DNA from: Sphingomicrobium marinum | Lineage (GTDB): Bacteria > Pseudomonadota > Alphaproteobacteria > Sphingomonadales > Sphingomonadaceae | Direction of reading: 5' to 3' | DNA: 64,000 bases | NCBI RefSeq assembly: GCF_026157105.1 | Contig: NZ_JANPVQ010000001.1 | Location: 2,163,501-2,227,500 of the forward strand | Part shown: positions 1 to 64,000 of the stretch, in pieces | Position numbering within the stretch: the stretch's first letter is position 1 | Layout of the letters: each line of letters begins with the position of its first letter | Notes under the pieces: generated by a model | Told to the model about the DNA's origin: nothing | Seen by the model: only the letters and a program-made list of their open reading frames with translations | The model's database searches: none | Made by a program: the position numbers and the translations under genes

Positions 1-1
1 C

Positions 2-1225
2 TTTGGCGGCGCTGCCGAAGCGGCCGACGGCTCGCTGTTCATTGCCGCCGATATTGACAGCGATATCAAGCGTCTCGGCAGAATGGATATCACGACCGGC
101 GACTTCACGCCGATGGGCGATTTTGGCGGCTGGGAAGTCACCAGCCTCGATATCAACGAGGACAAGACCATGCTCGCCGTGGTGACCAACGAGCGCGGTT
201 CGAGCCAGCTGTGGTTCTACGACATCGCCAGCGGACAGGAACGCAAGGTCGACACTCTTCCGCCCGGCCTGATTGGCGGGGTGGAATTCGCGCCATGGGG
301 ACCGCTTGGCTTTACCTTTACCAGTGCCACAAGCCCGTCAGACGCCTACTCGATCGATCCCCAAACCTTAGAGGTCACTCGATGGACCAAGTCGGAAACC
401 GGCGGGCTTGATCCTGAAGTCAATGTCGAGGCCGAGCTTGTCGAAGTCGAAAGCTTCGATGGCGAAAAGGTGTCGGGCTGGCTCTACCGCCCCGACCCCG
501 CCAAATTTCCGGGGGAGCGTCCGCTGATCGTCTCGATCCACGGCGGGCCCGAAGGCCAGTTCCGCCCCGGTTTCCGCGGCTCTTCGAATTATTACCTCAA
601 CGAGCTCGGGATCGCGCTTTTCTATCCCAACGTGCGCGGCTCGACCGGTTTCGGCCGGCGTTTCGTCAGCCTCGATAACGGGCCCTTCCTGCGCGAAAAT
701 AGCGTCAAGGATATCGGCGCCTTCCTCGACACGTTGAGCGCCGATACCGCCATCGACAGCGAGAATATCGGTGTCACCGGCGGCTCCTATGGCGGCTACA
801 TGTGTTATGCCTCGATCCTGGCCTATAAAAACCAGCTCAACGGCGCGCTGTGCAACGTCGCCATCTCCAATTTCGTGACCTTCCTGGAGAATACGCAGGA
901 CTATCGCCGCGATCTGCGCCGCGCCGAATATGGCGACGAGCGCGATCCCGAACAGCGCGCCAAGCTCGAGGCGATCTCGCCGCTCAACCGTATCGAGGAC
1001 GTCGAAGACCCGCTGTTCGTCATCCAGGGCGCCAACGATCCGCGCGTGCCCAAATCCGAGGCCGACCAGCTGGTCGAGCGCGTTCGCGCCAACGGCCAGG
1101 ATGTCTGGTACCTCGTCGGCGAGAATGAAGGCCACGGTTTCCGCAAGAAGGAAAACCGCGACTATCAATTCTGGGCCAGCCTGCTGTTCTGGGACCAGGT
1201 GCTGAACCAGGGGGACGGTGAATGA
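2..1225 (+). CDS. S9 family (prolyl oligopeptidase-type) peptidase, 5' truncated
   Basis: The C-terminal part of a serine peptidase of the prolyl oligopeptidase/acylaminoacyl-peptidase family; the 5' end lies outside the window, since the frame is open from base 2. The visible part begins in beta-propeller-like sequence and then enters the alpha/beta-hydrolase domain. The nucleophile elbow is GGSYGGYM (Ser codon 785-787), the acid lies in IQGANDPRVP and the base in NEGHGF, so the triad is complete. The family cleaves short peptides, often after Pro or removes acylated N-terminal residues; exact specificity cannot be read here. Its stop overlaps the start of the next gene as ATGA, so the two peptidase genes are translationally coupled, which suggests a joint role in peptide scavenging. 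Confidence 0.9.
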   Translation, partial: FGGAAEAADGSLFIAADIDSDIKRLGRMDITTGDFTPMGDFGGWEVTSLDINEDKTMLAVVTNERGSSQLWFYDIASGQERKVDTLPPGLIGGVEFAPWGPLGFTFTSATSPSDAYSIDPQTLEVTRWTKSETGGLDPEVNVEAELVEVESFDGEKVSGWLYRPDPAKFPGERPLIVSIHGGPEGQFRPGFRGSSNYYLNELGIALFYPNVRGSTGFGRRFVSLDNGPFLRENSVKDIGAFLDTLSADTAIDSENIGVTGGSYGGYMCYASILAYKNQLNGALCNVAISNFVTFLENTQDYRRDLRRAEYGDERDPEQRAKLEAISPLNRIEDVEDPLFVIQGANDPRVPKSEADQLVERVRANGQDVWYLVGENEGHGFRKKENRDYQFWASLLFWDQVLNQGDGE

Positions 1226-2448
1226 TCTTCGAACTGTTGGCGGGCGCCGCGCTCGCGGCCCAGCCTGTCATCGACACCGACACGCGCGAACGGATCGACC
1301 GCATCCTCGCGCAGACACCGCTGGTCGACGGGCATAACGACCTACCGATTGCTGCCCGCTTTCGCCGCGATAGCGAAGTGACCAACCTGGAGGCGGGTAG
1401 CGAACCGCTGCACACCGACATGGACCGCCTCAAGGCTGGCGGCGTGGGCGCGCAGCTCTGGTCGATCTATATCCCGGCGAGCGTCACGGGCGATGAAGCC
1501 GTGCGCTACACGCTCGAGCAGTTCGACATCACCGACCGGCTGATCGCGCACTATCCGGACACGCTCGAATGGGCGAAGACGGCCGCCGCCATCGAACGCA
1601 TCCACGCCAGCGGCAAGATTGCCTCGATGGCGGGGATCGAGGGCGGCCATCAGATCGGCAACGGCAATCTCGCGGTCCTGCGCCAATTCAAGCGGCTCGG
1701 CGCGATCTACATGACGCTGACCCACGGCCGCACCACCGGCTGGGTCGATAGCGCCACCGATGATCCCAAGCATGACGGCATCAGCGATTTCGGCAAATCG
1801 GTGCTCGAAGAGATGAACCGCATCGGCATGCTGATCGACCTGAGCCATGTAACAGAAGCGGCGATGCACGACGCGCTCGACGTGACGAAGGCGCCGGTCA
1901 TTTTTTCGCACTCATCGGCGCGCGCGCTGGGAAGCCACCCGCGCAACGTGCCCGACAGCGTGCTCGAACGCCTGCCCGACAATGGCGGCGTGGTGATGGT
2001 GACCTTCGTGCCGAGCTTTCTCGACGATGCCATCTGGCAGCACGGCGCCAACCGCGATGCCGAAGAAGCGCGGCTCGACTCGCTCTACACCGGCAATCCC
2101 GAGGGAAAGGCCGCAGCGCTGGCGGCGTGGGACGAGGCCAATCCGCGCCCTGTCACCTCGGTTGCGCGCGTTGCCGATCATGTCGAGCATATTGCGCGCG
2201 TCGCGGGCTACGACCATGTCGGCATTGGCGGCGACTTCGACGGGATAAGCACCACCGTGCCCTATCTCGACAGCGTCGATGATTACCCCAACCTGCTTGC
2301 CGAGCTGATCGACCGCGGCTGGACAGACGAACAATTGTCGGCACTGGTCGGCGGCAATTTCCTGCGCGCCCTTCGCGCCGCGGAAGCCGTCGCCGCCGAG
2401 ATGCCCAACACCGATGCAGTGCTTGGCACCGCGCCGATGGCAGACTAA
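1222..2448 (+). CDS. M19 family membrane-type dipeptidase
   Basis: A 408-residue zinc dipeptidase of the renal dipeptidase (M19) family. The first metal motif is DGHNDLP near residue 36. It is followed by the bridging Glu in GIEGGHQ, His in DLSHVTE, His in FSHSSAR and the Asp-containing GGDFDG near the C-terminus, so all expected metal and substrate residues appear present. The N-terminus starts with a short hydrophobic stretch (LLAGAALAAQP) that may be a signal peptide, placing the enzyme in the periplasm, as is common for this family. It hydrolyses dipeptides (known for the family). It overlaps the S9 peptidase stop by 4 nt and is followed after 13 nt by an MBL hydrolase. Confidence 0.93.
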   Translation: MIFELLAGAALAAQPVIDTDTRERIDRILAQTPLVDGHNDLPIAARFRRDSEVTNLEAGSEPLHTDMDRLKAGGVGAQLWSIYIPASVTGDEAVRYTLEQFDITDRLIAHYPDTLEWAKTAAAIERIHASGKIASMAGIEGGHQIGNGNLAVLRQFKRLGAIYMTLTHGRTTGWVDSATDDPKHDGISDFGKSVLEEMNRIGMLIDLSHVTEAAMHDALDVTKAPVIFSHSSARALGSHPRNVPDSVLERLPDNGGVVMVTFVPSFLDDAIWQHGANRDAEEARLDSLYTGNPEGKAAALAAWDEANPRPVTSVARVADHVEHIARVAGYDHVGIGGDFDGISTTVPYLDSVDDYPNLLAELIDRGWTDEQLSALVGGNFLRALRAAEAVAAEMPNTDAVLGTAPMAD

Positions 2449-2461
2449 AGCGCTCGCCACC

Positions 2462-3124
2462 ATGAGCGAACCACCCCTCAAGCTGGCAATCCTGCCGGTC
2501 ACGCCGTTGCAGCAGAACTGCACGCTGATCGTGTGCACGAAGACGGGCAAGGCGGCCTTCACCGACCCCGGCGGCGATATCGAGCGCTTGAAGCAGGCGC
2601 TCGCCCAGTCGGGCTACGAGCTGGAAAAGATCCTGCTCACCCACGGGCATATCGATCATTGCGGGCAGGCGGGCATCCTCGCGAAGGATCTGGGCGTGCC
2701 GATCGAGGGGCCGCACGAGGATGACCGCTTCTGGATCAGCCGTCTTGAGGACGATGGCCGCAAGTACGGGATCGAGGGCAAGCCGTTCGAAAGCGATCGC
2801 TGGCTCGTCGATGGCGACCAGGTGACGGTCGGCGACCTTACGCTCGACGTCTATCACTGCCCGGGCCACACGCCGGGCCACGTGGTCTTTCACCATCCCG
2901 AATCGAAGCTCGCGATCGTTGGCGATGTCCTGTTCAAAGGCTCGATCGGGCGTACCGACTTCCCGATGGGCAACCACCAGGACCTGCTCGATTCGATCGT
3001 GCAGAAGCTCTGGCCGCTGGGCGGCGACACTGCATTTGTCCCGGGCCATGGCCCGATGAGCAATTTCGCTACGGAAAGAGCCTCCAATCCCTTCGTTGGC
3101 GATAGCGTGCTGGCGCAAGCCTGA
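2462..3124 (+). CDS. MBL-fold metallo-hydrolase (glyoxalase II / YcbL-like)
   Basis: A 220-residue metallo-beta-lactamase-fold hydrolase. The metal site HxHxDH is seen in LTHGHIDHCG. Further ligands are the His of CPGHTPGH, the Asp of IVGDVLF and the His of VPGHGP. The length matches small YcbL-type glyoxalase II proteins that lack the long C-terminal substrate domain; a thioester hydrolase role is therefore likely but unproven. The start chosen is the ATG at 2462, just after the dipeptidase stop; an upstream in-frame Met at 2414 would lie inside the dipeptidase gene. Possibly the third gene of the same transcript. Confidence 0.88.
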   Translation: MSEPPLKLAILPVTPLQQNCTLIVCTKTGKAAFTDPGGDIERLKQALAQSGYELEKILLTHGHIDHCGQAGILAKDLGVPIEGPHEDDRFWISRLEDDGRKYGIEGKPFESDRWLVDGDQVTVGDLTLDVYHCPGHTPGHVVFHHPESKLAIVGDVLFKGSIGRTDFPMGNHQDLLDSIVQKLWPLGGDTAFVPGHGPMSNFATERASNPFVGDSVLAQA

Positions 3125-3126
3125 CG

Positions 3127-3154
3127 CTTGCCTTTGTCGCGCTTTGCGCTATAG
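3127..3154 (+). promoter_or_regulatory. Putative sigma70-like promoter for rpmF-plsX-fabH
   Basis: TTGCCT (3127-3132), 16 nt spacer, TATAGA (3149-3154). It lies in the 110-nt gap before rpmF and would leave a leader of about 75 nt. Recognised by eye only; no start-site data. Confidence 0.35.
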
Positions 3155-3234
3155 ACCCGCCCAGCGCGACCATCCGCCCGACTCATGGCGCGGATCGTCG
3201 CTAATTTTTTTGATCATTAAGAGGTAGTGCGGTC

Positions 3235-3414
3235 ATGGCCGTCCCTAAGAGAAAAACCACGCCGTCCAAGCGCAATATGCGCCGCAGCCATCACGCGCTG
3301 AAGCCGGCGGCCTTCCAGGAATGCCCGAACTGCGGCGAACTCAAGCGCCCGCACAATATGTGCGACGCGTGCGGCCACTATAACGGCCGCGAAGTCATTT
3401 CTCCGGAAGACTAA
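3235..3414 (+). CDS. rpmF: 50S ribosomal protein L32
   Basis: A 59-residue basic protein starting [13 protein letters not shown] with the C-terminal zinc ribbon pairs CPNCGE and CDACGHY, diagnostic of bacterial L32. All four metal-binding cysteines are present, so this is the zinc-binding (C+) form. The ATG at 3235 has an AAGAGG-type ribosome binding site about 10 nt upstream. It heads the rpmF-plsX-fabH cluster, an arrangement conserved across many bacteria that links ribosome supply and membrane lipid synthesis. plsX begins 9 nt downstream. Confidence 0.97.
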
Positions 3415-3423
3415 GCCCTTACA

Positions 3424-4470
3424 GTGAGCTCCACCCCCAGGATCGCGATAGACGCCATGGGTGGGGATGTCGGCCCCGCGGTGAAAATCGCGGGGGCTGC
3501 ACTCGCGCGTAAGCACGACTCGGACGTCCGCTTTCTCCTCTACGGTGACGAAGCGGAAATGCAGCCCGAAATCGATCGCCACGCGAACCTTCGCGGCGCC
3601 GTCGAAATTCATCACACGACAGAAGCTATCGCCAGCAGCGAAAAGCCGAGCCAGGCCATCCGCCGCGCCAAGGGCACGTCGATGGGCATGGCGATCAACG
3701 CGGTGAAAAACGGCGAAGCCGATGCCGCCATGTCGGGCGGCAATACCGGCGCGCTGATGGCGATCGCCAAGCTGGCGCTGCGCACCATGCCGGGCATCGA
3801 CCGGCCCGCGCTTTCGGCGCTGCTGCCGACGCTGGGCGATCATGACCTCGTGATGCTCGACCTTGGTGCCAATACCGAATGCGACGCGCAGAACCTTGTC
3901 CAGTTCGCCGTCATGGGTGCTGCCTATTCGCGCACCGTCCATGGCATCCATCGCCCGCGCGTCAAATTGCTCAACATCGGCACCGAAGAGCTAAAGGGCA
4001 CCGATGAATTGAAGGAAGCCGCGGCAATGCTTCGCGATGCCGAATTCCTCAAGATGCAGTTCAATGGCTTCACCGAGGGCGACAAATTGTCGCGCGGCGA
4101 TGTCGACGTTGTCGTGACCGATGGTTTTTCGGGCAATATCGCGTTGAAGACCGCCGAAGGAACAGCGCGCTTTGTCACCGATCTCTTGCGCAATGCCTTC
4201 AAATCCAGCCTGCGGTCCAAAGCTGGGTTCGCGCTGTCGCGCCCGGCGCTCAAACTGCTCAAGGTCCATCTCGACCCCAACAACCATAATGGTGCCGTAT
4301 TCCTGGGGCTCAACGGGCTGGTTGTGAAAAGCCATGGCGGAGCGAGCGAAAAGGGTGTTGCCAACGCGATCAGCGTGGCCGCATCGATGGTGCGCAATGA
4401 CATCACGCGCAGGATCGCCGAAGACCTCGACAATTTTCAGGCGCACACCTTCAACGGCGGTGCCGAGTAA
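3424..4470 (+). CDS. plsX: Phosphate acyltransferase PlsX
   Basis: A 348-residue PlsX that converts acyl-ACP to acyl-phosphate for the PlsY step of phosphatidic acid synthesis. Family signatures [12 protein letters not shown] at the N-terminus, [11 protein letters not shown] and the C-terminal [11 protein letters not shown] are all visible, and length is typical. The start is GTG at 3424, directly after rpmF; no better ATG exists. Its stop TAA shares its last A with the fabH ATG, a 1-nt overlap, so the two lipid genes are translationally coupled. Confidence 0.97.
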
Positions 4471-5423
4471 TGCGTAGCGTCATTCTCGGCTCGGGCTCTG
4501 CGCTTCCCAAGCGGGTCGTCAGCAACGCCGAACTGGCCGAAAAGGTCGACACCTCCGACGAATGGATCGTCGAGCGCACCGGGATCCGTCAGCGCTATAT
4601 CGCCGACGAGACCGAGACCACGGCGACGCTCGGCACCGATGCCGCGAAAAGAGCGCTCGATGCGGCGGGCATGGCGGCGGACCAGATCGACCTTATCGTT
4701 GTCGCCACCGCAACGCCCGACAACACCTTCCCTGCCACCGCGACCAAGATCCAGGCGCTGCTCGGGATCGATGACTGCATCGCCTTCGATGTCGCCGCGG
4801 TGTGCACCGGCTTTCTCTATGCGTTGAGCGTGGCCGATTCGATGCTGCGCGGCGGCAATGCCAAGCGCGCGCTCGTCATTGGTTCGGAAACGTTCAGTCG
4901 CATCCTCGACTGGGAAGATCGCACCACCTGCGTGCTGTTCGGCGACGGCGCGGGCGCACTCGTGCTCGAAGCGCGCGACGGGGACGCGGGCATCCTCACC
5001 ACCAAATTGCATGCGCAGGGCAAGCACAATAATCTGCTCTATGTCGACGGTGGCCCCTCGACGACGCAAACCGTCGGCCACCTGCGCATGAAGGGCCGCG
5101 AGGTCTTCCGCCATGCGGTGGTCAACCTCGCCGAAGTGCTCGAGGAGACGCTGGGCGAAGTCGGTCTTTCCAACAGCGATATCGACTGGGTCGTGCCGCA
5201 CCAGGCTAACCAGCGCATCCTCGATGCCACCGCCAAGAAGCTGGGCCTGCCGCGCGAAAAGGTCATCATCACGGTCGACCAGCACGCCAATACATCGGCC
5301 GCCTCGGTGCCGCTGGCGTTCGATGTTGCGGTGCGCGACGGGCGCATCAAGCGCGGCGACCTTGTCGTCATGGAAGCGATGGGCGGCGGCCTGACTTGGG
5401 GTGCGGCTGCGCTTCGCTATTGA
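4470..5423 (+). CDS. fabH: 3-oxoacyl-ACP synthase III (KAS III)
   Basis: A 317-residue FabH that starts fatty acid elongation by condensing acetyl-CoA with malonyl-ACP. The catalytic triad is complete: Cys in [11 protein letters not shown] (about residue 112), His in VPHQANQRI and Asn in [10 protein letters not shown]. The glycine-rich C-terminal GGGLTWGAA is as expected. The start ATG overlaps the plsX stop by 1 nt. Downstream, a 104-nt gap with a short hairpin separates it from ihfA. Confidence 0.97.
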
Positions 5424-5527
5424 AATCGCTCAAAAATTCGGCAAGAGTTCCCCCGTCGAGCTTGAATCGACAGGATTTTTTCTTCGCGGCCCTCTCCTGA
5501 GGGCGCTAAATTGGGGGCGAAGCGATT

Positions 5528-5854
5528 ATGGCGGATTTGGGGGTGGCTCGCATGGGTCAGGATGAAGATACCGGCACGCTGACGCGGGCCGATATGGCGG
5601 ACATCGTGCACAACAAGCTGGGACTTAGCCGCGCGGAATCGGCGACGCTGGTCGAACGCGTGCTCGCGCATATGTGCGAATCGCTGTCCAACGGGACCAA
5701 CGTCAAGATTTCAGGCTTCGGAAGCTTCGTGCTGCGCGACAAGGGCGAGCGCATCGGACGCAATCCCAAGACCGGCGTCGAAGTGCCGATCGCGCCGCGC
5801 CGCGTGATGACCTTCCGTGCCAGCCAGATCATGCGGGACAAGATCGCTGGCTAA
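5528..5854 (+). CDS. ihfA: Integration host factor subunit alpha
   Basis: A 108-residue HU/IHF-family DNA-bending protein. The core ([18 protein letters not shown], then GFGSF and the arm GRNPKTG with IAPRR) fits IHF alpha rather than HU, and its place after fabH and before a MerR gene matches other alphaproteobacteria. The N-terminus is about 10 residues longer than usual; the Met at 5552 is an alternative start closer to the family length. It would pair with an IhfB encoded elsewhere. The stop lies inside the start region of the next gene. Confidence 0.93.
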
Positions 5855-6197
5855 GGAACCGGGCGCCTTTCTGACCATCGGCGAGCTCGCCGAGGAGCTT
5901 GGCGTCGGCCAGCACATCCTGCGCTATTGGGAAGGCAAGTTCCCGCAACTCTCTCCGCTCAAGCGCGCGGGCAACCGACGCTATTACCGCCCCGCCGATG
6001 TTGCGATCGCGCGGCGCATTCACAGCCTGCTCAACAATGAAGGCTACACGGTAAAGGGCGCGCAGAAGGCGCTGCGCGAACGCGGCAAGCCCGATCCCGC
6101 ACCTGTTGCGGCCCCGGCACCGGCAGAGCAGCGCGGCGTCTCGCTCGACCGGCTGCGCGTCCTGCGCAACCGTCTCCAACAGGCGCTCAACGCCTAG
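5817..6197 (+). CDS. MerR family transcriptional regulator
   Basis: A small MerR-type regulator. The winged-helix segment reads [11 protein letters not shown], then ILRYWE and [13 protein letters not shown], as in the MerR proteins that follow ihfA in alphaproteobacteria. The C-terminal half is short, with an Ala/Pro linker and an amphipathic helix probably used for dimerisation; there is no metal-binding loop. The only upstream ATG (5817) lies inside ihfA and gives a Cys/Arg-rich N-terminus that looks like out-of-frame ihfA. A CTG at 5847 (MAKEPGAF...) would give a more family-like start. The stop TAG forms CTAG with the sixA stop on the other strand. Confidence 0.85.
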
Positions 6198-6700
6198 AGA
6201 TCCTTGGGGCGCGTAAAGGACAGCAGCCGTCCGCTGCCTTCCTTGAGTTGAGACCAACCTCCATCGAATTCGATATGCGCCAGCCCCGCGGTCGGGAATT
6301 TATGCGCCAAAGCGTCGCGATCGGGATGCTCTTCGCCATCGGTAAGCCCGAGCGCAAGGTAATGGAGCCCCGGATTATGCCCCACCAGGAGGATTCGCGC
6401 GGCGTCGCCGCCATGCTTGCGTAGCAGCGCGACAATCTCGCCCACGCTGGCGCCGTAGAGTTCGGGTCCGAACTGCGCGGCCGGCAGCTCCGAGGCGCCC
6501 TTGCGAACGCCTTCGAGCGTTTCCACCACCCGGCGCGCCGAGCTGGCGAGAATCTTGTCGACCGGGCCTTTGCGCGAAATCAGCTTGCCCATTTCCGGCG
6601 CGGCCTTCTGCCCCCGGCGGTTGAGTGGCCGGTCGAAATCACGCAATGACGGGTTTCCCCAGTCAGACTTGGCGTGCCGCAGGATCAGCAGCTCGGGCAT
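6194..6700 (-). CDS. SixA-like histidine phosphatase
   Basis: A 168-residue histidine phosphatase superfamily protein. The catalytic RHAKS motif sits near the N-terminus, an Arg lies in SSARRVVET, and the second His in LVGHNPGLHYLA. Length and motif order match SixA-type phosphohistidine phosphatases, which remove phosphate from His-phosphorylated proteins; the substrate here is unknown. The start ATG at 6700 lies 38 nt inside the 3' end of the DinG-like helicase gene, so translation is probably coupled to it. The stop interlocks with the merR stop. Confidence 0.85.
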   Translation of the reverse strand: MPELLILRHAKSDWGNPSLRDFDRPLNRRGQKAAPEMGKLISRKGPVDKILASSARRVVETLEGVRKGASELPAAQFGPELYGASVGEIVALLRKHGGDAARILLVGHNPGLHYLALGLTDGEEHPDRDALAHKFPTAGLAHIEFDGGWSQLKEGSGRLLSFTRPKDL

Positions 6701-9410
6701 CGCTCATTCCTCCAACGCCGCCCTCGCCCGCCAATCCCGCCTTTACGCGCGCGATGGCTTCGTCGAGTGGCAGCCGGTGCACGCCCACCCCGGGCGGGAA
6801 TGCAGTCAGCAGCCGTGATGGCGTCGCAGCGGACAATAGCACGAAATAGCCCCGATCGCCCGCTCTCCTCACGAGCCTGCCGTAAGCTTGCGACAATTTG
6901 GCGCGCACGACGCGATCGTCATAGGCGCTGCCGCCCCCTGCAAGCCGCCGCGCCGCGTGCAGCACGGTGGGGCGCGGCCATGGTACGCGCTCCATGACCA
7001 CGAGGCGCAGGCTTTCGCCCGGCACGTCGACGCCGTCGCGCAACGCGTCGGTGCCGAGCAATGATGCGCGCGGATCATCGCGAAAGATGTCGACCAGCGT
7101 CCCGGTATCGATGGGATCGACATGCTGGGCGTAGAGAGGCAACCCCGCGCGCGCGAGCCGATCGGCGATCCGCGCATGGACCGCGCGCAGACGCTTGATC
7201 GCGGTGAACAGCCCCAGCGTCCCCCCACCCGCGGTTTCGATCAACCGCGCATAGGCACCCGCCAGCGCCGGAATATTGTCGCGGCCAAGATCGTTGACGA
7301 TCAGAACTTCTGTATTGGCCGCATAGTCGAACGGACTTTCGGCCTCGAAATGCGCGGGGTCATGCGGCAGGTGCTTAGCCCCCGTGCGCGCTTCGGCGAC
7401 GTCCCATTCCTCCGCACCCTTGAGCGTCGCCGATGTCACCAGCACGCCGTGCGCCGGCTCGAGCACGACGCGCGCGAGCGGGCGCGTTGGATCGAGCCAA
7501 TGCCGGCGCATGCCGATATCATATTCGCGTCCCTCGACCCGATCGATCGCCAGCCAATCGACGAAATCGGGATCGCTGGTGCCGCCCACGCGCCCCAGCA
7601 TCGCCATCCATGCCGCCACCGTCTCGCGTCGCCAACCGAGCGCCATGATCGAGCCCTCGACGCGCGCCCGCGCCTGGCTGTCGAGCCAGTCGGGGGCATC
7701 CTCCAAGATGGCTTCGAGCCGCTTGGAGAGCACCGCCATCGGCCGCGCCATCGCTTCAAGCGCTTCGAGCGCCGCGGCTGCACTTTCGATGATGTCGGCA
7801 TCGGGTTCGGCTAGTTCGGTTTCCAGCCCGTAGCCCGCGTCCTGCGCCTTGGCGCGCGCATAGACGAGGCCGCGCACCGCCGCGAAGAACTTTTCGAACG
7901 GTCCCCACGGATCGCCCTCGGCAATGCGCCCCAACCAGTTGTCGCTGTTGAGCTGCTGCGCGCCTTTGACCACCTCGTCGAGCGCCCGCGCGCCTTCCTC
8001 GTCATAGCTGGCGACATCCATCAGACGCGCCTGCAGCCCGCGGCGGCGCCCGCGTGACTTGCCTTCGGGCCCGATTACCCAGCGCCTGAGCTCGATCGCC
8101 TCGCGCCCGGTCAGGTGCGCTGCAAAGGTGCTGTCGGCGGCATCGAACAAATGGTGGCCTTCGTCGAACACCAGCCGCGTCGGCGTCCCCGGGCGCCCGC
8201 GCGCAGCGTTGACCATCACCAGCGCGTGGTTGGCGATGACGAGGTCGGCCTCGCGTCCCTTGCGTTCGGCATGCTCGATGAAACAGCGGCGATAATGCGG
8301 GCACCCGGCATAGACGCATTCGCCGCGGCGGTCGGTCAGCGCGGTCGCCCCGGCGCGGCGAAACAGGCTGGTCAGCCAACCCGGCAGGTCGCCGCCGACC
8401 ATGTCGCCATCCTTGGTATAGGCGGCCCAGCGCGCCACCAGTTGCGCGAGGATCGCGGCCCGCCCGGCAAAACCGCCCTGCATCGCATCTTCGAGATTGA
8501 GAAGGCACAAATAATTCTCGCGACCCTTGCGGATGACGATCCGCTTTTCGCGCTCGTCCTTGTCGGGAACCAGCCGATCGCCCTCGGCATCGAGCTGCCG
8601 CTGCAACGCCTTGGTGTAGGTCGAGACCCACACGGTCCCATCCGCCTTCTCGGCCCAGAGCGAGGCTGGCGCGAGATAGGCGAGCGTCTTGCCGATACCC
8701 GTTCCGGCGTTGGCAAGCAGCATGTTGGGCTCGCCCTCACGCATTCGGGGGTCGAAGACCTTCGCAGCTTCGCCCGCCATGGCGCGCTGCCCATCGCGTG
8801 CCTCGGCGTCCTCGCCAAGCAAGTCGGATAACCGCGCCTGCGCAGCCTCGGGCGCGATCTTGACCGTTCGCGGCGGCGTCACTTCGGCGTTTTCGTCCCA
8901 TTCGGGCAGGCGGGTGAACAGGCTGCGCTCCATCGTGCCGGGCGCGCGCAGACGTTCGCCGACCAGCCGCGCCCACGGCCAGCCCGCGCGGGTCAGCGCC
9001 AGGTTGACCGTCCAGGCGCCCTCACGCTCAAACCAGGCGCTATCGCCCATTCGGCCCAGCAGCCGCCCGGCGATTGCCTGCAACAGCCGCGTCGCTTCAA
9101 GATCGTCCTGCGGGGGTTCCAGCCCTGCTGCACGCGCCATCCCTGAGACGGTCGGCACGGCAAAGCGCGCCGGATGCACGAAGGCGAACAATTCGAGCAG
9201 GTCGAGCCCCGAGATTTCGGGATAGCCCAGCCGTCCGCCGACCAGCGGCGCGTTCAGGATGATGTGGGGAGTTTCGGCCGCGCGCGCGACAGCCTCGCCG
9301 CGCCCGACAGAGCGCACCTCGCCCGCGGCGTCGGCCAGCCAGATGCCGGCGTGGGTGGCGTGTAACGCAGGAAGGGGCAGCAACTCGGCCACCCCTTCCC
9401 AATGTCTCAA
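6663..9410 (-). CDS. ATP-dependent DNA helicase, DinG/XPD-like with Fe-S cluster
   Basis: A 915-residue superfamily 2 helicase of the DinG/YoaA/XPD type. Walker A is NAGTGIGKT (about residue 240) and the DEAH box is FDEGHHLFD. Between them four cysteines (ECVYAGC, HYRRCF and the upstream YLCLL segment) fit the Fe-S domain of this family. C-terminal helicase motifs include LGTDALRDGVDVPG and KLSQAYGRLVRR. The first 200 residues form an N-terminal domain of unclear function. The family unwinds 5'-3' and removes R-loops or stalled forks (known). The neighbouring sixA overlaps its 3' end. Confidence 0.87.
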   Translation of the reverse strand: MRHWEGVAELLPLPALHATHAGIWLADAAGEVRSVGRGEAVARAAETPHIILNAPLVGGRLGYPEISGLDLLELFAFVHPARFAVPTVSGMARAAGLEPPQDDLEATRLLQAIAGRLLGRMGDSAWFEREGAWTVNLALTRAGWPWARLVGERLRAPGTMERSLFTRLPEWDENAEVTPPRTVKIAPEAAQARLSDLLGEDAEARDGQRAMAGEAAKVFDPRMREGEPNMLLANAGTGIGKTLAYLAPASLWAEKADGTVWVSTYTKALQRQLDAEGDRLVPDKDEREKRIVIRKGRENYLCLLNLEDAMQGGFAGRAAILAQLVARWAAYTKDGDMVGGDLPGWLTSLFRRAGATALTDRRGECVYAGCPHYRRCFIEHAERKGREADLVIANHALVMVNAARGRPGTPTRLVFDEGHHLFDAADSTFAAHLTGREAIELRRWVIGPEGKSRGRRRGLQARLMDVASYDEEGARALDEVVKGAQQLNSDNWLGRIAEGDPWGPFEKFFAAVRGLVYARAKAQDAGYGLETELAEPDADIIESAAAALEALEAMARPMAVLSKRLEAILEDAPDWLDSQARARVEGSIMALGWRRETVAAWMAMLGRVGGTSDPDFVDWLAIDRVEGREYDIGMRRHWLDPTRPLARVVLEPAHGVLVTSATLKGAEEWDVAEARTGAKHLPHDPAHFEAESPFDYAANTEVLIVNDLGRDNIPALAGAYARLIETAGGGTLGLFTAIKRLRAVHARIADRLARAGLPLYAQHVDPIDTGTLVDIFRDDPRASLLGTDALRDGVDVPGESLRLVVMERVPWPRPTVLHAARRLAGGGSAYDDRVVRAKLSQAYGRLVRRAGDRGYFVLLSAATPSRLLTAFPPGVGVHRLPLDEAIARVKAGLAGEGGVGGMSDARAADPAARQV

Positions 9411-9440
9411 TGAGAACGAAAGGGCAACGCCCCTTCGTGA

Positions 9441-9659
9441 TTACTCTTCGCGAACGGTCGTCGTGGTCGTCGTCGCGCTAGTGTCGCCCGACGGTTCGCG
9501 GCGCTTGGTGTTGGTAATGGTCGACATGATGCCGAGACCGACCAGCACGACCGCGCCAACAAGAATCCACGTCTGCGGGATGCCGGCCAGCATCGCGCCG
9601 TAAGCAAGGCCGCCAACGACGACCAGGAAACCGATGAAATAGACAAAGCTCGTGTTCAT
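9441..9659 (-). CDS. Small two-helix membrane protein of unknown function
   Basis: A 72-residue protein with two hydrophobic segments (about residues 5-27 and 30-47) joined by a short GIPQ turn. A charged, Thr-rich cytoplasmic-looking tail ends in TTTTTTVREE. It is preceded by GGGAG about 8 nt before the ATG. Composition and codon use match its neighbours. I do not recognise the family. A possible general-stress sigma (EcfG-type) promoter lies just upstream at 9684-9708, hinting at stress expression. Confidence 0.7.
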   Translation of the reverse strand: MNTSFVYFIGFLVVVGGLAYGAMLAGIPQTWILVGAVVLVGLGIMSTITNTKRREPSGDTSATTTTTTVREE

Positions 9660-9683
9660 AAGACTGCTCCCTTCGCGCAGTCC

Positions 9684-9708
9684 TACGCCGCAACTGCGAT
9701 CCGGTTCC
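9684..9708 (-). promoter_or_regulatory. Possible EcfG-type general stress promoter
   Basis: On the minus strand GGAAC (9704-9708), 16 nt spacer, CGTA (9684-9687), one base off the alphaproteobacterial EcfG consensus GGAAC-N16/17-CGTT. It sits 25-49 nt before the start of the small membrane protein gene. Prediction by eye only. Confidence 0.35.
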
Positions 9709-9757
9709 CGCGAGTCTCGTCTTGCAACGCATCGCCGCCGCCCTTAGCAGGTGCAGC

Positions 9758-11332
9758 ATGACCGATACGCAAACCCTCCGCGACGCCGCAATGAAGAACA
9801 AGGCCTGGCCTTATGAAGAGGCGCGGCGCCTGCTCAAACGGCGCAAGCCGGAGGGCGAACCGATGGTATTCGAAACCGGCTATGGCCCCTCGGGCCTGCC
9901 GCATATCGGCACGTTCAACGAAGTCCTGCGCACGACCATGGTGCGCCAGGCCTATGAAGAGCTGACCGGCGGCGCGCCGACGCGGCTGATCGCCTTCAGC
10001 GACGACATGGACGGGCTGCGCAAGGTCCCCGACAACGTGCCCAACCGGGAAATGCTGGCCGAGCATCTCGGCAAGCCGTTGAGCCGTATCCCCAACCCCT
10101 TCGACAGCGAGAACGAAAGTTTCGCCGCGCACAATAATGCGATGCTGCGCCAATTCCTCGACAGCTACGGTTTCGATTACGAATTCGTCTCGGCATCGGA
10201 CAAATATAATTCGGGCGCATTCGATGAAGCGCTGAAGAATGTGCTGCGTCACAACCAGGACATTCTCGATATCATGCTGCCGACGCTGCGCGAGGAGCGG
10301 CGCGCGACCTATTCGCCGATCCTGCCGGTGTCACCCACCACCGGCCGCGTGCTGCAGGTCCCGGTCGAAGTCATCGACGCCGACGCAGGCATGATCGCGT
10401 TCGAGGATGAGGACGGCAGCCGTGTCGAACAATCGGCGCTCGGCGGCAATGCCAAGTGCCAGTGGAAGGTCGATTGGGCGATGCGCTGGGTCGCGCTCGG
10501 CGTCGATTACGAAATGTACGGCAAGGATCTGACCGATAGCGGCGTCCAATCGGGCCGCATCGCCAAGGTGCTTGGCGGGCGCAAGCCCGAAGGCATGATT
10601 TACGAGATGTTCCTCGACGCCAATGGCGAGAAGATTTCAAAGTCGAAGGGCAACGGCCTGTCGATCGATGAATGGCTGACCTATGGCAGCCGCGAGAGCC
10701 TCGCCTTTTACATTTATCGCGAGCCCAAGAAGGCCAAGAACTTGCACCTCGGCCTCGTGCCGCGCGCGGTCGATGAATATTGGCAGTTCCGCGGAAATTA
10801 TGCCGACCAGCCGATCGAGAAGAAGCTCGGCAATCCCGTGCACCACATCCACAATGGCGATGTGCCCGAGAACACGCTGCCGCTCACCTACGGCCTGCTG
10901 CTCAATCTCGTCAGCCTGCCGGGCGTGCAGGACAAGGACATCGCATGGAAATTCGTCCAGCGCTATGAACCGAATGCTAATCCCGAGACCGATCCCGAGC
11001 TCGACGAGTTGATCGGTCTTGCGGTCAACTATGCCCGCGATTTTGTGATGCCGGGACTAAAGCGACGCGCGCCCGATGACATGGAAGCGAAGGCGCTCGC
11101 GGACCTCGATGCGGAGCTTGCGAAAATCGACGAGGACACGCCCGCCGAAGACATCCAGAATATCGTGTTCGAAGTCGGCAAGCGCTTTGAATTCGAGAGC
11201 CTGCGCGATTGGTTTAAGGCACTATACGAGACCCTGCTCGGATCCGAGCAAGGGCCTCGCATGGGAAGCTTCATCAAGCTCTACGGCATCGACAATGCGC
11301 GAAGGCTGATTGCCGAAGCTCTAGCCTTATAG
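9758..11332 (+). CDS. lysK: Lysyl-tRNA synthetase, class I
   Basis: A 524-residue class I LysRS, the archaeal-type enzyme that replaces the class II LysRS in many alphaproteobacteria. The HIGH-like motif reads LPHIGTFNE and the KMSKS-like motif KISKSKGNG, with the alpha-helical anticodon-binding region following. The start ATG at 9758 (MTDTQTLRD) is preferred over an upstream in-frame Met at 9722, which adds an unconserved leader. The stop lies 1 nt before the end of a convergent small gene. Confidence 0.95.
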   Translation: MTDTQTLRDAAMKNKAWPYEEARRLLKRRKPEGEPMVFETGYGPSGLPHIGTFNEVLRTTMVRQAYEELTGGAPTRLIAFSDDMDGLRKVPDNVPNREMLAEHLGKPLSRIPNPFDSENESFAAHNNAMLRQFLDSYGFDYEFVSASDKYNSGAFDEALKNVLRHNQDILDIMLPTLREERRATYSPILPVSPTTGRVLQVPVEVIDADAGMIAFEDEDGSRVEQSALGGNAKCQWKVDWAMRWVALGVDYEMYGKDLTDSGVQSGRIAKVLGGRKPEGMIYEMFLDANGEKISKSKGNGLSIDEWLTYGSRESLAFYIYREPKKAKNLHLGLVPRAVDEYWQFRGNYADQPIEKKLGNPVHHIHNGDVPENTLPLTYGLLLNLVSLPGVQDKDIAWKFVQRYEPNANPETDPELDELIGLAVNYARDFVMPGLKRRAPDDMEAKALADLDAELAKIDEDTPAEDIQNIVFEVGKRFEFESLRDWFKALYETLLGSEQGPRMGSFIKLYGIDNARRLIAEALAL

Positions 11333-11333
11333 G

Positions 11334-11552
11334 CTATTCTTCTTCGCTGTTTTGAACCGGATCGGTTGGCTGTTTGCCGCCGGCCTTGGGCGCATCGGGG
11401 TCATTCTTCTCGACATAGTCCTTGTCGCCAAGGGGATTTGTCGCGTCGCCTTTCTGACTGTCAGGCTGGCTGCGCTGGCCAGGGGCACCGGTCGAGCGGA
11501 CCGAGGGTCCGCCGGTTCGCGCTTGTGCGGGGTTGCTGTTGACATCGGCCAT
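11334..11552 (-). CDS. Small disordered hydrophilic protein
   Basis: A 72-residue protein lacking hydrophobic segments, rich in Pro, Gly, Gln, Asp and Lys, with an acidic end (QNSEEE). It is probably intrinsically disordered. The start at 11552 has a near-perfect Shine-Dalgarno AAGGAGG with a 6-nt spacer, strong evidence that it is really translated although the sequence has no recognised domain. It lies between the convergent lysK and the co-oriented DUF885 gene, whose stop is 56 nt upstream. Confidence 0.65.
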   Translation of the reverse strand: MADVNSNPAQARTGGPSVRSTGAPGQRSQPDSQKGDATNPLGDKDYVEKNDPDAPKAGGKQPTDPVQNSEEE

Positions 11553-11608
11553 GTGGGGCCTCCTTTCGTTTTCTGTGAAAGAAGCGCCCCAGCATGGCTT
11601 TGGTTGCT

Positions 11609-13450
11609 CTATGCGCCGCCCGATGCAATCCAGTCGTCGATCTTCTTTTCGAGCACCGGCAGCGGAAGCGCGCCGGTCATCAGGATCTGGTCGTGGAATT
11701 TCTTGATGTCGAAATCGTCGCCCAGCGCGGCCTTGGCCTTGTCGCGTAGTTCCTGGATCTTGAGCGCGCCCACCTTGTAGGCCAGTGCCTGCGTCGGAAT
11801 GGCGATGTAGCGCTCGACCTCGCTGGTCGCATCGGTCTCGCCCATGCCCGAATTGTCGAGCATGTAGGCAATCGCCTGTTCGCGCGTCCATCCCTTCGAA
11901 TGTAGCCCGGTGTCGACGACGAGGCGCATCGCGCGCAGCATTTCATCGTTCAGCGTGCCGAAGCGCGGGTAGGGATCGTCGAACAAGCCCATGTCGTAGC
12001 CCAGCGTTTCCGAATAGAGCGCCCAGCCTTCGACATAGGCGGTGTTACCGCCAAAGCGCATGAAGGCCGGCAGGTCTTCGTTTTCCGCCGCCAGCATGAT
12101 CTGGAAGTGATGCCCCGGCGCGCCTTCATGCAGGTAAAGCGTGACGTTGCCCGGTGTCGTGCGGCTCGGCAGGTCGTAAGCGTTGAAATAGAAGATGCCC
12201 GGGCGCGAACCATCGGGATTACCCTGCTGGTAGGAGCCGCCCGCCTGGAACTGCTCGCGGAACGGCTCGTACGGACGGATCTCCAGCGGGGTCTCGGGGA
12301 TCGTATTGAAATAGTCGCCGATCATCGTGTCGACGATCTTGCCGATGCGATAATAGTCCTGCGTCAGCCATTCGCGGCTTTCGGGCTTGAACTGCTCGTC
12401 GGTGCGGATGAAGTCGAAGAATTCCTTGAGCGTTCCGTCGAACCCGACCTCGCGTTTGACCTCTTCCATGCCCTCCCGGATGCGCGCGACTTCGCGCAGA
12501 CCCAGATTGTGAAGATAGTCGGCGCTCAGCGGGAGCGTGGTCGAATCCTCGATCATCATTTCGTACAGCTTGGCGCCGCCCTTCATCTGCGACAGGCCAA
12601 CACTGTCGCGCGCGACCGGGAGATATTCATCGCGCAGGAAGTCGCGCAGGCGCTGGTGCGCGGGCCGCACGACATTGCCGACGACGTCGGCATATTCAGC
12701 GCTGAGCCGTTCCCTCTCCGCCTCACTGAAGCTTTCGGGAAAATTATTGACCGGCCCCATCAACGGCGATTGCGCGAGCGGGAGCGCCAACTGCGTGTCG
12801 AGCTGCGAGATCACGTTGGCGATCGTCAGCTTGGTTTCCAGCACTCCGCTATCCATTCCCTGGCGAAACTTGGCGATCACACGGTCGTTGAGCGCCGCAT
12901 ATTGGCGGTGCCGCTTCAGATTGTTTTCGTAATCCTCGACCGTGTTGAACGGTGCGGCGCCCTGTGCGCTGGCGAAGGTCGGATAGAAGGTATGAAAGCC
13001 CGCGAAATGGTTGACCGGTCGCACTTCCGTGAGTGCCAGTATTTCTGGCTCGTAGCCTTCCAGCGTGTTTTCGCGGTTATACTCGAACACGTCATAGGCG
13101 ATCTGGTCGGTCGGCGAGAGTGCCTCGCGCGGGATCGCGCGCAGCGATGCCAGCTCATCCTTCGCCGCCGCGATCTCCGCGGCGTTATATTCGGGCGTCA
13201 GGTAATTTCCGAGCTGATCAGCGTAGCGCAGGTCTCCGCGGAACAGGGCGTTCAGGGGGTTGCGCTTGAGATTGGCCTGGTCGCTGGCCTCGAACAGGGC
13301 AAACAGCGCATCGTGCGCCTCTTCCTCGCTCATGGTCGTCGCGGCCGGCGCTGGGGCAGCGGATGCGGTAGCGGCGCTTGGCGCCGCCATGTCGTTGGTG
13401 GTGCAGGCCGCCAACATTGCGGTGCTCGACAGAAGTAGAAGATGCTTCAT
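11609..13450 (-). CDS. DUF885 family lipoprotein
   Basis: A 613-residue protein of the DUF885 family (PF05960). It starts MKHLLLLSS and has a lipobox AMLAAC around residue 15, so it should be a lipid-anchored periplasmic or outer-membrane protein. An Ala/Pro/Thr linker follows, then the family domain. The HEGAPGHHFQ segment resembles the conserved HExxxGHH core, suggesting a metal-dependent hydrolase; family members are often described as putative peptidases. The longer reading frame starting at 13585 adds a basic leader without any signal, so the start at 13450 is chosen. Confidence 0.88.
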   Translation of the reverse strand: MKHLLLLSSTAMLAACTTNDMAAPSAATASAAPAPAATTMSEEEAHDALFALFEASDQANLKRNPLNALFRGDLRYADQLGNYLTPEYNAAEIAAAKDELASLRAIPREALSPTDQIAYDVFEYNRENTLEGYEPEILALTEVRPVNHFAGFHTFYPTFASAQGAAPFNTVEDYENNLKRHRQYAALNDRVIAKFRQGMDSGVLETKLTIANVISQLDTQLALPLAQSPLMGPVNNFPESFSEAERERLSAEYADVVGNVVRPAHQRLRDFLRDEYLPVARDSVGLSQMKGGAKLYEMMIEDSTTLPLSADYLHNLGLREVARIREGMEEVKREVGFDGTLKEFFDFIRTDEQFKPESREWLTQDYYRIGKIVDTMIGDYFNTIPETPLEIRPYEPFREQFQAGGSYQQGNPDGSRPGIFYFNAYDLPSRTTPGNVTLYLHEGAPGHHFQIMLAAENEDLPAFMRFGGNTAYVEGWALYSETLGYDMGLFDDPYPRFGTLNDEMLRAMRLVVDTGLHSKGWTREQAIAYMLDNSGMGETDATSEVERYIAIPTQALAYKVGALKIQELRDKAKAALGDDFDIKKFHDQILMTGALPLPVLEKKIDDWIASGGA

Positions 13451-13548
13451 GGAATATTCCCCGTGATTGTCCGCCGCCTCATAGACGCCGGCTGCATCGA
13501 AGAAACGCGCTATGGCATCAAACGCCGCATATTTCCTGCAAACGACAC

Positions 13549-13582
13549 GAAAAAGGGCGCCGCGGAGTTTCCGCAGCGCCCT
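13549..13582 (-). terminator. Rho-independent terminator of the RcnB-like gene
   Basis: On the minus strand AGGGCGC, then a nested TGCGGA/TCCGC-type stem around an AAC loop, then GCGCCCT and a run of five T (13549-13582). It lies 23 nt after the RcnB-like stop and before the DUF885 start. Confidence 0.75.
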
Positions 13583-13604
13583 CATTCTTGGTTTGGCTAA
13601 ACGA

Positions 13605-14699
13605 CTACCAGAAGAAGTCGTACAGCACGTCCACGACCTGGCCGGTGTATATGTTCACAAGCAGCGCGTCGTCATAGTAGCGCACCCAGCGATAGGGGCC
13701 CCAGACTTCGGGCAGGCGATAACGCCACGGATCGCTGATCCAGTAGCTCCGGTGATAATAGCTCGGCCACAGGCGGTAGCCGATGTTGAACCGGCGATAA
13801 TTGTAACCGAACGGATCATAATAGATGCCGATGCGGAACAGCGAGCGGTTGCGGTCACGATAGCGGTGCCAGTCATAGCGGCTGGAACGACGCCAATCGC
13901 GGTGCCAGCGCTTGTAGCGGCCGTCGCGATAGTCACGGCGATGTTCGCGATATTCGCCGCGATAACGACGGTCGCGATAGCGATCGCGGTGGACCAGTCG
14001 TTCGCCCGAATAGCGGCCGGCGCGCTGGCCATCGCGATAATAGGGATTGTCGCGGCGGTCGAAGGTGCCGCTCGACGTGCGGCGGCTATCACGGCGATCT
14101 ACGCGGCGCTCGTCGCGGCGATCTGCGCGGCGGTCGTCCCGCCGATCGAGGCGACGCTCGACGACGCGGCCGACATCATGGCCATCACGATAGACATCGC
14201 GGTCCTGGTAACGGCCGTCACGATCGGCGCGCCGTGCAGCGCGACCATCATCGCGTACGCGCTGCGCCTGGCGCTCGACCCGCTGGCGATCACGGCGACG
14301 CTGATCGGTAGCGCGCTCGACGCGGCGATTTGCCCGACGATCTTCGATGCGGACACCGCTGCGCTCGCCGCGGCGGCGCTCGACGCCGCGTTCGTTGCGA
14401 CGGCGATCCTGGCGCGCGGACTGGCGGCGTTCGGCGCGGTTATCCTGGCGGCGTTCGACACGCTCGACCTGGCGGCTTTGCGGACGCACGGCGGCTCGCT
14501 CGGCCCGCTCCTGGCGACGCTCGGAACGCTGCTTGGCGCGATTGGCGCGGCGCTCGCTCCGGCTTTCGGCCCGTTCGACACGGTCACCCGGATCGCCGGC
14601 CCGCGCCCCGCGGTCCTGCATTTCGACATTCGATTCCGCTGCAGCGGCGGCGGGGAGGCCCATGGCAAACGCCAGGACCAAGGCAATCGCGGCCCTCAT
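13605..14699 (-). CDS. Arg/Asp-rich RcnB-like periplasmic protein
   Basis: A 364-residue secreted protein. Residues 1-22 form a signal peptide (MRAAIALVLAFAMGLPAAAAA). Residues of about 25-260 are extremely rich in Arg, Asp, Glu and Ala, with short units such as RRDDRRADRRDERR, giving a long charged, probably helical or disordered zone. The last 100 residues are Tyr/Trp-rich and end in the RcnB-type signature (WGPYRWVRYYDDALLVNIYTG). RcnB proteins tune Ni/Co export in enterobacteria, but sphingomonad members are mostly uncharacterised. AAGGAG lies 7 nt before the ATG. The length of the charged zone is unusual. Confidence 0.82.
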   Translation of the reverse strand: MRAAIALVLAFAMGLPAAAAAESNVEMQDRGARAGDPGDRVERAESRSERRANRAKQRSERRQERAERAAVRPQSRQVERVERRQDNRAERRQSARQDRRRNERGVERRRGERSGVRIEDRRANRRVERATDQRRRDRQRVERQAQRVRDDGRAARRADRDGRYQDRDVYRDGHDVGRVVERRLDRRDDRRADRRDERRVDRRDSRRTSSGTFDRRDNPYYRDGQRAGRYSGERLVHRDRYRDRRYRGEYREHRRDYRDGRYKRWHRDWRRSSRYDWHRYRDRNRSLFRIGIYYDPFGYNYRRFNIGYRLWPSYYHRSYWISDPWRYRLPEVWGPYRWVRYYDDALLVNIYTGQVVDVLYDFFW

Positions 14700-14773
14700 C
14701 GCGATGCTCCTTTCAATTCATAACGCACTCTTGGCGGCGTTTATGACGGACCCAACATGAGTCTCGCCTGAAC

Positions 14774-15277
14774 CTAATCGCCTGCCTCGCCCTGCGCTTC
14801 GAGGGGTTGCGCAGCGGGTTGCTGGCGTTGCTGGCGGCTCATTTCGGCGGCAGCGCGCCGGACAGCACGCGCGATCCCGGGTGCCGCTCCGCACGGACAG
14901 GCATTGGGAATGGCGGCAATATCCGCATCGCTCGGGTTTCCATTGGTGGCCAGCAGTGCGCTGATCGCCAGGATGAAGCCGGGATCGCAAAAGCCGCACC
15001 GGCCCGCGTCTTCCGCGATCCATGCCTGCTGGACGGGATGCTGCCCAGCCAGGCCTTCGATGGTCGTCACGACCGCGCCCTCCAGCTCGCGCAGCTGCAT
15101 CTGGCAGCCGCGCACCGGCTGGCCATCGACCAGCACCGTGCAGGCGTGGCAGCTGCCATCGTCGCAGCCATGCTTGGCACCGGTGAGGTTGGCGGCATCG
15201 CGCAGCGCAAACAGCAACGGCATTTCGGGGTCGAGCCGAAGGCGCACGGGTTCGCCGTTGAGGAGGATGCTCGTCAT
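14774..15277 (-). CDS. Orphan 2Fe-2S subunit of the xanthine dehydrogenase/isoquinoline oxidoreductase family
   Basis: A 167-residue protein like the small iron-sulphur subunit of molybdenum hydroxylases (IorA/CoxS type). The N-terminal plant-ferredoxin cluster cysteines are in HGCDDGSCHAC followed by a further Cys in RGCQM. The second cluster has CGFCDPGF and CPCG. It ends in a Gln/Ala-rich tail. The usual partners, a large molybdopterin subunit and a FAD subunit, are absent on both sides: the neighbours are an RcnB-like gene and a divergent hydrolase. Either the partner is elsewhere or this is a stand-alone electron carrier. An upstream alternative start lies at 15313. Confidence 0.85.
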   Translation of the reverse strand: MTSILLNGEPVRLRLDPEMPLLFALRDAANLTGAKHGCDDGSCHACTVLVDGQPVRGCQMQLRELEGAVVTTIEGLAGQHPVQQAWIAEDAGRCGFCDPGFILAISALLATNGNPSDADIAAIPNACPCGAAPGIARAVRRAAAEMSRQQRQQPAAQPLEAQGEAGD

Positions 15278-15342
15278 TGCGGCCAAGGCTAGGACCTTAG
15301 GCGATATTTGCAATCCGGCACGGAGCTGGCAAAATTGTCGCC

Positions 15343-16128
15343 ATGGGGGAAGTGGTCACGACATTGGGGATAATCGGCGTCACGCAGGCGCGGCCGCGCC
15401 ACGCCGACGAACTGCCGATCCTGTTCCTGCACGGTGTGGGCTCGGACAAGAGCGTCTGGCAGCCCCAGATCGAAGAGTTCGGCCACCGTCAGCATGTGAT
15501 CGCGGCCGACTATCCCGGATACGGTGAAAGCGATTTCCGGCCCGATGCCACGCGCGACGATTATGCCGCGGCGATGCTTGCGCTGCTCGACACGCTGGAA
15601 ATCGAACGCGCGCATATTTGCGGCTTGTCGCTCGGAGGGGTCATTGCGATTGCGATGGCAGCAAAGGCGCCTGATCGCATCGCCAGTCTTATCCTTGCCG
15701 ACACGTTCGCGGTCCACCCCGATGGGCAGGCCATCCACGATCGATCGATTACGGCTGCGCAGGAAATGGGCATGGCAGCGTTGGCCGAAGCCAGGGTCGA
15801 TGCCCTGCTCGGCAAGGAGCCGCCGCCGGGTTTGCGCGATAAGGTGATCCTCACCATGGCGCAGATCCCGCTAGCCGCGTATCGTCTCGGGGCGCGCGCG
15901 GTGTGGCTTGCCGACCAGCGCGAACGGGCCGCAGCGATATTCGCACCAACGCTGATCGTCTGCGGCAAAGAGGATGCAATCACGCCTCCGGCGCTTTCGG
16001 ATGAGTTGGCAGGGTTAATCCCGCATGCACGTTCGGCGTTCATTTCCGGCGCGGGTCATCTGGCCAATGCCGAACGACCCGCCGCTTTCAATCGCCTCCT
16101 CCATGAACACCTCGAAACAGTCGACTAA
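15343..16128 (+). CDS. Alpha/beta hydrolase (enol-lactonase-like)
   Basis: A 261-residue alpha/beta hydrolase. The oxyanion-hole region is LHGVGSDKS, the nucleophile elbow GLSLGG, the acid lies in CGKEDAITPP and the base in GAGHLAN. The overall pattern is close to 3-oxoadipate enol-lactonases (PcaD-like), but no other protocatechuate pathway genes lie nearby, so the substrate is unknown. It is divergent from the 2Fe-2S gene with a 65-nt intergenic region that must hold both promoters. Confidence 0.85.
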   Translation: MGEVVTTLGIIGVTQARPRHADELPILFLHGVGSDKSVWQPQIEEFGHRQHVIAADYPGYGESDFRPDATRDDYAAAMLALLDTLEIERAHICGLSLGGVIAIAMAAKAPDRIASLILADTFAVHPDGQAIHDRSITAAQEMGMAALAEARVDALLGKEPPPGLRDKVILTMAQIPLAAYRLGARAVWLADQRERAAAIFAPTLIVCGKEDAITPPALSDELAGLIPHARSAFISGAGHLANAERPAAFNRLLHEHLETVD

Positions 16129-16214
16129 CTTAACGGCTGGCTAACAAGACCTTACGCGCGCTTTAACCCTGACTTTTAGGCGGGTCTTCGTCTTGTCCTG
16201 CGACAAGCATCGGC

Positions 16215-17150
16215 ATGATGAAGGTCAACCGTGCCCCCCATATTCTCGCCCTCGCTGCGGCCGCGACGCTGATCCCGGCTGCCGCCTCCGCACAGTCGGC
16301 GCCGAGCGTCGATCGCCATGCGCCCCCGCCGGCGCTGGCGATGTCTTCGGCACCCTCGCTAAAGGCGAGCGCCATCCTTGGCGGTAACGGATCGAGTTTG
16401 CAGGCGATCCTCGCCGGCCAGCAGGCGGCCACGCCATCCTATACGCAATATCGACCCATGGCGCCTGCCGCGACGAGCGCGCGGCCTTACGTCCGCGCCC
16501 ACCGCGCCGCGTTGCCCGCCCATGCCAGCCTGCCCAACCTGTTCGGTTCCGTGGCACTTTCGGTGTCGCGCACCCCCTTCGATCAGGGCTGGATGCGCGT
16601 CGCCAACGCCGGTGTCAGCGGCCGTGCCGCCGTCTATGCCCGCGATGCTGCGATCGATGGCGATCACGCCGCGATCGAGCGCATCAACCGCTATGTGAAT
16701 GCGCGCATCGCTTACACCAGCGACACCCGCCAATTCGGCCGCGAAGACAGGTGGATGCGTCCCGACGAGTCATTCGCTTCGGGTCGCGGCGATTGCGAAG
16801 ACTATGCGATTGCCAAGATGGCGATGCTCAAGGAAGCTGGTTTTGCTGCCGACAATCTCTACATCGTCGTGCTCAAGGACCTTGCCAACCTCAACGATCA
16901 TGCCGTCCTGGCCGTGCGCCACGAAGGTCGCTTCCTGATCCTTGATAACAGCCACGACCGTGTCGAGGACGCCAACACGATCAGCTTTTTCCGCCCGGTC
17001 ATGAGCTTTTCGTCGGCCGGTCGCTGGATCCACGGTTTCAACCGCACGCCCACGACCTACAGCTATCAGACGGCTTCGGCGTCGTGGCCGGACGGGCCGC
17101 GGCTCGCCATGGCGAGCGCCACCGCGCCGCGTTCAATCTTCGCGCAATAA
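16215..17150 (+). CDS. LapG-like transglutaminase-type periplasmic cysteine protease (BTLCP)
   Basis: A 311-residue protein with a signal peptide (residues 1-26, cut near AASAQS) and a C-terminal bacterial transglutaminase-like cysteine protease domain. The catalytic residues are visible: Cys in GRGDCEDYA, His in NDHAVLAV and Asp in LDNSHDR. In Pseudomonas the homologue LapG cuts the N-terminus of the giant adhesin LapA and frees it from its TolC anchor, under control of the c-di-GMP receptor LapD. Here the gene faces the stop of a type I secretion adaptor gene 3 nt away, and the same locus encodes a giant adhesin. A role as adhesin-releasing protease is inferred from fold and context. No LapD homologue is in the window. 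Confidence 0.85.
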   Translation: MMKVNRAPHILALAAAATLIPAAASAQSAPSVDRHAPPPALAMSSAPSLKASAILGGNGSSLQAILAGQQAATPSYTQYRPMAPAATSARPYVRAHRAALPAHASLPNLFGSVALSVSRTPFDQGWMRVANAGVSGRAAVYARDAAIDGDHAAIERINRYVNARIAYTSDTRQFGREDRWMRPDESFASGRGDCEDYAIAKMAMLKEAGFAADNLYIVVLKDLANLNDHAVLAVRHEGRFLILDNSHDRVEDANTISFFRPVMSFSSAGRWIHGFNRTPTTYSYQTASASWPDGPRLAMASATAPRSIFAQ

Positions 17151-17153
17151 GGT

Positions 17154-18440
17154 CTAGCGCTCGGTAAGCGCTTCGGCGCGTGCCTTCGTAATCGGCTTCA
17201 GGAGATAGGCCAGGATGCTCTTGCGTCCGGTGATGATCTGCGTGTCGGTCATCATGCCGGGCGTGATCTGGAGCCGCTCGTTGCCACGCGCAAGATAGCT
17301 GCGATCGGTTTCGACGATCACGTTGAAATAGGCCTCGCGTTCGACCTCGTCATACAGGCTGTCGGCCGAGATCTCGACGACCTTGCCCTTCAGTCCGCCA
17401 TAGATGGAAAAATCATAGGCGGTAACGGTCACCAGCGCTTCGTCCCCCACCGCGATGAAGCCGACATCGGAGGGTTTGACGCGCGTCTCGACGAGGAGCT
17501 TGTCGCCCACCGGCACGATTTCCATCACCTTCTCGCCCGCGCCAACAAACCCGCCGATAGTGGTGAGCTGAAGGTTATTCACCACGCCGTCGACGGGCGA
17601 CCGTAATTCGGTACGTGCCACGCGGCCTTCGGCACCGCGCAGGCTCTGTTCGTTGATATTGATGCGTTCCTGCACGCGGCTGCGTTCATCGAGCGCTTCC
17701 TGTCGGAAGGTCGCGCGCGCTTCATTGGCCTGTGCAATCGCCTCGTTTACAGCTGCGAGCGCACGCCCGCGCTGTTCGCGGGCGGCGGCGATGCGGCCTT
17801 CAAGGTCGATCACTTCGCGGCGCGCGTCATCCAAATCGGTCTGCGGCACGATTTGACGCTCGGCGAGCGGTTCGAGCCGCGAGACATTGGTGCGCGCGAG
17901 ACGAAGCGAACTGGTCAGGCTGTCGATCGTCGCGGCGGCCTCGGCGGCATCGCGGCGCGACTGTTCGGCGCGCGCATTCAAGGCGCTGACCTGGCTGCTT
18001 AGAGCCGAACGACGGGCCTGACTGACCGCGGCTTCATCGGCACACCCCGCGCCGGTGCACGCGAGCGAGCCGCCAGTGCCTTCGGCGCGAAGCCGCGCTT
18101 CACGCGCTTGCAGCGCGGTCGTTTCGGCTTCGATCTGGCCGAGCTCCGAGGTGCTTTGCGTATCGTCGAGGCGCGCCAACAGGTCCCCGGCCTTCACCTG
18201 CTGGCCCGAGCGCACCAGCAATTCCTCGATCACCGCGGGTTCCGATGCCTGGATCAGCTGGATGCGTCCCGACGGAATGACTTCGCCCTGCCCGCGCGTG
18301 ATTTCATCGACCTCGGCGATGCTGCCCCAGACAAGGAAGATGGCGAACACGCCCAGAACGGCGAAGATGATCTTCTTCGATCCGCTCATGGGCGGGCGCG
18401 ATACATCGTCGCGATCGGTGATGAAGGAAAAGGCGTTCAC
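17154..18440 (-). CDS. HlyD/LapC-type membrane fusion protein of a type I secretion system
   Basis: A 428-residue periplasmic adaptor. One transmembrane helix (KKIIFAVLGVFAIFLVWG) near residues 22-40 is followed by a biotinyl-lipoyl half (GEVIPSGRIQLIQA) and a long coiled-coil hairpin of about residues 120-285. The C-terminal barrel ends in PGMMTDTQIITGRKSIL, typical of AprE/LapC adaptors. It links the inner-membrane ABC exporter to TolC. The GTG at 18440 is chosen because GGAGG lies 8 nt upstream and it sits 1 nt after the stop of the hydrolase gene. Last gene of the adhesin operon. Confidence 0.9.
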   Translation of the reverse strand: MNAFSFITDRDDVSRPPMSGSKKIIFAVLGVFAIFLVWGSIAEVDEITRGQGEVIPSGRIQLIQASEPAVIEELLVRSGQQVKAGDLLARLDDTQSTSELGQIEAETTALQAREARLRAEGTGGSLACTGAGCADEAAVSQARRSALSSQVSALNARAEQSRRDAAEAAATIDSLTSSLRLARTNVSRLEPLAERQIVPQTDLDDARREVIDLEGRIAAAREQRGRALAAVNEAIAQANEARATFRQEALDERSRVQERININEQSLRGAEGRVARTELRSPVDGVVNNLQLTTIGGFVGAGEKVMEIVPVGDKLLVETRVKPSDVGFIAVGDEALVTVTAYDFSIYGGLKGKVVEISADSLYDEVEREAYFNVIVETDRSYLARGNERLQITPGMMTDTQIITGRKSILAYLLKPITKARAEALTER

Positions 18441-18441
18441 G

Positions 18442-19434
18442 TCACTGTCCTCCGCCAGGCAGCACCATGGCACTGCTGGCAATACGTTGTTCGGGCGCCT
18501 GGCGGGCGGTGATCTCGTCAGCCGCGCCCGGCGTCGCGACAGGATTGGGAATGTTGAGCGTCCAGCCCTTCGAGGTATCCAGATAGCCGCCGACATCGTT
18601 TTCGGCGCGATTGATGGGCGGACCCGCCGGCTTCGTCTCGGCGATCATCATTTCCTCGACCGGCGCCGGCTTGCCGAGGTAGCGCGTCGGGCGCAGTGCT
18701 GCCGGATCGTGTGGTTCGCCTGCATAGCGCTGGATGAATGCGGCGCGGCGACCCCACTGGCCCGGCCAGCGATAGAAGATGTGCAGCCCCGTCTTTTTCA
18801 CCTTGGTGAGCTTGGGCGCCCAATAGGGCGCGACATAGTCCGCATGATAATGCGTCGCCGTGCCGACCGACTGTTCGACCTTCCCCGCCAGCGCGTCCGC
18901 CGCGACCTGCTCGGCCGCTTTCCATGCCGCTGCGCCGGGTCGCCGCTCGAGCGAGCCATCGCAGGTAAAGCTGAACTGGCAGACCGGCTTTTTGGCGCCT
19001 TCGTAAACGACGCCGCAAACCGAGTTGGGATAAGCCGGGTGGCGCACGCGATTGAGCACGACCTGCGCGACCGCGCGGCGGCCCGCCAAGGGCTCGTAGC
19101 CCGCTTCGTAATAAATCGCCTGCGTGAGACACAGCTGGGCGCGGCGATAGTCGAGTCCGCTGGGTTGGCCGAAGGGGCGCGCCGCATCGAGCCCGCTACG
19201 ATCGATCGGCATCGAGGCATTGATAAGCTCGGCGCTTTCACCCGTGGCGCGATATTCGACCAGTTCTGCGCCAGTGGTCGCATCAACCAGCGCGGCGGTC
19301 TGCGACAACGGAATGCTTACCGCGGCCTGCGCTTTGGGCTGCTGCATTGCGACACCGACCAGCGCCATCAGCGCAGCGGCAAGCGCTGCGATCACCGCAA
19401 CCTGGACGCGTTTGAAAGTGAGGCGCTGGCTCAT
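18442..19434 (-). CDS. SleB/CwlJ-type cell wall hydrolase within the secretion operon
   Basis: A 330-residue protein with an N-terminal membrane anchor or signal (VAVIAALAAALMALVGVAM) and a Hydrolase_2 (PF07486, SleB/CwlJ) domain. The active-site segment reads AIYYEAGYEP with the catalytic Glu, followed by QVVLNRV and the later HYHADYV. These enzymes cleave peptidoglycan (glucosaminidase or lytic transglycosylase type). Its start overlaps the ABC exporter stop by 4 nt and its stop is 1 nt from the adaptor start, so it is a coupled member of the type I secretion operon. It may open the wall for TolC assembly or for anchoring the adhesin; that role is inference. Confidence 0.88.
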   Translation of the reverse strand: MSQRLTFKRVQVAVIAALAAALMALVGVAMQQPKAQAAVSIPLSQTAALVDATTGAELVEYRATGESAELINASMPIDRSGLDAARPFGQPSGLDYRRAQLCLTQAIYYEAGYEPLAGRRAVAQVVLNRVRHPAYPNSVCGVVYEGAKKPVCQFSFTCDGSLERRPGAAAWKAAEQVAADALAGKVEQSVGTATHYHADYVAPYWAPKLTKVKKTGLHIFYRWPGQWGRRAAFIQRYAGEPHDPAALRPTRYLGKPAPVEEMMIAETKPAGPPINRAENDVGGYLDTSKGWTLNIPNPVATPGAADEITARQAPEQRIASSAMVLPGGGQ

Positions 19435-21620
19435 TCGGGCCTCACCGTCACATTGCCCGTCGTCTGCTTGACCGGCGGCTTGCCCGCGCCGGCATTGGCG
19501 AGCGCATTCATCACCTCGTCGCGCGGGCCATCGGCAATGACCTTGCCCTTGTCGATGACGATCAGTCGATCGATGACCTTAAGCATCGATTTGCGGTGCG
19601 TGGACACGACGAGCGTCTGCTCCGGCGTCATCGCGGCCTGCAGCCGATCGATGAAATATTGTTCGGTCTGGGTGTCCATGTTGCCCGTCGGTTCATCGAG
19701 AAACAGCATCTTGGACGGGGCGACCAACGCGCGCGCCAGCACCAGCAAGGTACGCTGCCCGCCCGACAGGCGGCCGCCGCGTTCGCCGATGTCGAGATCG
19801 AAACCGGCTGCGCCCTGGCTGAGGAAAATGTCGGCGCCCGATTTCTTGACCGCATCGACCAGTTCTTCATCGCTCACCTGCGCCGCGCCCAGCATCAGGT
19901 TGTCGCGCACGGTGCCTGTGAACAGTTCGGCATCCTGCCCGACATAACGGAACGCTTCGCGAAGCTGGTGCGGGTGATATTGGCGGCTATCGAGCCCGTC
20001 GACCGTCATCACGCCTTCGCTTGGCGCATAGAGACCGCACAGCACACGGCCGAGCGTCGACTTGCCCGATGCAACGCGGCCGATAATACCGATCTTTTCG
20101 CCCGGGTTGATGGTGAAATTGAGCCCGTCGAGGCTATCGATCGCGGCGCCCGGATAACGGAAATGCAGGTCCTTCAACTCGATCCGGCCTTCGCGGATTT
20201 CGGGTACGACCGACCGCGTCGCCGATTGGCGTTCATCGGGCGCTTCCATCATTTCCTGAAGGCTGTCGAGCGTCGCCATCGCCTGCTTGCCGCGCGTCAT
20301 GAGCAGCGCCAACTGGCCGATTGGCGCCATGGCGCGACCGGCGATCATCACGATGGCGATGATACCGCCCATGGTGATCGCGCCAGCGTTGAACAGGAAG
20401 AAGCCGCCGATGATCAGCCCGACGGTCATTGCCTGCTGCGTCACCGATGCAAGGTTCACCGCCACCGCTGTCAGCCGGCGCATCTTTTCCTGCGTCGCCG
20501 CCGACATCGTGGCGAAACGACGCCAGCGGCCAAGCATCCGCCCTTCGGCGCGCGCCGCTTTTAGCGTTTCCACGCCGGCAATGCTTTCAACCAGCACGCT
20601 GTTCTGCAGCGAGGCGTCGGCCTGCGCATCGGTCGCAATGCGCCCCATGCCGCGGGTGATCGACAGGCCGACGATGACCATGATCGTGATGAAGACGATC
20701 GGCACCATGACCAGCCATCCGGCCAGCACCGCGATGAAGATCATGAAGATCCCCATGAAGGCGATATCGACCAGCAGCACGACGCTGGTCGAGGCAAAGA
20801 AATCGCGCACCTGCTCATATTCCGACACGCGGCGCGCAAAGGCGCCGGTCGAACCCTGGCGCTCGGCCATCGGCAGGTTCATGACCTTTTCGAAAATCTT
20901 TTGCGAATAGCGCGCATCGAGTTTGCGCCCGATTTCATCGACCAGCTGGCTACGCGCCAGTCTGAGGATGAAGTCGAAGACCAGTGCCAACGCCACGCCC
21001 AGCGCCAGCACCCAGAGCGAGCTGACGGTGTTGTTGGGAATGACGCGGTCGTAGACGTTCATGGTAAAGAGCGGCACCGCGAGCGCGAGCAGGTTGATCA
21101 CTAGCGCCGCGACGATGACCGGCCAGAACTGGCGGCGTGCTTTCCACACCTCCGACCAGAACCAGTGGGCGCGCTTTGCCTTGTCCCACGGACGCTCGCC
21201 CTCGCGCTCCTTGGTCGGATCGGGTTCGACGACGACCGCATTGCCGGTAAAATGTTCGGCCAGTTCGGTTGCCGGCACCCACTGCGTGCCTTCCATGCCA
21301 GGGGCATGGATGAGCGCATCGCCATCCTTGAGTTCAATGAGGACTGCCGCGCCACCTTCCAGTTGCAGGATGGCGGGAAGCTGCGCTTCCTTCCAGCCGC
21401 GCAGACGGCGCGACACGGGAAAGCCCCGCATCCCGACCTGGTCGAGCGCGGGTTCGATCTGGTGAAACGGGAGCCTGCCGTCTGCGTCGAGCGCCAGCCC
21501 GGCACGCAAAAGGACCGGCGCGGAAGGCCGGTCCTGCTCGCGGGCCACATAGGCCAGACAATCGAGGACGGAATCGATCTCGTTATGCGTGGCGCTTGCC
21601 AGCCAGTGATCCGAAGTCAA
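19431..21620 (-). CDS. Type I secretion ABC exporter (LapB-like) with degenerate C39-like domain
   Basis: A 729-residue exporter. Residues 1-130 form a C39-peptidase-like domain whose catalytic Cys is not seen, the non-cleaving docking domain of RTX-type exporters. The membrane domain spans about 165-430. The ATPase has Walker A GRVASGKST, signature LSGGQ, Walker B MLFLDEPTGN and the H-loop STHR. It should drive one-step export of the adjacent giant adhesin through the adaptor and TolC. The start is TTG at 21620 with GGGGACGG upstream. The ATG of the hydrolase overlaps its stop (ATGA). Confidence 0.93.
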   Translation of the reverse strand: MTSDHWLASATHNEIDSVLDCLAYVAREQDRPSAPVLLRAGLALDADGRLPFHQIEPALDQVGMRGFPVSRRLRGWKEAQLPAILQLEGGAAVLIELKDGDALIHAPGMEGTQWVPATELAEHFTGNAVVVEPDPTKEREGERPWDKAKRAHWFWSEVWKARRQFWPVIVAALVINLLALAVPLFTMNVYDRVIPNNTVSSLWVLALGVALALVFDFILRLARSQLVDEIGRKLDARYSQKIFEKVMNLPMAERQGSTGAFARRVSEYEQVRDFFASTSVVLLVDIAFMGIFMIFIAVLAGWLVMVPIVFITIMVIVGLSITRGMGRIATDAQADASLQNSVLVESIAGVETLKAARAEGRMLGRWRRFATMSAATQEKMRRLTAVAVNLASVTQQAMTVGLIIGGFFLFNAGAITMGGIIAIVMIAGRAMAPIGQLALLMTRGKQAMATLDSLQEMMEAPDERQSATRSVVPEIREGRIELKDLHFRYPGAAIDSLDGLNFTINPGEKIGIIGRVASGKSTLGRVLCGLYAPSEGVMTVDGLDSRQYHPHQLREAFRYVGQDAELFTGTVRDNLMLGAAQVSDEELVDAVKKSGADIFLSQGAAGFDLDIGERGGRLSGGQRTLLVLARALVAPSKMLFLDEPTGNMDTQTEQYFIDRLQAAMTPEQTLVVSTHRKSMLKVIDRLIVIDKGKVIADGPRDEVMNALANAGAGKPPVKQTTGNVTVRPE

Positions 21621-21636
21621 ATTCCGTCCCCATATA

Positions 21637-23157
21637 TTACATATCGTCCGAAGAACCGACCGAACTGGTCGAGTTGGCGCGCGTTTCCGCGGCCTCTTCG
21701 GGCGAATTGTGATTCTCTACCATTCCATCATAGCTCGAACCGATTTCGACGGGAGCGCCGACAATCATGCGTCCCGAACCGGTACGCTCGTCCTTCCAGC
21801 CATCGTAGACCGGGCCGACGCTATAATCGTCGCGCTCGTTCGAGTATGCGTGGCTCGACATTTCAAGACCCATCGCCTCGAGGAGGTTGTTGGTCGCGGC
21901 CAGCACGCGATACTGCGCGTAGAGCTGCGCCAGCTTCGACACTTCGAGCTGCGCCTGCACATTGGCGCGCGTGTTCTGCGCATCGAGCACGTCGAGCAGC
22001 GAACGGCGGCCCACGTTGAACTGCTCGCGGTACGACAGGAGCAAATCGTCCGAGACATTGCTCTGCTCTTGTAGCTGTTCGACCAGGCGGCCCTGGTTGG
22101 TGAGCCGGCTCCAGGCCGAGCGGACGGTTTCAACCGCTTCGCGCTGGCGCGAGAAGAGCAGTGCCTGCTGCTGGTTGGCGCGGGCACGCTGCTCGCGGAC
22201 GTTGGCGCGGTTGGCACCACCGTCGAACAGGTTCCAGCGCATCACGCCGCGGGCCATCAGGTCCGTGGTGTCGCCGGTGAAGCCGTCGATGTCGTGGCCG
22301 TAGCGCGCGCGACCTTCGACCGAGAAGGTCGGACCCATTTCGGCCTTGGCCTTCATCGTCAATTCGTTGGCCGCGGCAAGATCGGCGACCGCTTCTTCGA
22401 CCAGCGGATTGTTCTCCTTGGCAAGCATTTCGGCAGCATAGAGCGATTCGGGCATCGCCGCGGAAAGATCGGGCGGCATCGTGACATCACCGATCGGCAT
22501 ACCGGTCAGGCGCTGGAAGGTGATGGCCGCCGTATCGAGCTCTTCCTGAGCTTCGACCACGCGGGCTTCGGCTGCGCGATAGCGCTCCTGTGCCTGCTGC
22601 AGATCGGCGATCGAAATCGAATCCTGCTCGACACCGGCGCGCAGGTCGTCAGCGAGCATGCGGTGAAAGTTCGCATTGTCGACCTCGATCGCCACCAGAC
22701 GCTGCTGGAGGATATAATCGATGTAAGCGCGGCTGGTGTTCAGCGCGATGAATTCGCTGCGCTCTTCGATCCGCGCGGCCGCTGCATCGGTGCGCGCCGC
22801 CTGGTAGCGGATCTCCGCTTCGCGCGCGCCATTGTCCATGAGGAGCAAGTCGGCAATCGCCTGCGCTTCGATCGGGTAGAGCGTTTCATCCGCGATATCG
22901 AGGCTGCGACGGGTCGGGTTGCGAAGTTCGCGGATCCCGCCCGACACCTCGACCGAGAGGCGCGGATAATAGAGGCCTTCCGCCTGACGCAGTTCTTCGA
23001 ACGTGGCCTGCTTGTTATAATAGGCCTGGTGGATTTCAGGGTTGGTCTGCAACGCCTCCTGGATGGCGGTTTTCAGGTCAACCGCGCCGGCCGGCGTGGC
23101 CATCGCTGCGGCCGCGAGCACCGCTCCGGGAACGATCATCGTCCAGTGCTTCTTCAT
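21637..23157 (-). CDS. TolC-family outer membrane channel (LapE-like)
   Basis: A 506-residue TolC family protein with signal peptide (residues 1-27, ending PAGAVD) and the two outer membrane efflux repeats with long coiled coils. Tell-tale parts are LKTAIQEALQTNPEI near the N-terminus and LLSYREQFNVGRRSLLDVLDAQN in the second repeat, here quoted in pieces as FNVGRRSLLDVLD. The ATG at 23157 (MKKHW) is chosen over the upstream frame extension, which lacks a signal. It lies between the adhesin and exporter genes and should form the outer membrane pore, and in a Lap-like model the anchor for the adhesin. Confidence 0.92.
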   Translation of the reverse strand: MKKHWTMIVPGAVLAAAAMATPAGAVDLKTAIQEALQTNPEIHQAYYNKQATFEELRQAEGLYYPRLSVEVSGGIRELRNPTRRSLDIADETLYPIEAQAIADLLLMDNGAREAEIRYQAARTDAAAARIEERSEFIALNTSRAYIDYILQQRLVAIEVDNANFHRMLADDLRAGVEQDSISIADLQQAQERYRAAEARVVEAQEELDTAAITFQRLTGMPIGDVTMPPDLSAAMPESLYAAEMLAKENNPLVEEAVADLAAANELTMKAKAEMGPTFSVEGRARYGHDIDGFTGDTTDLMARGVMRWNLFDGGANRANVREQRARANQQQALLFSRQREAVETVRSAWSRLTNQGRLVEQLQEQSNVSDDLLLSYREQFNVGRRSLLDVLDAQNTRANVQAQLEVSKLAQLYAQYRVLAATNNLLEAMGLEMSSHAYSNERDDYSVGPVYDGWKDERTGSGRMIVGAPVEIGSSYDGMVENHNSPEEAAETRANSTSSVGSSDDM

Positions 23158-23192
23158 GTCATGCCCCTCTACTGGTCTTTCCGTGGTTGAGA

Positions 23193-23212
23193 CCCCCGCG
23201 TCCACACGGGGG
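23193..23212 (-). promoter_or_regulatory. Intercistronic stem-loop between adhesin and TolC genes
   Basis: On the transcribed strand CCCCCGTG-TGGA-CGCGGGGG: an 8-bp stem (one G-T pair) with a 4-nt loop, in the 75-nt gap between the adhesin stop and the tolC start. No T-run follows, so it is more likely a partial terminator, pause or mRNA stabiliser than a full terminator. Confidence 0.5.
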
Positions 23213-23232
23213 CCTGCCATTTCGTTCGATGC

Positions 23233-26200
23233 CTAAGCCGACATCACCATGTCGTGATGCAGCACCATTGCTTCCATCACCATGATATCCTGAGTCGCAA
23301 AGGTAAATCCACCCTCGAAACCCATGTTAAAGCTGGCGAAGTCTCCCAGCGGCGCAATCGCCGCCAGACCACCGTCGCCGAACAGGCCGCCTTCGCCAAG
23401 ATTGGCGAGGATGGCATCGACCGGATCCATGTCGCCGCCCATCAGGGCGTCGCTCAGGATGTTGCCGAGATCGTGGCCGAGACCCGCTTCGTTGGCAGCA
23501 AGCGCCGCCATCGCGTCGGCGCCCGGCATCGCGATCATGTCGTTGGCCGCGAAGACCGGGAATCCGGCATCGTTGCCTGCGACCGGCGCCATGTCATTCG
23601 CCAGCGGCGCAAAGTCCGGTTCCAGCATCGGCTGGATGGCGTCGAGCGAGCCAGCCTGCGGCAGCGCGGTGCCGCCAAGACCGCCGTCGAACACCGGATT
23701 GGCCGCGATGCCGAAGCCGCCCTCGATCCCCGGCAGGCCGAAATCGGCACCGTCGGTGATCGGCGTGACCTGCATGAAGCTGGCCGAAAGCGACTGGTCG
23801 AACATCGGCGTGTAGGCATCGAGCATCGGCGCCGAAGCGGTGGCGAAGCTGCCCGCCATCGCATAGTCCATCGACATGCCGGCGATCATCGCTCCGCCCA
23901 CCATCAGCGAGCTGTTGAGGCCCGACTGCTGGAGCGACAGGCCGTTGTCGTTGAGCGCGGTCTTGCTGAAGCTGGCCAGCGTGAGCGACCCCGTTGACAC
24001 CGACGCGTCGTCGATGGTGGTCGAGACGTTCTCATACGGCGGGCCGCTACCATCCTGGTCGACGACCGTGGTGACCGTGCCATCGGCGGTATCGCCATCG
24101 GCGTCGGTGTAGGTGACATCGAATTCCTGGATGATGTCGGTACCTGCACTTTCGGTGCCGATCGTGAAGACGCTAAGGTCGAACGGCTGACCGCTCACTC
24201 CCTGCACGATGATAGCGCTGAACTCCGCAGTAGTTTCGATGGCGTAAGTGTCACCCTGCTGGATGCCGCTGAACGTCACCGAACCATCGGCATTGCGCGT
24301 AGCGCTCGCACCGAAACCGATCGACGCCGTCTGGCCGACCATCAGAGTCGTGATATCCAGCGTGGCAGTTTGACCAGTGTTGTAATCAGTCACCGATACC
24401 GACGTGATCTGCACAAGGCTCTCACCCGGTCCAAGCCCGTCGACCGGGTAAGTGTCGGGCGCATCCGCCGGATCGTTGTCGGTGTCGATCGCATAGACCC
24501 GGAAGGTGGCCGTCTGGGCCTGGTTGCCCTGCACCTGCGTCACGAGCTGTTCGTAGGACGTCGTCTGCTGGCGCCCGGTAAACTGCAGACCGGTAGGAGT
24601 GGACGTCAGATCGGTAACGAACCCGATACGCAGGAATTCACCGACATTGATCGACTGGTTGTTCACACCGATACTGCCGTCGCCTTGCTTGCTGGTGTTG
24701 ACCGTACCGATCGTGTTGCCATCCGAACCGCGCGCAACCGCGCCCACCGGATCCCCGATCCCTATGCCGAGCGTGTCATTGTTACCCGCTTTGACATTGC
24801 CGAAGTCGCTAAAGGTGGTCGACGTTCCGTTGGTGAGGTCGCCGTTCACGTCGAAGTTATAGGTGCCGTCACCATTGAGCGTCACCGTGAAGCCGACATC
24901 GCCGGCAACGCCGGTGGGATCGGTCGTCGCGACGATCTGGCCGGTGCCGTCGCCGAACAGGTAAAGCTGCTGCCCTGCCAGGCCAACAAGATTACCATCG
25001 GTGTCCTGCGCCATCACACCATCGGTGATGTTGAACACGTAGGATCCCGGGAGGTCGGCACCGGTCGCGATATTAAGCGCGACATTCGAAACCGCCGGCT
25101 GATCGCCATCGAGCGAGACCGCAACGTCGGGCGCAAAGTCGCTCGGCGCATCGTCACCGAAGACAATCGTCAGTTCGGCGGGCGCGCTCTCTTCATTCTC
25201 GCTGTCGATCGCGGTGTATAGAAGTGCGATCGCATCGGCTACTTCGCCATCGTCCCCGCCATCGTGCAGGTAGTTCTGCAGCAGCGTGACGGTATACTCG
25301 CCAGTCGACTGGTCGATCACGACCGTGAAGACATCGCCGCGCGTCCCGCTGGTCGCGGTAAGCGTATTGCTGCCGCCATCCCAGCTATAGGTCAGCGTTT
25401 CGAGGCCGATGTCCTGGACCACGCCGTCCATCGCTGCAAAGCTGTAGGTCCCCGGCGCGTCGTTGCCGAAGGTGCCGCCAAACGAGCCCACGAAGACCGT
25501 CTCGTCATTGAGGCCGGCACCGCTGTCACCGACGTCGGCGTCGATATCGTCGACATTCGTCGAGTTGCCGGTACCAAAACCGTCATCATCGACTGCTGCC
25601 GAAACGTTGAACGCCGTCGGGTTGCTGTCGTCTTCCAGGTTGATCGTCACCGTCGCGATCGACTTGTCGCCATCGCCGTCGGTGATCTCGTACTGGAACT
25701 GGACCGAACCCTCTTCATTTGCGGCCGGCGAGTAGGTGAAGGTCCCATCGCCGTTATAGACAAGGTTGCCCGCACCGGTCAGCGAACCACCGACCAGCGC
25801 CACGTCGACATCGGCAACGCCATCGGCACCCTTTACGTCATTGGCCAGAACGTCGACCGTCACATCAGTGTTTTCGCCGTTCTGGTCGGCCTGATTGACC
25901 GTGTCGTTGTTGGCGGTGGGAACGTCATCGATGACATCGATCGTGATCGTCCCCTGCACGGTGTTGCCGTTGGCATCGGTGGCTTCGTAGGTAAAGACAT
26001 CGACCGCCGGAACGTTGTTTTCGCCATTATTGGCAGTCGTGCCATCGACTGGCGACGTCAGCGTGTAGCTGTAGGTGCCGTCCGAATTGAGCGTCAACGT
26101 GCCGTTCGATCCTACGTTCGAACCGACGACCGCATAATTTACAGCATCGGCAACCATGAGCGTACCGCCCGCGGTTTCGCTATTGGTGCCCCCGGCAGAG

Positions 26201-29200
26201 CCGATACCGTCAAGGCCGTCTTCGTCGACCGAGATCGTGTCGTTGTCCGCGACCAGCGTCACGTCAGCCAGGTTGATCGTGATCGTCGTGGTCGACGTGT
26301 CGCCGTCACCATCGGTGATGGTGTAGGTGAACGTGTCGGTTTCGTCGCCGCTGATCGCATCGGCGGTCGACTGATAGGTGTAGCTACCATCCGCGTTAAT
26401 CGTGAGCGAGCCGTAGGCCCCCACGATCGGCGAGCCGACATTTCCCGACACCGGGCCGGCAACGTTGCCGGCGACCACGCCGGTCACTTCGTTATCGACC
26501 ACATCGGCGAAGTCGGCACCGATCGTGTCGTTGTCGACCACGTTGCCCATGACCGAGGCACCCTCGGTCACGTTGGCGCTGTCCACGACCGCGGTCGGGA
26601 CGTCGTCGACGATGTCGATCGTGATGGTCGACGTCGTCGTGTTACCGTCCATGTCGGTCACCTCATAGGTGAAGGTCTCGACATTGTTTTCGGTGGTCGC
26701 GCCATTATCGGCATCCGCGCCATCGACCGGCGCATTAAGCGTGTAGACCCACGTGCCGTCGGGGTTGATGACCAGCGTACCGTTTGAACCGGTACCCGAA
26801 CCAACGAGCGCGAAGCTGTTGCCACCGTTGCCGCCCGATACATTGTCGTTGAGGTTCCCCGATGCCTGCTCGGGCGCGTTGGGGGTCGAGCCAATCGCCA
26901 GCTCGGCTTCGTTGACCGAGGCGTCCTCATTGTTGGCGGCCAGGTTGCTGTCGCCGACATTGATGGTCAGCGTGACCGTGGAGGTGTCGCCATCGCCATC
27001 GGTGATGGTGTAGACGAAGACATCCTGCACATCGCCGACATTGGGATCGGCTTCATAGGTGTAGCTGCCGTCCGCATTGAGCGTCAGCGTGCCGTAGGTG
27101 CCCGCCACCGCGACACCGACATCGCCCGACACCGGGTTCGAGATGTCGTTACCCGCCGCAACGCCCGTCACCGCACCGCCCGGCGCAGCGCCATCGGCGC
27201 CGAGCACGTCGTTGGGCAGAACGTTACCCGAGGTATCTGCGCCTTCGGTGACGCTATCGACATCCGCCGTCGCCGTCGGAACATCGTCGCGCACGTCGAT
27301 GGTGATTGTGCCCTGGACGGTGTTGCCGTCGGCATCGGTCGCCACATAGGTGAAGACATCGACGCCCGGAACGACATTCTCGTCATTATCGGCGGTCAAG
27401 CCGTCGACCGGCGTGGTCAGCGTATAGCTGTAGGTGCCGTCATTGTTGAGCGTGAGCGTGCCGTTCGAACCGACGTTCGAGCCGACCAGCGCGTACTCTA
27501 CCGCCCCGGCAACCATCAGCGTACCGCCTGCGGTTTCGCTGTTGGTGCCACCGGCCGAACCAATGCCATCGAGACCGTCTTCGTCGACCGTGATCGTATC
27601 GTTGTCCGCGACCAGCGTCACGTCATCGACATTGATATCGATCGTGGCGGTCGAAGTGTCGCCGTCACCATCGGTGATGGTGTAGGTGAACGTGTCGGTC
27701 GCACCCGGCGCGGCCACCGCATCCGGATCCGATTCATAGGTATAGCTGCCGTCCGCATTGATCGTCAGCGTGCCGTAAAGGCCTGCAACGCTCGCGCCGA
27801 CATTACCCGATACCGGACCGGCCACATTGCCCGCAGCAACGCCGGTGACTTCATTGTCGGCCACTTCCGCGCCATCGGCGCCGATCGTATCGTTATCGAC
27901 GACGTTGCCCATGACCGAGGCGCCCTCGGTCACGCTGGCGCTGTCGACGACCGCAGTCGGGACGTCGTCGACGATGTCGATCGTGATGGTCGACGTCGTC
28001 GTGTTGCCGTCAGCGTCGGTCACCTCGTAGGTGAAGGTCTCGACATTGTTGACGACGTTGTTGCCATTATCGGCATCCGCGCCATCGACCGGCGAATTGA
28101 GCGTGTAGACCCAGGTGCCGTCGGGGTTGATGACCAGCGTACCGTTCGACCCGGTGCCCGAACCCACGAGCGCAAAGCTGTTGCCGCCAGCGCCGCCCGA
28201 TACATTGTCATTGAGATTGCCCGATGCCGTTTCCGGCGCATCCGGTGCCGAGCCTTCCGCCAACTGGGCCTCGAAGACCGCCGCATCCTCGTTGGTGGCC
28301 GCCAGGCCTGAATCCGCGACATCGATGGTCAGGGTGACCGTCGACGTGTCGCCGTCACCGTCGGTGATGGTATAGACGAAGACGTCCTGCACAGCGCCGA
28401 CATTGGGATCGGCTTCGTAGGTGTAGCTGCCATTGGCGTTAAGCGTGAGCGTCCCGTAGGTGCCCGCCACCGCGACGCCGACATCGCCCGAAACGGGGTT
28501 CGACGTATCGCTGCCCGCGGCAACACCCGTCACCGGGCCGCCAGGCGCAGCGCCATCGGCGCCGATCACATCGTTGGTGAAGACATTGCCGCCGACGGAA
28601 CCGCCTTCGGACACGTTGTTCATGTCGAGCGTGGCGGTGGGCACGTCGTCGACGATCTCGACGTCGAGACTACCGGTAGCCATGTCGACGTCCTGATCGG
28701 TGACCTTGACCTCGAACGAACGGATGATGGGATCTTCGCCCGCATTGCCGTGGAGCAGCGCGTTGGCGTCGAGTTCATATTCGTAGATGAAGGTGCCGCC
28801 GATTACCAAGCCGTTGAGGTCGGTATCGGGGATGAAGTCGGTGATACGAAGCTCGCCGTAATCATCCGCGATCGTCTTGGCGCCGAGGAAGACGCCGTTC
28901 TCGATGATCAGGACACCGCCAACCCAGACGTCATCTACGCCATCGGCGGCTTCGAACGAGAAGCTGTTGCCATCGACCAGCGATTCCGGGGTCGTGTCCG
29001 AACCCGCGGGCAGATCGTCTTCGTCGACGCTGAGCTCGGGGCCCTGGCCGTCGAGACCGTTGAGCACGACGGGATCGTTCTCACCATCCATGATGATGGT
29101 CAGGAACGCCGGCGAGGAATCGCCGTCATTGTCGAGCAGCGTGTAGCTGAATTCTTCGACAAGCGATTCGCCGTCGGTCAGCGCATTGAGCGCATCGATG

Positions 29201-32200
29201 CCTTCACCCGACAGCAGATACTCGTAGCTGCCATCGGCATTGAGCGTGAGCACACCGTACAGGCCGACAAAGAAGCCCGGATTGCCCACCTGGGCGCCGT
29301 CGGCGCCAAGCGTGTCCGCGCCCGGACCGGCGACACCGCCATCGGTGCCATCGCCCGTGATGACATTGCCCGTCGTGGTGGTGGGACCACCTTCGAAAAT
29401 ATCGCTGTCGACATCGTTGTTCGCGGTCGGGACGTCGTTGACGATCTCGATCAGAAAGACGCCGCTCGTCGACGAACCGTCTTCGTCGGTCAGGTTGACC
29501 GGCACCGATTCGAACGGATCACTCGGCGGATTGGGGCCATTGTCGAGCGAATTGTCCTCGAGCACGAAGTTCCCCAGCAGCGTTCCGCCGATGATCGTGC
29601 CGTCAGGCGCTGTCAGCGGGATGAAGCCGGTCACCGTGATCGTGCCCGAAGGCGTCGCGATCGTCGCGCCCGCGCCCACGAAGACGCCGTCTTCGATGAC
29701 AAGTACGCCGCCCATCGTGAGGTCGTCGACGCCATCGGGCGCTTCGAATGCGAAGTTCCACAGTTGCGTCAGGAAGGAAGGCGACGGGTTCGAGCCATCC
29801 GGCAGGTTTGATTCGTCCACGAACACGTTGGGCGCTGAGCCTTCGACACCGTTGAGAACGACGGGATCGTCCTTACCGTTCATGATGATGGTCAGCTGCG
29901 CGGGATCGCTATCGAGATCGCCATCGACGAGGGTGTAGTTGAACTGGTCGACCAGCGTTTCGCCATCGGTCAGCGTTTCGAGAAGCGCCACGCCATCCTG
30001 GCTCATCACGTAGTTATAGCTACCATCGGCATTGAGCGTCAGCGTGCCGTACAGGCCGACATAGACGCCCGGATTACCGACCTCGGCGCCGTCGGCACCC
30101 GGCGTGTCCGCGCCGACGCCATTGAGGCCGCCATTGGTGCCCTCGCCAGTGATGACGTTGCCATCGGTGGAGGTGGCGCCGCCTTCGACGATGTCGCCGT
30201 CGACATCGTCTTCGGCCGTCGGCGTGTCGTCGAGGATTTCGATCGACAGGCTGGTGCTTGCCACATCGCCGTCGCTGTCGGTCAGCACGACCGAGAAGTC
30301 GTCGCTTTCGACGCCAACAAGATCTTGCGTATTGGTCGTCAGTTCATAGCTGTAGGTGTAGCCGGCCGTCGGATTGCCGATGACGGTCAGCGTGCCGTAA
30401 AGGCCCGGGACCACACCGCCATTGGAAACGTTGACGCCGCCGATGACCAGCGAGGCCACGGTGTCATTACCCGTATCGAATTCGATCGTACCCGCGGCAA
30501 ATTCGTCGTTCGAGGCGGCGTTGCTGCCTTCGTCGTCGCCATTGGGCGGGCCATCGAGCGCGGCTTCGTCCACCACGGTGTCCGACCCTTCGGCGATAGA
30601 CACAGAGGGCGTCGAGTCCGGCAGCAGCGTGATGGTGACCGTGGCAACCGACGTGTCACCGTCACCGTCGGTTATCTCGTACTGGAAGGTAACGACGCCT
30701 TCTTCGCCCGGAACCGGGCCGTAGGTAAAGGTGCCATTGTTGTTATAGGTCAGCGTGCCGGGGCCGCTCAGCGTACCCGGGACAACTGCGATTCCGCTGA
30801 TCAGGTTGACGCCATCGGCGCCCGCCACATCATTGGCGAACACATCCACAGTGATATTGGCATCTTCCGCCGCCTGGTTGGCGCTGTCGTTGTTGGCCTT
30901 GGGAAGATCATCAATGATTTCGATCGACAGGACCGTGTCGGCGGTGTCGCCATCGCTGTCGGTCAGGACGACGTTGAAGTCATCCGTCTCGGCCACGCCA
31001 TCGACGTCTTCAAGGTCGGTCGTGAGTTCGTAGCTATATGTATAACCGTCGGTCGGGTTACCGCTGATCGTCAGCGTGCCATAGGCACCTGGCACCGAGC
31101 CGCCATTGGTGACATCGATGCCATTGATGACGAGCGAGCCGACGCTGTCATTGCCCGTGTCGAAGGTCAGCGCGCCTTCGCCCACTTCGCTGTTGGAAGC
31201 CGCATCCGAGCCATCGGGGTTGAGACCGGCTTCATTCACAACCGTGTCCGAACCCTCGACGATCGAAATGCTCGGCGTCGAATCGGGCAGGAGTTCGATC
31301 GTGACCGTGGCGACCGACGGGCTGCCGTCGCTATCGGTGATCCGATAATCGAAGGTGACCGTGCCTTCTTCGCCCGGGACCGGGTCGTAGGTGAAGGTGC
31401 CATCGCCATTATAGGTGAGCGTTCCTGCGCCCACGAGCGACCCTGCAACAAGCTCGACGCCCGTCGCCAGATCGACGCCGTCGGCGCCCGGCGTATCGTT
31501 GGCGAAGATATCGACAGTGATGTTCGCATCTTCGCTCGGCTGCACGGCTGAATCATCGCGCGCGATGGGCTCGTCGTCGATGATGTCGATGACGACGACA
31601 TCGGTGGCGGTGTCGCCGTCCACATCGGTGACCGTCACGGTGAAGGTGACCGTTGTAGTGGTGCCCGACGTATTGTCGGTCAGCGTGAAGTTATACTCGA
31701 TGATGTTCGCATCGGGATCGTAGCTGATGATCGTGATGATCCCGCCTTCGATCGGGATGACCTGGCCGGCGCCCGTTACCGGTGTGCCGTTGATCGCGAC
31801 GACATTAACGCCGTCGCCGTCCACCCAGCGGATGACGCCGGTCACATGTTCGGTCGGATCACTGTCATTGTCCGGGTCGCCATCGGCGATTTCGCCCGAA
31901 CCCGGGGTCTCGCCATTGCGCGGCGGAAGACCACCCTCGTCGACCGTGTTGCCGGCGTTGGGATCGGGGATGATGTCGATATCGACGCCCGCATCTTCGA
32001 TCACGATGGTGAGCGTGGCCGTGGACGTGTCACCATCGCCGTCGGTCAGCGTGTAGGTGAAGACGTCTTCGACGCCGCCCGGCGAGGCCGGATCACGGAC
32101 ATAGGTGTAGCTACCGTCCGCGGCGATGGTCAGCGTTCCGTACGCACCCACAATCTCCACATTGCCGTCCCCGATCGCCACACTCGCACCGCCGGCAGCA

Positions 32201-33258
32201 ATCGCAGTGAGTACCGCACCATCAGCGCCCGGCGTATCCGCGCCGGCAGCGCCCGACGTCGTACCCACGCCGGTGAAGACGTTGCCGTCTTCGGGGCCGT
32301 ACGTACGCGCCGCAATCGTATCGGTATCATCGCGTGCGGACGGACCGTCGTCGGTGATGTTGATGGTCAGGTTGGCCGTAGCGCTATCGCCATCGACATC
32401 GGTCACCGTGACCGAGAAGATGTCTTGCACGGAATCGCCCGACGTATTGTCGGTCAGCGTATAGCGGAAACCGATCGCACCGGGGCTGATCGAGGTAATC
32501 GTCAGCGTTCCGAACTGGCCCTGGATGACCTGGCCGACCGCACTGATGACAACGCCGTTGACCACAAGCCCGTCGACCGCAACCACGTTGGGGCTGTCCG
32601 GCGAGGAATAAACGAATGTTCCCGAAACGCTCTCGCTGTCGGCTGCCGCGTTGGACCCTGCAGGCTCGCCGTTACGTGCGGGAAGCCCCGCCTCGTCGAC
32701 ACCTGCCGTGGCGTCGCGCGCGCCGGCAGGATTGTCGGGGGTCTCGATGACGATGTCGGGCTCGTTCTCGAGAAAATAGCCCGGCTCTTCCTGCTGCTCG
32801 AGAGGCCGGAAAAGTTCGGTCGGCGGCAGCAGGTCGCCCAGCTCCTGCGCAGGGCCAAGGCCCGGCACGATGACGGCAAAGTTGCCGCCGCTGGAATCGT
32901 TGTTGGGATCGTTGTCGTCGCCGGGACCGGCGGGCGGATCAGCCTGGATCAGCAGCGCGGCGACCGTGGTGGGCGGGATCACCGCTTCGCCGATAACAAG
33001 CTGAGGTACAAAAAGAGCGCCATTGACGATGACCATCTGGCCGCCATCGGGCAGCGGGACGACAAGATCCGTACCGACACGGACGATATCGCCGGCATTC
33101 ACACCCGCAGGAAGATTGACCACGCCATCGGGGCCGACTTCGACCCGGATCGCGTCCGGCCGTACCGTTACCTTGGCCGGCGTTGCTTCGTTCGAAACGT
33201 CGGTATCGACGTCCTGGCCGCTGTCTTGGGCCCCGCTTGCTTCAAAATCGTTGCGCAT
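23233..33258 (-). CDS. Giant repeat adhesin (VCBS/cadherin-like, type I secreted), 3341 aa
   Basis: A 3341-residue acidic surface protein. Residues of about 30-112 form an N-terminal module (GDIVRVGTDLVVPLPDGG, GALFVPQL, TVAALL) like LapA-type retention modules, with a di-alanine at 100-101. A Pro/Asp/Glu linker follows, then about 2800 residues of beta-sandwich repeats of VCBS, tandem-95 and T1SS-143/DUF5801 type. Recurrent cores are YGTLTLNADGSYTY, YTITDGDGDTST and DDVPTA. The Asp-rich turns suggest calcium binding. The last 265 residues are Met-rich with no RTX nonapeptides. I saw no Cys. There is no Sec signal; export should be by the operon's ABC-HlyD-TolC system. The ATG at 33258 has AAGGGTGGG upstream; the frame extends to 33306 without support. 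Confidence 0.9.
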   Translation of the reverse strand: MRNDFEASGAQDSGQDVDTDVSNEATPAKVTVRPDAIRVEVGPDGVVNLPAGVNAGDIVRVGTDLVVPLPDGGQMVIVNGALFVPQLVIGEAVIPPTTVAALLIQADPPAGPGDDNDPNNDSSGGNFAVIVPGLGPAQELGDLLPPTELFRPLEQQEEPGYFLENEPDIVIETPDNPAGARDATAGVDEAGLPARNGEPAGSNAAADSESVSGTFVYSSPDSPNVVAVDGLVVNGVVISAVGQVIQGQFGTLTITSISPGAIGFRYTLTDNTSGDSVQDIFSVTVTDVDGDSATANLTINITDDGPSARDDTDTIAARTYGPEDGNVFTGVGTTSGAAGADTPGADGAVLTAIAAGGASVAIGDGNVEIVGAYGTLTIAADGSYTYVRDPASPGGVEDVFTYTLTDGDGDTSTATLTIVIEDAGVDIDIIPDPNAGNTVDEGGLPPRNGETPGSGEIADGDPDNDSDPTEHVTGVIRWVDGDGVNVVAINGTPVTGAGQVIPIEGGIITIISYDPDANIIEYNFTLTDNTSGTTTTVTFTVTVTDVDGDTATDVVVIDIIDDEPIARDDSAVQPSEDANITVDIFANDTPGADGVDLATGVELVAGSLVGAGTLTYNGDGTFTYDPVPGEEGTVTFDYRITDSDGSPSVATVTIELLPDSTPSISIVEGSDTVVNEAGLNPDGSDAASNSEVGEGALTFDTGNDSVGSLVINGIDVTNGGSVPGAYGTLTISGNPTDGYTYSYELTTDLEDVDGVAETDDFNVVLTDSDGDTADTVLSIEIIDDLPKANNDSANQAAEDANITVDVFANDVAGADGVNLISGIAVVPGTLSGPGTLTYNNNGTFTYGPVPGEEGVVTFQYEITDGDGDTSVATVTITLLPDSTPSVSIAEGSDTVVDEAALDGPPNGDDEGSNAASNDEFAAGTIEFDTGNDTVASLVIGGVNVSNGGVVPGLYGTLTVIGNPTAGYTYSYELTTNTQDLVGVESDDFSVVLTDSDGDVASTSLSIEILDDTPTAEDDVDGDIVEGGATSTDGNVITGEGTNGGLNGVGADTPGADGAEVGNPGVYVGLYGTLTLNADGSYNYVMSQDGVALLETLTDGETLVDQFNYTLVDGDLDSDPAQLTIIMNGKDDPVVLNGVEGSAPNVFVDESNLPDGSNPSPSFLTQLWNFAFEAPDGVDDLTMGGVLVIEDGVFVGAGATIATPSGTITVTGFIPLTAPDGTIIGGTLLGNFVLEDNSLDNGPNPPSDPFESVPVNLTDEDGSSTSGVFLIEIVNDVPTANNDVDSDIFEGGPTTTTGNVITGDGTDGGVAGPGADTLGADGAQVGNPGFFVGLYGVLTLNADGSYEYLLSGEGIDALNALTDGESLVEEFSYTLLDNDGDSSPAFLTIIMDGENDPVVLNGLDGQGPELSVDEDDLPAGSDTTPESLVDGNSFSFEAADGVDDVWVGGVLIIENGVFLGAKTIADDYGELRITDFIPDTDLNGLVIGGTFIYEYELDANALLHGNAGEDPIIRSFEVKVTDQDVDMATGSLDVEIVDDVPTATLDMNNVSEGGSVGGNVFTNDVIGADGAAPGGPVTGVAAGSDTSNPVSGDVGVAVAGTYGTLTLNANGSYTYEADPNVGAVQDVFVYTITDGDGDTSTVTLTIDVADSGLAATNEDAAVFEAQLAEGSAPDAPETASGNLNDNVSGGAGGNSFALVGSGTGSNGTLVINPDGTWVYTLNSPVDGADADNGNNVVNNVETFTYEVTDADGNTTTSTITIDIVDDVPTAVVDSASVTEGASVMGNVVDNDTIGADGAEVADNEVTGVAAGNVAGPVSGNVGASVAGLYGTLTINADGSYTYESDPDAVAAPGATDTFTYTITDGDGDTSTATIDINVDDVTLVADNDTITVDEDGLDGIGSAGGTNSETAGGTLMVAGAVEYALVGSNVGSNGTLTLNNDGTYSYTLTTPVDGLTADNDENVVPGVDVFTYVATDADGNTVQGTITIDVRDDVPTATADVDSVTEGADTSGNVLPNDVLGADGAAPGGAVTGVAAGNDISNPVSGDVGVAVAGTYGTLTLNADGSYTYEADPNVGDVQDVFVYTITDGDGDTSTVTLTINVGDSNLAANNEDASVNEAELAIGSTPNAPEQASGNLNDNVSGGNGGNSFALVGSGTGSNGTLVINPDGTWVYTLNAPVDGADADNGATTENNVETFTYEVTDMDGNTTTSTITIDIVDDVPTAVVDSANVTEGASVMGNVVDNDTIGADFADVVDNEVTGVVAGNVAGPVSGNVGSPIVGAYGSLTINADGSYTYQSTADAISGDETDTFTYTITDGDGDTSTTTITINLADVTLVADNDTISVDEDGLDGIGSAGGTNSETAGGTLMVADAVNYAVVGSNVGSNGTLTLNSDGTYSYTLTSPVDGTTANNGENNVPAVDVFTYEATDANGNTVQGTITIDVIDDVPTANNDTVNQADQNGENTDVTVDVLANDVKGADGVADVDVALVGGSLTGAGNLVYNGDGTFTYSPAANEEGSVQFQYEITDGDGDKSIATVTINLEDDSNPTAFNVSAAVDDDGFGTGNSTNVDDIDADVGDSGAGLNDETVFVGSFGGTFGNDAPGTYSFAAMDGVVQDIGLETLTYSWDGGSNTLTATSGTRGDVFTVVIDQSTGEYTVTLLQNYLHDGGDDGEVADAIALLYTAIDSENEESAPAELTIVFGDDAPSDFAPDVAVSLDGDQPAVSNVALNIATGADLPGSYVFNITDGVMAQDTDGNLVGLAGQQLYLFGDGTGQIVATTDPTGVAGDVGFTVTLNGDGTYNFDVNGDLTNGTSTTFSDFGNVKAGNNDTLGIGIGDPVGAVARGSDGNTIGTVNTSKQGDGSIGVNNQSINVGEFLRIGFVTDLTSTPTGLQFTGRQQTTSYEQLVTQVQGNQAQTATFRVYAIDTDNDPADAPDTYPVDGLGPGESLVQITSVSVTDYNTGQTATLDITTLMVGQTASIGFGASATRNADGSVTFSGIQQGDTYAIETTAEFSAIIVQGVSGQPFDLSVFTIGTESAGTDIIQEFDVTYTDADGDTADGTVTTVVDQDGSGPPYENVSTTIDDASVSTGSLTLASFSKTALNDNGLSLQQSGLNSSLMVGGAMIAGMSMDYAMAGSFATASAPMLDAYTPMFDQSLSASFMQVTPITDGADFGLPGIEGGFGIAANPVFDGGLGGTALPQAGSLDAIQPMLEPDFAPLANDMAPVAGNDAGFPVFAANDMIAMPGADAMAALAANEAGLGHDLGNILSDALMGGDMDPVDAILANLGEGGLFGDGGLAAIAPLGDFASFNMGFEGGFTFATQDIMVMEAMVLHHDMVMSA
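25930..28650 (-). repeat. Two tandem 454-residue supra-repeats in the adhesin
   Basis: Within the adhesin, a four-domain block is duplicated head to tail: copy 1 at 27289-28650 (1362 bp, 454 codons), copy 2 at 25930-27288 (1359 bp, 453 codons). Each begins at a DDVPTA codon set and holds four VCBS-like domains in the order C-D-A-B, distinguished by VFVYTITDGDGDTST, ETFTYEVTD, DTFTYTITDGDGDT and VDVFTY. Nucleotide identity is high over long stretches, for example around 26536-26600 and 27898-27960, pointing to recent duplication or conversion. Confidence 0.85.
32956..32961 (-). other. Di-alanine candidate protease site in the adhesin retention module
   Basis: Codons GCC GCG for Ala100-Ala101 in the context TTVAALL, at nearly the same distance from the N-terminus as the Ala108-Ala109 LapG site of Pseudomonas LapA. 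The flanking residues differ from the classic TAAG, so this is a candidate only. Confidence 0.35.
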
Positions 33259-33333
33259 GTCCCACCCTTTGCTTGTCGAGCGCCGGGCAAACCCGAGCGC
33301 TGCCAATCATCAATTCTGGGGAAAGAACTGCTG

Positions 33334-33361
33334 CGCTGTTAAACGCGAATGGTTAACAGCG
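33334..33361. promoter_or_regulatory. 28-bp perfect dyad, candidate operator of the adhesin operon
   Basis: CGCTGTTAA, 10-nt spacer, TTAACAGCG: two perfect 9-bp arms centred about 90 nt upstream of the adhesin ATG. The arm size and spacing suit a dimeric regulator; no regulator gene is adjacent. The TTAAC cores recall CtrA half-sites but the spacing differs from TTAA-N7-TTAA. Confidence 0.5.
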
Positions 33362-33788
33362 TCGGGTCCACCCCCGTGCTTCTGGAGACAAGAAACACGT
33401 GCTTTTGAGAAATTGCAAATGGAACGCGATGACCCGAAGTGGTGACGGCCCCAAAACTGGTGAAAAGCCTCATCTAAAAGACGTTAAGGTTTGGAGTAGT
33501 AGTTGTTGAATACGTTACACGATAACAGTCATCCTCTATATTAGAGAAGCCGAAATGGAGGTTTTTGCGTCCTATTGTTAGTAATACTCAAGAAGTAAGG
33601 ACCACTTACTCATAGAATTAAGTCTCAGTTAAATCAAATTTTCAAAGTTTCACCTATGTTAACCCTCTTCGGTGACTTTCGACATGATTTCGACTGCCCC
33701 TCGCGCTCGTTAACTATGCGTAAAAAATCTTCGCGAGCAGCGTCCCGAAACGACACAAATCGGCAATTCCCGCAATCTGTAAACCTAA

Positions 33789-33812
33789 CGACTCGCACTG
33801 GCTGGCGAGTCG
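33789..33812 (-). terminator. Weak hairpin after glpK
   Basis: CGACTCGC, 8-nt loop, GCGAGTCG, 14 nt after the glpK stop on its transcript. GC-rich 8-bp stem but followed by TTAGG rather than a T-run, so termination efficiency is doubtful. Confidence 0.35.
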
Positions 33813-33825
33813 CTAGCCGAGTCGC

Positions 33826-35292
33826 TCAGACGCTTTGAAGCGCTGCCAGCAGCCGATGACGCCACTGCGCGCGGCGCCTTTTGCGGTGCTCTTCTGCAAT
33901 CGCGGGTTTGAAGCATTCGAAGCTTGGCAACATGGTCTCGATCGCCCGTTCGAGGGTTTCGTGAAGACCCACACCGACCGCTGCCAGGATCGCCGCGCCG
34001 CGCGCCGTACTCTCGACATTTTCGGGTCGCGAGACGGTGGCGCCGCTGATATCGGCCAGATCCTGCGCCAGCCAGTCGTTGGCGATCATGCCGCCATCGA
34101 CCTTGAGCTCGCGCCACGGCGCGCCATCGGCGGCAAAGGCTTCGGCAAGGTCGACGGCGCTGTGCACCACCGCTTCCAGCGCGGCGCGCACCAAGTGGGC
34201 CCGCGTCACCCCGAAGGTCAGGCCATGGATCGACCCTGTGAGGTCGGCGCGCCAGTGCGGCGCCCCCAATCCGGTGAATGCCGGGATGATGGTGACGCCG
34301 CCATTATCCTCGACGCTGCGCGCAAGAGTTTCCGTTTCCTGCGCACTACCGACCAGTCCAGCCATATCGCGCAGCCACTGGACGAGGCTGCCAGCCACGA
34401 AGACGGATCCTTCGAGGGCATAAAGTCTCGCATCACCCTGCTGGTAGAGCAGTGTCGCCAGCAGCCGATGGTCGCTGTTGGGCCGCCTTCCACCGGTCGA
34501 GGCCAACGCGAACAGGCCGGTGCCGAACGTTGCCTTTGCCATACCCGGTCCGACACAGGCCTGGCCAAGTGTCGCGGCCTGCTGGTCGCCAACCGATGCC
34601 GCCACGCGGATGGGTTCGCCAAAGAAGTCGCACGACCCGAGGTCACCGGCCATGTCGGTAATGTCGGGCAGCGCGGAACGCGGCACGTCGAATAGGGCGC
34701 AAAGATCATCGTCCCATTGCGATGTCTCGAGCGCCATCAATGCGGTCCGGCTGGCGTTGCTCGCATCGGTCTCGAACCGGCCCATCAGCTTGAAGCGCAG
34801 CCAGCAATCGATCGTCCCGAAGGCCAGCACCCCGCGCGCCGCGGCATCGGCGACGGCAACTTCGTGGTCCAGCAACCAGCGCATCTTGGAGGCGCTGAAA
34901 TAGGGATCGAGCAGCAGGCCGCTGCGCTCCTGCACCAGTTCCTCATGCCCGCCGTCTCGCAATAGCTGGCAGGCCTTTGCCGTGCGGCGATCCTGCCAGA
35001 CGATCGCCGGTGCCAGCGGCCGGCCCGTTTCCCTGTCCCACGCCACCACGGTTTCGCGCTGGTTGGTGATGCCGATGGCCGCGATGGCCGCCGCGCCGCC
35101 CGCCCGGTCGATGACTTTAGCAGCGACGCTTTCCGTGGCCTCCCAGATCGCATTCGCATCCTGTTCGACCCACCCCGGGCGCGGATAGACGCACTGCACC
35201 GGCTGCTGTTCGCTATCGATGATCAGGCCTGTCTCGTCGAACAGCAGCGCCCGCGTCGAGCTGGTGCCTTCGTCGAGGACGAGGATCTTCAT
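33826..35292 (-). CDS. glpK: Glycerol kinase (FGGY family)
   Basis: A 488-residue FGGY carbohydrate kinase best matching glycerol kinase. The N-terminal phosphate loop is DEGTSSTRALLFDE; DRRTAKAC, GTIDCWLRFKL and DGGMIANDWLAQ with SRPENVESTARGAA follow in the expected order. It should make glycerol 3-phosphate from glycerol and ATP, feeding phospholipid synthesis or the glycolytic triose pool. No glpF or glpD is nearby. Its ATG overlaps the stop of the TetR-type gene by 4 nt, so it is expressed from the regulator's transcript, an unusual pairing. It is slightly shorter than typical GlpK. Confidence 0.88.
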   Translation of the reverse strand: MKILVLDEGTSSTRALLFDETGLIIDSEQQPVQCVYPRPGWVEQDANAIWEATESVAAKVIDRAGGAAAIAAIGITNQRETVVAWDRETGRPLAPAIVWQDRRTAKACQLLRDGGHEELVQERSGLLLDPYFSASKMRWLLDHEVAVADAAARGVLAFGTIDCWLRFKLMGRFETDASNASRTALMALETSQWDDDLCALFDVPRSALPDITDMAGDLGSCDFFGEPIRVAASVGDQQAATLGQACVGPGMAKATFGTGLFALASTGGRRPNSDHRLLATLLYQQGDARLYALEGSVFVAGSLVQWLRDMAGLVGSAQETETLARSVEDNGGVTIIPAFTGLGAPHWRADLTGSIHGLTFGVTRAHLVRAALEAVVHSAVDLAEAFAADGAPWRELKVDGGMIANDWLAQDLADISGATVSRPENVESTARGAAILAAVGVGLHETLERAIETMLPSFECFKPAIAEEHRKRRRAQWRHRLLAALQSV

Positions 35293-35906
35293 TCTTTACC
35301 GTATGCTTTCATGAAGACGTCGATCGCGCCGGCAATTCGCTCGCGGTCGCGCGCGGGGTCGCTCTTGCCGCAAAAGCGCCGCTCCAATTCGCCAAAGCCC
35401 TTGCACATCGACACGAATTGCTCCGCCGCGAGCATCGGATCGTCAACCGCGATCTCCCCGGCATCCGCCGCGGCTTCGATGAGCCCCGCCATATGCACGC
35501 ACATCGGCCGCGGTCCGGCGTCCATGAACGTGTCGCCGATCGAGGGATCACGATCCGATTCCGCGGCGATCCGCCGGTCGAAGCGGACGATCTCGTCGCG
35601 GCTGACAAAGTCGTGGAAGGCGTTACCGAGCATCTCGAGCTGCTCGCGAATCGGTCGCCGCGGAAGCGACGGATCGATCTGCATATGCTGCTTCATATTG
35701 CTGCATTCATGATCGACAGCAGCGCTAAAGAGTCCGGGTTTCCCGCCGAAATAATTGTAGACGGTGACCTTCGACACGCCCGCATCCTCGGCGATACCCT
35801 CGATCGAAGTCGCCTCGTAGCCGACATCGAAAAATGCCTTGCTGGCAGCCGCCAGGATCGCCTGGCGCTTCGCTTCGCTGGATGGTCTCACGATGGTTTT
35901 CGACAC
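35289..35906 (-). CDS. TetR/AcrR family transcriptional regulator
   Basis: A TetR-type repressor of about 205 residues. The N-terminal helix-turn-helix is clear: AILAAASKAFFDVGYEATSIEGIAEDAG in pieces (FFDVGYEATS, IAEDAGVSKVTVYNYFG). The C-terminal ligand domain resembles the AcrR/TetR_C group. I prefer the GTG at 35906, with AAGGG 5 nt before it, over the GTG at 35921, which has no ribosome site and overlaps the promoter of the divergent operon. It probably represses the divergent export operon through the tandem palindromes at 35924-35957 and also its own gene with glpK. Confidence 0.9.
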   Translation of the reverse strand: MSKTIVRPSSEAKRQAILAAASKAFFDVGYEATSIEGIAEDAGVSKVTVYNYFGGKPGLFSAAVDHECSNMKQHMQIDPSLPRRPIREQLEMLGNAFHDFVSRDEIVRFDRRIAAESDRDPSIGDTFMDAGPRPMCVHMAGLIEAAADAGEIAVDDPMLAAEQFVSMCKGFGELERRFCGKSDPARDRERIAGAIDVFMKAYGKE

Positions 35907-35914
35907 GATAGCCC

Positions 35915-35943
35915 TTGACACTATGAACGAGTGCGTTCACTTA
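35915..35943 (+). promoter_or_regulatory. Promoter of the ABC export operon
   Basis: TTGACA (35915-35920), a perfect -35, with a weak -10 candidate CACTTA (35938-35943) at 17-nt spacing. The first TetR-type operator lies wholly in the spacer, so repression by RNA polymerase exclusion is expected. Confidence 0.5.
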
Positions 35944-35957
35944 AACGCCAGCGTTCA
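35924..35957. promoter_or_regulatory. Tandem TetR-type operators
   Basis: Two 16-bp palindromes 18 bp apart, centre to centre: TGAACG-AGTG-CGTTCA at 35924-35939 (perfect) and TAAACG-CCAG-CGTTCA at 35942-35957 (one mismatch). They lie between the divergent tetR and ABC permease genes, the typical place and form of an AcrR/TetR operator. Confidence 0.75.
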
Positions 35958-36003
35958 TTTACTAGCCCTGAACTCGTTGTAGCGCAAGGAACCGCTTTCG
36001 CCC

Positions 36004-37137
36004 ATGCTCTGGATCGCCATCAGAATGCTCACCGGCGACAGGCAGAAATTCTTCGGGCTGGTGTTCGGCATCGCGTTCTCAACGCTCCTCATCACGCAGC
36101 AGCTTTCGATTTTTATCAATCTGCTCGAACGCGGTGCGAGCGCCGTCTACGACATCAAGACCAACGACATCTGGGTGATGGACAAAGTCAGCCGCACGTC
36201 CGACGTCGCCTACCCGATGCCCGCGACCGCGCTCGAAAAGGTGCGCGGCGTCCCCGGTGTGAAATGGGCGGTGCCGCATATGCGCAGCTCGGCGGCGATC
36301 CGCACGCCCGAAGGCGATCTTGAAGGTGTCACCGTCGTCGGAGTCGACGACACCACCCTGATCGGCCTGCCCGAGAACATGATCGAGGGCGACCGCGCAT
36401 CGCTCGCGGCGCCAGACAGCGTCTTCATCGACGATGTCGGCGCTACCCGCCTCTTTCCGCCCGGCGAAGACTTTATCGGCGCACGCCTCGAACTCAATGA
36501 CCGGCGCGCGGTGATCCGCGGCGTGACCGACAGCACGCCCACCTTCACCAGCCAGGTCACCCTCACGACGCGCTACTCCAATGCGCTCGCCTATGTGCCG
36601 GGGCAGCGCAACCGGCTCAGCTTCATCCTGGTCAAGGCCAGCGACGGCGAGGATCTCGACGCGCTCACCGACCGCATCGAAGCGCAGACCGGGCTGCGCG
36701 CGCGCACGCGCGATGAATTTGCGCAGGACGGTATCGACTTCATCATCGAGAATACCGGCATCCCGCTGAACTTCGGGATCACCGTACTGCTCGGTTTCAT
36801 TGTCGGCATCGCTATCGTCGGGCTGACCTTCAGCCTCTTCATCCGCGACAATGTCAAGCAATTCGGCGCGCTCAAGGCGATCGGCGTGCATAACGGCAAG
36901 ATTGCCCGCATGGTCGCCGCCCAAGCGCTACTGGTCGGCTTCATCGGCTATGCGTTCGGTGTTCTTGGCGCGACACTCTTCTTCGAAATATTCGACGATC
37001 CCACCTTCAAGGGCTTCTACACACCCTGGTGGATCCCCGTCCTCAGTCTGGTGTCCGTCGCGGTCATCATCTCGGTCACCGCCTATGTCGCGCTGCGCGG
37101 GGTGCTCAAGACCGAACCTGCGGCGGTGTTCAGATGA
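36004..37137 (+). CDS. DevC-like ABC transporter permease (FtsX/MacB fold)
   Basis: A 377-residue permease with one N-terminal membrane helix (KFFGLVFGIAFSTLLI), a large extracytoplasmic domain of about residues 45-255 and three C-terminal helices, the 1+3 topology of FtsX/MacB/DevC proteins. It is the first gene of a four-gene unit with an ATPase, a HlyD-like adaptor and an outer membrane factor, which matches DevBCA-TolC exporters. In cyanobacteria these export glycolipids; the substrate here is unknown. The start ATG at 36004 follows an AAGGAA ribosome site. Confidence 0.9.
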   Translation: MLWIAIRMLTGDRQKFFGLVFGIAFSTLLITQQLSIFINLLERGASAVYDIKTNDIWVMDKVSRTSDVAYPMPATALEKVRGVPGVKWAVPHMRSSAAIRTPEGDLEGVTVVGVDDTTLIGLPENMIEGDRASLAAPDSVFIDDVGATRLFPPGEDFIGARLELNDRRAVIRGVTDSTPTFTSQVTLTTRYSNALAYVPGQRNRLSFILVKASDGEDLDALTDRIEAQTGLRARTRDEFAQDGIDFIIENTGIPLNFGITVLLGFIVGIAIVGLTFSLFIRDNVKQFGALKAIGVHNGKIARMVAAQALLVGFIGYAFGVLGATLFFEIFDDPTFKGFYTPWWIPVLSLVSVAVIISVTAYVALRGVLKTEPAAVFR

Positions 37138-37859
37138 GCGCGAATATCACTACTGCGGGTGCGACCGCCATTTGCGCTCGCGGCATCACGCGCGACTTCA
37201 CGGCGGGCGAGCAAACCCTTCGTGTCCTCCACGGCATCGACGTCGATATTCGCAAGGGCGAGCTGACCTACGTCGTCGGCGAATCCGGGTCGGGCAAGAC
37301 GACGCTGATCTCGATCATGTGCGGGATCCTCTGGCCCACCGAAGGCGAGGTCAAGGTATTCGGCACCGACATTTACAGCCTGACCGATCGCCAGCTGGTC
37401 GACTTCCGGCTCAACAATATCGGCTTTATTTTCCAGCAGTATAACCTGATCCCCACGATTGACGCGGCGTCCAATGCCGCGGTGCCGCTGATCGCGCAGG
37501 GCATGGATCGCCTCGAAGCGCGCCAGCACGGCATTGCGATGCTCGAAAAGCTCAACATGGGCGATCAAGTCGACAAACTTCCCAGCCAGCTTTCAGGCGG
37601 CCAGCAGCAGCGCGTCGCCATCGCCCGCGCCCTAGTTCACGAACCTGCGCTCGTCGTGTGCGACGAGCCCACCGCGGCGCTCGATGCCAAGTCGGGCCGC
37701 CGCGTAATGGACCTGCTGCGCGAAGTGGCGGTCGCCGAAGACCGTGCCTGCATCATCGTTACCCACGACAACCGCGTGTTCGATCTCGCGGACCGGATCC
37801 TCGTCCTCGAGGACGGACGGATCACCCATGACGGCACCGACATGCCGGAGGATGAATAA
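37134..37859 (+). CDS. DevA/MacB-like ABC transporter ATP-binding protein
   Basis: A 241-residue ATPase. Walker A reads GESGSGKTT, the Q-loop QQYNLIPT, the signature LSGGQQQRVA, Walker B LVVCDEPTAALD and the H-loop VTHD. The LolD/MacB subgroup is indicated by LSGGQQQRVAIARAL and the neighbouring 1+3 permease. The ATG at 37134 overlaps the permease stop (ATGA); an upstream frame extension is inside the permease gene. It powers the mechanotransmission-type export complex. Confidence 0.93.
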   Translation: MSANITTAGATAICARGITRDFTAGEQTLRVLHGIDVDIRKGELTYVVGESGSGKTTLISIMCGILWPTEGEVKVFGTDIYSLTDRQLVDFRLNNIGFIFQQYNLIPTIDAASNAAVPLIAQGMDRLEARQHGIAMLEKLNMGDQVDKLPSQLSGGQQQRVAIARALVHEPALVVCDEPTAALDAKSGRRVMDLLREVAVAEDRACIIVTHDNRVFDLADRILVLEDGRITHDGTDMPEDE

Positions 37860-38830
37860 TGCCCCAACTCAGCTTTTCCCGCCAAGTCCTGCCCGCGCTT
37901 GCCCTGATCGGCATATTGGTCGCAGTATTTTTCATCGTCATCCAGGCGCCCGACCGCAGCCAGGCCGAGGCCGAGGAGACTCCAGCGCGTGTCGATGGCG
38001 AACTTGCCAGCCAGCCGCGCGTGGCGGGATCCGGGGTCGTCGAACCATCGAGCGAAGTCATCGAGATCGGCACCGCGATTGGCGGGCTCGTAAACACCGT
38101 TTTCGTGGCGCCGGGCGAACGCGTCACCAAGGGCCAGCCGCTGTTCCGCGTCGACACGCGCAATCTCCAGGCCCGGGTGACCGAAGCACGCGCTGCGATC
38201 GTCCGCGCCGAGGCCGCCATTGCCGAAGCGCGCGCTGCGGAGAGCACGGCGCAGCGCCAGCTCGCTTTGTATCGCAACATCGATGACCCGCTTGCCGTCA
38301 GCCGCGCCGAAATCATCAACGCCGAGGGCAATGCCAGCGCCGCGCGCTCGCGCCGCCAACTCGCCGAGGCCGAGTTACGCGCCGCCCGAGCAGCGTTGAA
38401 CAGCGCGCAAACCGAATCCGATCGCGCCATCGTCCGCGCACCCATCTCGGGCGAAATCCTGCGCGTCGACGTGCGTCCCGGCGAATTGGTCAATGCCGGC
38501 CCCGGCGGCGGCGGTCCCTATATCCGCATGGGCGAGACCAATCCGCTCCACGTTCGTATCGACGTCGACGAGGACGAAGCGGTTCGCCTGAAGATGGGGG
38601 CACCCGCGATCGTGTCGCCGCGCGGCGGTGCCCAGCAACGCGTCGAAGCCGCTTTCGTGCGCGCCGAACCACTCGTCGTTCCCAAGCAGAGCCTGACGAA
38701 TTCGGCCAGTGAGCGGGTCGACGTGCGCGTGCTGCAACTGATCTACCGCCTGCCGCAAGACGCCCCCGCTTCATTCCGCGTTGGGCAGCAGGTGGACGCA
38801 TTCATCGCGGCCGAGGAACCGGGCCAATGA
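37859..38830 (+). CDS. HlyD/DevB-like periplasmic adaptor
   Basis: A 323-residue membrane fusion protein with one N-terminal helix (ALALIGILVAVFFIVI), a lipoyl segment (GSGVVEPSSEVIEIG and FVAPGERVTKGQPLF), a coiled coil of about residues 100-190 rich in Ala/Glu/Arg and a beta-barrel part (IRAPISGEILRVDV type, seen as VRAPISGEILRVD). It joins the permease to the outer membrane factor encoded next. It overlaps the ATPase stop by 1 nt (TAATG). Confidence 0.9.
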   Translation: MPQLSFSRQVLPALALIGILVAVFFIVIQAPDRSQAEAEETPARVDGELASQPRVAGSGVVEPSSEVIEIGTAIGGLVNTVFVAPGERVTKGQPLFRVDTRNLQARVTEARAAIVRAEAAIAEARAAESTAQRQLALYRNIDDPLAVSRAEIINAEGNASAARSRRQLAEAELRAARAALNSAQTESDRAIVRAPISGEILRVDVRPGELVNAGPGGGGPYIRMGETNPLHVRIDVDEDEAVRLKMGAPAIVSPRGGAQQRVEAAFVRAEPLVVPKQSLTNSASERVDVRVLQLIYRLPQDAPASFRVGQQVDAFIAAEEPGQ

Positions 38831-40227
38831 AGCCGCTATACGCTGCTGCATTGACGCTGGCGCTCGGCGCTTGTGCCGCGGGCCCGGGAGATCTCCCCAA
38901 CGCGAGTGATGTCACTTTGCCGCAAGCCTTTACGTTCGCTGATAATGCGTCGGCCGAGGCTGACGTCGCCGACCTTCTCCCCGACGATCCAGCATTCGAC
39001 GCGTTAGCTCGTTCAGCGCTGGCCCGATCGCCCACACTGGGGGCCGCGCTTGCGCGCATTGATATCGCCCGCGCCGGTGCCGCCCGGGCCGGCGCGGAGC
39101 GGATGCCTGCAATCGGCTATGATGCCGGGTTAGGCGCCGCGCGCACCAATCCCGACCAGTTCGGCGCCGACCTGCCGCCAGGGGCCGCTTTCGACACCGA
39201 GCGCGTTTCCTATTCGGCCAATCTGACCGCGCGTTGGGACGCCGACCTGTTCGGCGCGCTACGCGCATCCGAGCGGGCCGCCGAGGCGCGCCTCGATGCG
39301 GCCAGCGCCGATGCCGCCGCCGTGCGGCTTGCCCTGGTCTCGGAGATTGGCGGCGCCGTGATCGACTGGCGCACGCTCGCCGCGCGCGAAGCGGCATTGG
39401 CCGCCGATCTTGAAAGCGCAGCTGCGATTGCCCGTCTTGCCGGCGTCCGCGAAAATGCCGGCATCGCGCCGGGCGCTGATCGTATCCGTGCGCAAGCGCA
39501 GGCCGCTGCCAGCCGCTCGCGCATCGCCGCACTTGCCAGCGAACGCGCACGCATCATCGGACGCCTCGTCGCCTTGACCGCGCTGCCAGCCGACGACATT
39601 CGCGCCGCGCTCGCGGTCGATGCCGAGCAATCCGCGCTTTCCCCCGCCCCGGCAGCGCTTCCCTCCACGCTGCTCATCGCGCGTCCCGACATCGTTGCCG
39701 CATCATACCGCCTTATGGCTGCCGATGCGGAGGTAGCCGTTGCCGCAGCACATCGATTCCCGCGGCTCAACCTTTCTGCCGGTATTGGCCTGCTCGCCTT
39801 TGCGCTCGGTGACATCTTCGATGCCGACAGCGTCATTGGTAACGCGGCCGCCGGCATCGCCGGGCCGTTGCTCGATTTCGGGCGCATCGAAGCTGCCATC
39901 GATGCCGCGGAGGGCCAGACATTGCAGGCGTTCCAGCAGTATCGCGATGCCGTGTTCACCGCGCTCGGCGATGCGGAGAGTGCCTATGCGCTGATTGCCG
40001 CTACCGATGCCCAAGCCGCCGCCGCGCGCGAAGAAGCGGCGCTGGCGGCGCGCGCCGCAACGCTGGCGGAAACACGCTACCGCGCCGGTCTCGACAATTT
40101 CCTTAGCGCTCTTGAAGCCCGCCGCGCAGCCGATGCCAGCGGCGACCGCGCGGCTGCCGCCCGGGGACGGGCACAGCGCGCACGCCTTTTATTGTGGCAG
40201 GCGCTTGGTGGCAGCGCGCTCGATTAG
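38827..40227 (+). CDS. Outer membrane efflux lipoprotein (NodT/OprM-type factor)
   Basis: A 466-residue outer membrane factor. It begins with a lipoprotein signal whose lipobox is LGAC (Cys at about residue 16), and the body has the two repeated coiled-coil halves of the OEP family, very Ala-rich. Late motifs include RYRAGLDNFLSALEA, typical of NodT proteins. It completes a trans-envelope export operon. Its start overlaps the adaptor stop by 4 nt and its stop interlocks with the receiver gene's stop (TTAG). Confidence 0.92.
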   Translation: MKPLYAAALTLALGACAAGPGDLPNASDVTLPQAFTFADNASAEADVADLLPDDPAFDALARSALARSPTLGAALARIDIARAGAARAGAERMPAIGYDAGLGAARTNPDQFGADLPPGAAFDTERVSYSANLTARWDADLFGALRASERAAEARLDAASADAAAVRLALVSEIGGAVIDWRTLAAREAALAADLESAAAIARLAGVRENAGIAPGADRIRAQAQAAASRSRIAALASERARIIGRLVALTALPADDIRAALAVDAEQSALSPAPAALPSTLLIARPDIVAASYRLMAADAEVAVAAAHRFPRLNLSAGIGLLAFALGDIFDADSVIGNAAAGIAGPLLDFGRIEAAIDAAEGQTLQAFQQYRDAVFTALGDAESAYALIAATDAQAAAAREEAALAARAATLAETRYRAGLDNFLSALEARRAADASGDRAAAARGRAQRARLLLWQALGGSALD

Positions 40228-40595
40228 GTCTGGGTCGCCCGCGCGATCGTCTGGGTCAGACGTTCGGCGCTGCACGGCTTGGCGCAAAAAAACGACCCCG
40301 GGAAACGCTTCTCGAGATCTTCGGGTTTGGCATGGCCGCTGTGAAACACGATCGGGATGTTCCTGAGCCGCAACTGTTCGGCCAGCAACATCACGTCTTC
40401 GCCATCCAGCTGCACATCGAGAACGGCCGCGTCGGGCATGCGCAAGTCATCGGCAAGGTCGCACAGCGCTTCGCTCACACTGACGTGCGGGCCGAGCACC
40501 TCGTAGCCTTCATCTTCGAGCATGTGCTGCAAATCCATCGCGATGACGAATTCGTCTTCGACGACCATAATCGTGTTGGGATGGTCATTAGTCAT
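40224..40595 (-). CDS. Stand-alone response regulator receiver
   Basis: A 123-residue protein made only of a receiver domain. The acidic pocket is VVEDEF, the phosphoacceptor Asp lies in AVLDVQLDG, the Thr/Ser position in FHSGHA and the Lys in CAKPC. There is no output domain, so it acts by protein contact or phosphate relay, like the single-domain receivers often paired with HWE or HisKA_2 kinases; no kinase is nearby. The ATG at 40595 is chosen because the longer frame to 40679 adds an unconserved Arg-rich leader. Confidence 0.88.
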   Translation of the reverse strand: MTNDHPNTIMVVEDEFVIAMDLQHMLEDEGYEVLGPHVSVSEALCDLADDLRMPDAAVLDVQLDGEDVMLLAEQLRLRNIPIVFHSGHAKPEDLEKRFPGSFFCAKPCSAERLTQTIARATQT

Positions 40596-40741
40596 GGCAA
40601 CGCCATTCACTGTGCTGATATCGGCCCCCTGTATTCGCCTCAACCTGCAGCGCGACGCGTACCCCGGAATGCGCTCCAAAGAATAAGAACACGCCGCCTA
40701 CGGAAACGGTTCCCGCCCGCAATGCGAAATGCGCGACGGAA

Positions 40742-40768
40742 ACAAAAAAACCGCCTTGCGGCGGCTTA
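40742..40768 (-). terminator. Rho-independent terminator after tRNA-Ser
   Basis: On the minus strand AAGCCGCC-GCAA-GGCGGTTTTTTT: an 8-bp stem closed by a GCAA tetraloop and followed by seven T, 9 nt after the tRNA CCA end. Confidence 0.85.
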
Positions 40769-40776
40769 TTTGCGGC

Positions 40777-40869
40777 TGGCGGAGACGGAGGGATTCGAAC
40801 CCTCGATACGGGGATTACCCGTATGCCGCTTTAGCAAAGCGGTGGTTTCAGCCACTCACCCACGTCTCC
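40777..40869 (-). tRNA. tRNA-Ser (anticodon GCT)
   Basis: A 93-nt serine tRNA including an encoded CCA. The acceptor arms GGAGACG/CGTCTCC pair perfectly, the anticodon loop is TTTGCTAAA with anticodon GCT (40833-40835), there is a long variable arm (ATACGGG...CCCGTAT) and a normal T arm GAGGGTTCGAATCCCTC. It reads AGC/AGU codons. Confidence 0.97.
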
Positions 40870-40890
40870 GGTGCCTTGGCTAGGGGCGAC

Positions 40891-40919
40891 CCACTAGCGA
40901 AGGTTTGACCAAGGTTCAA
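40891..40919 (-). promoter_or_regulatory. Putative promoter of tRNA-Ser
   Basis: On the minus strand TTGAAC (40914-40919), 17-nt spacer, TAGTGG (40891-40896), ending 22 nt before the tRNA. It overlaps the leader of the divergent Crp/Fnr gene region. Confidence 0.4.
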
Positions 40920-40990
40920 TGGGGAGCTTTTGTCATTCGCCGTGCGTTCAGCACCCGACACAGCCGCAAACTCGCCCGGGAGGCGTAACA

Positions 40991-41752
40991 ATGCCCTATT
41001 CGCCTGACGATACCGTCATGGATGACAGTTTCGAAGATAACGGCCTGTTGGCCGTTTTTCCCGAGGCGCTTGCCGATAAGATGCGCAAGGATGCGACCTT
41101 CGTGACGCTGGAAGCGGGCGACGTGCTGTTCAGCGCAGGCGATACGATCAAATATACCTATTTCCCGCTCGCGCCGACGGTCATCTCCCTGATCATCGAA
41201 CTCGATGACAATCGCCGCGTCGAAGCGGCTTCGATCGGCCAGGAGGGCGCCATCGGCGGGATCGTCAGTTGCGGCGACCTCCCCGCCTTCACGCGCGCCG
41301 AGGTGCAGGTCGGTGGCCGCGCAATGCGCCTGCCACTCCAAACAATCGAAGATGCCAAGCAATCGAGCCGCTTCTTGCGCGAACTCTATTGCCGCTACGC
41401 CGATTACCTGCTCGCCCAAGTGATGCAGTCTGTTGCCTGCAACGCGTTTCACCCCATCGAGGCCCGCGCCGCGCGCTGGTTGCTGACCGCGCGCGATCGT
41501 GCAGGAGACAGCCTCGCCCTGACGCAGGAAGCGCTGGCCAGCTTGCTGGGCGTGCAGCGCACCACGGTCAACGCTGCGGCCAAGCAGCTGCAACACGAGG
41601 GCCTGATCGAATATCGCCGCGGCCGCGTCGAAATCCGCGATGTCGACAAGCTGCGCGAGCGCACCTGCGACTGCTATGGACGCGTGGAAAGGCATCGCGC
41701 CGCCGTGCTGGGCGGCACCGAGGCGCATTGGATCTCAGACTGTGCGGATTAA
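40991..41752 (+). CDS. Crp/Fnr family transcriptional regulator
   Basis: A 253-residue regulator. The N-terminal cyclic-nucleotide-like beta-roll runs over about residues 25-140 (LEAGDVLFSAGDTI, IGQEGAIGG). The C-terminal winged helix holds LTQEALASLLGVQRTTVNAAAKQL and EYRRGRVEIRD, given here as the pieces TQEALASLLGVQRTTVN and RGRVEI. It lacks the N-terminal Fnr cysteine cluster, so it is not an Fe-S oxygen sensor. The ATG at 40991 with GGGAGG upstream is chosen over a frame extension. Targets are unknown. Confidence 0.9.
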   Translation: MPYSPDDTVMDDSFEDNGLLAVFPEALADKMRKDATFVTLEAGDVLFSAGDTIKYTYFPLAPTVISLIIELDDNRRVEAASIGQEGAIGGIVSCGDLPAFTRAEVQVGGRAMRLPLQTIEDAKQSSRFLRELYCRYADYLLAQVMQSVACNAFHPIEARAARWLLTARDRAGDSLALTQEALASLLGVQRTTVNAAAKQLQHEGLIEYRRGRVEIRDVDKLRERTCDCYGRVERHRAAVLGGTEAHWISDCAD

Positions 41753-41767
41753 CCGCCGCCGCGTCAG

Positions 41768-42805
41768 CTAGCCGACGAATTTCCAGGGAATGGTTTGCCC
41801 AGCCCGGAACGGCACCAGCGGATCATCACCATTTTCGATCATATCAGGGATGACATTGTCGACCTTTTCGAGCGTCACCGTGCCCTCGTTGAGCGGCAGT
41901 CCGTAAAATGCCGGGCCATGCTCGCTGGCAAATCCTTCGAGCCGGTCGAGCACGCCTTCCTCCTCGAATACCTGCGCATAGCATTCAAGCGCATGCGGGG
42001 CATTGAAGATGCCGGCGCAGCCGCAGGCGCTTTCCTTGGCATGACGCGGGTGCGGGGCGCTGTCAGTGCCAAGAAAGAATTTGGGATCGCCCGACGTCGC
42101 CGCGGCGCGCACCGCGAGCCGATGCCTCTCGCGCTTCACTACCGGCAGGCAATAGGCATGCGGCCGCAGGCCCCCTTCAAACAGCGCGTTGCGGTTGAGC
42201 ATGAGGTGCTGGGGCGTGATCGTGGCGGCCACGTTGGCAGGTGCCGACAGCACGAAATCGACCGCGTCCTTGGTCGTGATATGTTCAAAGACCACCTTGA
42301 GATCGGGGAAGATGGCGATCAGCGGCAGCAATATCTCGTCGATGAAGCGTGCCTCGCGGTCGAACACGTCGACATCGCTGCCCGTGACTTCGCCGTGGAC
42401 GCAAAGCGGCATACCGATCGCCTCCATGCGGTCGAGCACACCGTGCAGATTGGCGACATCGGTAACGGCGCTGTCCGAATTGGTCGTCGCGCCTGCCGGG
42501 TAAAGCTTGGCCGCTGTCCACACGCCGTCGCGGTGGCCGGTCTCCACTTCGTCAGCCGAAATATTGTCGGTCAGGTAAGCGGTCATCAGCGGCGTGAAGC
42601 TCATGCCGTCAGGCACCGCGGCCATGATCCGCTTTCGATATTCGCGCGCCGCATGGATGCTCGTCACCGGGGGCACAAGGTTGGGCATCACGATGGCGCG
42701 TTCGAACTGGCGCGCGGTGAAAGGCACGACCCGCTCCATCATCGCGCCGTCGCGAAAATGGAGGTGCCAGTCGTCGGGGCGGCGGATGATGAGCTGCATG
42801 GCCAT
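41768..42805 (-). CDS. pyrC: Dihydroorotase (class II)
   Basis: A 345-residue dihydroorotase of pyrimidine synthesis. The first metal motif is DDWHLHFRDG, the carbamylated Lys lies in AAKLYPAGAT, His ligands follow in VHGEVT and FEHITT, and the catalytic Asp in LGTDSAPH. Length and motifs match the E. coli PyrC class. It is convergent with the Crp/Fnr gene (15-nt gap) and divergent from ygfZ with a 35-nt gap. Confidence 0.96.
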   Translation of the reverse strand: MAMQLIIRRPDDWHLHFRDGAMMERVVPFTARQFERAIVMPNLVPPVTSIHAAREYRKRIMAAVPDGMSFTPLMTAYLTDNISADEVETGHRDGVWTAAKLYPAGATTNSDSAVTDVANLHGVLDRMEAIGMPLCVHGEVTGSDVDVFDREARFIDEILLPLIAIFPDLKVVFEHITTKDAVDFVLSAPANVAATITPQHLMLNRNALFEGGLRPHAYCLPVVKRERHRLAVRAAATSGDPKFFLGTDSAPHPRHAKESACGCAGIFNAPHALECYAQVFEEEGVLDRLEGFASEHGPAFYGLPLNEGTVTLEKVDNVIPDMIENGDDPLVPFRAGQTIPWKFVG

Positions 42806-42840
42806 TGCCTTAGGGCGGGCCGCTCCCTAGCTCAAGCAGC

Positions 42841-43533
42841 ATGACGACACTGACTGACCGCGCCGTTCTCCGCCTGTCGGGCGAGGGCGTGACCGACTTC
42901 CTGCAAGGCCTCGTGACCAACAATGTCGCAGCCGATCTGCCCGTCTGGGCCGGCCTGCTGACGCCGCAAGGAAAGTGCCTGTTCGACTTCATCGTGTGGG
43001 CCGACGGCGAGGACCGAATGCTCGATTGCGAGGCGGATGCCGCAGATGACCTCGCCAAACGCCTCACCCTTTATCGCCTGCGCCGCCCGATCACGATCGA
43101 GCGCGACGAGAGCCTCGCCGTTCACTGGTCGCGCAATGGCGACGAGGGCAGTCAGGATCCGCGCCACCCCGCCCTCGGCAAGCGCTGGCTGGCGCCCGCG
43201 ACCGAAGCTGCCGAAGGCTGGATCGCGCATCGGCTGTCGCTAGGCGTGTGCGAGGGTCGCGCCGAACTGGAAAACCTGCTCTGGCTCGAAACCAACGCTG
43301 GCGAACTCAATGGTGTCGATTTCAAGAAAGGCTGCTTCGTCGGCCAGGAAAATACCGCGCGCATGAACTGGCGAAGCAAGGTCAATCGCCGCCTCTTCGT
43401 GGTCGAAGGCGCGCATGAGAAAGCGCGCGCAACCTACCCTGACCTCAACCGTTCTGTGGTGCACGCGCGCATCGATTCCATCCCGGACGATGCGCAGATC
43501 CCCGACTGGCTCAAGGACGCGCTCCCATCCTGA
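42841..43533 (+). CDS. ygfZ: YgfZ/GcvT-like folate-binding protein
   Basis: A 230-residue COG0354 protein. The diagnostic KGCFVGQE motif (consensus KGCYxGQE) is at about residue 160 with a conserved Cys. The N-terminal half is GcvT-like. In E. coli YgfZ uses tetrahydrofolate and supports assembly or repair of Fe-S enzymes. That fits the nearby aconitase, a labile 4Fe-4S enzyme, though they are not in one operon. Shorter than the E. coli protein (about 326). Confidence 0.88.
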   Translation: MTTLTDRAVLRLSGEGVTDFLQGLVTNNVAADLPVWAGLLTPQGKCLFDFIVWADGEDRMLDCEADAADDLAKRLTLYRLRRPITIERDESLAVHWSRNGDEGSQDPRHPALGKRWLAPATEAAEGWIAHRLSLGVCEGRAELENLLWLETNAGELNGVDFKKGCFVGQENTARMNWRSKVNRRLFVVEGAHEKARATYPDLNRSVVHARIDSIPDDAQIPDWLKDALPS

Positions 43534-43559
43534 TCTCGCTCCTCGCTTTCCAGGACATC

Positions 43560-45466
43560 GTGGTCACCGGGCGCGGCCTCGCCGAGGACGACCCGTCGCA
43601 CCACGAAATCGCTATCGAGGACACCGATCTTGCAGCAAGCGGGCGGCTCGAAGACGTGCTGGGCGACGTCGCGGGGCTTGCCGCCTTCCGCCGCTCGGAC
43701 GGCCGCTCGGCCAGTCCGACGAGCCAGGGCCTGACGCTGCGCGGGCTCGGCGGGAATGCCGCCGCGCGTGTCACGCTGACCGTCGATGGCGTACCGCTTG
43801 CCGACCCGTTCGGCGGTTGGCTCAACCTGTCGAGCATCGATCTGGCCGCCATCGATCGCATCCGCGTCACGCGCGGCGGCGGGGTCGACGGGCTTGCTGG
43901 CAATGTCTCCATCGACACGCTTGACGACACCGATCTTGGCGCGGGGTTGTTTTACGGCAGCCGCGACAGCATCGATGCGCACGTGCGCGGCGGCGCCAAC
44001 ATCGGGCAAGCGCGGCTGCTGTTCGCAGGCGGCATCCAGGCGGGCGATGGATTTATCCCTATCGTCGAAGAGGATCGCGGCCTTGCCGACCGACCCTCGC
44101 CTTACGAACAATATGCCGGCCGCGTGCGCTTTCTCGCGCCGATTGGCGGCGCCAGCCTGCAAGCCAACCTGTCGGCTTTTCAAGATCGGCGCGAACGCGG
44201 TTTCGAAGGATCGGACAATGTTGCGCAAGGGGTCGATGCCTCGCTGCGCATGGTCGGCGACGACTGGTCGCTGACCGCATATTGGCAGGACCGCCAGTTC
44301 GAAAACGCCTTTGCCGCGCTCGACGACACGCGCGACAATACACGCCCCGTGCTCGACCAGTTCGATGTGCCTTCGACCGGCCTTGGCGCAGCCGCAGCCT
44401 ATAAAGGCAGCGCGGGCCCGCTTGACTGGCGCATCGGCGCGGACATTCGTCATGTCGAGGGCGAGACCAACGAGCTTTATTTCTTCCAGGGCGTCACCCC
44501 GACGCGCCAGCGCGAAGCAGGCGGCTCCAGCCTGACTGCAGGCCTCTATGCAAAGACCGACTCGACGCTGGGCGCTGCACTTGTCGAAGCCGATGCGCGA
44601 TTCGATTTCTGGGAGATCGGCGAAGGGGGTTTGCAAGAGACCAATATCGATGGCCCGCAGATCCGCGATGACCAATTCGATGCCCGCAGCGGCACCGATT
44701 TCAGCGGTCGGCTCGGCGTTTCCGCCCCGCTCGGAGAGACCGTCACGGGGCGCGCCGCGCTGACCCGTGGCTTCCGCCTACCCACGCTCAACGAGCTGTT
44801 CCGCCCCTTCCGCATTGGTCGCGACGCCTTTGCCGCCAACGCAATGCTCGAGCCCGAGATCGCCAACGGACTGGAAGCCGGTATCGACCTTTCCGACGAC
44901 GCATTGACGCTGTCGGCCACTGCATTTTGGACACGGCTTGAAAATCCCGTCACCAACGTCCCGCTCGACACCGGCCCGGGTCTGTTCCCTGGCGTCGGCT
45001 TCGTGCCGGGCACCTACAGCCAGCGTCGCAACCTTGATGCCATTGAAAGCTACGGCGTCGAATTCGATGCCGCCTATCGCACCGGGCCTTGGCAGCTACG
45101 CGCCAGCTACGCCTTTACCGATGCGACCATCACCGCGAGCGGCGAGGAAGCAGCACTCGACGGCCTCACCCCCGCCCAAACCCCGCGCCATAGCGCTAGC
45201 GCCACCGCGGGCTGGGAGGATGACGGCCACGCGTTCGCGCTTACCGCGCACTATGCCGGTGAACGCTTCGACGAAGTCGACAACAGCGTCAAACTCAACG
45301 ACGCGATTACCTTTGACGCCGTCGCGCGCTATCCGATCACCGACCGGCTTACCCTATCCTTGCGCGCCGAGAATATTTTCGATGCCGAAATCCTTGCCGA
45401 CATAGATGGGGCCGGCACGCGCGAACGCGCCCGGCCCCAAACATTCTGGATCGGCCTCGTAATCGA

Positions 45467-45470
<4 letters not shown>
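43560..45470 (+). CDS. TonB-dependent outer membrane receptor
   Basis: A TonB-dependent receptor of about 636 residues. The plug begins right at the start (VVTGRG is TonB-box like, then [19 protein letters not shown] as pieces LRGLGGNAA and [10 protein letters not shown]), followed by a 22-strand-type barrel ending in a classic aromatic C-terminal segment (FWIGLVID). It is small, BtuB-like in size; ligand unknown. The only standard start is GTG at 43560, which leaves no signal peptide; the frame is open further upstream, with hydrophobic LISLLAF just before it, so the true start is uncertain. The stop interlocks with acnA (CTAG). Confidence 0.87.
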
Positions 45471-48139
<2,669 letters not shown>

Positions 48140-48325
48140 AAGGTCTCCTCAAGGATACGAGTCGTTTTTCGGGCACTGGGGGGCCCGTTTGGAGGCGCGT
48201 CTAGCAAATGCGGGCGCGCTTACAAAGGCTCGATGATCTACGAATGGCGCCCTGATGTCGCCCAATCGCCCTCAAATCGGGCCATGTCGACGGCAAGTGA
48301 CTGAAAATTATGCTATAGTTCGATC

Positions 48326-48493
48326 ATGCAAGAGCGAGATTCAGCCTTTTTCGCCAAGCGCGCCGCCGAAGCCCGCGCCACGGCGGAGCACAAAGGCGGC
48401 GGCCGCGATGCCCGCGTCGCCGGCCACCTCGCGCTCGCTTACGAAGCGCTCGCGCGTGCCAAGAAAAAGCATGAAGGTTTGTCGGACAACTAA
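48326..48493 (+). CDS. Small basic hypothetical protein, possibly leaderless
   Basis: A 55-residue Ala/Lys/Arg/Glu-rich protein (MQERDSAFFAKRAAEA at the start), likely one or two amphipathic helices, with no cysteine or membrane segment. No ribosome binding site is seen; instead TATAGT (48314-48319) ends 6 nt before the ATG, so transcription could begin at the start codon itself. Family not recognised. The PagL-like gene follows 44 nt later. Confidence 0.55.
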   Translation: MQERDSAFFAKRAAEARATAEHKGGGRDARVAGHLALAYEALARAKKKHEGLSDN

Positions 48494-48537
48494 GCCGTTC
48501 ATCCGCGGTTCGGCGATGCAGCTTTAACCGGCACGAC

Positions 48538-49056
48538 ATGAATACTGCTCTCACCGCCGCCCTTGGCGCGGCGACGCTCGCTTTTTCCACGCCCGCCCAC
48601 GCCGATGAGATTTTCGGTGGATTGCTGGTGCATGATGTCAAAACGCCGCTGACCCTAAGCGGCCTCGAGGGCGGTATCGATCTCCAGGCCGGATGGCGCG
48701 GCGGCAAGATCCTCGGCACGCCGATCCAGCCTTATGTGTTCGGATCGCTGCATAGCGCGGGCCAAACCCATTTCGCCGCAGCGGGCCTCTCCGCCAAATT
48801 TGGCGAAGAAATCTACATACGCCCCGGCATCGGGCTGGCGATCCATAGCGGTTCGGACGAGCAATTTGTCATCGGCGACGATCAGATCGCGTTCGGCAGC
48901 CGCATTCTGATCGAACCCGAACTATCGATCGGCACGCGTCTCAATGACAGTCTGTCGATAGAAGCCAGCTGGATCCACCTTAGCCACGGCCAGTTTTTCA
49001 GCGGGCAGAATCCCGGCATGGATTCGATCGGGCTGCGCGCGAACCTCGCTTTTTAG
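48538..49056 (+). CDS. PagL-like lipid A 3-O-deacylase (acyloxyacyl hydrolase family)
   Basis: A 172-residue outer-membrane beta-barrel protein with a signal peptide (residues 1-22, ending PAHADE). The pattern of alternating strands and the C-terminal IHLSHGQ with a later acidic residue match the PagL fold, where His and Ser form the active site. PagL removes a 3-linked acyl chain from lipid A; in sphingomonads, which often have glycosphingolipids instead of LPS, the substrate may differ (inference). The stop TAG interlocks with the fumC stop (TTAG). Confidence 0.75.
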
Positions 49057-50444
49057 CGTCCCAGCATATTCTCGGGACGCACGACGCGGTCGAACGTCTC
49101 TTCGTCGACCAAGCCGAGTTCAAGGCCAGCCTCTTTGAGCGTCTGGCCTTTTTCGTGCGCATATTTGGCGATCTTGGCGGCATTGTCGTAGCCGATCTCC
49201 GGCGCCAGCGCGGTCACCAGCATCAGCGACCGGTCGACCAGTTCCTTGATGCGATCTTCATTGGCCTCGATGCCGTCGACGCAGCGCTCGGCGAAGCTCA
49301 CCATGCCCGTTGCCATCAGATCGATCGAGCGCAGCACGTTGGCGCCGATCAGCGGCATGAACACGTTGAGTTCGAAATGCCCCTGCGCCCCGCCGATCGT
49401 GACGGCCTGCTGGTTGCCCATCACCTGCGCGGCGACCATCGTCAGGCTCTCGCACTGAGTCGGATTGACCTTGCCCGGCATGATCGAGCTGCCCGGCTCG
49501 TTTGCCGGCAGGCTGAGTTCGCCGAGCCCCGAGCGCGGGCCCGAGCCGAGGAAACGGATGTCGTTGGCGATCTTGTTTAGCGCGACCGCGAGCGCGTTGA
49601 GCGCGCCGTGGAAGAACACCATTCCGTCCTTGGCGGCGAGCTGCTCGAATTTGTTGGGCGCGTCCTCGAAATCCATGCCGGTGATGGCCGAGATTTCTGC
49701 CGTCATGTCGCCCGACCATTCTTCGGGCGCGTTCAGGCCGGTGCCCACCGCGGTGCCACCGATTGCGAGCTTCATGATATTGCCCTTGAGCGCGCCTTCG
49801 ATCCGCGCCTTCGCGCTGACCAGCTGCGCGACGTAGCCGGAGAATTCCTGCCCCAGCGTCAGCGGCGTCGCGTCTTGCGTGTGGGTGCGACCGATCTTGA
49901 CGATATGGTCGAACGCCTCGGCCTTTGCCCGAAGCGACTTGGTCAGCTGGTCAAGCGCGGGCAGCAACGCGTCGCGCGTCGCCAGCGCGGTCGATACGTG
50001 CAGCGCGGTCGGGAAACTGTCGTTCGACGACTGGCTCATGTTGACATGATCGTTGGGATGCACCGGGCTCTTGCCGCCGCGGGTCCCCGCCAGTTGCTCG
50101 TTGGCAATGCCCGCAAGCACTTCGTTGACGTTCATGTTGGTCTGTGTGCCCGATCCGGTCTGCCAGATCGTCAGCGGAAACTGGTCGTCATGCTTGCCCG
50201 CCGTCACCGCTTGCGCTGCCGCTTCGATCGCATCGGCAATCTTGGCATCGAGCCCGTGCTTCTTGTTCACCCGCGCCGCGGCCTGTTTGACGATGGCCTG
50301 CGCATGCACCAGCCCGATCGGCATCCGTTCACGCTCCGCAAAGGGGAAATTCTGCAGGCTACGCTGGGTCTGCGCGCCCCAGTAGGCGTCGGCAGGAACC
50401 TCGATATTCCCGATGGAATCGCTTTCGGTGCGGCTATTGGTCAC
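49053..50444 (-). CDS. fumC: Fumarate hydratase, class II
   Basis: A 463-residue class II fumarase, the iron-free TCA enzyme hydrating fumarate to malate. The signature [11 protein letters not shown], the catalytic His context [12 protein letters not shown] and [13 protein letters not shown] are present. Length is normal. It lies 70 nt downstream of the SspB gene on the same strand and may be cotranscribed. It converges on the PagL-like gene. Confidence 0.97.
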
Positions 50445-50514
50445 GACGGTGCTCCGGTGTCGAATGAACGTGGCGCCCGCCTAACTCGCACGCACAGCGC
50501 TGTCGAGACGAAGC

Positions 50515-50994
50515 CTACTTCTTTTTGGTAAAATCGACCGAGACGACGTTCGACCCGTCCTCGACCGGTTCGGTCTTGGGCGCGTCGTCCTGTTCGGCTT
50601 CGGGGACGTGCGGTTCCTCATCCTCGTTGGCCTGGAACTTGAGGCTGAATTCGACCGCCGGATCGACGAAATCGGTAACCGCCGCAAAGGGGATGTTGAG
50701 GTTGGACGGCACGCCGCCAAAGCTCAATCCCACGCTGAAGCCCTCTTCCTCTACCTTGAGGTCCCAGAAGCGGTGCTGGATCACGATCGTCATTTCCTCG
50801 GGAAAGCGTTCGATCAGATGCTTGGGAATTTCCACGCCGGGATAACGCGTGCGAAAGGTGATGTAGAAGTGGTGCTGGCCCGGCAGCCCGCCATCGCTCG
50901 CAACTTCGCTCAGCACACGGCCGACCACCGCACGCAGCGCTTCCTGCACGATTTCATCATAAGGGATGAAGCTTTCGGGCGTTTCGTCGGCCAT
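50515..50994 (-). CDS. sspB: SspB-type ClpXP adaptor (alphaproteobacterial)
   Basis: A 159-residue protein of the alphaproteobacterial SspB family. The ordered domain starts near IPYDEIVQEALRAVVG and includes HHFYITFRT and FWDLKV strands; an acidic linker then leads to a basic C-terminal ClpX-binding tail (NVVSVDFTKKK). SspB brings ssrA-tagged proteins to ClpXP. The start at 50994 (MADETPES) is chosen over a frame extension to 51030 that lies toward the divergent HIT gene. Confidence 0.9.
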   Translation of the reverse strand: MADETPESFIPYDEIVQEALRAVVGRVLSEVASDGGLPGQHHFYITFRTRYPGVEIPKHLIERFPEEMTIVIQHRFWDLKVEEEGFSVGLSFGGVPSNLNIPFAAVTDFVDPAVEFSLKFQANEDEEPHVPEAEQDDAPKTEPVEDGSNVVSVDFTKKK

Positions 50995-51050
50995 GGCTTG
51001 CCTCGTGAACCCCGCTGCCCCATGGGTCAAGACCAGACTTGGAGAAGCCC

Positions 51051-51428
51051 ATGCCGATCGACGCCACGCTACCGTATGACAGCGACAATATCTTCGCCAA
51101 AATCGTGCGCGGGGAGCTGCCCTGCAACAAGGTCGCCGAAACCGAGCACAGTCTCGCCTTTCATGACATCAACCCGCTGGCGCCGATCCACATCCTGGTC
51201 ATTCCCAAGGGAAAATATGTCAGTTGGGACGATTTTTCGGCCAAGGCGAGCGATGCCGAGATCGTCGATTTCACCCGTCTGGTCGGCAAGGTCGCGCGCG
51301 GAAATGGCTGCGTCGAGCAAGGCTACCGGCTGCTCGCCAATATCGGCAAACGCGGCGGTCAAGAGGTACCGCACCTGCACGTTCACCTGTTCGGCGGTGC
51401 GCCATTGGGGCCTATGCTTTCGGCCTAA
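51051..51428 (+). CDS. HIT family (HINT-like) protein
   Basis: A 125-residue histidine triad protein. The catalytic HxHxH motif is HLHVHLFGG near the C-terminus, and the N-terminal IFAKIVRGELPCNKV and HILVIPK fit bacterial HINT proteins, which hydrolyse purine phosphoramidates and adenylated amino acids. The ATG at 51051 has GGAG 6 nt upstream. It is divergent from sspB with a 56-nt gap. Confidence 0.93.
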   Translation: MPIDATLPYDSDNIFAKIVRGELPCNKVAETEHSLAFHDINPLAPIHILVIPKGKYVSWDDFSAKASDAEIVDFTRLVGKVARGNGCVEQGYRLLANIGKRGGQEVPHLHVHLFGGAPLGPMLSA

Positions 51429-51478
51429 GCCTCGCTAGACCATCGCAAATTTAGCATTTCCCGAGGGAGATTTTGAAC

Positions 51479-52900
51479 ATGGTTGGAACCACCGGAGCCG
51501 CACCTGGCCACGAAAACTGGTCAAGCCGCGCCGCCTTCATCCTGGCTGCCATCGGCTCTGCTGTTGGCCTTGGCAACCTTGTTCGCTTCCCTGCAGAAGC
51601 CGGCGCCAATGGCGGCGGCGCGTTCGTCATTTTCTACATCTTCTGCATCGTGCTGATCGGCTTGCCGGTGCTGCTTTCGGAAATCCTGATCGGCCGTCAT
51701 GGCCAGGCCGCCGCGCCCCAATCGGTGCGCAAGACGGCGCGGGACAGCAATGCCTCCGAAGCCTGGTCGATCCTTGCCACGATCGGCATGATCGCGGCCT
51801 TCCTGATCCTGTGTTTCTATTCGGTGATCGGCGGCTGGGTGCTCTATTACATCGGCACCTTTGCCGGCGAGATCTTCAATAGCGGCCTTTTCTCGGGCGC
51901 CTTCCAGGGCAGGAGCGCGGAAGACGTGCAGGGCTTGATGCCCGGACTGTTCGCCAATGGATCGCTGCAGGTCATCCTGCATCTGGTTTTCATCGGCATC
52001 ACGATCTTCTTCGTCGCGCGCGGCGTCAATCGCGGCATCGAATTCGTCGCCACGTGGCTGATGCCGATCTTCTTCCTGATCTTCCTGGGCATCACGATTT
52101 ACGGCCTGTTCACGGGCGACTTCGGGCGCACCGCGGAATATCTCTTTACGTTCGACCTGTCCAAGCTGACGGGGCCGGTGATGCTGGCGGCGGTCGGTCA
52201 GGCCTTCTTCTCGCTGTCGCTTGGTTCGGCCATGATGATCACCTACGGCGCCTATGCCGGACGCGACATCAATCTCGCCAAGACCTCGGGCATCATCGCC
52301 ACCGCGGATACCTCGGTCGCGCTGCTCGCAGGCTTCGCGATTTTCCCGATCGTCTTCGCCGCCGGGCTGGACGTCAGCGCGGGTCTCGGCCTCATGTTCC
52401 AGACGCTGCCGGTTGCCTTCCAGACGATGCCAGCGGGCACGCTGATCGGCCTTCTCTTCTTCATCATGGTGTTCTTTGCCGCGCTGACCAGCGCCGTGGC
52501 GCTCCTCGAAGCGCCGACCAGCTGGGCGCTAGACAAGTTCAGGATGGGCCGCCAGCGCACCACGATGATCACTGGCGGGCTCGTATTGCTTGTGGGCGGG
52601 GTTGCCGCCCTGTCGTCGACGGTCTTTGCAGGCTGGGAGCCCCTGGGCTTCATCCCGCTCTTCGAGGGCCAGGATTTCTTCAACACGCTCGACGTGCTCA
52701 CGGGCAAGGTGATGCTGCCGGTCGCGGCATTGATCACCGCCATCTTCGTCGGTTGGATCGCCGATCGTCGCCTGCTCGATGCGGAAAACGGGCTTGATGG
52801 GGCGATGCACCATATCTGGCGCTTCCTCGTCGCATGGCTGTGCCCGATCGTACTGATCGCGATCCTCGTGGTCGGCATCTTCCCGGGCATTCTCGGCTAG
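51479..52900 (+). CDS. Sodium-dependent NSS/SNF family transporter
   Basis: A 474-residue sodium:neurotransmitter symporter family protein. It begins WSSRAAFILAAIGSAVGLGNLVRFP, here recognised through SAVGLGN and LVRFP, the TM1 unwound region that binds sodium and substrate. About 11-12 membrane helices follow. The bacterial relatives import amino acids such as leucine or tryptophan; substrate not predictable. The ATG at 51479 is preferred over a TTG two codons upstream because GGGAG lies about 9 nt before it. Confidence 0.93.
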   Translation: MVGTTGAAPGHENWSSRAAFILAAIGSAVGLGNLVRFPAEAGANGGGAFVIFYIFCIVLIGLPVLLSEILIGRHGQAAAPQSVRKTARDSNASEAWSILATIGMIAAFLILCFYSVIGGWVLYYIGTFAGEIFNSGLFSGAFQGRSAEDVQGLMPGLFANGSLQVILHLVFIGITIFFVARGVNRGIEFVATWLMPIFFLIFLGITIYGLFTGDFGRTAEYLFTFDLSKLTGPVMLAAVGQAFFSLSLGSAMMITYGAYAGRDINLAKTSGIIATADTSVALLAGFAIFPIVFAAGLDVSAGLGLMFQTLPVAFQTMPAGTLIGLLFFIMVFFAALTSAVALLEAPTSWALDKFRMGRQRTTMITGGLVLLVGGVAALSSTVFAGWEPLGFIPLFEGQDFFNTLDVLTGKVMLPVAALITAIFVGWIADRRLLDAENGLDGAMHHIWRFLVAWLCPIVLIAILVVGIFPGILG

Positions 52901-52912
52901 GCATTTTCCCGA

Positions 52913-52973
52913 TTGCAGGCCGCGAAAGTCGGTCTAATATCGTGCTGCCCCCGGCGACCAATCTCGGTCGCCG
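52913..52973 (+). promoter_or_regulatory. Promoter and structured leader of the APC permease gene
   Basis: TTGCAG (52913-52918), 16-nt spacer, TAATAT (52935-52940), then in the short leader a perfect hairpin CGGCGACC-N6-GGTCGCCG (52952-52959/52966-52973), ending 6 nt before the GGAG ribosome site. No T-run follows, so it is not a terminator. Confidence 0.5.
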
Positions 52974-52992
52974 CGGGCGGAGCTTTCCGCGC

Positions 52993-54600
52993 ATGATTCT
53001 TGGTCGCGTGAAGCCGCTCGACGCCATCCTGGCGACGGCGGAAAAGAAATCGCTGCACCGCTCGCTCGGTGCGTTGCAACTCACCCTGTTTGGCGTCGGC
53101 TGCATTATCGGGACGGGCATCTTCGTGCTGACCGCCGCCGGCGCGCAAAAGGCCGGCCCCGGCCTCATGCTCGCTTTCGTCATTGCCGGCCTTGTCTGCA
53201 TGGTGGCCGCGCTTTGCTATGCCGAGATCGCCTCGACGATCCCCGTCGCAGGCTCGGCCTACACCTACAGCTACGCCACGATGGGCGAGTTTCTTGCCTG
53301 GACGGTAGGGTGGGCGCTGGTGCTCGAATATGCCATCGCCGCCAGCGCCGTCTCGGTCGGCTGGTCGGGCTATTTCGCGGGCACGATTCTGAACGAGTTC
53401 ATGGGTATATACCTACCCCAGTGGCTGGCGGCAGGGCCGCTTGCGTTGGGCGGCCAGCCCGGCGGTCTCATCAACCTGCCTGCGGCGATCATAGCGCTGC
53501 TGGTCACCTGGCTGCTGATGATCGGCACCAGCGAGAGCGCAAAGGTCAACGCCATCCTCGTCGCGATCAAGGTTTCCGCGCTCACCGTCTTCATCTTCCT
53601 CACCGTCCCGCAAGCCGAGATGGCGCGGTTCAACCCTTTCCTGCCGGCCGGCATGTTCGGCGGCTTCGGGTCGGGGGTCGGGGCGGTCGGCGCGGCGGCG
53701 ACGATCTTCTTCGCCTATGTCGGCTTCGATGCCGTTTCGACCGCGGCGGAGGAAACCAAGAACCCGCAGCGCAACGTGCCCATCGGTCTCGTCGGCAGCC
53801 TTCTCATCTGCACGATCTTTTACGTGCTGGTGGCGGCGGGCGCGATCGGGACGATCGGCGGCCAGCCCATCATGGGCCCCAACGGCATCCCTTTCCCGGC
53901 AGGATCGGAAGAACTGGCGCGTCAATGCGCCCTTGCCGCACATAGCGCCAAGCTCGTCTGTTCGGATGAAGCGCTTGCCCACGTGCTGCGTGAAATCGGT
54001 TTTTCGGGCATCGGCAATGCGCTGGGCATAGCCGCGTTCCTCGCGCTGCCGTCGGTCATCCTAGTGCTCCTGTTCGCGCAGACGCGTATCTTTTTCGTGA
54101 TGAGCCGCGATGGCCTGCTGCCCGAATTCCTGTCCAAGGTTCACCCCAAGTGGAAGACCCCGCACGTCGTCACCGCGATAACCGGGCTGGTCGTTGCCAC
54201 CGGCGCCGCGTTCTTCCCGGTGGGCCAACTGGCCGACATCGCCAATGCCGGAACACTTTACGCCTTCGCAATGGTCGCCATTGCCGTGATGGTGCTGCGC
54301 AAGACCGATGCCGATCGGCCGCGAAGCTTCCGCACACCGATGCTGTGGCTGGTTGGACCGGCGACCGTCTTCGGCTGCGCCTTCCTGTTCCTCAACCTGC
54401 CGGCGGAGGCCATGATGGTCCTGCCGATCTGGACCGCGATCGGGATCGTGATCTACTTCCTCTATGGCTACCGAAAGAGCCATCTGGGACGCGGCATCAT
54501 CGAGGTGCACGAGCCCGAAATCCACGATATCGAGCCCGCCATTCCGGGCGTTGATGAACGCGATCCGCTCGACCCGCCGCGGCGTCCGCCCGAAAGCTAG
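52993..54600 (+). CDS. APC superfamily amino acid permease
   Basis: A 535-residue amino acid permease of the cationic amino acid transporter-like group. TM1 contains VGCIIGTGIFVL, the APC substrate-binding GxG; TM6 has FFAYVGFDAVSTAAEE. About 12-14 helices are followed by a hydrophilic C-terminal tail of roughly 45 residues (EVHEPEIHDIEPA). The long loop with two Cys around residue 320 is typical of CAT-type members. The ATG at 52993 is chosen for its GGAG. Its stop interlocks with the PfkB gene (CTAG). Confidence 0.92.
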   Translation: MILGRVKPLDAILATAEKKSLHRSLGALQLTLFGVGCIIGTGIFVLTAAGAQKAGPGLMLAFVIAGLVCMVAALCYAEIASTIPVAGSAYTYSYATMGEFLAWTVGWALVLEYAIAASAVSVGWSGYFAGTILNEFMGIYLPQWLAAGPLALGGQPGGLINLPAAIIALLVTWLLMIGTSESAKVNAILVAIKVSALTVFIFLTVPQAEMARFNPFLPAGMFGGFGSGVGAVGAAATIFFAYVGFDAVSTAAEETKNPQRNVPIGLVGSLLICTIFYVLVAAGAIGTIGGQPIMGPNGIPFPAGSEELARQCALAAHSAKLVCSDEALAHVLREIGFSGIGNALGIAAFLALPSVILVLLFAQTRIFFVMSRDGLLPEFLSKVHPKWKTPHVVTAITGLVVATGAAFFPVGQLADIANAGTLYAFAMVAIAVMVLRKTDADRPRSFRTPMLWLVGPATVFGCAFLFLNLPAEAMMVLPIWTAIGIVIYFLYGYRKSHLGRGIIEVHEPEIHDIEPAIPGVDERDPLDPPRRPPES

Positions 54601-55592
54601 GCCAGCACGTCCTTGGCCAGCGCGGTAAGGTCGGCTTCGGGGCGCGCGCCATAATGCTGGATCACCTCGGCCGCCGCGATGGCGCCGAGGCGAAGGCACG
54701 CTTCAAGGTCGAGCCCGCGTGCGGTGCCGGCAAGAAAGCCTGCGGCAAACAGGTCGCCCGCGCCGGTCGTGTCCACCAACTCTTCGATCTTTTCCGCCCG
54801 CATACGTGCGCGGTGACCGTCTTCGACCGCGATCGCGCCTTTTTCGGAGCGGGTCACGACCAGCACCGGCACCTTGGGTGCGACGGCATCGACCGCTTCG
54901 TCGAAATCGTCTTCGCCGGTCAGCGCCTTGATCTCGGCCTCGTTGGCAAAAAGAATGTCGATCCTGCCGTCGTCGATCAGCGCGTTGAAATCTTTCCGGT
55001 AGCGGTCGATTACGAACCCGTCCGACAGCGTGAAGGCGACCTTGCGCCCGGCATCGCGCGCCGCATCGATGGCCTTTTCCATCGCCGATCGCGGACCCGG
55101 CGGATCCCACAGATAACCCTCGAGATAGAGGATCGCGGCATCCCCGATCGTGGCGCTGTCGATAGCGTCGGCGGGCAGCTGCTGCGCCGCGCCCAGATAG
55201 GTGTTCATGGTGCGCTGCGCATCGGGCGTCACCAGGATGAGGCTGCGCGCGGTCGGATCGACATTGACGCTCGGGGATACGAGGAATTCGACGCCCGCGG
55301 CCTCGATGTCATGCTTGTAGATCTGACCAAGCTGGTCGTCGTTGACCTGGCCGATAAAGCCCGCCTTGCCGCCCAGTGCGGCGATACCTGCCGCCGTATT
55401 ACCCGCCGATCCGCCCGAAATTTCGCGGCCCGGGTTCATCAGGCCATACAGTTCTTCGGCGCGCTCGGCGTCGATCAGGTTCATCGAACCCTTCTTGAGG
55501 CCCTGGCTTTCCAGGAATTCATCGGTCGCGTCCGCGATTACGTCGACAATGGCATTGCCGATGCACAGCACATCAAGGCGAGGGTCGGTCAC
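54597..55592 (-). CDS. PfkB family carbohydrate/adenosine kinase
   Basis: A 331-residue PfkB/ribokinase family kinase. The N-terminal signature GGSAGNTAAGIAALG and the C-terminal DTTGAGDLFAAGFLAG with the catalytic Asp are clear. Features such as the start LDVLCIGNAIVDV match the adenosine kinase-like subgroup common in alphaproteobacteria, which phosphorylates adenosine or a similar nucleoside or sugar. Convergent with the APC permease and divergent from a lipoprotein gene. Confidence 0.9.
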   Translation of the reverse strand: MTDPRLDVLCIGNAIVDVIADATDEFLESQGLKKGSMNLIDAERAEELYGLMNPGREISGGSAGNTAAGIAALGGKAGFIGQVNDDQLGQIYKHDIEAAGVEFLVSPSVNVDPTARSLILVTPDAQRTMNTYLGAAQQLPADAIDSATIGDAAILYLEGYLWDPPGPRSAMEKAIDAARDAGRKVAFTLSDGFVIDRYRKDFNALIDDGRIDILFANEAEIKALTGEDDFDEAVDAVAPKVPVLVVTRSEKGAIAVEDGHRARMRAEKIEELVDTTGAGDLFAAGFLAGTARGLDLEACLRLGAIAAAEVIQHYGARPEADLTALAKDVLA

Positions 55593-55692
55593 GTCAAAAT
55601 ACCTTCATTTGCGATCAAGCGCGCCGCCTAGCCGCCAAGCCGCGCCTGCGCAAGCTTGCACGAGTCCCGTATCGGCTCCAATCATCGTGGCA

Positions 55693-56040
55693 ATGCGTAG
55701 CTTCATCCTGCTTGCCCCGCTGCTCCTGGCCGCCTGTGCCACCCCGCAGCGCCCGACACCGCCGCCGCCGCGCAGCAACGTGCCGCCGGCGCCGCCCGTG
55801 GTGCAGCAGACGGGTGATCTCATCGGGCTGTCGACCAGCCAACTGGTCGCCCGCTTCGGGACTCCCGACCTGCGCATCGTCGAAGGCAGCGGCGTGAAGC
55901 TGCAATTTCGCATCCCGTCATGCGTGATCGACACCTATCTCTATGGTGACGCGGTTCGCCACGTCGATGCGCGCGACATATACGGGCGCGATGTCGATCG
56001 CTCCACCTGCATCGCCTCGATGGATCGCGAACGCCGCTAG
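55693..56040 (+). CDS. Hypothetical lipoprotein
   Basis: A 115-residue lipoprotein. Signal MRSFILLAPLLL and lipobox LAAC are followed by a Pro-rich spacer (PTPPPPR), then a small domain with GLSTSQLVARFGTPD, a motif resembling the SmpA/OmlA (BamE-like) GxxxxxVxxxxGxP helix-turn, and two Cys that could pair. The family is seen in sphingomonads; function unknown. The stop interlocks with the queG stop (CTAG). Confidence 0.8.
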   Translation: MRSFILLAPLLLAACATPQRPTPPPPRSNVPPAPPVVQQTGDLIGLSTSQLVARFGTPDLRIVEGSGVKLQFRIPSCVIDTYLYGDAVRHVDARDIYGRDVDRSTCIASMDRERR

Positions 56041-57068
56041 AGTTTGTCGAGCGCCCAGCGCGCCGCTTCGGCCACTACTGGATCGGGATCGGCAACATGC
56101 GGTTGGACATGCACGCGCAAGCCCGCATCGCCGCTGTTGCCCGCCGCGATCAAGCAATTGCGTACCATCCGATTGCGCCCGATCCGTTTGATCGGCGAGC
56201 CTGAAAACTTGGCACGGAAGGCGGCGTCATCGAGCGCCAGCAGGTCGGCCAACTTGGGCGCGCGCAATTCTTCGCGAGGTAGAAACTTTGCATGGCGCTG
56301 CGCGGTTTCGGCAAAGCTGTTCCACGGACATGCCGCAAGGCAGTCATCGCAGCCGTAGATACGATTACCGATCTGCTCGCGATATTGATGCGGTATCGGC
56401 CCATGCAGTTCGATGGTGAGATACGAGATACACGCCCGCGCATCGATGCGGTGCGGCGAAGTGATCGCGCCCGTCGGGCAGGCATCGATACAGGCGGTGC
56501 AGCTTCCGCAATGCTCGCTTGCCGGCGCATCGGCCTCCAGCTCCAGCGTGGTGTAAATTACACCGAGGAACAGCCAGTTGCCATGCGTCCGGCTAAGCAA
56601 ATTCGTATGCTTGCCCTGCCAGCCGATCCCCGCCGCAGCGCTCAGCGGCTTCTCCATCACCGGCGCGGTATCGACGAAGACCTTCAGTTCGCAGTCGGTC
56701 TCCGCCACCAGCCAGCGGGCGAGCGCTTTAAGCTTCTTCTTGACGACATCGTGATAATCCTTGCCCTGCGCATAGACGCTGATCCGCCCGACATCGCCCT
56801 GCCCCGCAAGCGCGCGCGGGTCCTCATCAGGCGCATAGCTCATCGCCAGCGCGATCACGCTTTTGCAGTTGGGCCACAATCCCTTGGGCGCGGCGCGCTG
56901 CTCCTTGCGCCCTTCCAGCCACGACATCTCGCCATGGCGCCCCTCCGCAAGAAAGTCGAACAGCCCCGCGCCTGCCTCGGGCACCGTCGCATCGGCATCG
57001 CAAAAACCGCACGCCACAAAGCCCAGCTTCATAGCTTCTTCACGGATTTGGTCTTCAAGGCTTGCCAT
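56037..57068 (-). CDS. queG: Epoxyqueuosine reductase
   Basis: A 343-residue cobalamin-dependent Fe-S enzyme that makes queuosine from epoxyqueuosine in tRNA. Two ferredoxin-type clusters are visible: CGSCTACIDACPTGAI with a later Cys in ACISYLT, and CDDCLAACPWN. The catalytic Asp lies in VDTAPVMEKPLS, and the C-terminal HEAT-like region has VRNCLIAAGNSGD. The start at 57068 (MASLEDQ) is preferred over the frame extension to 57089. Confidence 0.95.
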   Translation of the reverse strand: MASLEDQIREEAMKLGFVACGFCDADATVPEAGAGLFDFLAEGRHGEMSWLEGRKEQRAAPKGLWPNCKSVIALAMSYAPDEDPRALAGQGDVGRISVYAQGKDYHDVVKKKLKALARWLVAETDCELKVFVDTAPVMEKPLSAAAGIGWQGKHTNLLSRTHGNWLFLGVIYTTLELEADAPASEHCGSCTACIDACPTGAITSPHRIDARACISYLTIELHGPIPHQYREQIGNRIYGCDDCLAACPWNSFAETAQRHAKFLPREELRAPKLADLLALDDAAFRAKFSGSPIKRIGRNRMVRNCLIAAGNSGDAGLRVHVQPHVADPDPVVAEAARWALDKL

Positions 57069-57097
57069 GACAGCCCCAGCCCTTACCACTTCAGCTA

Positions 57098-57465
57098 ATG
57101 ACTGAAACCCGACAACGAGACTTTACCAGTAGAAAGCTGGACGGGCTTTGGACAATCCAGATTGTTCTCGCGGCGCTGCAAGTCGCGGTCATTCTGTCGG
57201 AATCTTTCGCGGTCCCGGCGGTCGCTCATACTCTCTTGTCGGCGTTATGTCTGTTCTCGGGGCTTTTGGTCAGGAATGAGACCAGACTTAGTGGACAAGT
57301 TCGCTTCTTTGGATCGGTATTGGTGTCCGCTGCAGCGATCAATTTGTCATATGTGTTGGGCTACTTTCTGGATCGTGGTGGGTTCATCTACACTACCACA
57401 TTCATCATCACTGTAATTTCATCAATCGTGATACTTCGAGGAATTTGGAAAAGGTCGTTGGACGA

Positions 57466-57469
<4 letters not shown>
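57098..57469 (+). CDS. AT-rich orphan membrane protein coupled to an ABC exporter
   Basis: A 123-residue protein with three or four hydrophobic segments (about residues 18-38, 40-56, 70-92 and 97-115) and a basic end (WKRSLDE). I do not recognise the family. Its DNA is visibly less GC-rich than both neighbours and uses codons that are rare elsewhere in the window (aga, ata, tta-like), suggesting a separate origin. Its stop overlaps the start of the NatA-like ATPase (ATGA), so it is translationally coupled to that exporter and may be an accessory subunit. Confidence 0.7.
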
Positions 57470-58400
<931 letters not shown>

Positions 58401-58401
<1 letters not shown>

Positions 58402-59666
58402 TGACCGCCCCCGCACTAGCCGCCACCGACCGGCAGCGGCTGCCCGAATGGCTGCGCGCTGCATTGGTCATCGGGCGGCGCGATTATGTTGCCACGGTCT
58501 TTTCCAAGACCTTCTTCTTCTTCCTGTTCGGCCCGCTCTTTCCGATCCTGCTCGGCGGGGTGTTCGGCGGCGTCGGCAGCCAGATCGCCGACAGCCAGGA
58601 AAACCCACGCGTCGCGGTGGTCGCCAGTCAGGCGGATTATGACCGCATCATCGAAGCCAGCCGCCGACTGACTCAACTCGTCCCCGCAGCCAGCCGCGTG
58701 GACTTGCAGCGGTTCGAACCTGAAGCCAATGTCGCCGCGCAGCGCCAGCGACTACTCGATGGGGACGAGGGCTTTTTTGTCGGTGTGCTGGAGGATCCCT
58801 TCGCCGAAGAACCCTGGTTCCGGGGCTCGGTCGGGCAACGCGATTCCATCGTGCGACAGCTGAACCTCTTCATTTCCGAAGCGAAGCAGGCGGAAACAGC
58901 CTCGCCCGTCAATGTCGAGCTCGAACTGGACCGACAGGAAAATCGCGCCGTCACCTCGGCCGAAACGCAGCGCAAACAGCTTGCGCGCGGCGCTCAGCTC
59001 GCGCTCTTCTTCGTCACCCTCCTGCTCGCCACGATGCTGCTCAGCCAGATGCTCGAGGAGAAATCGAACAAGGTCATCGAGGTGCTCGCCGCCGCCGTCC
59101 CCGTCACCTCGATCTTTGTCGGCAAGCTTTTCGCCATGCTCGCCATCAGCCTGACCGGCCTCATTATCTGGATGGCCATCGGGCTCGCCGGCTTCTTCGC
59201 GCTGGCGAGCGACAGCAGCGTCGCCACCTTGTTTACCGGCCCCGCGGTCGGCTGGCCGCTCTTCCTGTTCCTGATGCTCGTATATTTCGCGATGAGCTAT
59301 CTCCTCATCGGTGCCTTTTTCCTTGGGATCGGCGCGCAGGCCTCGACCGCGCGCGACGTCCAGATCATGTCGATGCCGATGACCTTTCTGCAGGTCGCGC
59401 TCGTCATGCTCGCCTTCGTTGGCGTCAGCCAGCCGGGCAGCGTATGGGCCTGGGCTGCAATCCTGTTCCCGCTGTCATCGCCCTTCGCCATGGCCGGCAT
59501 TGCAGCGCAGGAAAGCGCGGGTTGGTATCACCTCGTCGGCATTGCCTACCAGGCGCTGTGGGTCTTCCTGATCCTGCGCGTATCGGCGATCTTCTTCAAA
59601 CGCAGCGTCCTCAAATCGCGCGCGCCCAAAAGGGCTAAAAAGAGCGCGTCGGCCATTCCGGTTTGA
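58401..59666 (+). CDS. NatB-like ABC transporter permease
   Basis: A 421-residue ABC-2 type permease. One N-terminal helix (FSKTFFFFLFGPLFPILLGG region) is followed by a large extracytoplasmic domain of about residues 60-190, then five or six C-terminal helices (LALFFVTLLLATMLL onward). Organisation is that of NatB/ABC-2_trans proteins. Its start overlaps the ATPase stop (TGATG). Confidence 0.9.
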
Positions 59667-59720
59667 GTCGTCATCCGGCCGCGATTGCGCTACTATGAGC
59701 GCGATCGAGGGAGCCACGTG

Positions 59721-60197
59721 ATGAAGCCATTCTTGCTCGCCGCCACTGCCGTCTTGCTTACCGCACCCGCCAACGCCGCCGATCGCGTCGCGCCTACGGG
59801 CAAATGGATGGTGGGCCTTGAAGAGCGCGGCTGCACGCTGTTTCGCGAGTTTTCTGGCAATGGGGAAGACTATTCGCTCCACGTCACGCCCGATCCCAAT
59901 AGCGGCAAGACCGAGCTCGTCGTCCTGCACAAAGCGCGCGGAACCGATTATGCCAGCCTCAACGCGGCGCTGCTGATCGATGGCGGCGAAAGCGTGACTC
60001 TGCACCGCCTCGAACGCTTCCCGCGAAACTCGGGCTGGGTCCGTTACGGACTGATGCTCGATGACACGGACATGCTCGCCCGCGTCAACAATGGCCTCGC
60101 CATCGATGCCGGCCGCGTCCTCAACGTCGAACTTGCCACCGGCTCGATGGCCGCTGCCATCGCCGCGTTGCAAACCTGCGTCGCGGAGGAAGGCTAA
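59721..60197 (+). CDS. Hypothetical periplasmic protein
   Basis: A 158-residue protein with a signal peptide (MKPFLLAATAVLLTAPANA) and a small mixed alpha/beta domain with two Cys (GCTLF and QTCVAE) that may form a disulphide. No family recognised. GAGGGAG lies about 9 nt before the ATG. The stop TAA interlocks with the VOC gene's stop (CTAA). Confidence 0.8.
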   Translation: MKPFLLAATAVLLTAPANAADRVAPTGKWMVGLEERGCTLFREFSGNGEDYSLHVTPDPNSGKTELVVLHKARGTDYASLNAALLIDGGESVTLHRLERFPRNSGWVRYGLMLDDTDMLARVNNGLAIDAGRVLNVELATGSMAAAIAALQTCVAEEG

Positions 60198-60574
60198 TCC
60201 GCCGGCGCCGGGCCGATCTGCTCCCATAGTTCGATCTTCACGCCATCGGGGTCCATGATCCAGGCGAACTTGCCGTAGGGTTCGTCGACGCGGCCCAGAA
60301 TTTTTACGCCTTTTTCTTCCAGTTCTTTCTGGAAGCTGTCGAGATCGTCGACGCGCAGGTTGACCATGAAGGGATGCGGCGAAGGGTCGAGATAGTCGGT
60401 GTCGTCCTTGAAGCTGGAGAGCAGGCTGAACGGGTCTTCCTTGGGTTCGTCGGCCCAGCGAAAGCTCGGCCCGTATTCGCCTGCGATGCCGAGCATATCC
60501 TTGTACCACTGCGTGGTCGCATCGACGTCCTTGCGCTTGATGAAAATCCCGCCAATGCCGGTGATCCGTCCCAT
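60194..60574 (-). CDS. VOC family (glyoxalase/bleomycin resistance fold) protein
   Basis: A 126-residue vicinal oxygen chelate protein with two beta-alpha-beta-beta-beta modules. Recognisable parts are ATTQWYKDMLG in the first half and IMDPDGVKIELWE at the end, which carries a likely metal-ligand Glu. Function is not predictable; members include glyoxalases and dioxygenases. The start at 60574 has GGGAGAG upstream; the longer frame to 60631 lacks support. Confidence 0.88.
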   Translation of the reverse strand: MGRITGIGGIFIKRKDVDATTQWYKDMLGIAGEYGPSFRWADEPKEDPFSLLSSFKDDTDYLDPSPHPFMVNLRVDDLDSFQKELEEKGVKILGRVDEPYGKFAWIMDPDGVKIELWEQIGPAPAD

Positions 60575-60660
60575 TCTTGCTCTCCCTGCCTGCCGTGCGC
60601 GAGCATAGCAGGCGTGCGGCGGGCTTGCCATCGCAGGGTATCGGGCGCACTCCTTGACGC

Positions 60661-61446
60661 ATGAAGGGGATATTCGCGCGCATCGGCAATGCCTTCAGGT
60701 CGCTCACACCGGCCGATTGGGCGCTGCAATTCGTGCGCTTCTTTGCCGTGGTCGCGGGCATCCTCATCGCTTTTGCGCTCGATGGCTGGAATTCGAACCG
60801 GCTCGAACAGAATAGGCAGGAGCGCCAGCTCGAGCGGCTTGCCGGAGAAGCGGGTGCGACGGTCGAGTATCTGCGCCGCGAACTCGACGCGCGCAGCGAC
60901 CTGCTCTTGGGCTGGCAGCGGCTCGCCATCGCGCTCGGCGACAATCGCTGCCCCGCGCCCGACCAGTGGCCGGGGCTGCATCTCATCGATCGCTTCCCCG
61001 CCGTCACCCCGCCCAGCGCCGTCAGTGACGAACTCATCGCCTCGGGCGGGCTCGCCTCGCTTGATCACCCGCAGGTACGCGAAGCGCTCGCGTCATACCG
61101 CGCGCGGCTCGACTTCTTCCGCGCCGAAGTGCGCGCGCGGGCAAACACGACGAGGCTGATCGACCCGGGCGATGCCCGCTTCGCGCTCGATTACGCGCCC
61201 AGCGAGCAGGAGCCGGTTATCGCGCGCTATGATCGCGGCGCGTTGTGCCGCGACGGCGCCTTCAGGGATCGCCTCGTGCTCGCCGTGCGCGACCAGCAGC
61301 AGATGGCCAACGAACTGTCCCATCTGCTCGGCGATAGCGTGCGGTTGTGCGCGCATCTCGCGCGGGTACGCGGCGAACGCTGCACTACGCCATCAGGCCC
61401 GCTCGGCAGCGAAGAAGAGGCGATCGCCGCCACCATCATGCAATGA
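60661..61446 (+). CDS. Membrane-anchored coiled-coil protein of unknown function
   Basis: A 261-residue protein with one membrane helix (RFFAVVAGILIAFALDGW, about residues 25-42) near the N-terminus and a long helical, Arg/Glu/Leu-rich periplasmic or cytoplasmic body (NRQERQLERLAGEAGATV). Four Cys are spread in the second half. It resembles DUF6090-like proteins in layout; function unknown. Its stop overlaps the MATE transporter start (ATGA), so they form a unit. Confidence 0.75.
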   Translation: MKGIFARIGNAFRSLTPADWALQFVRFFAVVAGILIAFALDGWNSNRLEQNRQERQLERLAGEAGATVEYLRRELDARSDLLLGWQRLAIALGDNRCPAPDQWPGLHLIDRFPAVTPPSAVSDELIASGGLASLDHPQVREALASYRARLDFFRAEVRARANTTRLIDPGDARFALDYAPSEQEPVIARYDRGALCRDGAFRDRLVLAVRDQQQMANELSHLLGDSVRLCAHLARVRGERCTTPSGPLGSEEEAIAATIMQ

Positions 61447-62753
61447 GCCGTATCGATTCGCGCATCATCTGGGGCCTCGCCATCCCCGCGATGCTCACCA
61501 ATGTCGCGACTGCGCTGATCGGGATCGGCGACATCTGGATCGTCGGGCGGCTCGAAGATGCAGCGACGCAGGGCGCCGTCGATCTTGGTGCGCGCCTCTT
61601 TGCCCTGCTGTTCACCGTCATGAATTTTCTCAAGACCGGCACGACCGGGCTGGTTGCGCAGGACGGCACGCGCGCCGGGGCGCAGGCGCAGGCCGACACG
61701 CTCACGCGCGGACTTTTCATCGGGCTGGTCATCGCGGCGCTACTGCTGCTGGCCAAGCCGATCCTGCTGCCGATGTTGCTGTCGGCGCTGGGGGCAGAAG
61801 GCGACGTGCTGGTAGCGGCGCGGACATATGCGGAGATCCGCTATTGGACTGCCCCTGGCGTGATGATGAACCTCGCGCTGATCGGCTTTCTCGTCGGCCG
61901 CCGCCAGGTGAAAGCGGCGCTCGTCATCGAGGTGTTATACAACCTCCTCAACGTCGGGCTGGGCCTGTGGTTCGTGCTTGGCATGGACTTCGGTATCGCG
62001 GGTATCGGCTGGTCCAGCTTCATCGCCGAATATGCCAAGCTCGTGGGCGTTACCGCATTCATCCTGGCCGGGCCGATGGGCGCTCCGATCATTGCTGCCA
62101 TCCGCCGACGCGCGACAATTCGATGGACTGCGCTCAAGCCTTTCCTCGACGTCAATCGAGACCTGTTTCTGCGTACCGTTATCCTGGTCGTCTCGCTGTC
62201 CGCCGTCACCCGCCTGAGCGCCGAGCGCGGTCCTGAAATGCTGGCAGCCAACGGTATCCTCTACCAGCTCTTCATCTTCACCGCGCTCCTGCTCGACGGG
62301 TTCGAGAACGCCGCGCAGGTGCTCAATGGCGAACGCAAGGGTGCCGGCGATCGCGGTGGCTTCATGGTGTATGTCAAGGCGATCATGATCCGCGGCCTTG
62401 GCGCCGCGGTCATGGTGGCACTGGCCTTCGCTGTGTTCGCAGATCCGGTCATCGCCAGCTTCGCCGCCACCCCGCACGTCGCCGCGATAGCACAGGACGC
62501 CGCCTGGTGGCTGGTCATCATCCCCTTCGCGGGCGTCGCGAGCTTCATTTTCGACGGCGTGTTCGTCGGCGCCAGCTGGACCCGTGCGCTGCTCATGAGC
62601 ATGGCCGGTGCAGCGGCGATCTACGTCGTTTCGCTATGGCTGACCTGGCCGCTCGGCAATGACGGGCTATGGCTCAGCTTCACGCTCTTTCTTGCGGTGC
62701 GTGCGTTGCTGCAATGGGCGTTGCTGGCCAAACTCTCCCGGCAGATCGGCTAG
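61443..62753 (+). CDS. MATE family efflux transporter (DinF-like)
   Basis: A 436-residue multidrug and toxin extrusion protein with 12 predicted helices in two six-helix bundles. The N-terminal WGLAIPAMLTNVATALIGI segment and GTTGLVAQD loop match the DinF-type subgroup. It probably exports a cationic or lipophilic compound by sodium or proton exchange. The start ATG at 61443 overlaps the preceding gene. Its stop interlocks with the PEP-mutase-family gene (CTAG). Confidence 0.92.
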   Translation: MSRIDSRIIWGLAIPAMLTNVATALIGIGDIWIVGRLEDAATQGAVDLGARLFALLFTVMNFLKTGTTGLVAQDGTRAGAQAQADTLTRGLFIGLVIAALLLLAKPILLPMLLSALGAEGDVLVAARTYAEIRYWTAPGVMMNLALIGFLVGRRQVKAALVIEVLYNLLNVGLGLWFVLGMDFGIAGIGWSSFIAEYAKLVGVTAFILAGPMGAPIIAAIRRRATIRWTALKPFLDVNRDLFLRTVILVVSLSAVTRLSAERGPEMLAANGILYQLFIFTALLLDGFENAAQVLNGERKGAGDRGGFMVYVKAIMIRGLGAAVMVALAFAVFADPVIASFAATPHVAAIAQDAAWWLVIIPFAGVASFIFDGVFVGASWTRALLMSMAGAAAIYVVSLWLTWPLGNDGLWLSFTLFLAVRALLQWALLAKLSRQIG

Positions 62754-63490
62754 GCCATCGCGTCGCGCGCCATCTGCTCGAACGTTTCCATCAGCGCGTT
62801 AAGCGGGAAGGGTCCATGGCTGATCCGCGCGCACCCGGCGTCCGCCCATTCGGATTTTGGCGGAGCGCCCGGAAAGGCGATGAGGTTTAGCGGCAACGGC
62901 ACCTCGCGCGCCACGCGTTCGACCTGCTTGGGCGCGGACAGGCGCGGGACGAAAAAGCCGCTCGCCCCGGCATCGGCATAGGCCTTGCCGCGCTCGACCA
63001 CCTGGTCGATCAGCGCATCGTCATGCTCCTTGTTCTTGAGCAGGAGATCGGTGCGCGCGTTGATGAAGAAATTCTCGCCGACCGCGTCGCGGATGGCGGC
63101 GATGCGTTCGACTTGCTGGCCCAGCGGGTGCAGCCCTTCGCCGCCGACCCGCTGGTCTTCGAAATTGCACCCGATCGCGCCTGCCGCTTGTAGCAGCCGG
63201 ACATTTTCGCCGCCCTGGCGGGCGTCGGTCGAATAGCCGCCTTCGAAATCGACCGTGAGCGGCAGATCCACCGCCTCTTCGATCCGCGCGACATTTTCCA
63301 GGACAAGGTCGAGCGGTACGTTCTGCCCGTCTTCGAGCCCCAGCGAATCCGCTACCGGGTGGCTACCCGTGGCGATCGCCTTCGCGCCAGCGCGGGCAAC
63401 GGCTTTCGCGCTGCCTGCATCCCAGATGTTGAACAGGACGACCGGATCGCCGGGGACGTGCAATGCGGCAAATTCTGCAAATTGCCCCAT
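62750..63490 (-). CDS. Isocitrate lyase/PEP mutase family enzyme
   Basis: A 246-residue TIM-barrel enzyme of the PEP mutase/isocitrate lyase superfamily. Key segments are LFNIWDAGSAKA, the substrate Asp region VDFEGGY and INARTDLLL. Family members cut or rearrange C-C or P-C bonds in 2-oxo acids (oxaloacetate decarboxylase, 2-methylisocitrate lyase-like); the KKCGH motif of true isocitrate lyase is absent. Exact reaction unknown. Confidence 0.87.
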   Translation of the reverse strand: MGQFAEFAALHVPGDPVVLFNIWDAGSAKAVARAGAKAIATGSHPVADSLGLEDGQNVPLDLVLENVARIEEAVDLPLTVDFEGGYSTDARQGGENVRLLQAAGAIGCNFEDQRVGGEGLHPLGQQVERIAAIRDAVGENFFINARTDLLLKNKEHDDALIDQVVERGKAYADAGASGFFVPRLSAPKQVERVAREVPLPLNLIAFPGAPPKSEWADAGCARISHGPFPLNALMETFEQMARDAMA

Positions 63491-63636
63491 CCTAGTTGCC
63501 CACCCGCGCCGAAGCGCGTTTGACCGAGTTGCAAACCGTCATTTTCGACTCCGTTGCTTTCGCCCCGAAACGCCAAACATTTGCGCCTGTTAACCAAACT
63601 AGGCAAGCGATTCCGACAAAAATCCGTATCTTCTGC

Positions 63637-63981
63637 TCAGCGCTTTTTGGCCCGCCGTGCCAAGACCTTGCGGCGCGCGATCACGAAAAGAACAAACGGC
63701 CAGAACACCGTGTTGGCGATATCTACCAGCGGCTCGAAGTCGAGCGGCCCTGTCTCGTCATAGACATCGATCGCCTCGTTGAGCAGCGCGAAGACGATGA
63801 CGATGACCAGCGGCAGCGGCGAATCCAGCTTGCGCCGGAAGAGGAGCGCGCTGAGCACGAACAGCGCCAGCCCGACATGCACATGGAGCAATGCCTCGCT
63901 GGCGCCCGTGGCGCGGGAAATTTCCCATTTCCACGCGCCATAGTGCCAGGCCCAGTCGCGGGTGACTTCGTTCGTTACCAT
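63637..63981 (-). CDS. Small membrane protein of unknown function
   Basis: A 114-residue protein with three hydrophobic segments (about residues 32-48, 57-74 and 89-104) and a strongly basic tail (RRKVLARRAKKR). The segment VIVFALLNEAIDVYDE recalls the short VanZ-like core, but the match is weak. It is transcribed toward the PEP-mutase gene across a gap of about 146 nt. Function unknown. Confidence 0.7.
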   Translation of the reverse strand: MVTNEVTRDWAWHYGAWKWEISRATGASEALLHVHVGLALFVLSALLFRRKLDSPLPLVIVIVFALLNEAIDVYDETGPLDFEPLVDIANTVFWPFVLFVIARRKVLARRAKKR

Positions 63982-64000
63982 GAGCGTCGATTAGGCAAGC

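Follow-up and report, generated by a model that had tools for sequence, protein, structure and literature searches.

A probable sphingomonad variant of the Lap adhesin system, with a LapG-type protease, no match for LapD and a SleB-like hydrolase inside the secretion operon

How might a LapG-type protease govern a giant adhesin when the genome yields no LapD and the secretion operon includes a peptidoglycan hydrolase? This question is raised by six genes of note in a 64,000-nucleotide stretch of the Sphingomicrobium marinum genome (hereafter the window), all of which are open frames at the positions given in the original prediction. The minus strand encodes, in this order, a giant repeat adhesin of 3341 aa (23233..33258, ATG at 33258), a TolC-family outer-membrane channel (OEP; 21637..23220), a type I secretion ABC permease/ATPase of the LssB/LapB type with a C39-like domain (19431..21620), a SleB-like Hydrolase_2 peptidoglycan hydrolase of 330 aa (18442..19434) and a HlyD-type periplasmic adaptor (17154..18440); the gene of a LapG-type periplasmic cysteine protease of 311 aa (BTLCP, Peptidase_C93; 16215..17150) lies on the plus strand and converges with them. 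The hydrolase does sit inside the secretion operon, between the ABC exporter and HlyD, as had been proposed: its frame overlaps that of the exporter by 4 bases and the GTG at 18440 lies one base past its stop, so that the run from the adhesin to HlyD is likely one transcript. A longer ATG frame would extend HlyD to 18596, and the GTG fits the operon. We propose, with a probability of about 0.62, that the locus encodes a sphingomonad version of the two-step Lap adhesin system, in which an adhesin held on the surface is released by a LapG-type protease, without LapD and with a dedicated SleB.

The protease matches Pfam Peptidase_C93 (E-value 3e-21) and the NCBIfam LapG model (E-value 1.4e-21), yet reaches only 76.7 bits against a curated cut-off of 320 in the latter, and hence we regard it as a divergent homolog of LapG. 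It nevertheless has the residues expected of a LapG-family protease, namely the catalytic C-H-D set and the calcium-type D-C-E-D residues, and its N-terminus is signal peptide-like, as judged by eye. The D-C-E-D box, the H and the D are invariant in 39/39 aligned sequences, which comprise the window protein and 38 of 48 homolog matches; the ten others, among them a weak match away from any type I system (L099), were omitted to limit redundancy. Among solved structures the LapG chains 4u65 and 4fgo match it best, and the key residues align to both. In the genome search Peptidase_C93 was found in a single copy in S. marinum. A second, weaker BTLCP (~115–147 bits), absent from the window genome, is encoded elsewhere in many relatives from the same genus (G100, G110, G119, G140, G236 and others).

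The three components of a Lap-type exporter are present, i.e. a LapB-type ABC protein with a C39-like domain, a HlyD-type adaptor and a TolC-type channel. The ABC protein scores 793 bits with TIGR03375 (cut-off 693) and its residues 12–135 score 27.7 bits with Peptidase_C39 (cut-off 22); family membership and our reading of the sequence suggest that this domain is catalytically dead. TIGR01843 and OEP also exceed their cut-offs for the HlyD-TolC part of the set, and TIGR01844 falls below its own (197.8 vs 225). The adhesin matches Big_9 as well as bacterial Ig and cadherin-type repeats, and no RTX family is found among its Pfam matches at E-value 0.001. A conserved C-terminal secretion signal was also sought, and 37 aligned tails show little conservation, so we do not propose one.

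At the N-terminus of the adhesin, 31 aligned sequences (omitting L103, which is the window itself, and L059, a duplicate of L127) share a beta region, a helix with the consensus NLAALLIG, the consensus E-P-Q-PAAG and an invariant SSGG. AlphaFold2 models the N-terminus of the window adhesin (pTM 0.49) as a confident beta domain, a helix at residues 84–91 and a low-confidence linker that contains the site; the beta domain and helix (32950..33162, minus strand, block-mean pLDDT 93–96) constitute a putative retention module. The same layout of beta domain, helix and cleavage-site segment has been published for the adhesins of D. vulgaris, together with a substrate rule for LapG/DvhG that comprises a targeting helix, a DP motif and [T/A/P]AAG (PMC13090378). 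The best sequence family for this region is BapA_N, a weak match below its cut-off, and 24/31 members match NF033677 (BapA prefix-like) at E-values up to 5 (best 3.3e-4), the window adhesin scoring 16.4 against a cut-off of 35. NCBIfam includes a model of the LapA-type retention family, and no such family appears among the matches of the adhesin N-terminus. For the beta domain the search for a known fold returned weak structural matches only, and the best match of the alignment to solved chains had an E-value of 2.2. Outside the family this N-terminus is rare: it was detected in 5/289 genomes of the class, one of them the window genome and the other four weak, of which two carry PAAG sites by eye. 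In five relatives from the genus (L111, L112, L114, L118, L124) an Ig-like stretch precedes the beta domain in the open frame, and the retention-type domain is therefore perhaps not the most N-terminal part of these proteins.

Across the 53 genomes with this adhesin, the site expected for LapG reads PAAG in 39 and PEAG in 6; TDAG, PAGG, PASG, PAAE, PAVI and the PPAGPG of the window occur in one genome each, and two genomes have no recognisable version. Six of the 53 sites were overlooked by our first pattern and were then read individually; one of these six adhesins has SSGNNF in place of SSGGNF. In the window the corresponding segment is ADPPAGPG (32920..32943, minus strand), where most relatives have E-P-x-PAAG, the LapG consensus. 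As PPAGPG has no dialanine, cleavage of the adhesin by LapG is uncertain in the window strain itself.

The original prediction tied the protease to the adhesin operon and made that link depend on their co-occurrence in relatives, and the comparison across the order bears it out. A profile of the adhesin N-terminus detected 53/246 genomes, belonging to 14/71 genera that are all members of the window's family, and all 53 (53/53) carry a LapG above 200 bits. In the whole order our LapG alignment found 132/246 genomes at E-value < 0.001, 55 of them with a match above 200 bits, which we call strong; weaker BTLCP matches are excluded from this count. The association has a Fisher p-value of 5e-52 with related genomes treated as independent. 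Only two strong-LapG genomes have no adhesin match: in one the contig begins inside the adhesin (G166), and in the other (G080) the operon has decayed to SleB, HlyD and LapG, with no adhesin, TolC or intact ABC found beside them. Adhesin and LapG are both absent from G175 and G189, two members of the window's genus. In G179 LapG is retained even at a distance of 1.29 Mb from the operon of the adhesin.

Gene order across Sphingomonadales, which the original prediction had proposed to compare, agrees with this linkage. We took two censuses. For the first, the best 80 loci among named records were located by SleB, and 51 of these SleB genes adjoin HlyD or ABC; where the record leaves room to the right, LapG is present in 45/46 and always convergent, and where it leaves room to the left, ABC and TolC are each present in 37/38. 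The second was centred on LapG and is hence unselected for SleB: its 55 loci contain HlyD in 52, SleB in 51, ABC in 50, TolC in 49 and an OmpA-domain gene in 27, and LapG is convergent with HlyD in all 52 loci that have both. The three loci without HlyD are those in which LapG lies apart from the operon (G179, G222) or at a contig end (G146). The OmpA-domain gene, of the peptidoglycan-binding type, lies between adhesin and TolC in 29/38 named loci (Pfam was run on five), e.g. L024 5565–6260 and L049 5560–6261; it is missing from the window, from all 17 census loci of its genus and from several Sphingopyxis loci (L030, L032–L036), and is present in L051 and L058, which are also labelled Sphingopyxis. 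In two loci HlyD and LapG flank a response-regulator/LuxR-type gene (L023 12122–12901, identified by Pfam, and L030 12163–12978, by sequence), and in five census loci these two genes are separated by a gap of 1.3–1.4 kb. In L059 (4832–10936; from the same genome as G161, L127 and L144) the N-terminal half of the adhesin is fused in frame to SleB, with LapG and HlyD kept. We do not take this fusion as proof of interaction, as it looks like an in-frame deletion of the C-terminal half of the adhesin, TolC and ABC.

LapD had been reported as missing, and genome-wide searches agree. LapD_MoxY_N has no match in the S. marinum genome (2.24 Mb, 99.99% complete) and exceeds the cut-off in 0/246 genomes of the order, where a single sub-cutoff match comes from a genome without the adhesin (G212). 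The search itself works, since it matches 71/249 genomes across the phylum, many with E-values < 1e-20 outside the window's class; within the class the matches are weak (best 3.4e-10). As LapD was searched for and not found, we do not consider the locus a complete Lap system. The S. marinum genome has 11 EAL and 10 GGDEF matches, which correspond to 13 distinct proteins. Ten of these were scanned with Pfam and none has the LapD domain set (LapD_MoxY_N, HAMP, GGDEF, EAL); the other three are short frames (188–367 aa). Two of the ten combine CHASE2 with EAL (L022 667–3102 and L007 1444–3702), and one of these also has a GGDEF match below the cut-off; both are candidate envelope sensors of c-di-GMP.

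The DNA upstream of lapG offers another possible input. The pattern TTAAN7TTAA with at most one mismatch occurs upstream of lapG in 28/55 loci, against 1.7 expected from shuffles, and before 11/1342 control ORF starts; these starts are those of stop-to-stop frames, in which a TAA stop can supply part of a TTAA, and the 1342 controls were treated alike. A spacing of N7 is best, N8 being found in 19 and N9 in 24 loci, mostly ones that also have N7, and TTTA-N7-TTTA occurs in 17 of the 55. TTAACC is present in 40/55 of these upstream regions and its reverse complement in 5. Within the 86-base gap upstream of lapG, the window has two such CtrA-box-like elements with a single mismatch apiece (16130..16166, plus strand), a result reached by a fraction of 0.002 of shuffles of that gap. 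In the whole window there are four matches, all before lapG or the adhesin; 1.82 are expected and 10/100 shuffles reach four. That a conserved, directional element precedes lapG is thus well supported at the level of sequence, and its pattern suggests a candidate CtrA box, although the spacing specificity is imperfect. Before the adhesin the pattern is found in 18/31 regions (5.6 expected from shuffles). As other spacings score alike there (13–23 of 31, with no spacing preference) and the adhesin gap of the window is not unusual (0.078 of shuffles), we do not claim CtrA boxes before the adhesin operon. In Caulobacter, CtrA binds and activates the promoter of hvyA, which encodes a BTLCP (PMC4241560), and CtrA pathways are described in Sphingomonas (PMC8921679).

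These data bear on two other accounts of the protease. It could be under c-di-GMP control through some receptor that is no relative of LapD, a CHASE2-EAL protein for example; the dCache/HD-GYP protein DvhD of D. vulgaris is a published case of such a non-LapD receptor (PMC13090378). The 13 EAL/GGDEF proteins, including the two that pair CHASE2 with EAL and in which helices were noted, would supply candidates; however, neither CHASE2-EAL gene is linked to the operon, the EAL signature of both is intact by motif, unlike in a dead receptor, and a search for HD_5 (HD-GYP) found nothing in the S. marinum genome, while 4/14 control genomes matched. We consider such a receptor rather unlikely. Alternatively, the protease could be a constitutive enzyme by which the adhesin is matured or shed as it is secreted, with no regulated anchoring at all. 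One-way processing of this kind would fit a genome without LapD and an operon that, in the window, contains no regulator gene, but the directional element before lapG points to regulated synthesis, as does the response-regulator/LuxR-type gene next to lapG in L023 and L030, and this account appears improbable to us.

A third alternative concerns SleB, which could be an ordinary cell-wall housekeeping gene that sits in the operon by chance. SleB exceeds the Hydrolase_2 cut-off (93.2 bits vs 27), it aligns with the solved SleB structures 4f55 and 4fet, and the glutamate of its YYEA segment, E110, presumably the catalytic residue, is invariant in the 30 rows of our alignment; the model shows an N-terminal hydrophobic helix (residues 3–28) and a low-confidence C-terminal tail. 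Hydrolase_2 is common, with at least one copy in 25/25 genomes of the family, and one relative from the genus (G234; L210 8733–10216) has ABC and HlyD ~200 bases apart, without a SleB match in between, and still has the adhesin N-terminus, exporter and protease, so SleB is not strictly required. Against a chance neighbour speak its presence in 51/52 LapG-HlyD loci, its tight packing between ABC and HlyD and a C-terminal motif confined to operon-linked copies, GGYLDTSKGWTLNIP in the window (18547..18591, minus strand) and GGxxDxxKxWxxxIP in most copies. The final motif pattern matches 51/51 SleB copies of the LapG-centred census, a count that is partly fitted because the pattern was widened after the missed tails had been read, and 50/51 of the first set, where the sole miss is a sequence with runs of N (L096); the tight form matches 27/51 linked copies, and a looser form matched 50/51 of the first set but 35/51 of the LapG census, where it failed on the window's genus and L141. 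The same final pattern is found in 0/64 unlinked Hydrolase_2 paralogs: 0/36 in records labelled mostly Caulobacterales and relatives, and 0/28 in the window's family (58 matches there yielded 30 listed loci, of which two are operon-linked). The two further Hydrolase_2 copies of the S. marinum genome are not among these 64. L176, which belongs to the 28, is next to a divergent HlyD-type gene and lacks the motif. We thus find a mere housekeeping role quite improbable; SleB looks like a dedicated part of the secretion machine, and its tail may serve as a docking motif for it.

The preferred reading, a Lap-type system without LapD, can be compared with several known ones. The Lap system of P. fluorescens (LapA, LapB/C/E, LapG, LapD) shares the giant adhesin, the LapB-type exporter, the LapG-family calcium-type protease and an N-terminal domain followed by a helix and a [T/A/P]AAG-type site, the latter here in most relatives. 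The sphingomonad locus differs from it in that LapD is missing, the adhesin N-terminus is unmatched by the LapA-type model, no RTX family was found, the operon contains SleB and often an OmpA-domain gene, and the protease gene is convergent. Among type I exporters of giant adhesins, SPI-4 (SiiE) has the peptidoglycan-associated accessory SiiA/SiiB, an ion channel-like pair rather than a SleB-type hydrolase like the accessory of the sphingomonad operon. Peptidoglycan enzymes are tied to secretion machines of other types, such as VirB1 of T4SS, TagX of T6SS and EssH of T7SSb. Among the literature matches listed, no title or abstract opening concerned this locus or a dedicated type I hydrolase, and in the retrieved text of a review of type I secretion both mentions of "hydrolase" concern FtsEX-PcsB (PMC8277102). 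The Dvh system of D. vulgaris (DvhA, DvhG, DvhD) has Lap logic outside Gammaproteobacteria, with a divergent LapG relative, a beta-domain retention segment, a helix and the same cleavage consensus, and differs in that its receptor DvhD, a dCache/PAS/HD-GYP protein, is encoded beside the protease (PMC13090378), whereas S. marinum has neither an HD_5 match in the genome nor a receptor gene in the operon. Finally, HvyA, which blocks capsulation in G1 cells of Caulobacter, is likewise an alphaproteobacterial periplasmic BTLCP, but hvyA is located in a capsule export locus and the sphingomonad gene faces an adhesin secretion operon (PMC4241560).

We see a good probability that the locus works like the Lap system. 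The ABC-HlyD-TolC exporter would thread the giant adhesin outward, and the N-terminal beta domain would stay in the periplasm and plug TolC, holding the adhesin on the surface until the calcium-type protease cuts just past the beta domain and helix and frees it. The timing of release may be set by the supply of the protease, possibly linked to CtrA, or by an unrecognised sensor, and SleB would probably open the peptidoglycan locally for assembly or for lasting occupancy of the trans-envelope conduit. The original prediction of a sphingomonad variant of periplasmically controlled anchoring therefore stands as far as co-occurrence, the convergent LapG, PAAG in 39/53 genomes and LapD in 0/246 are concerned, and is less certain for the window strain, given its site without dialanine. 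More specific, and in our view doubtful, is the combination of a type I system with its own peptidoglycan-cutting enzyme, recruited by a C-terminal motif, and a LapD-free LapG switch timed by CtrA-type cell-cycle control.

What is known of Lap-type control of giant adhesins comes mostly from Gammaproteobacteria and a single sulfate reducer. Should our reading be true, the same logic of cutting and release would operate in a large environmental group under another input, and one would have to ask how LapG is kept in check when LapD is missing. Type I secretion would also gain a candidate dedicated cell-wall enzyme, of a kind that other secretion systems are known to have, and its motif is accessible to mutation.
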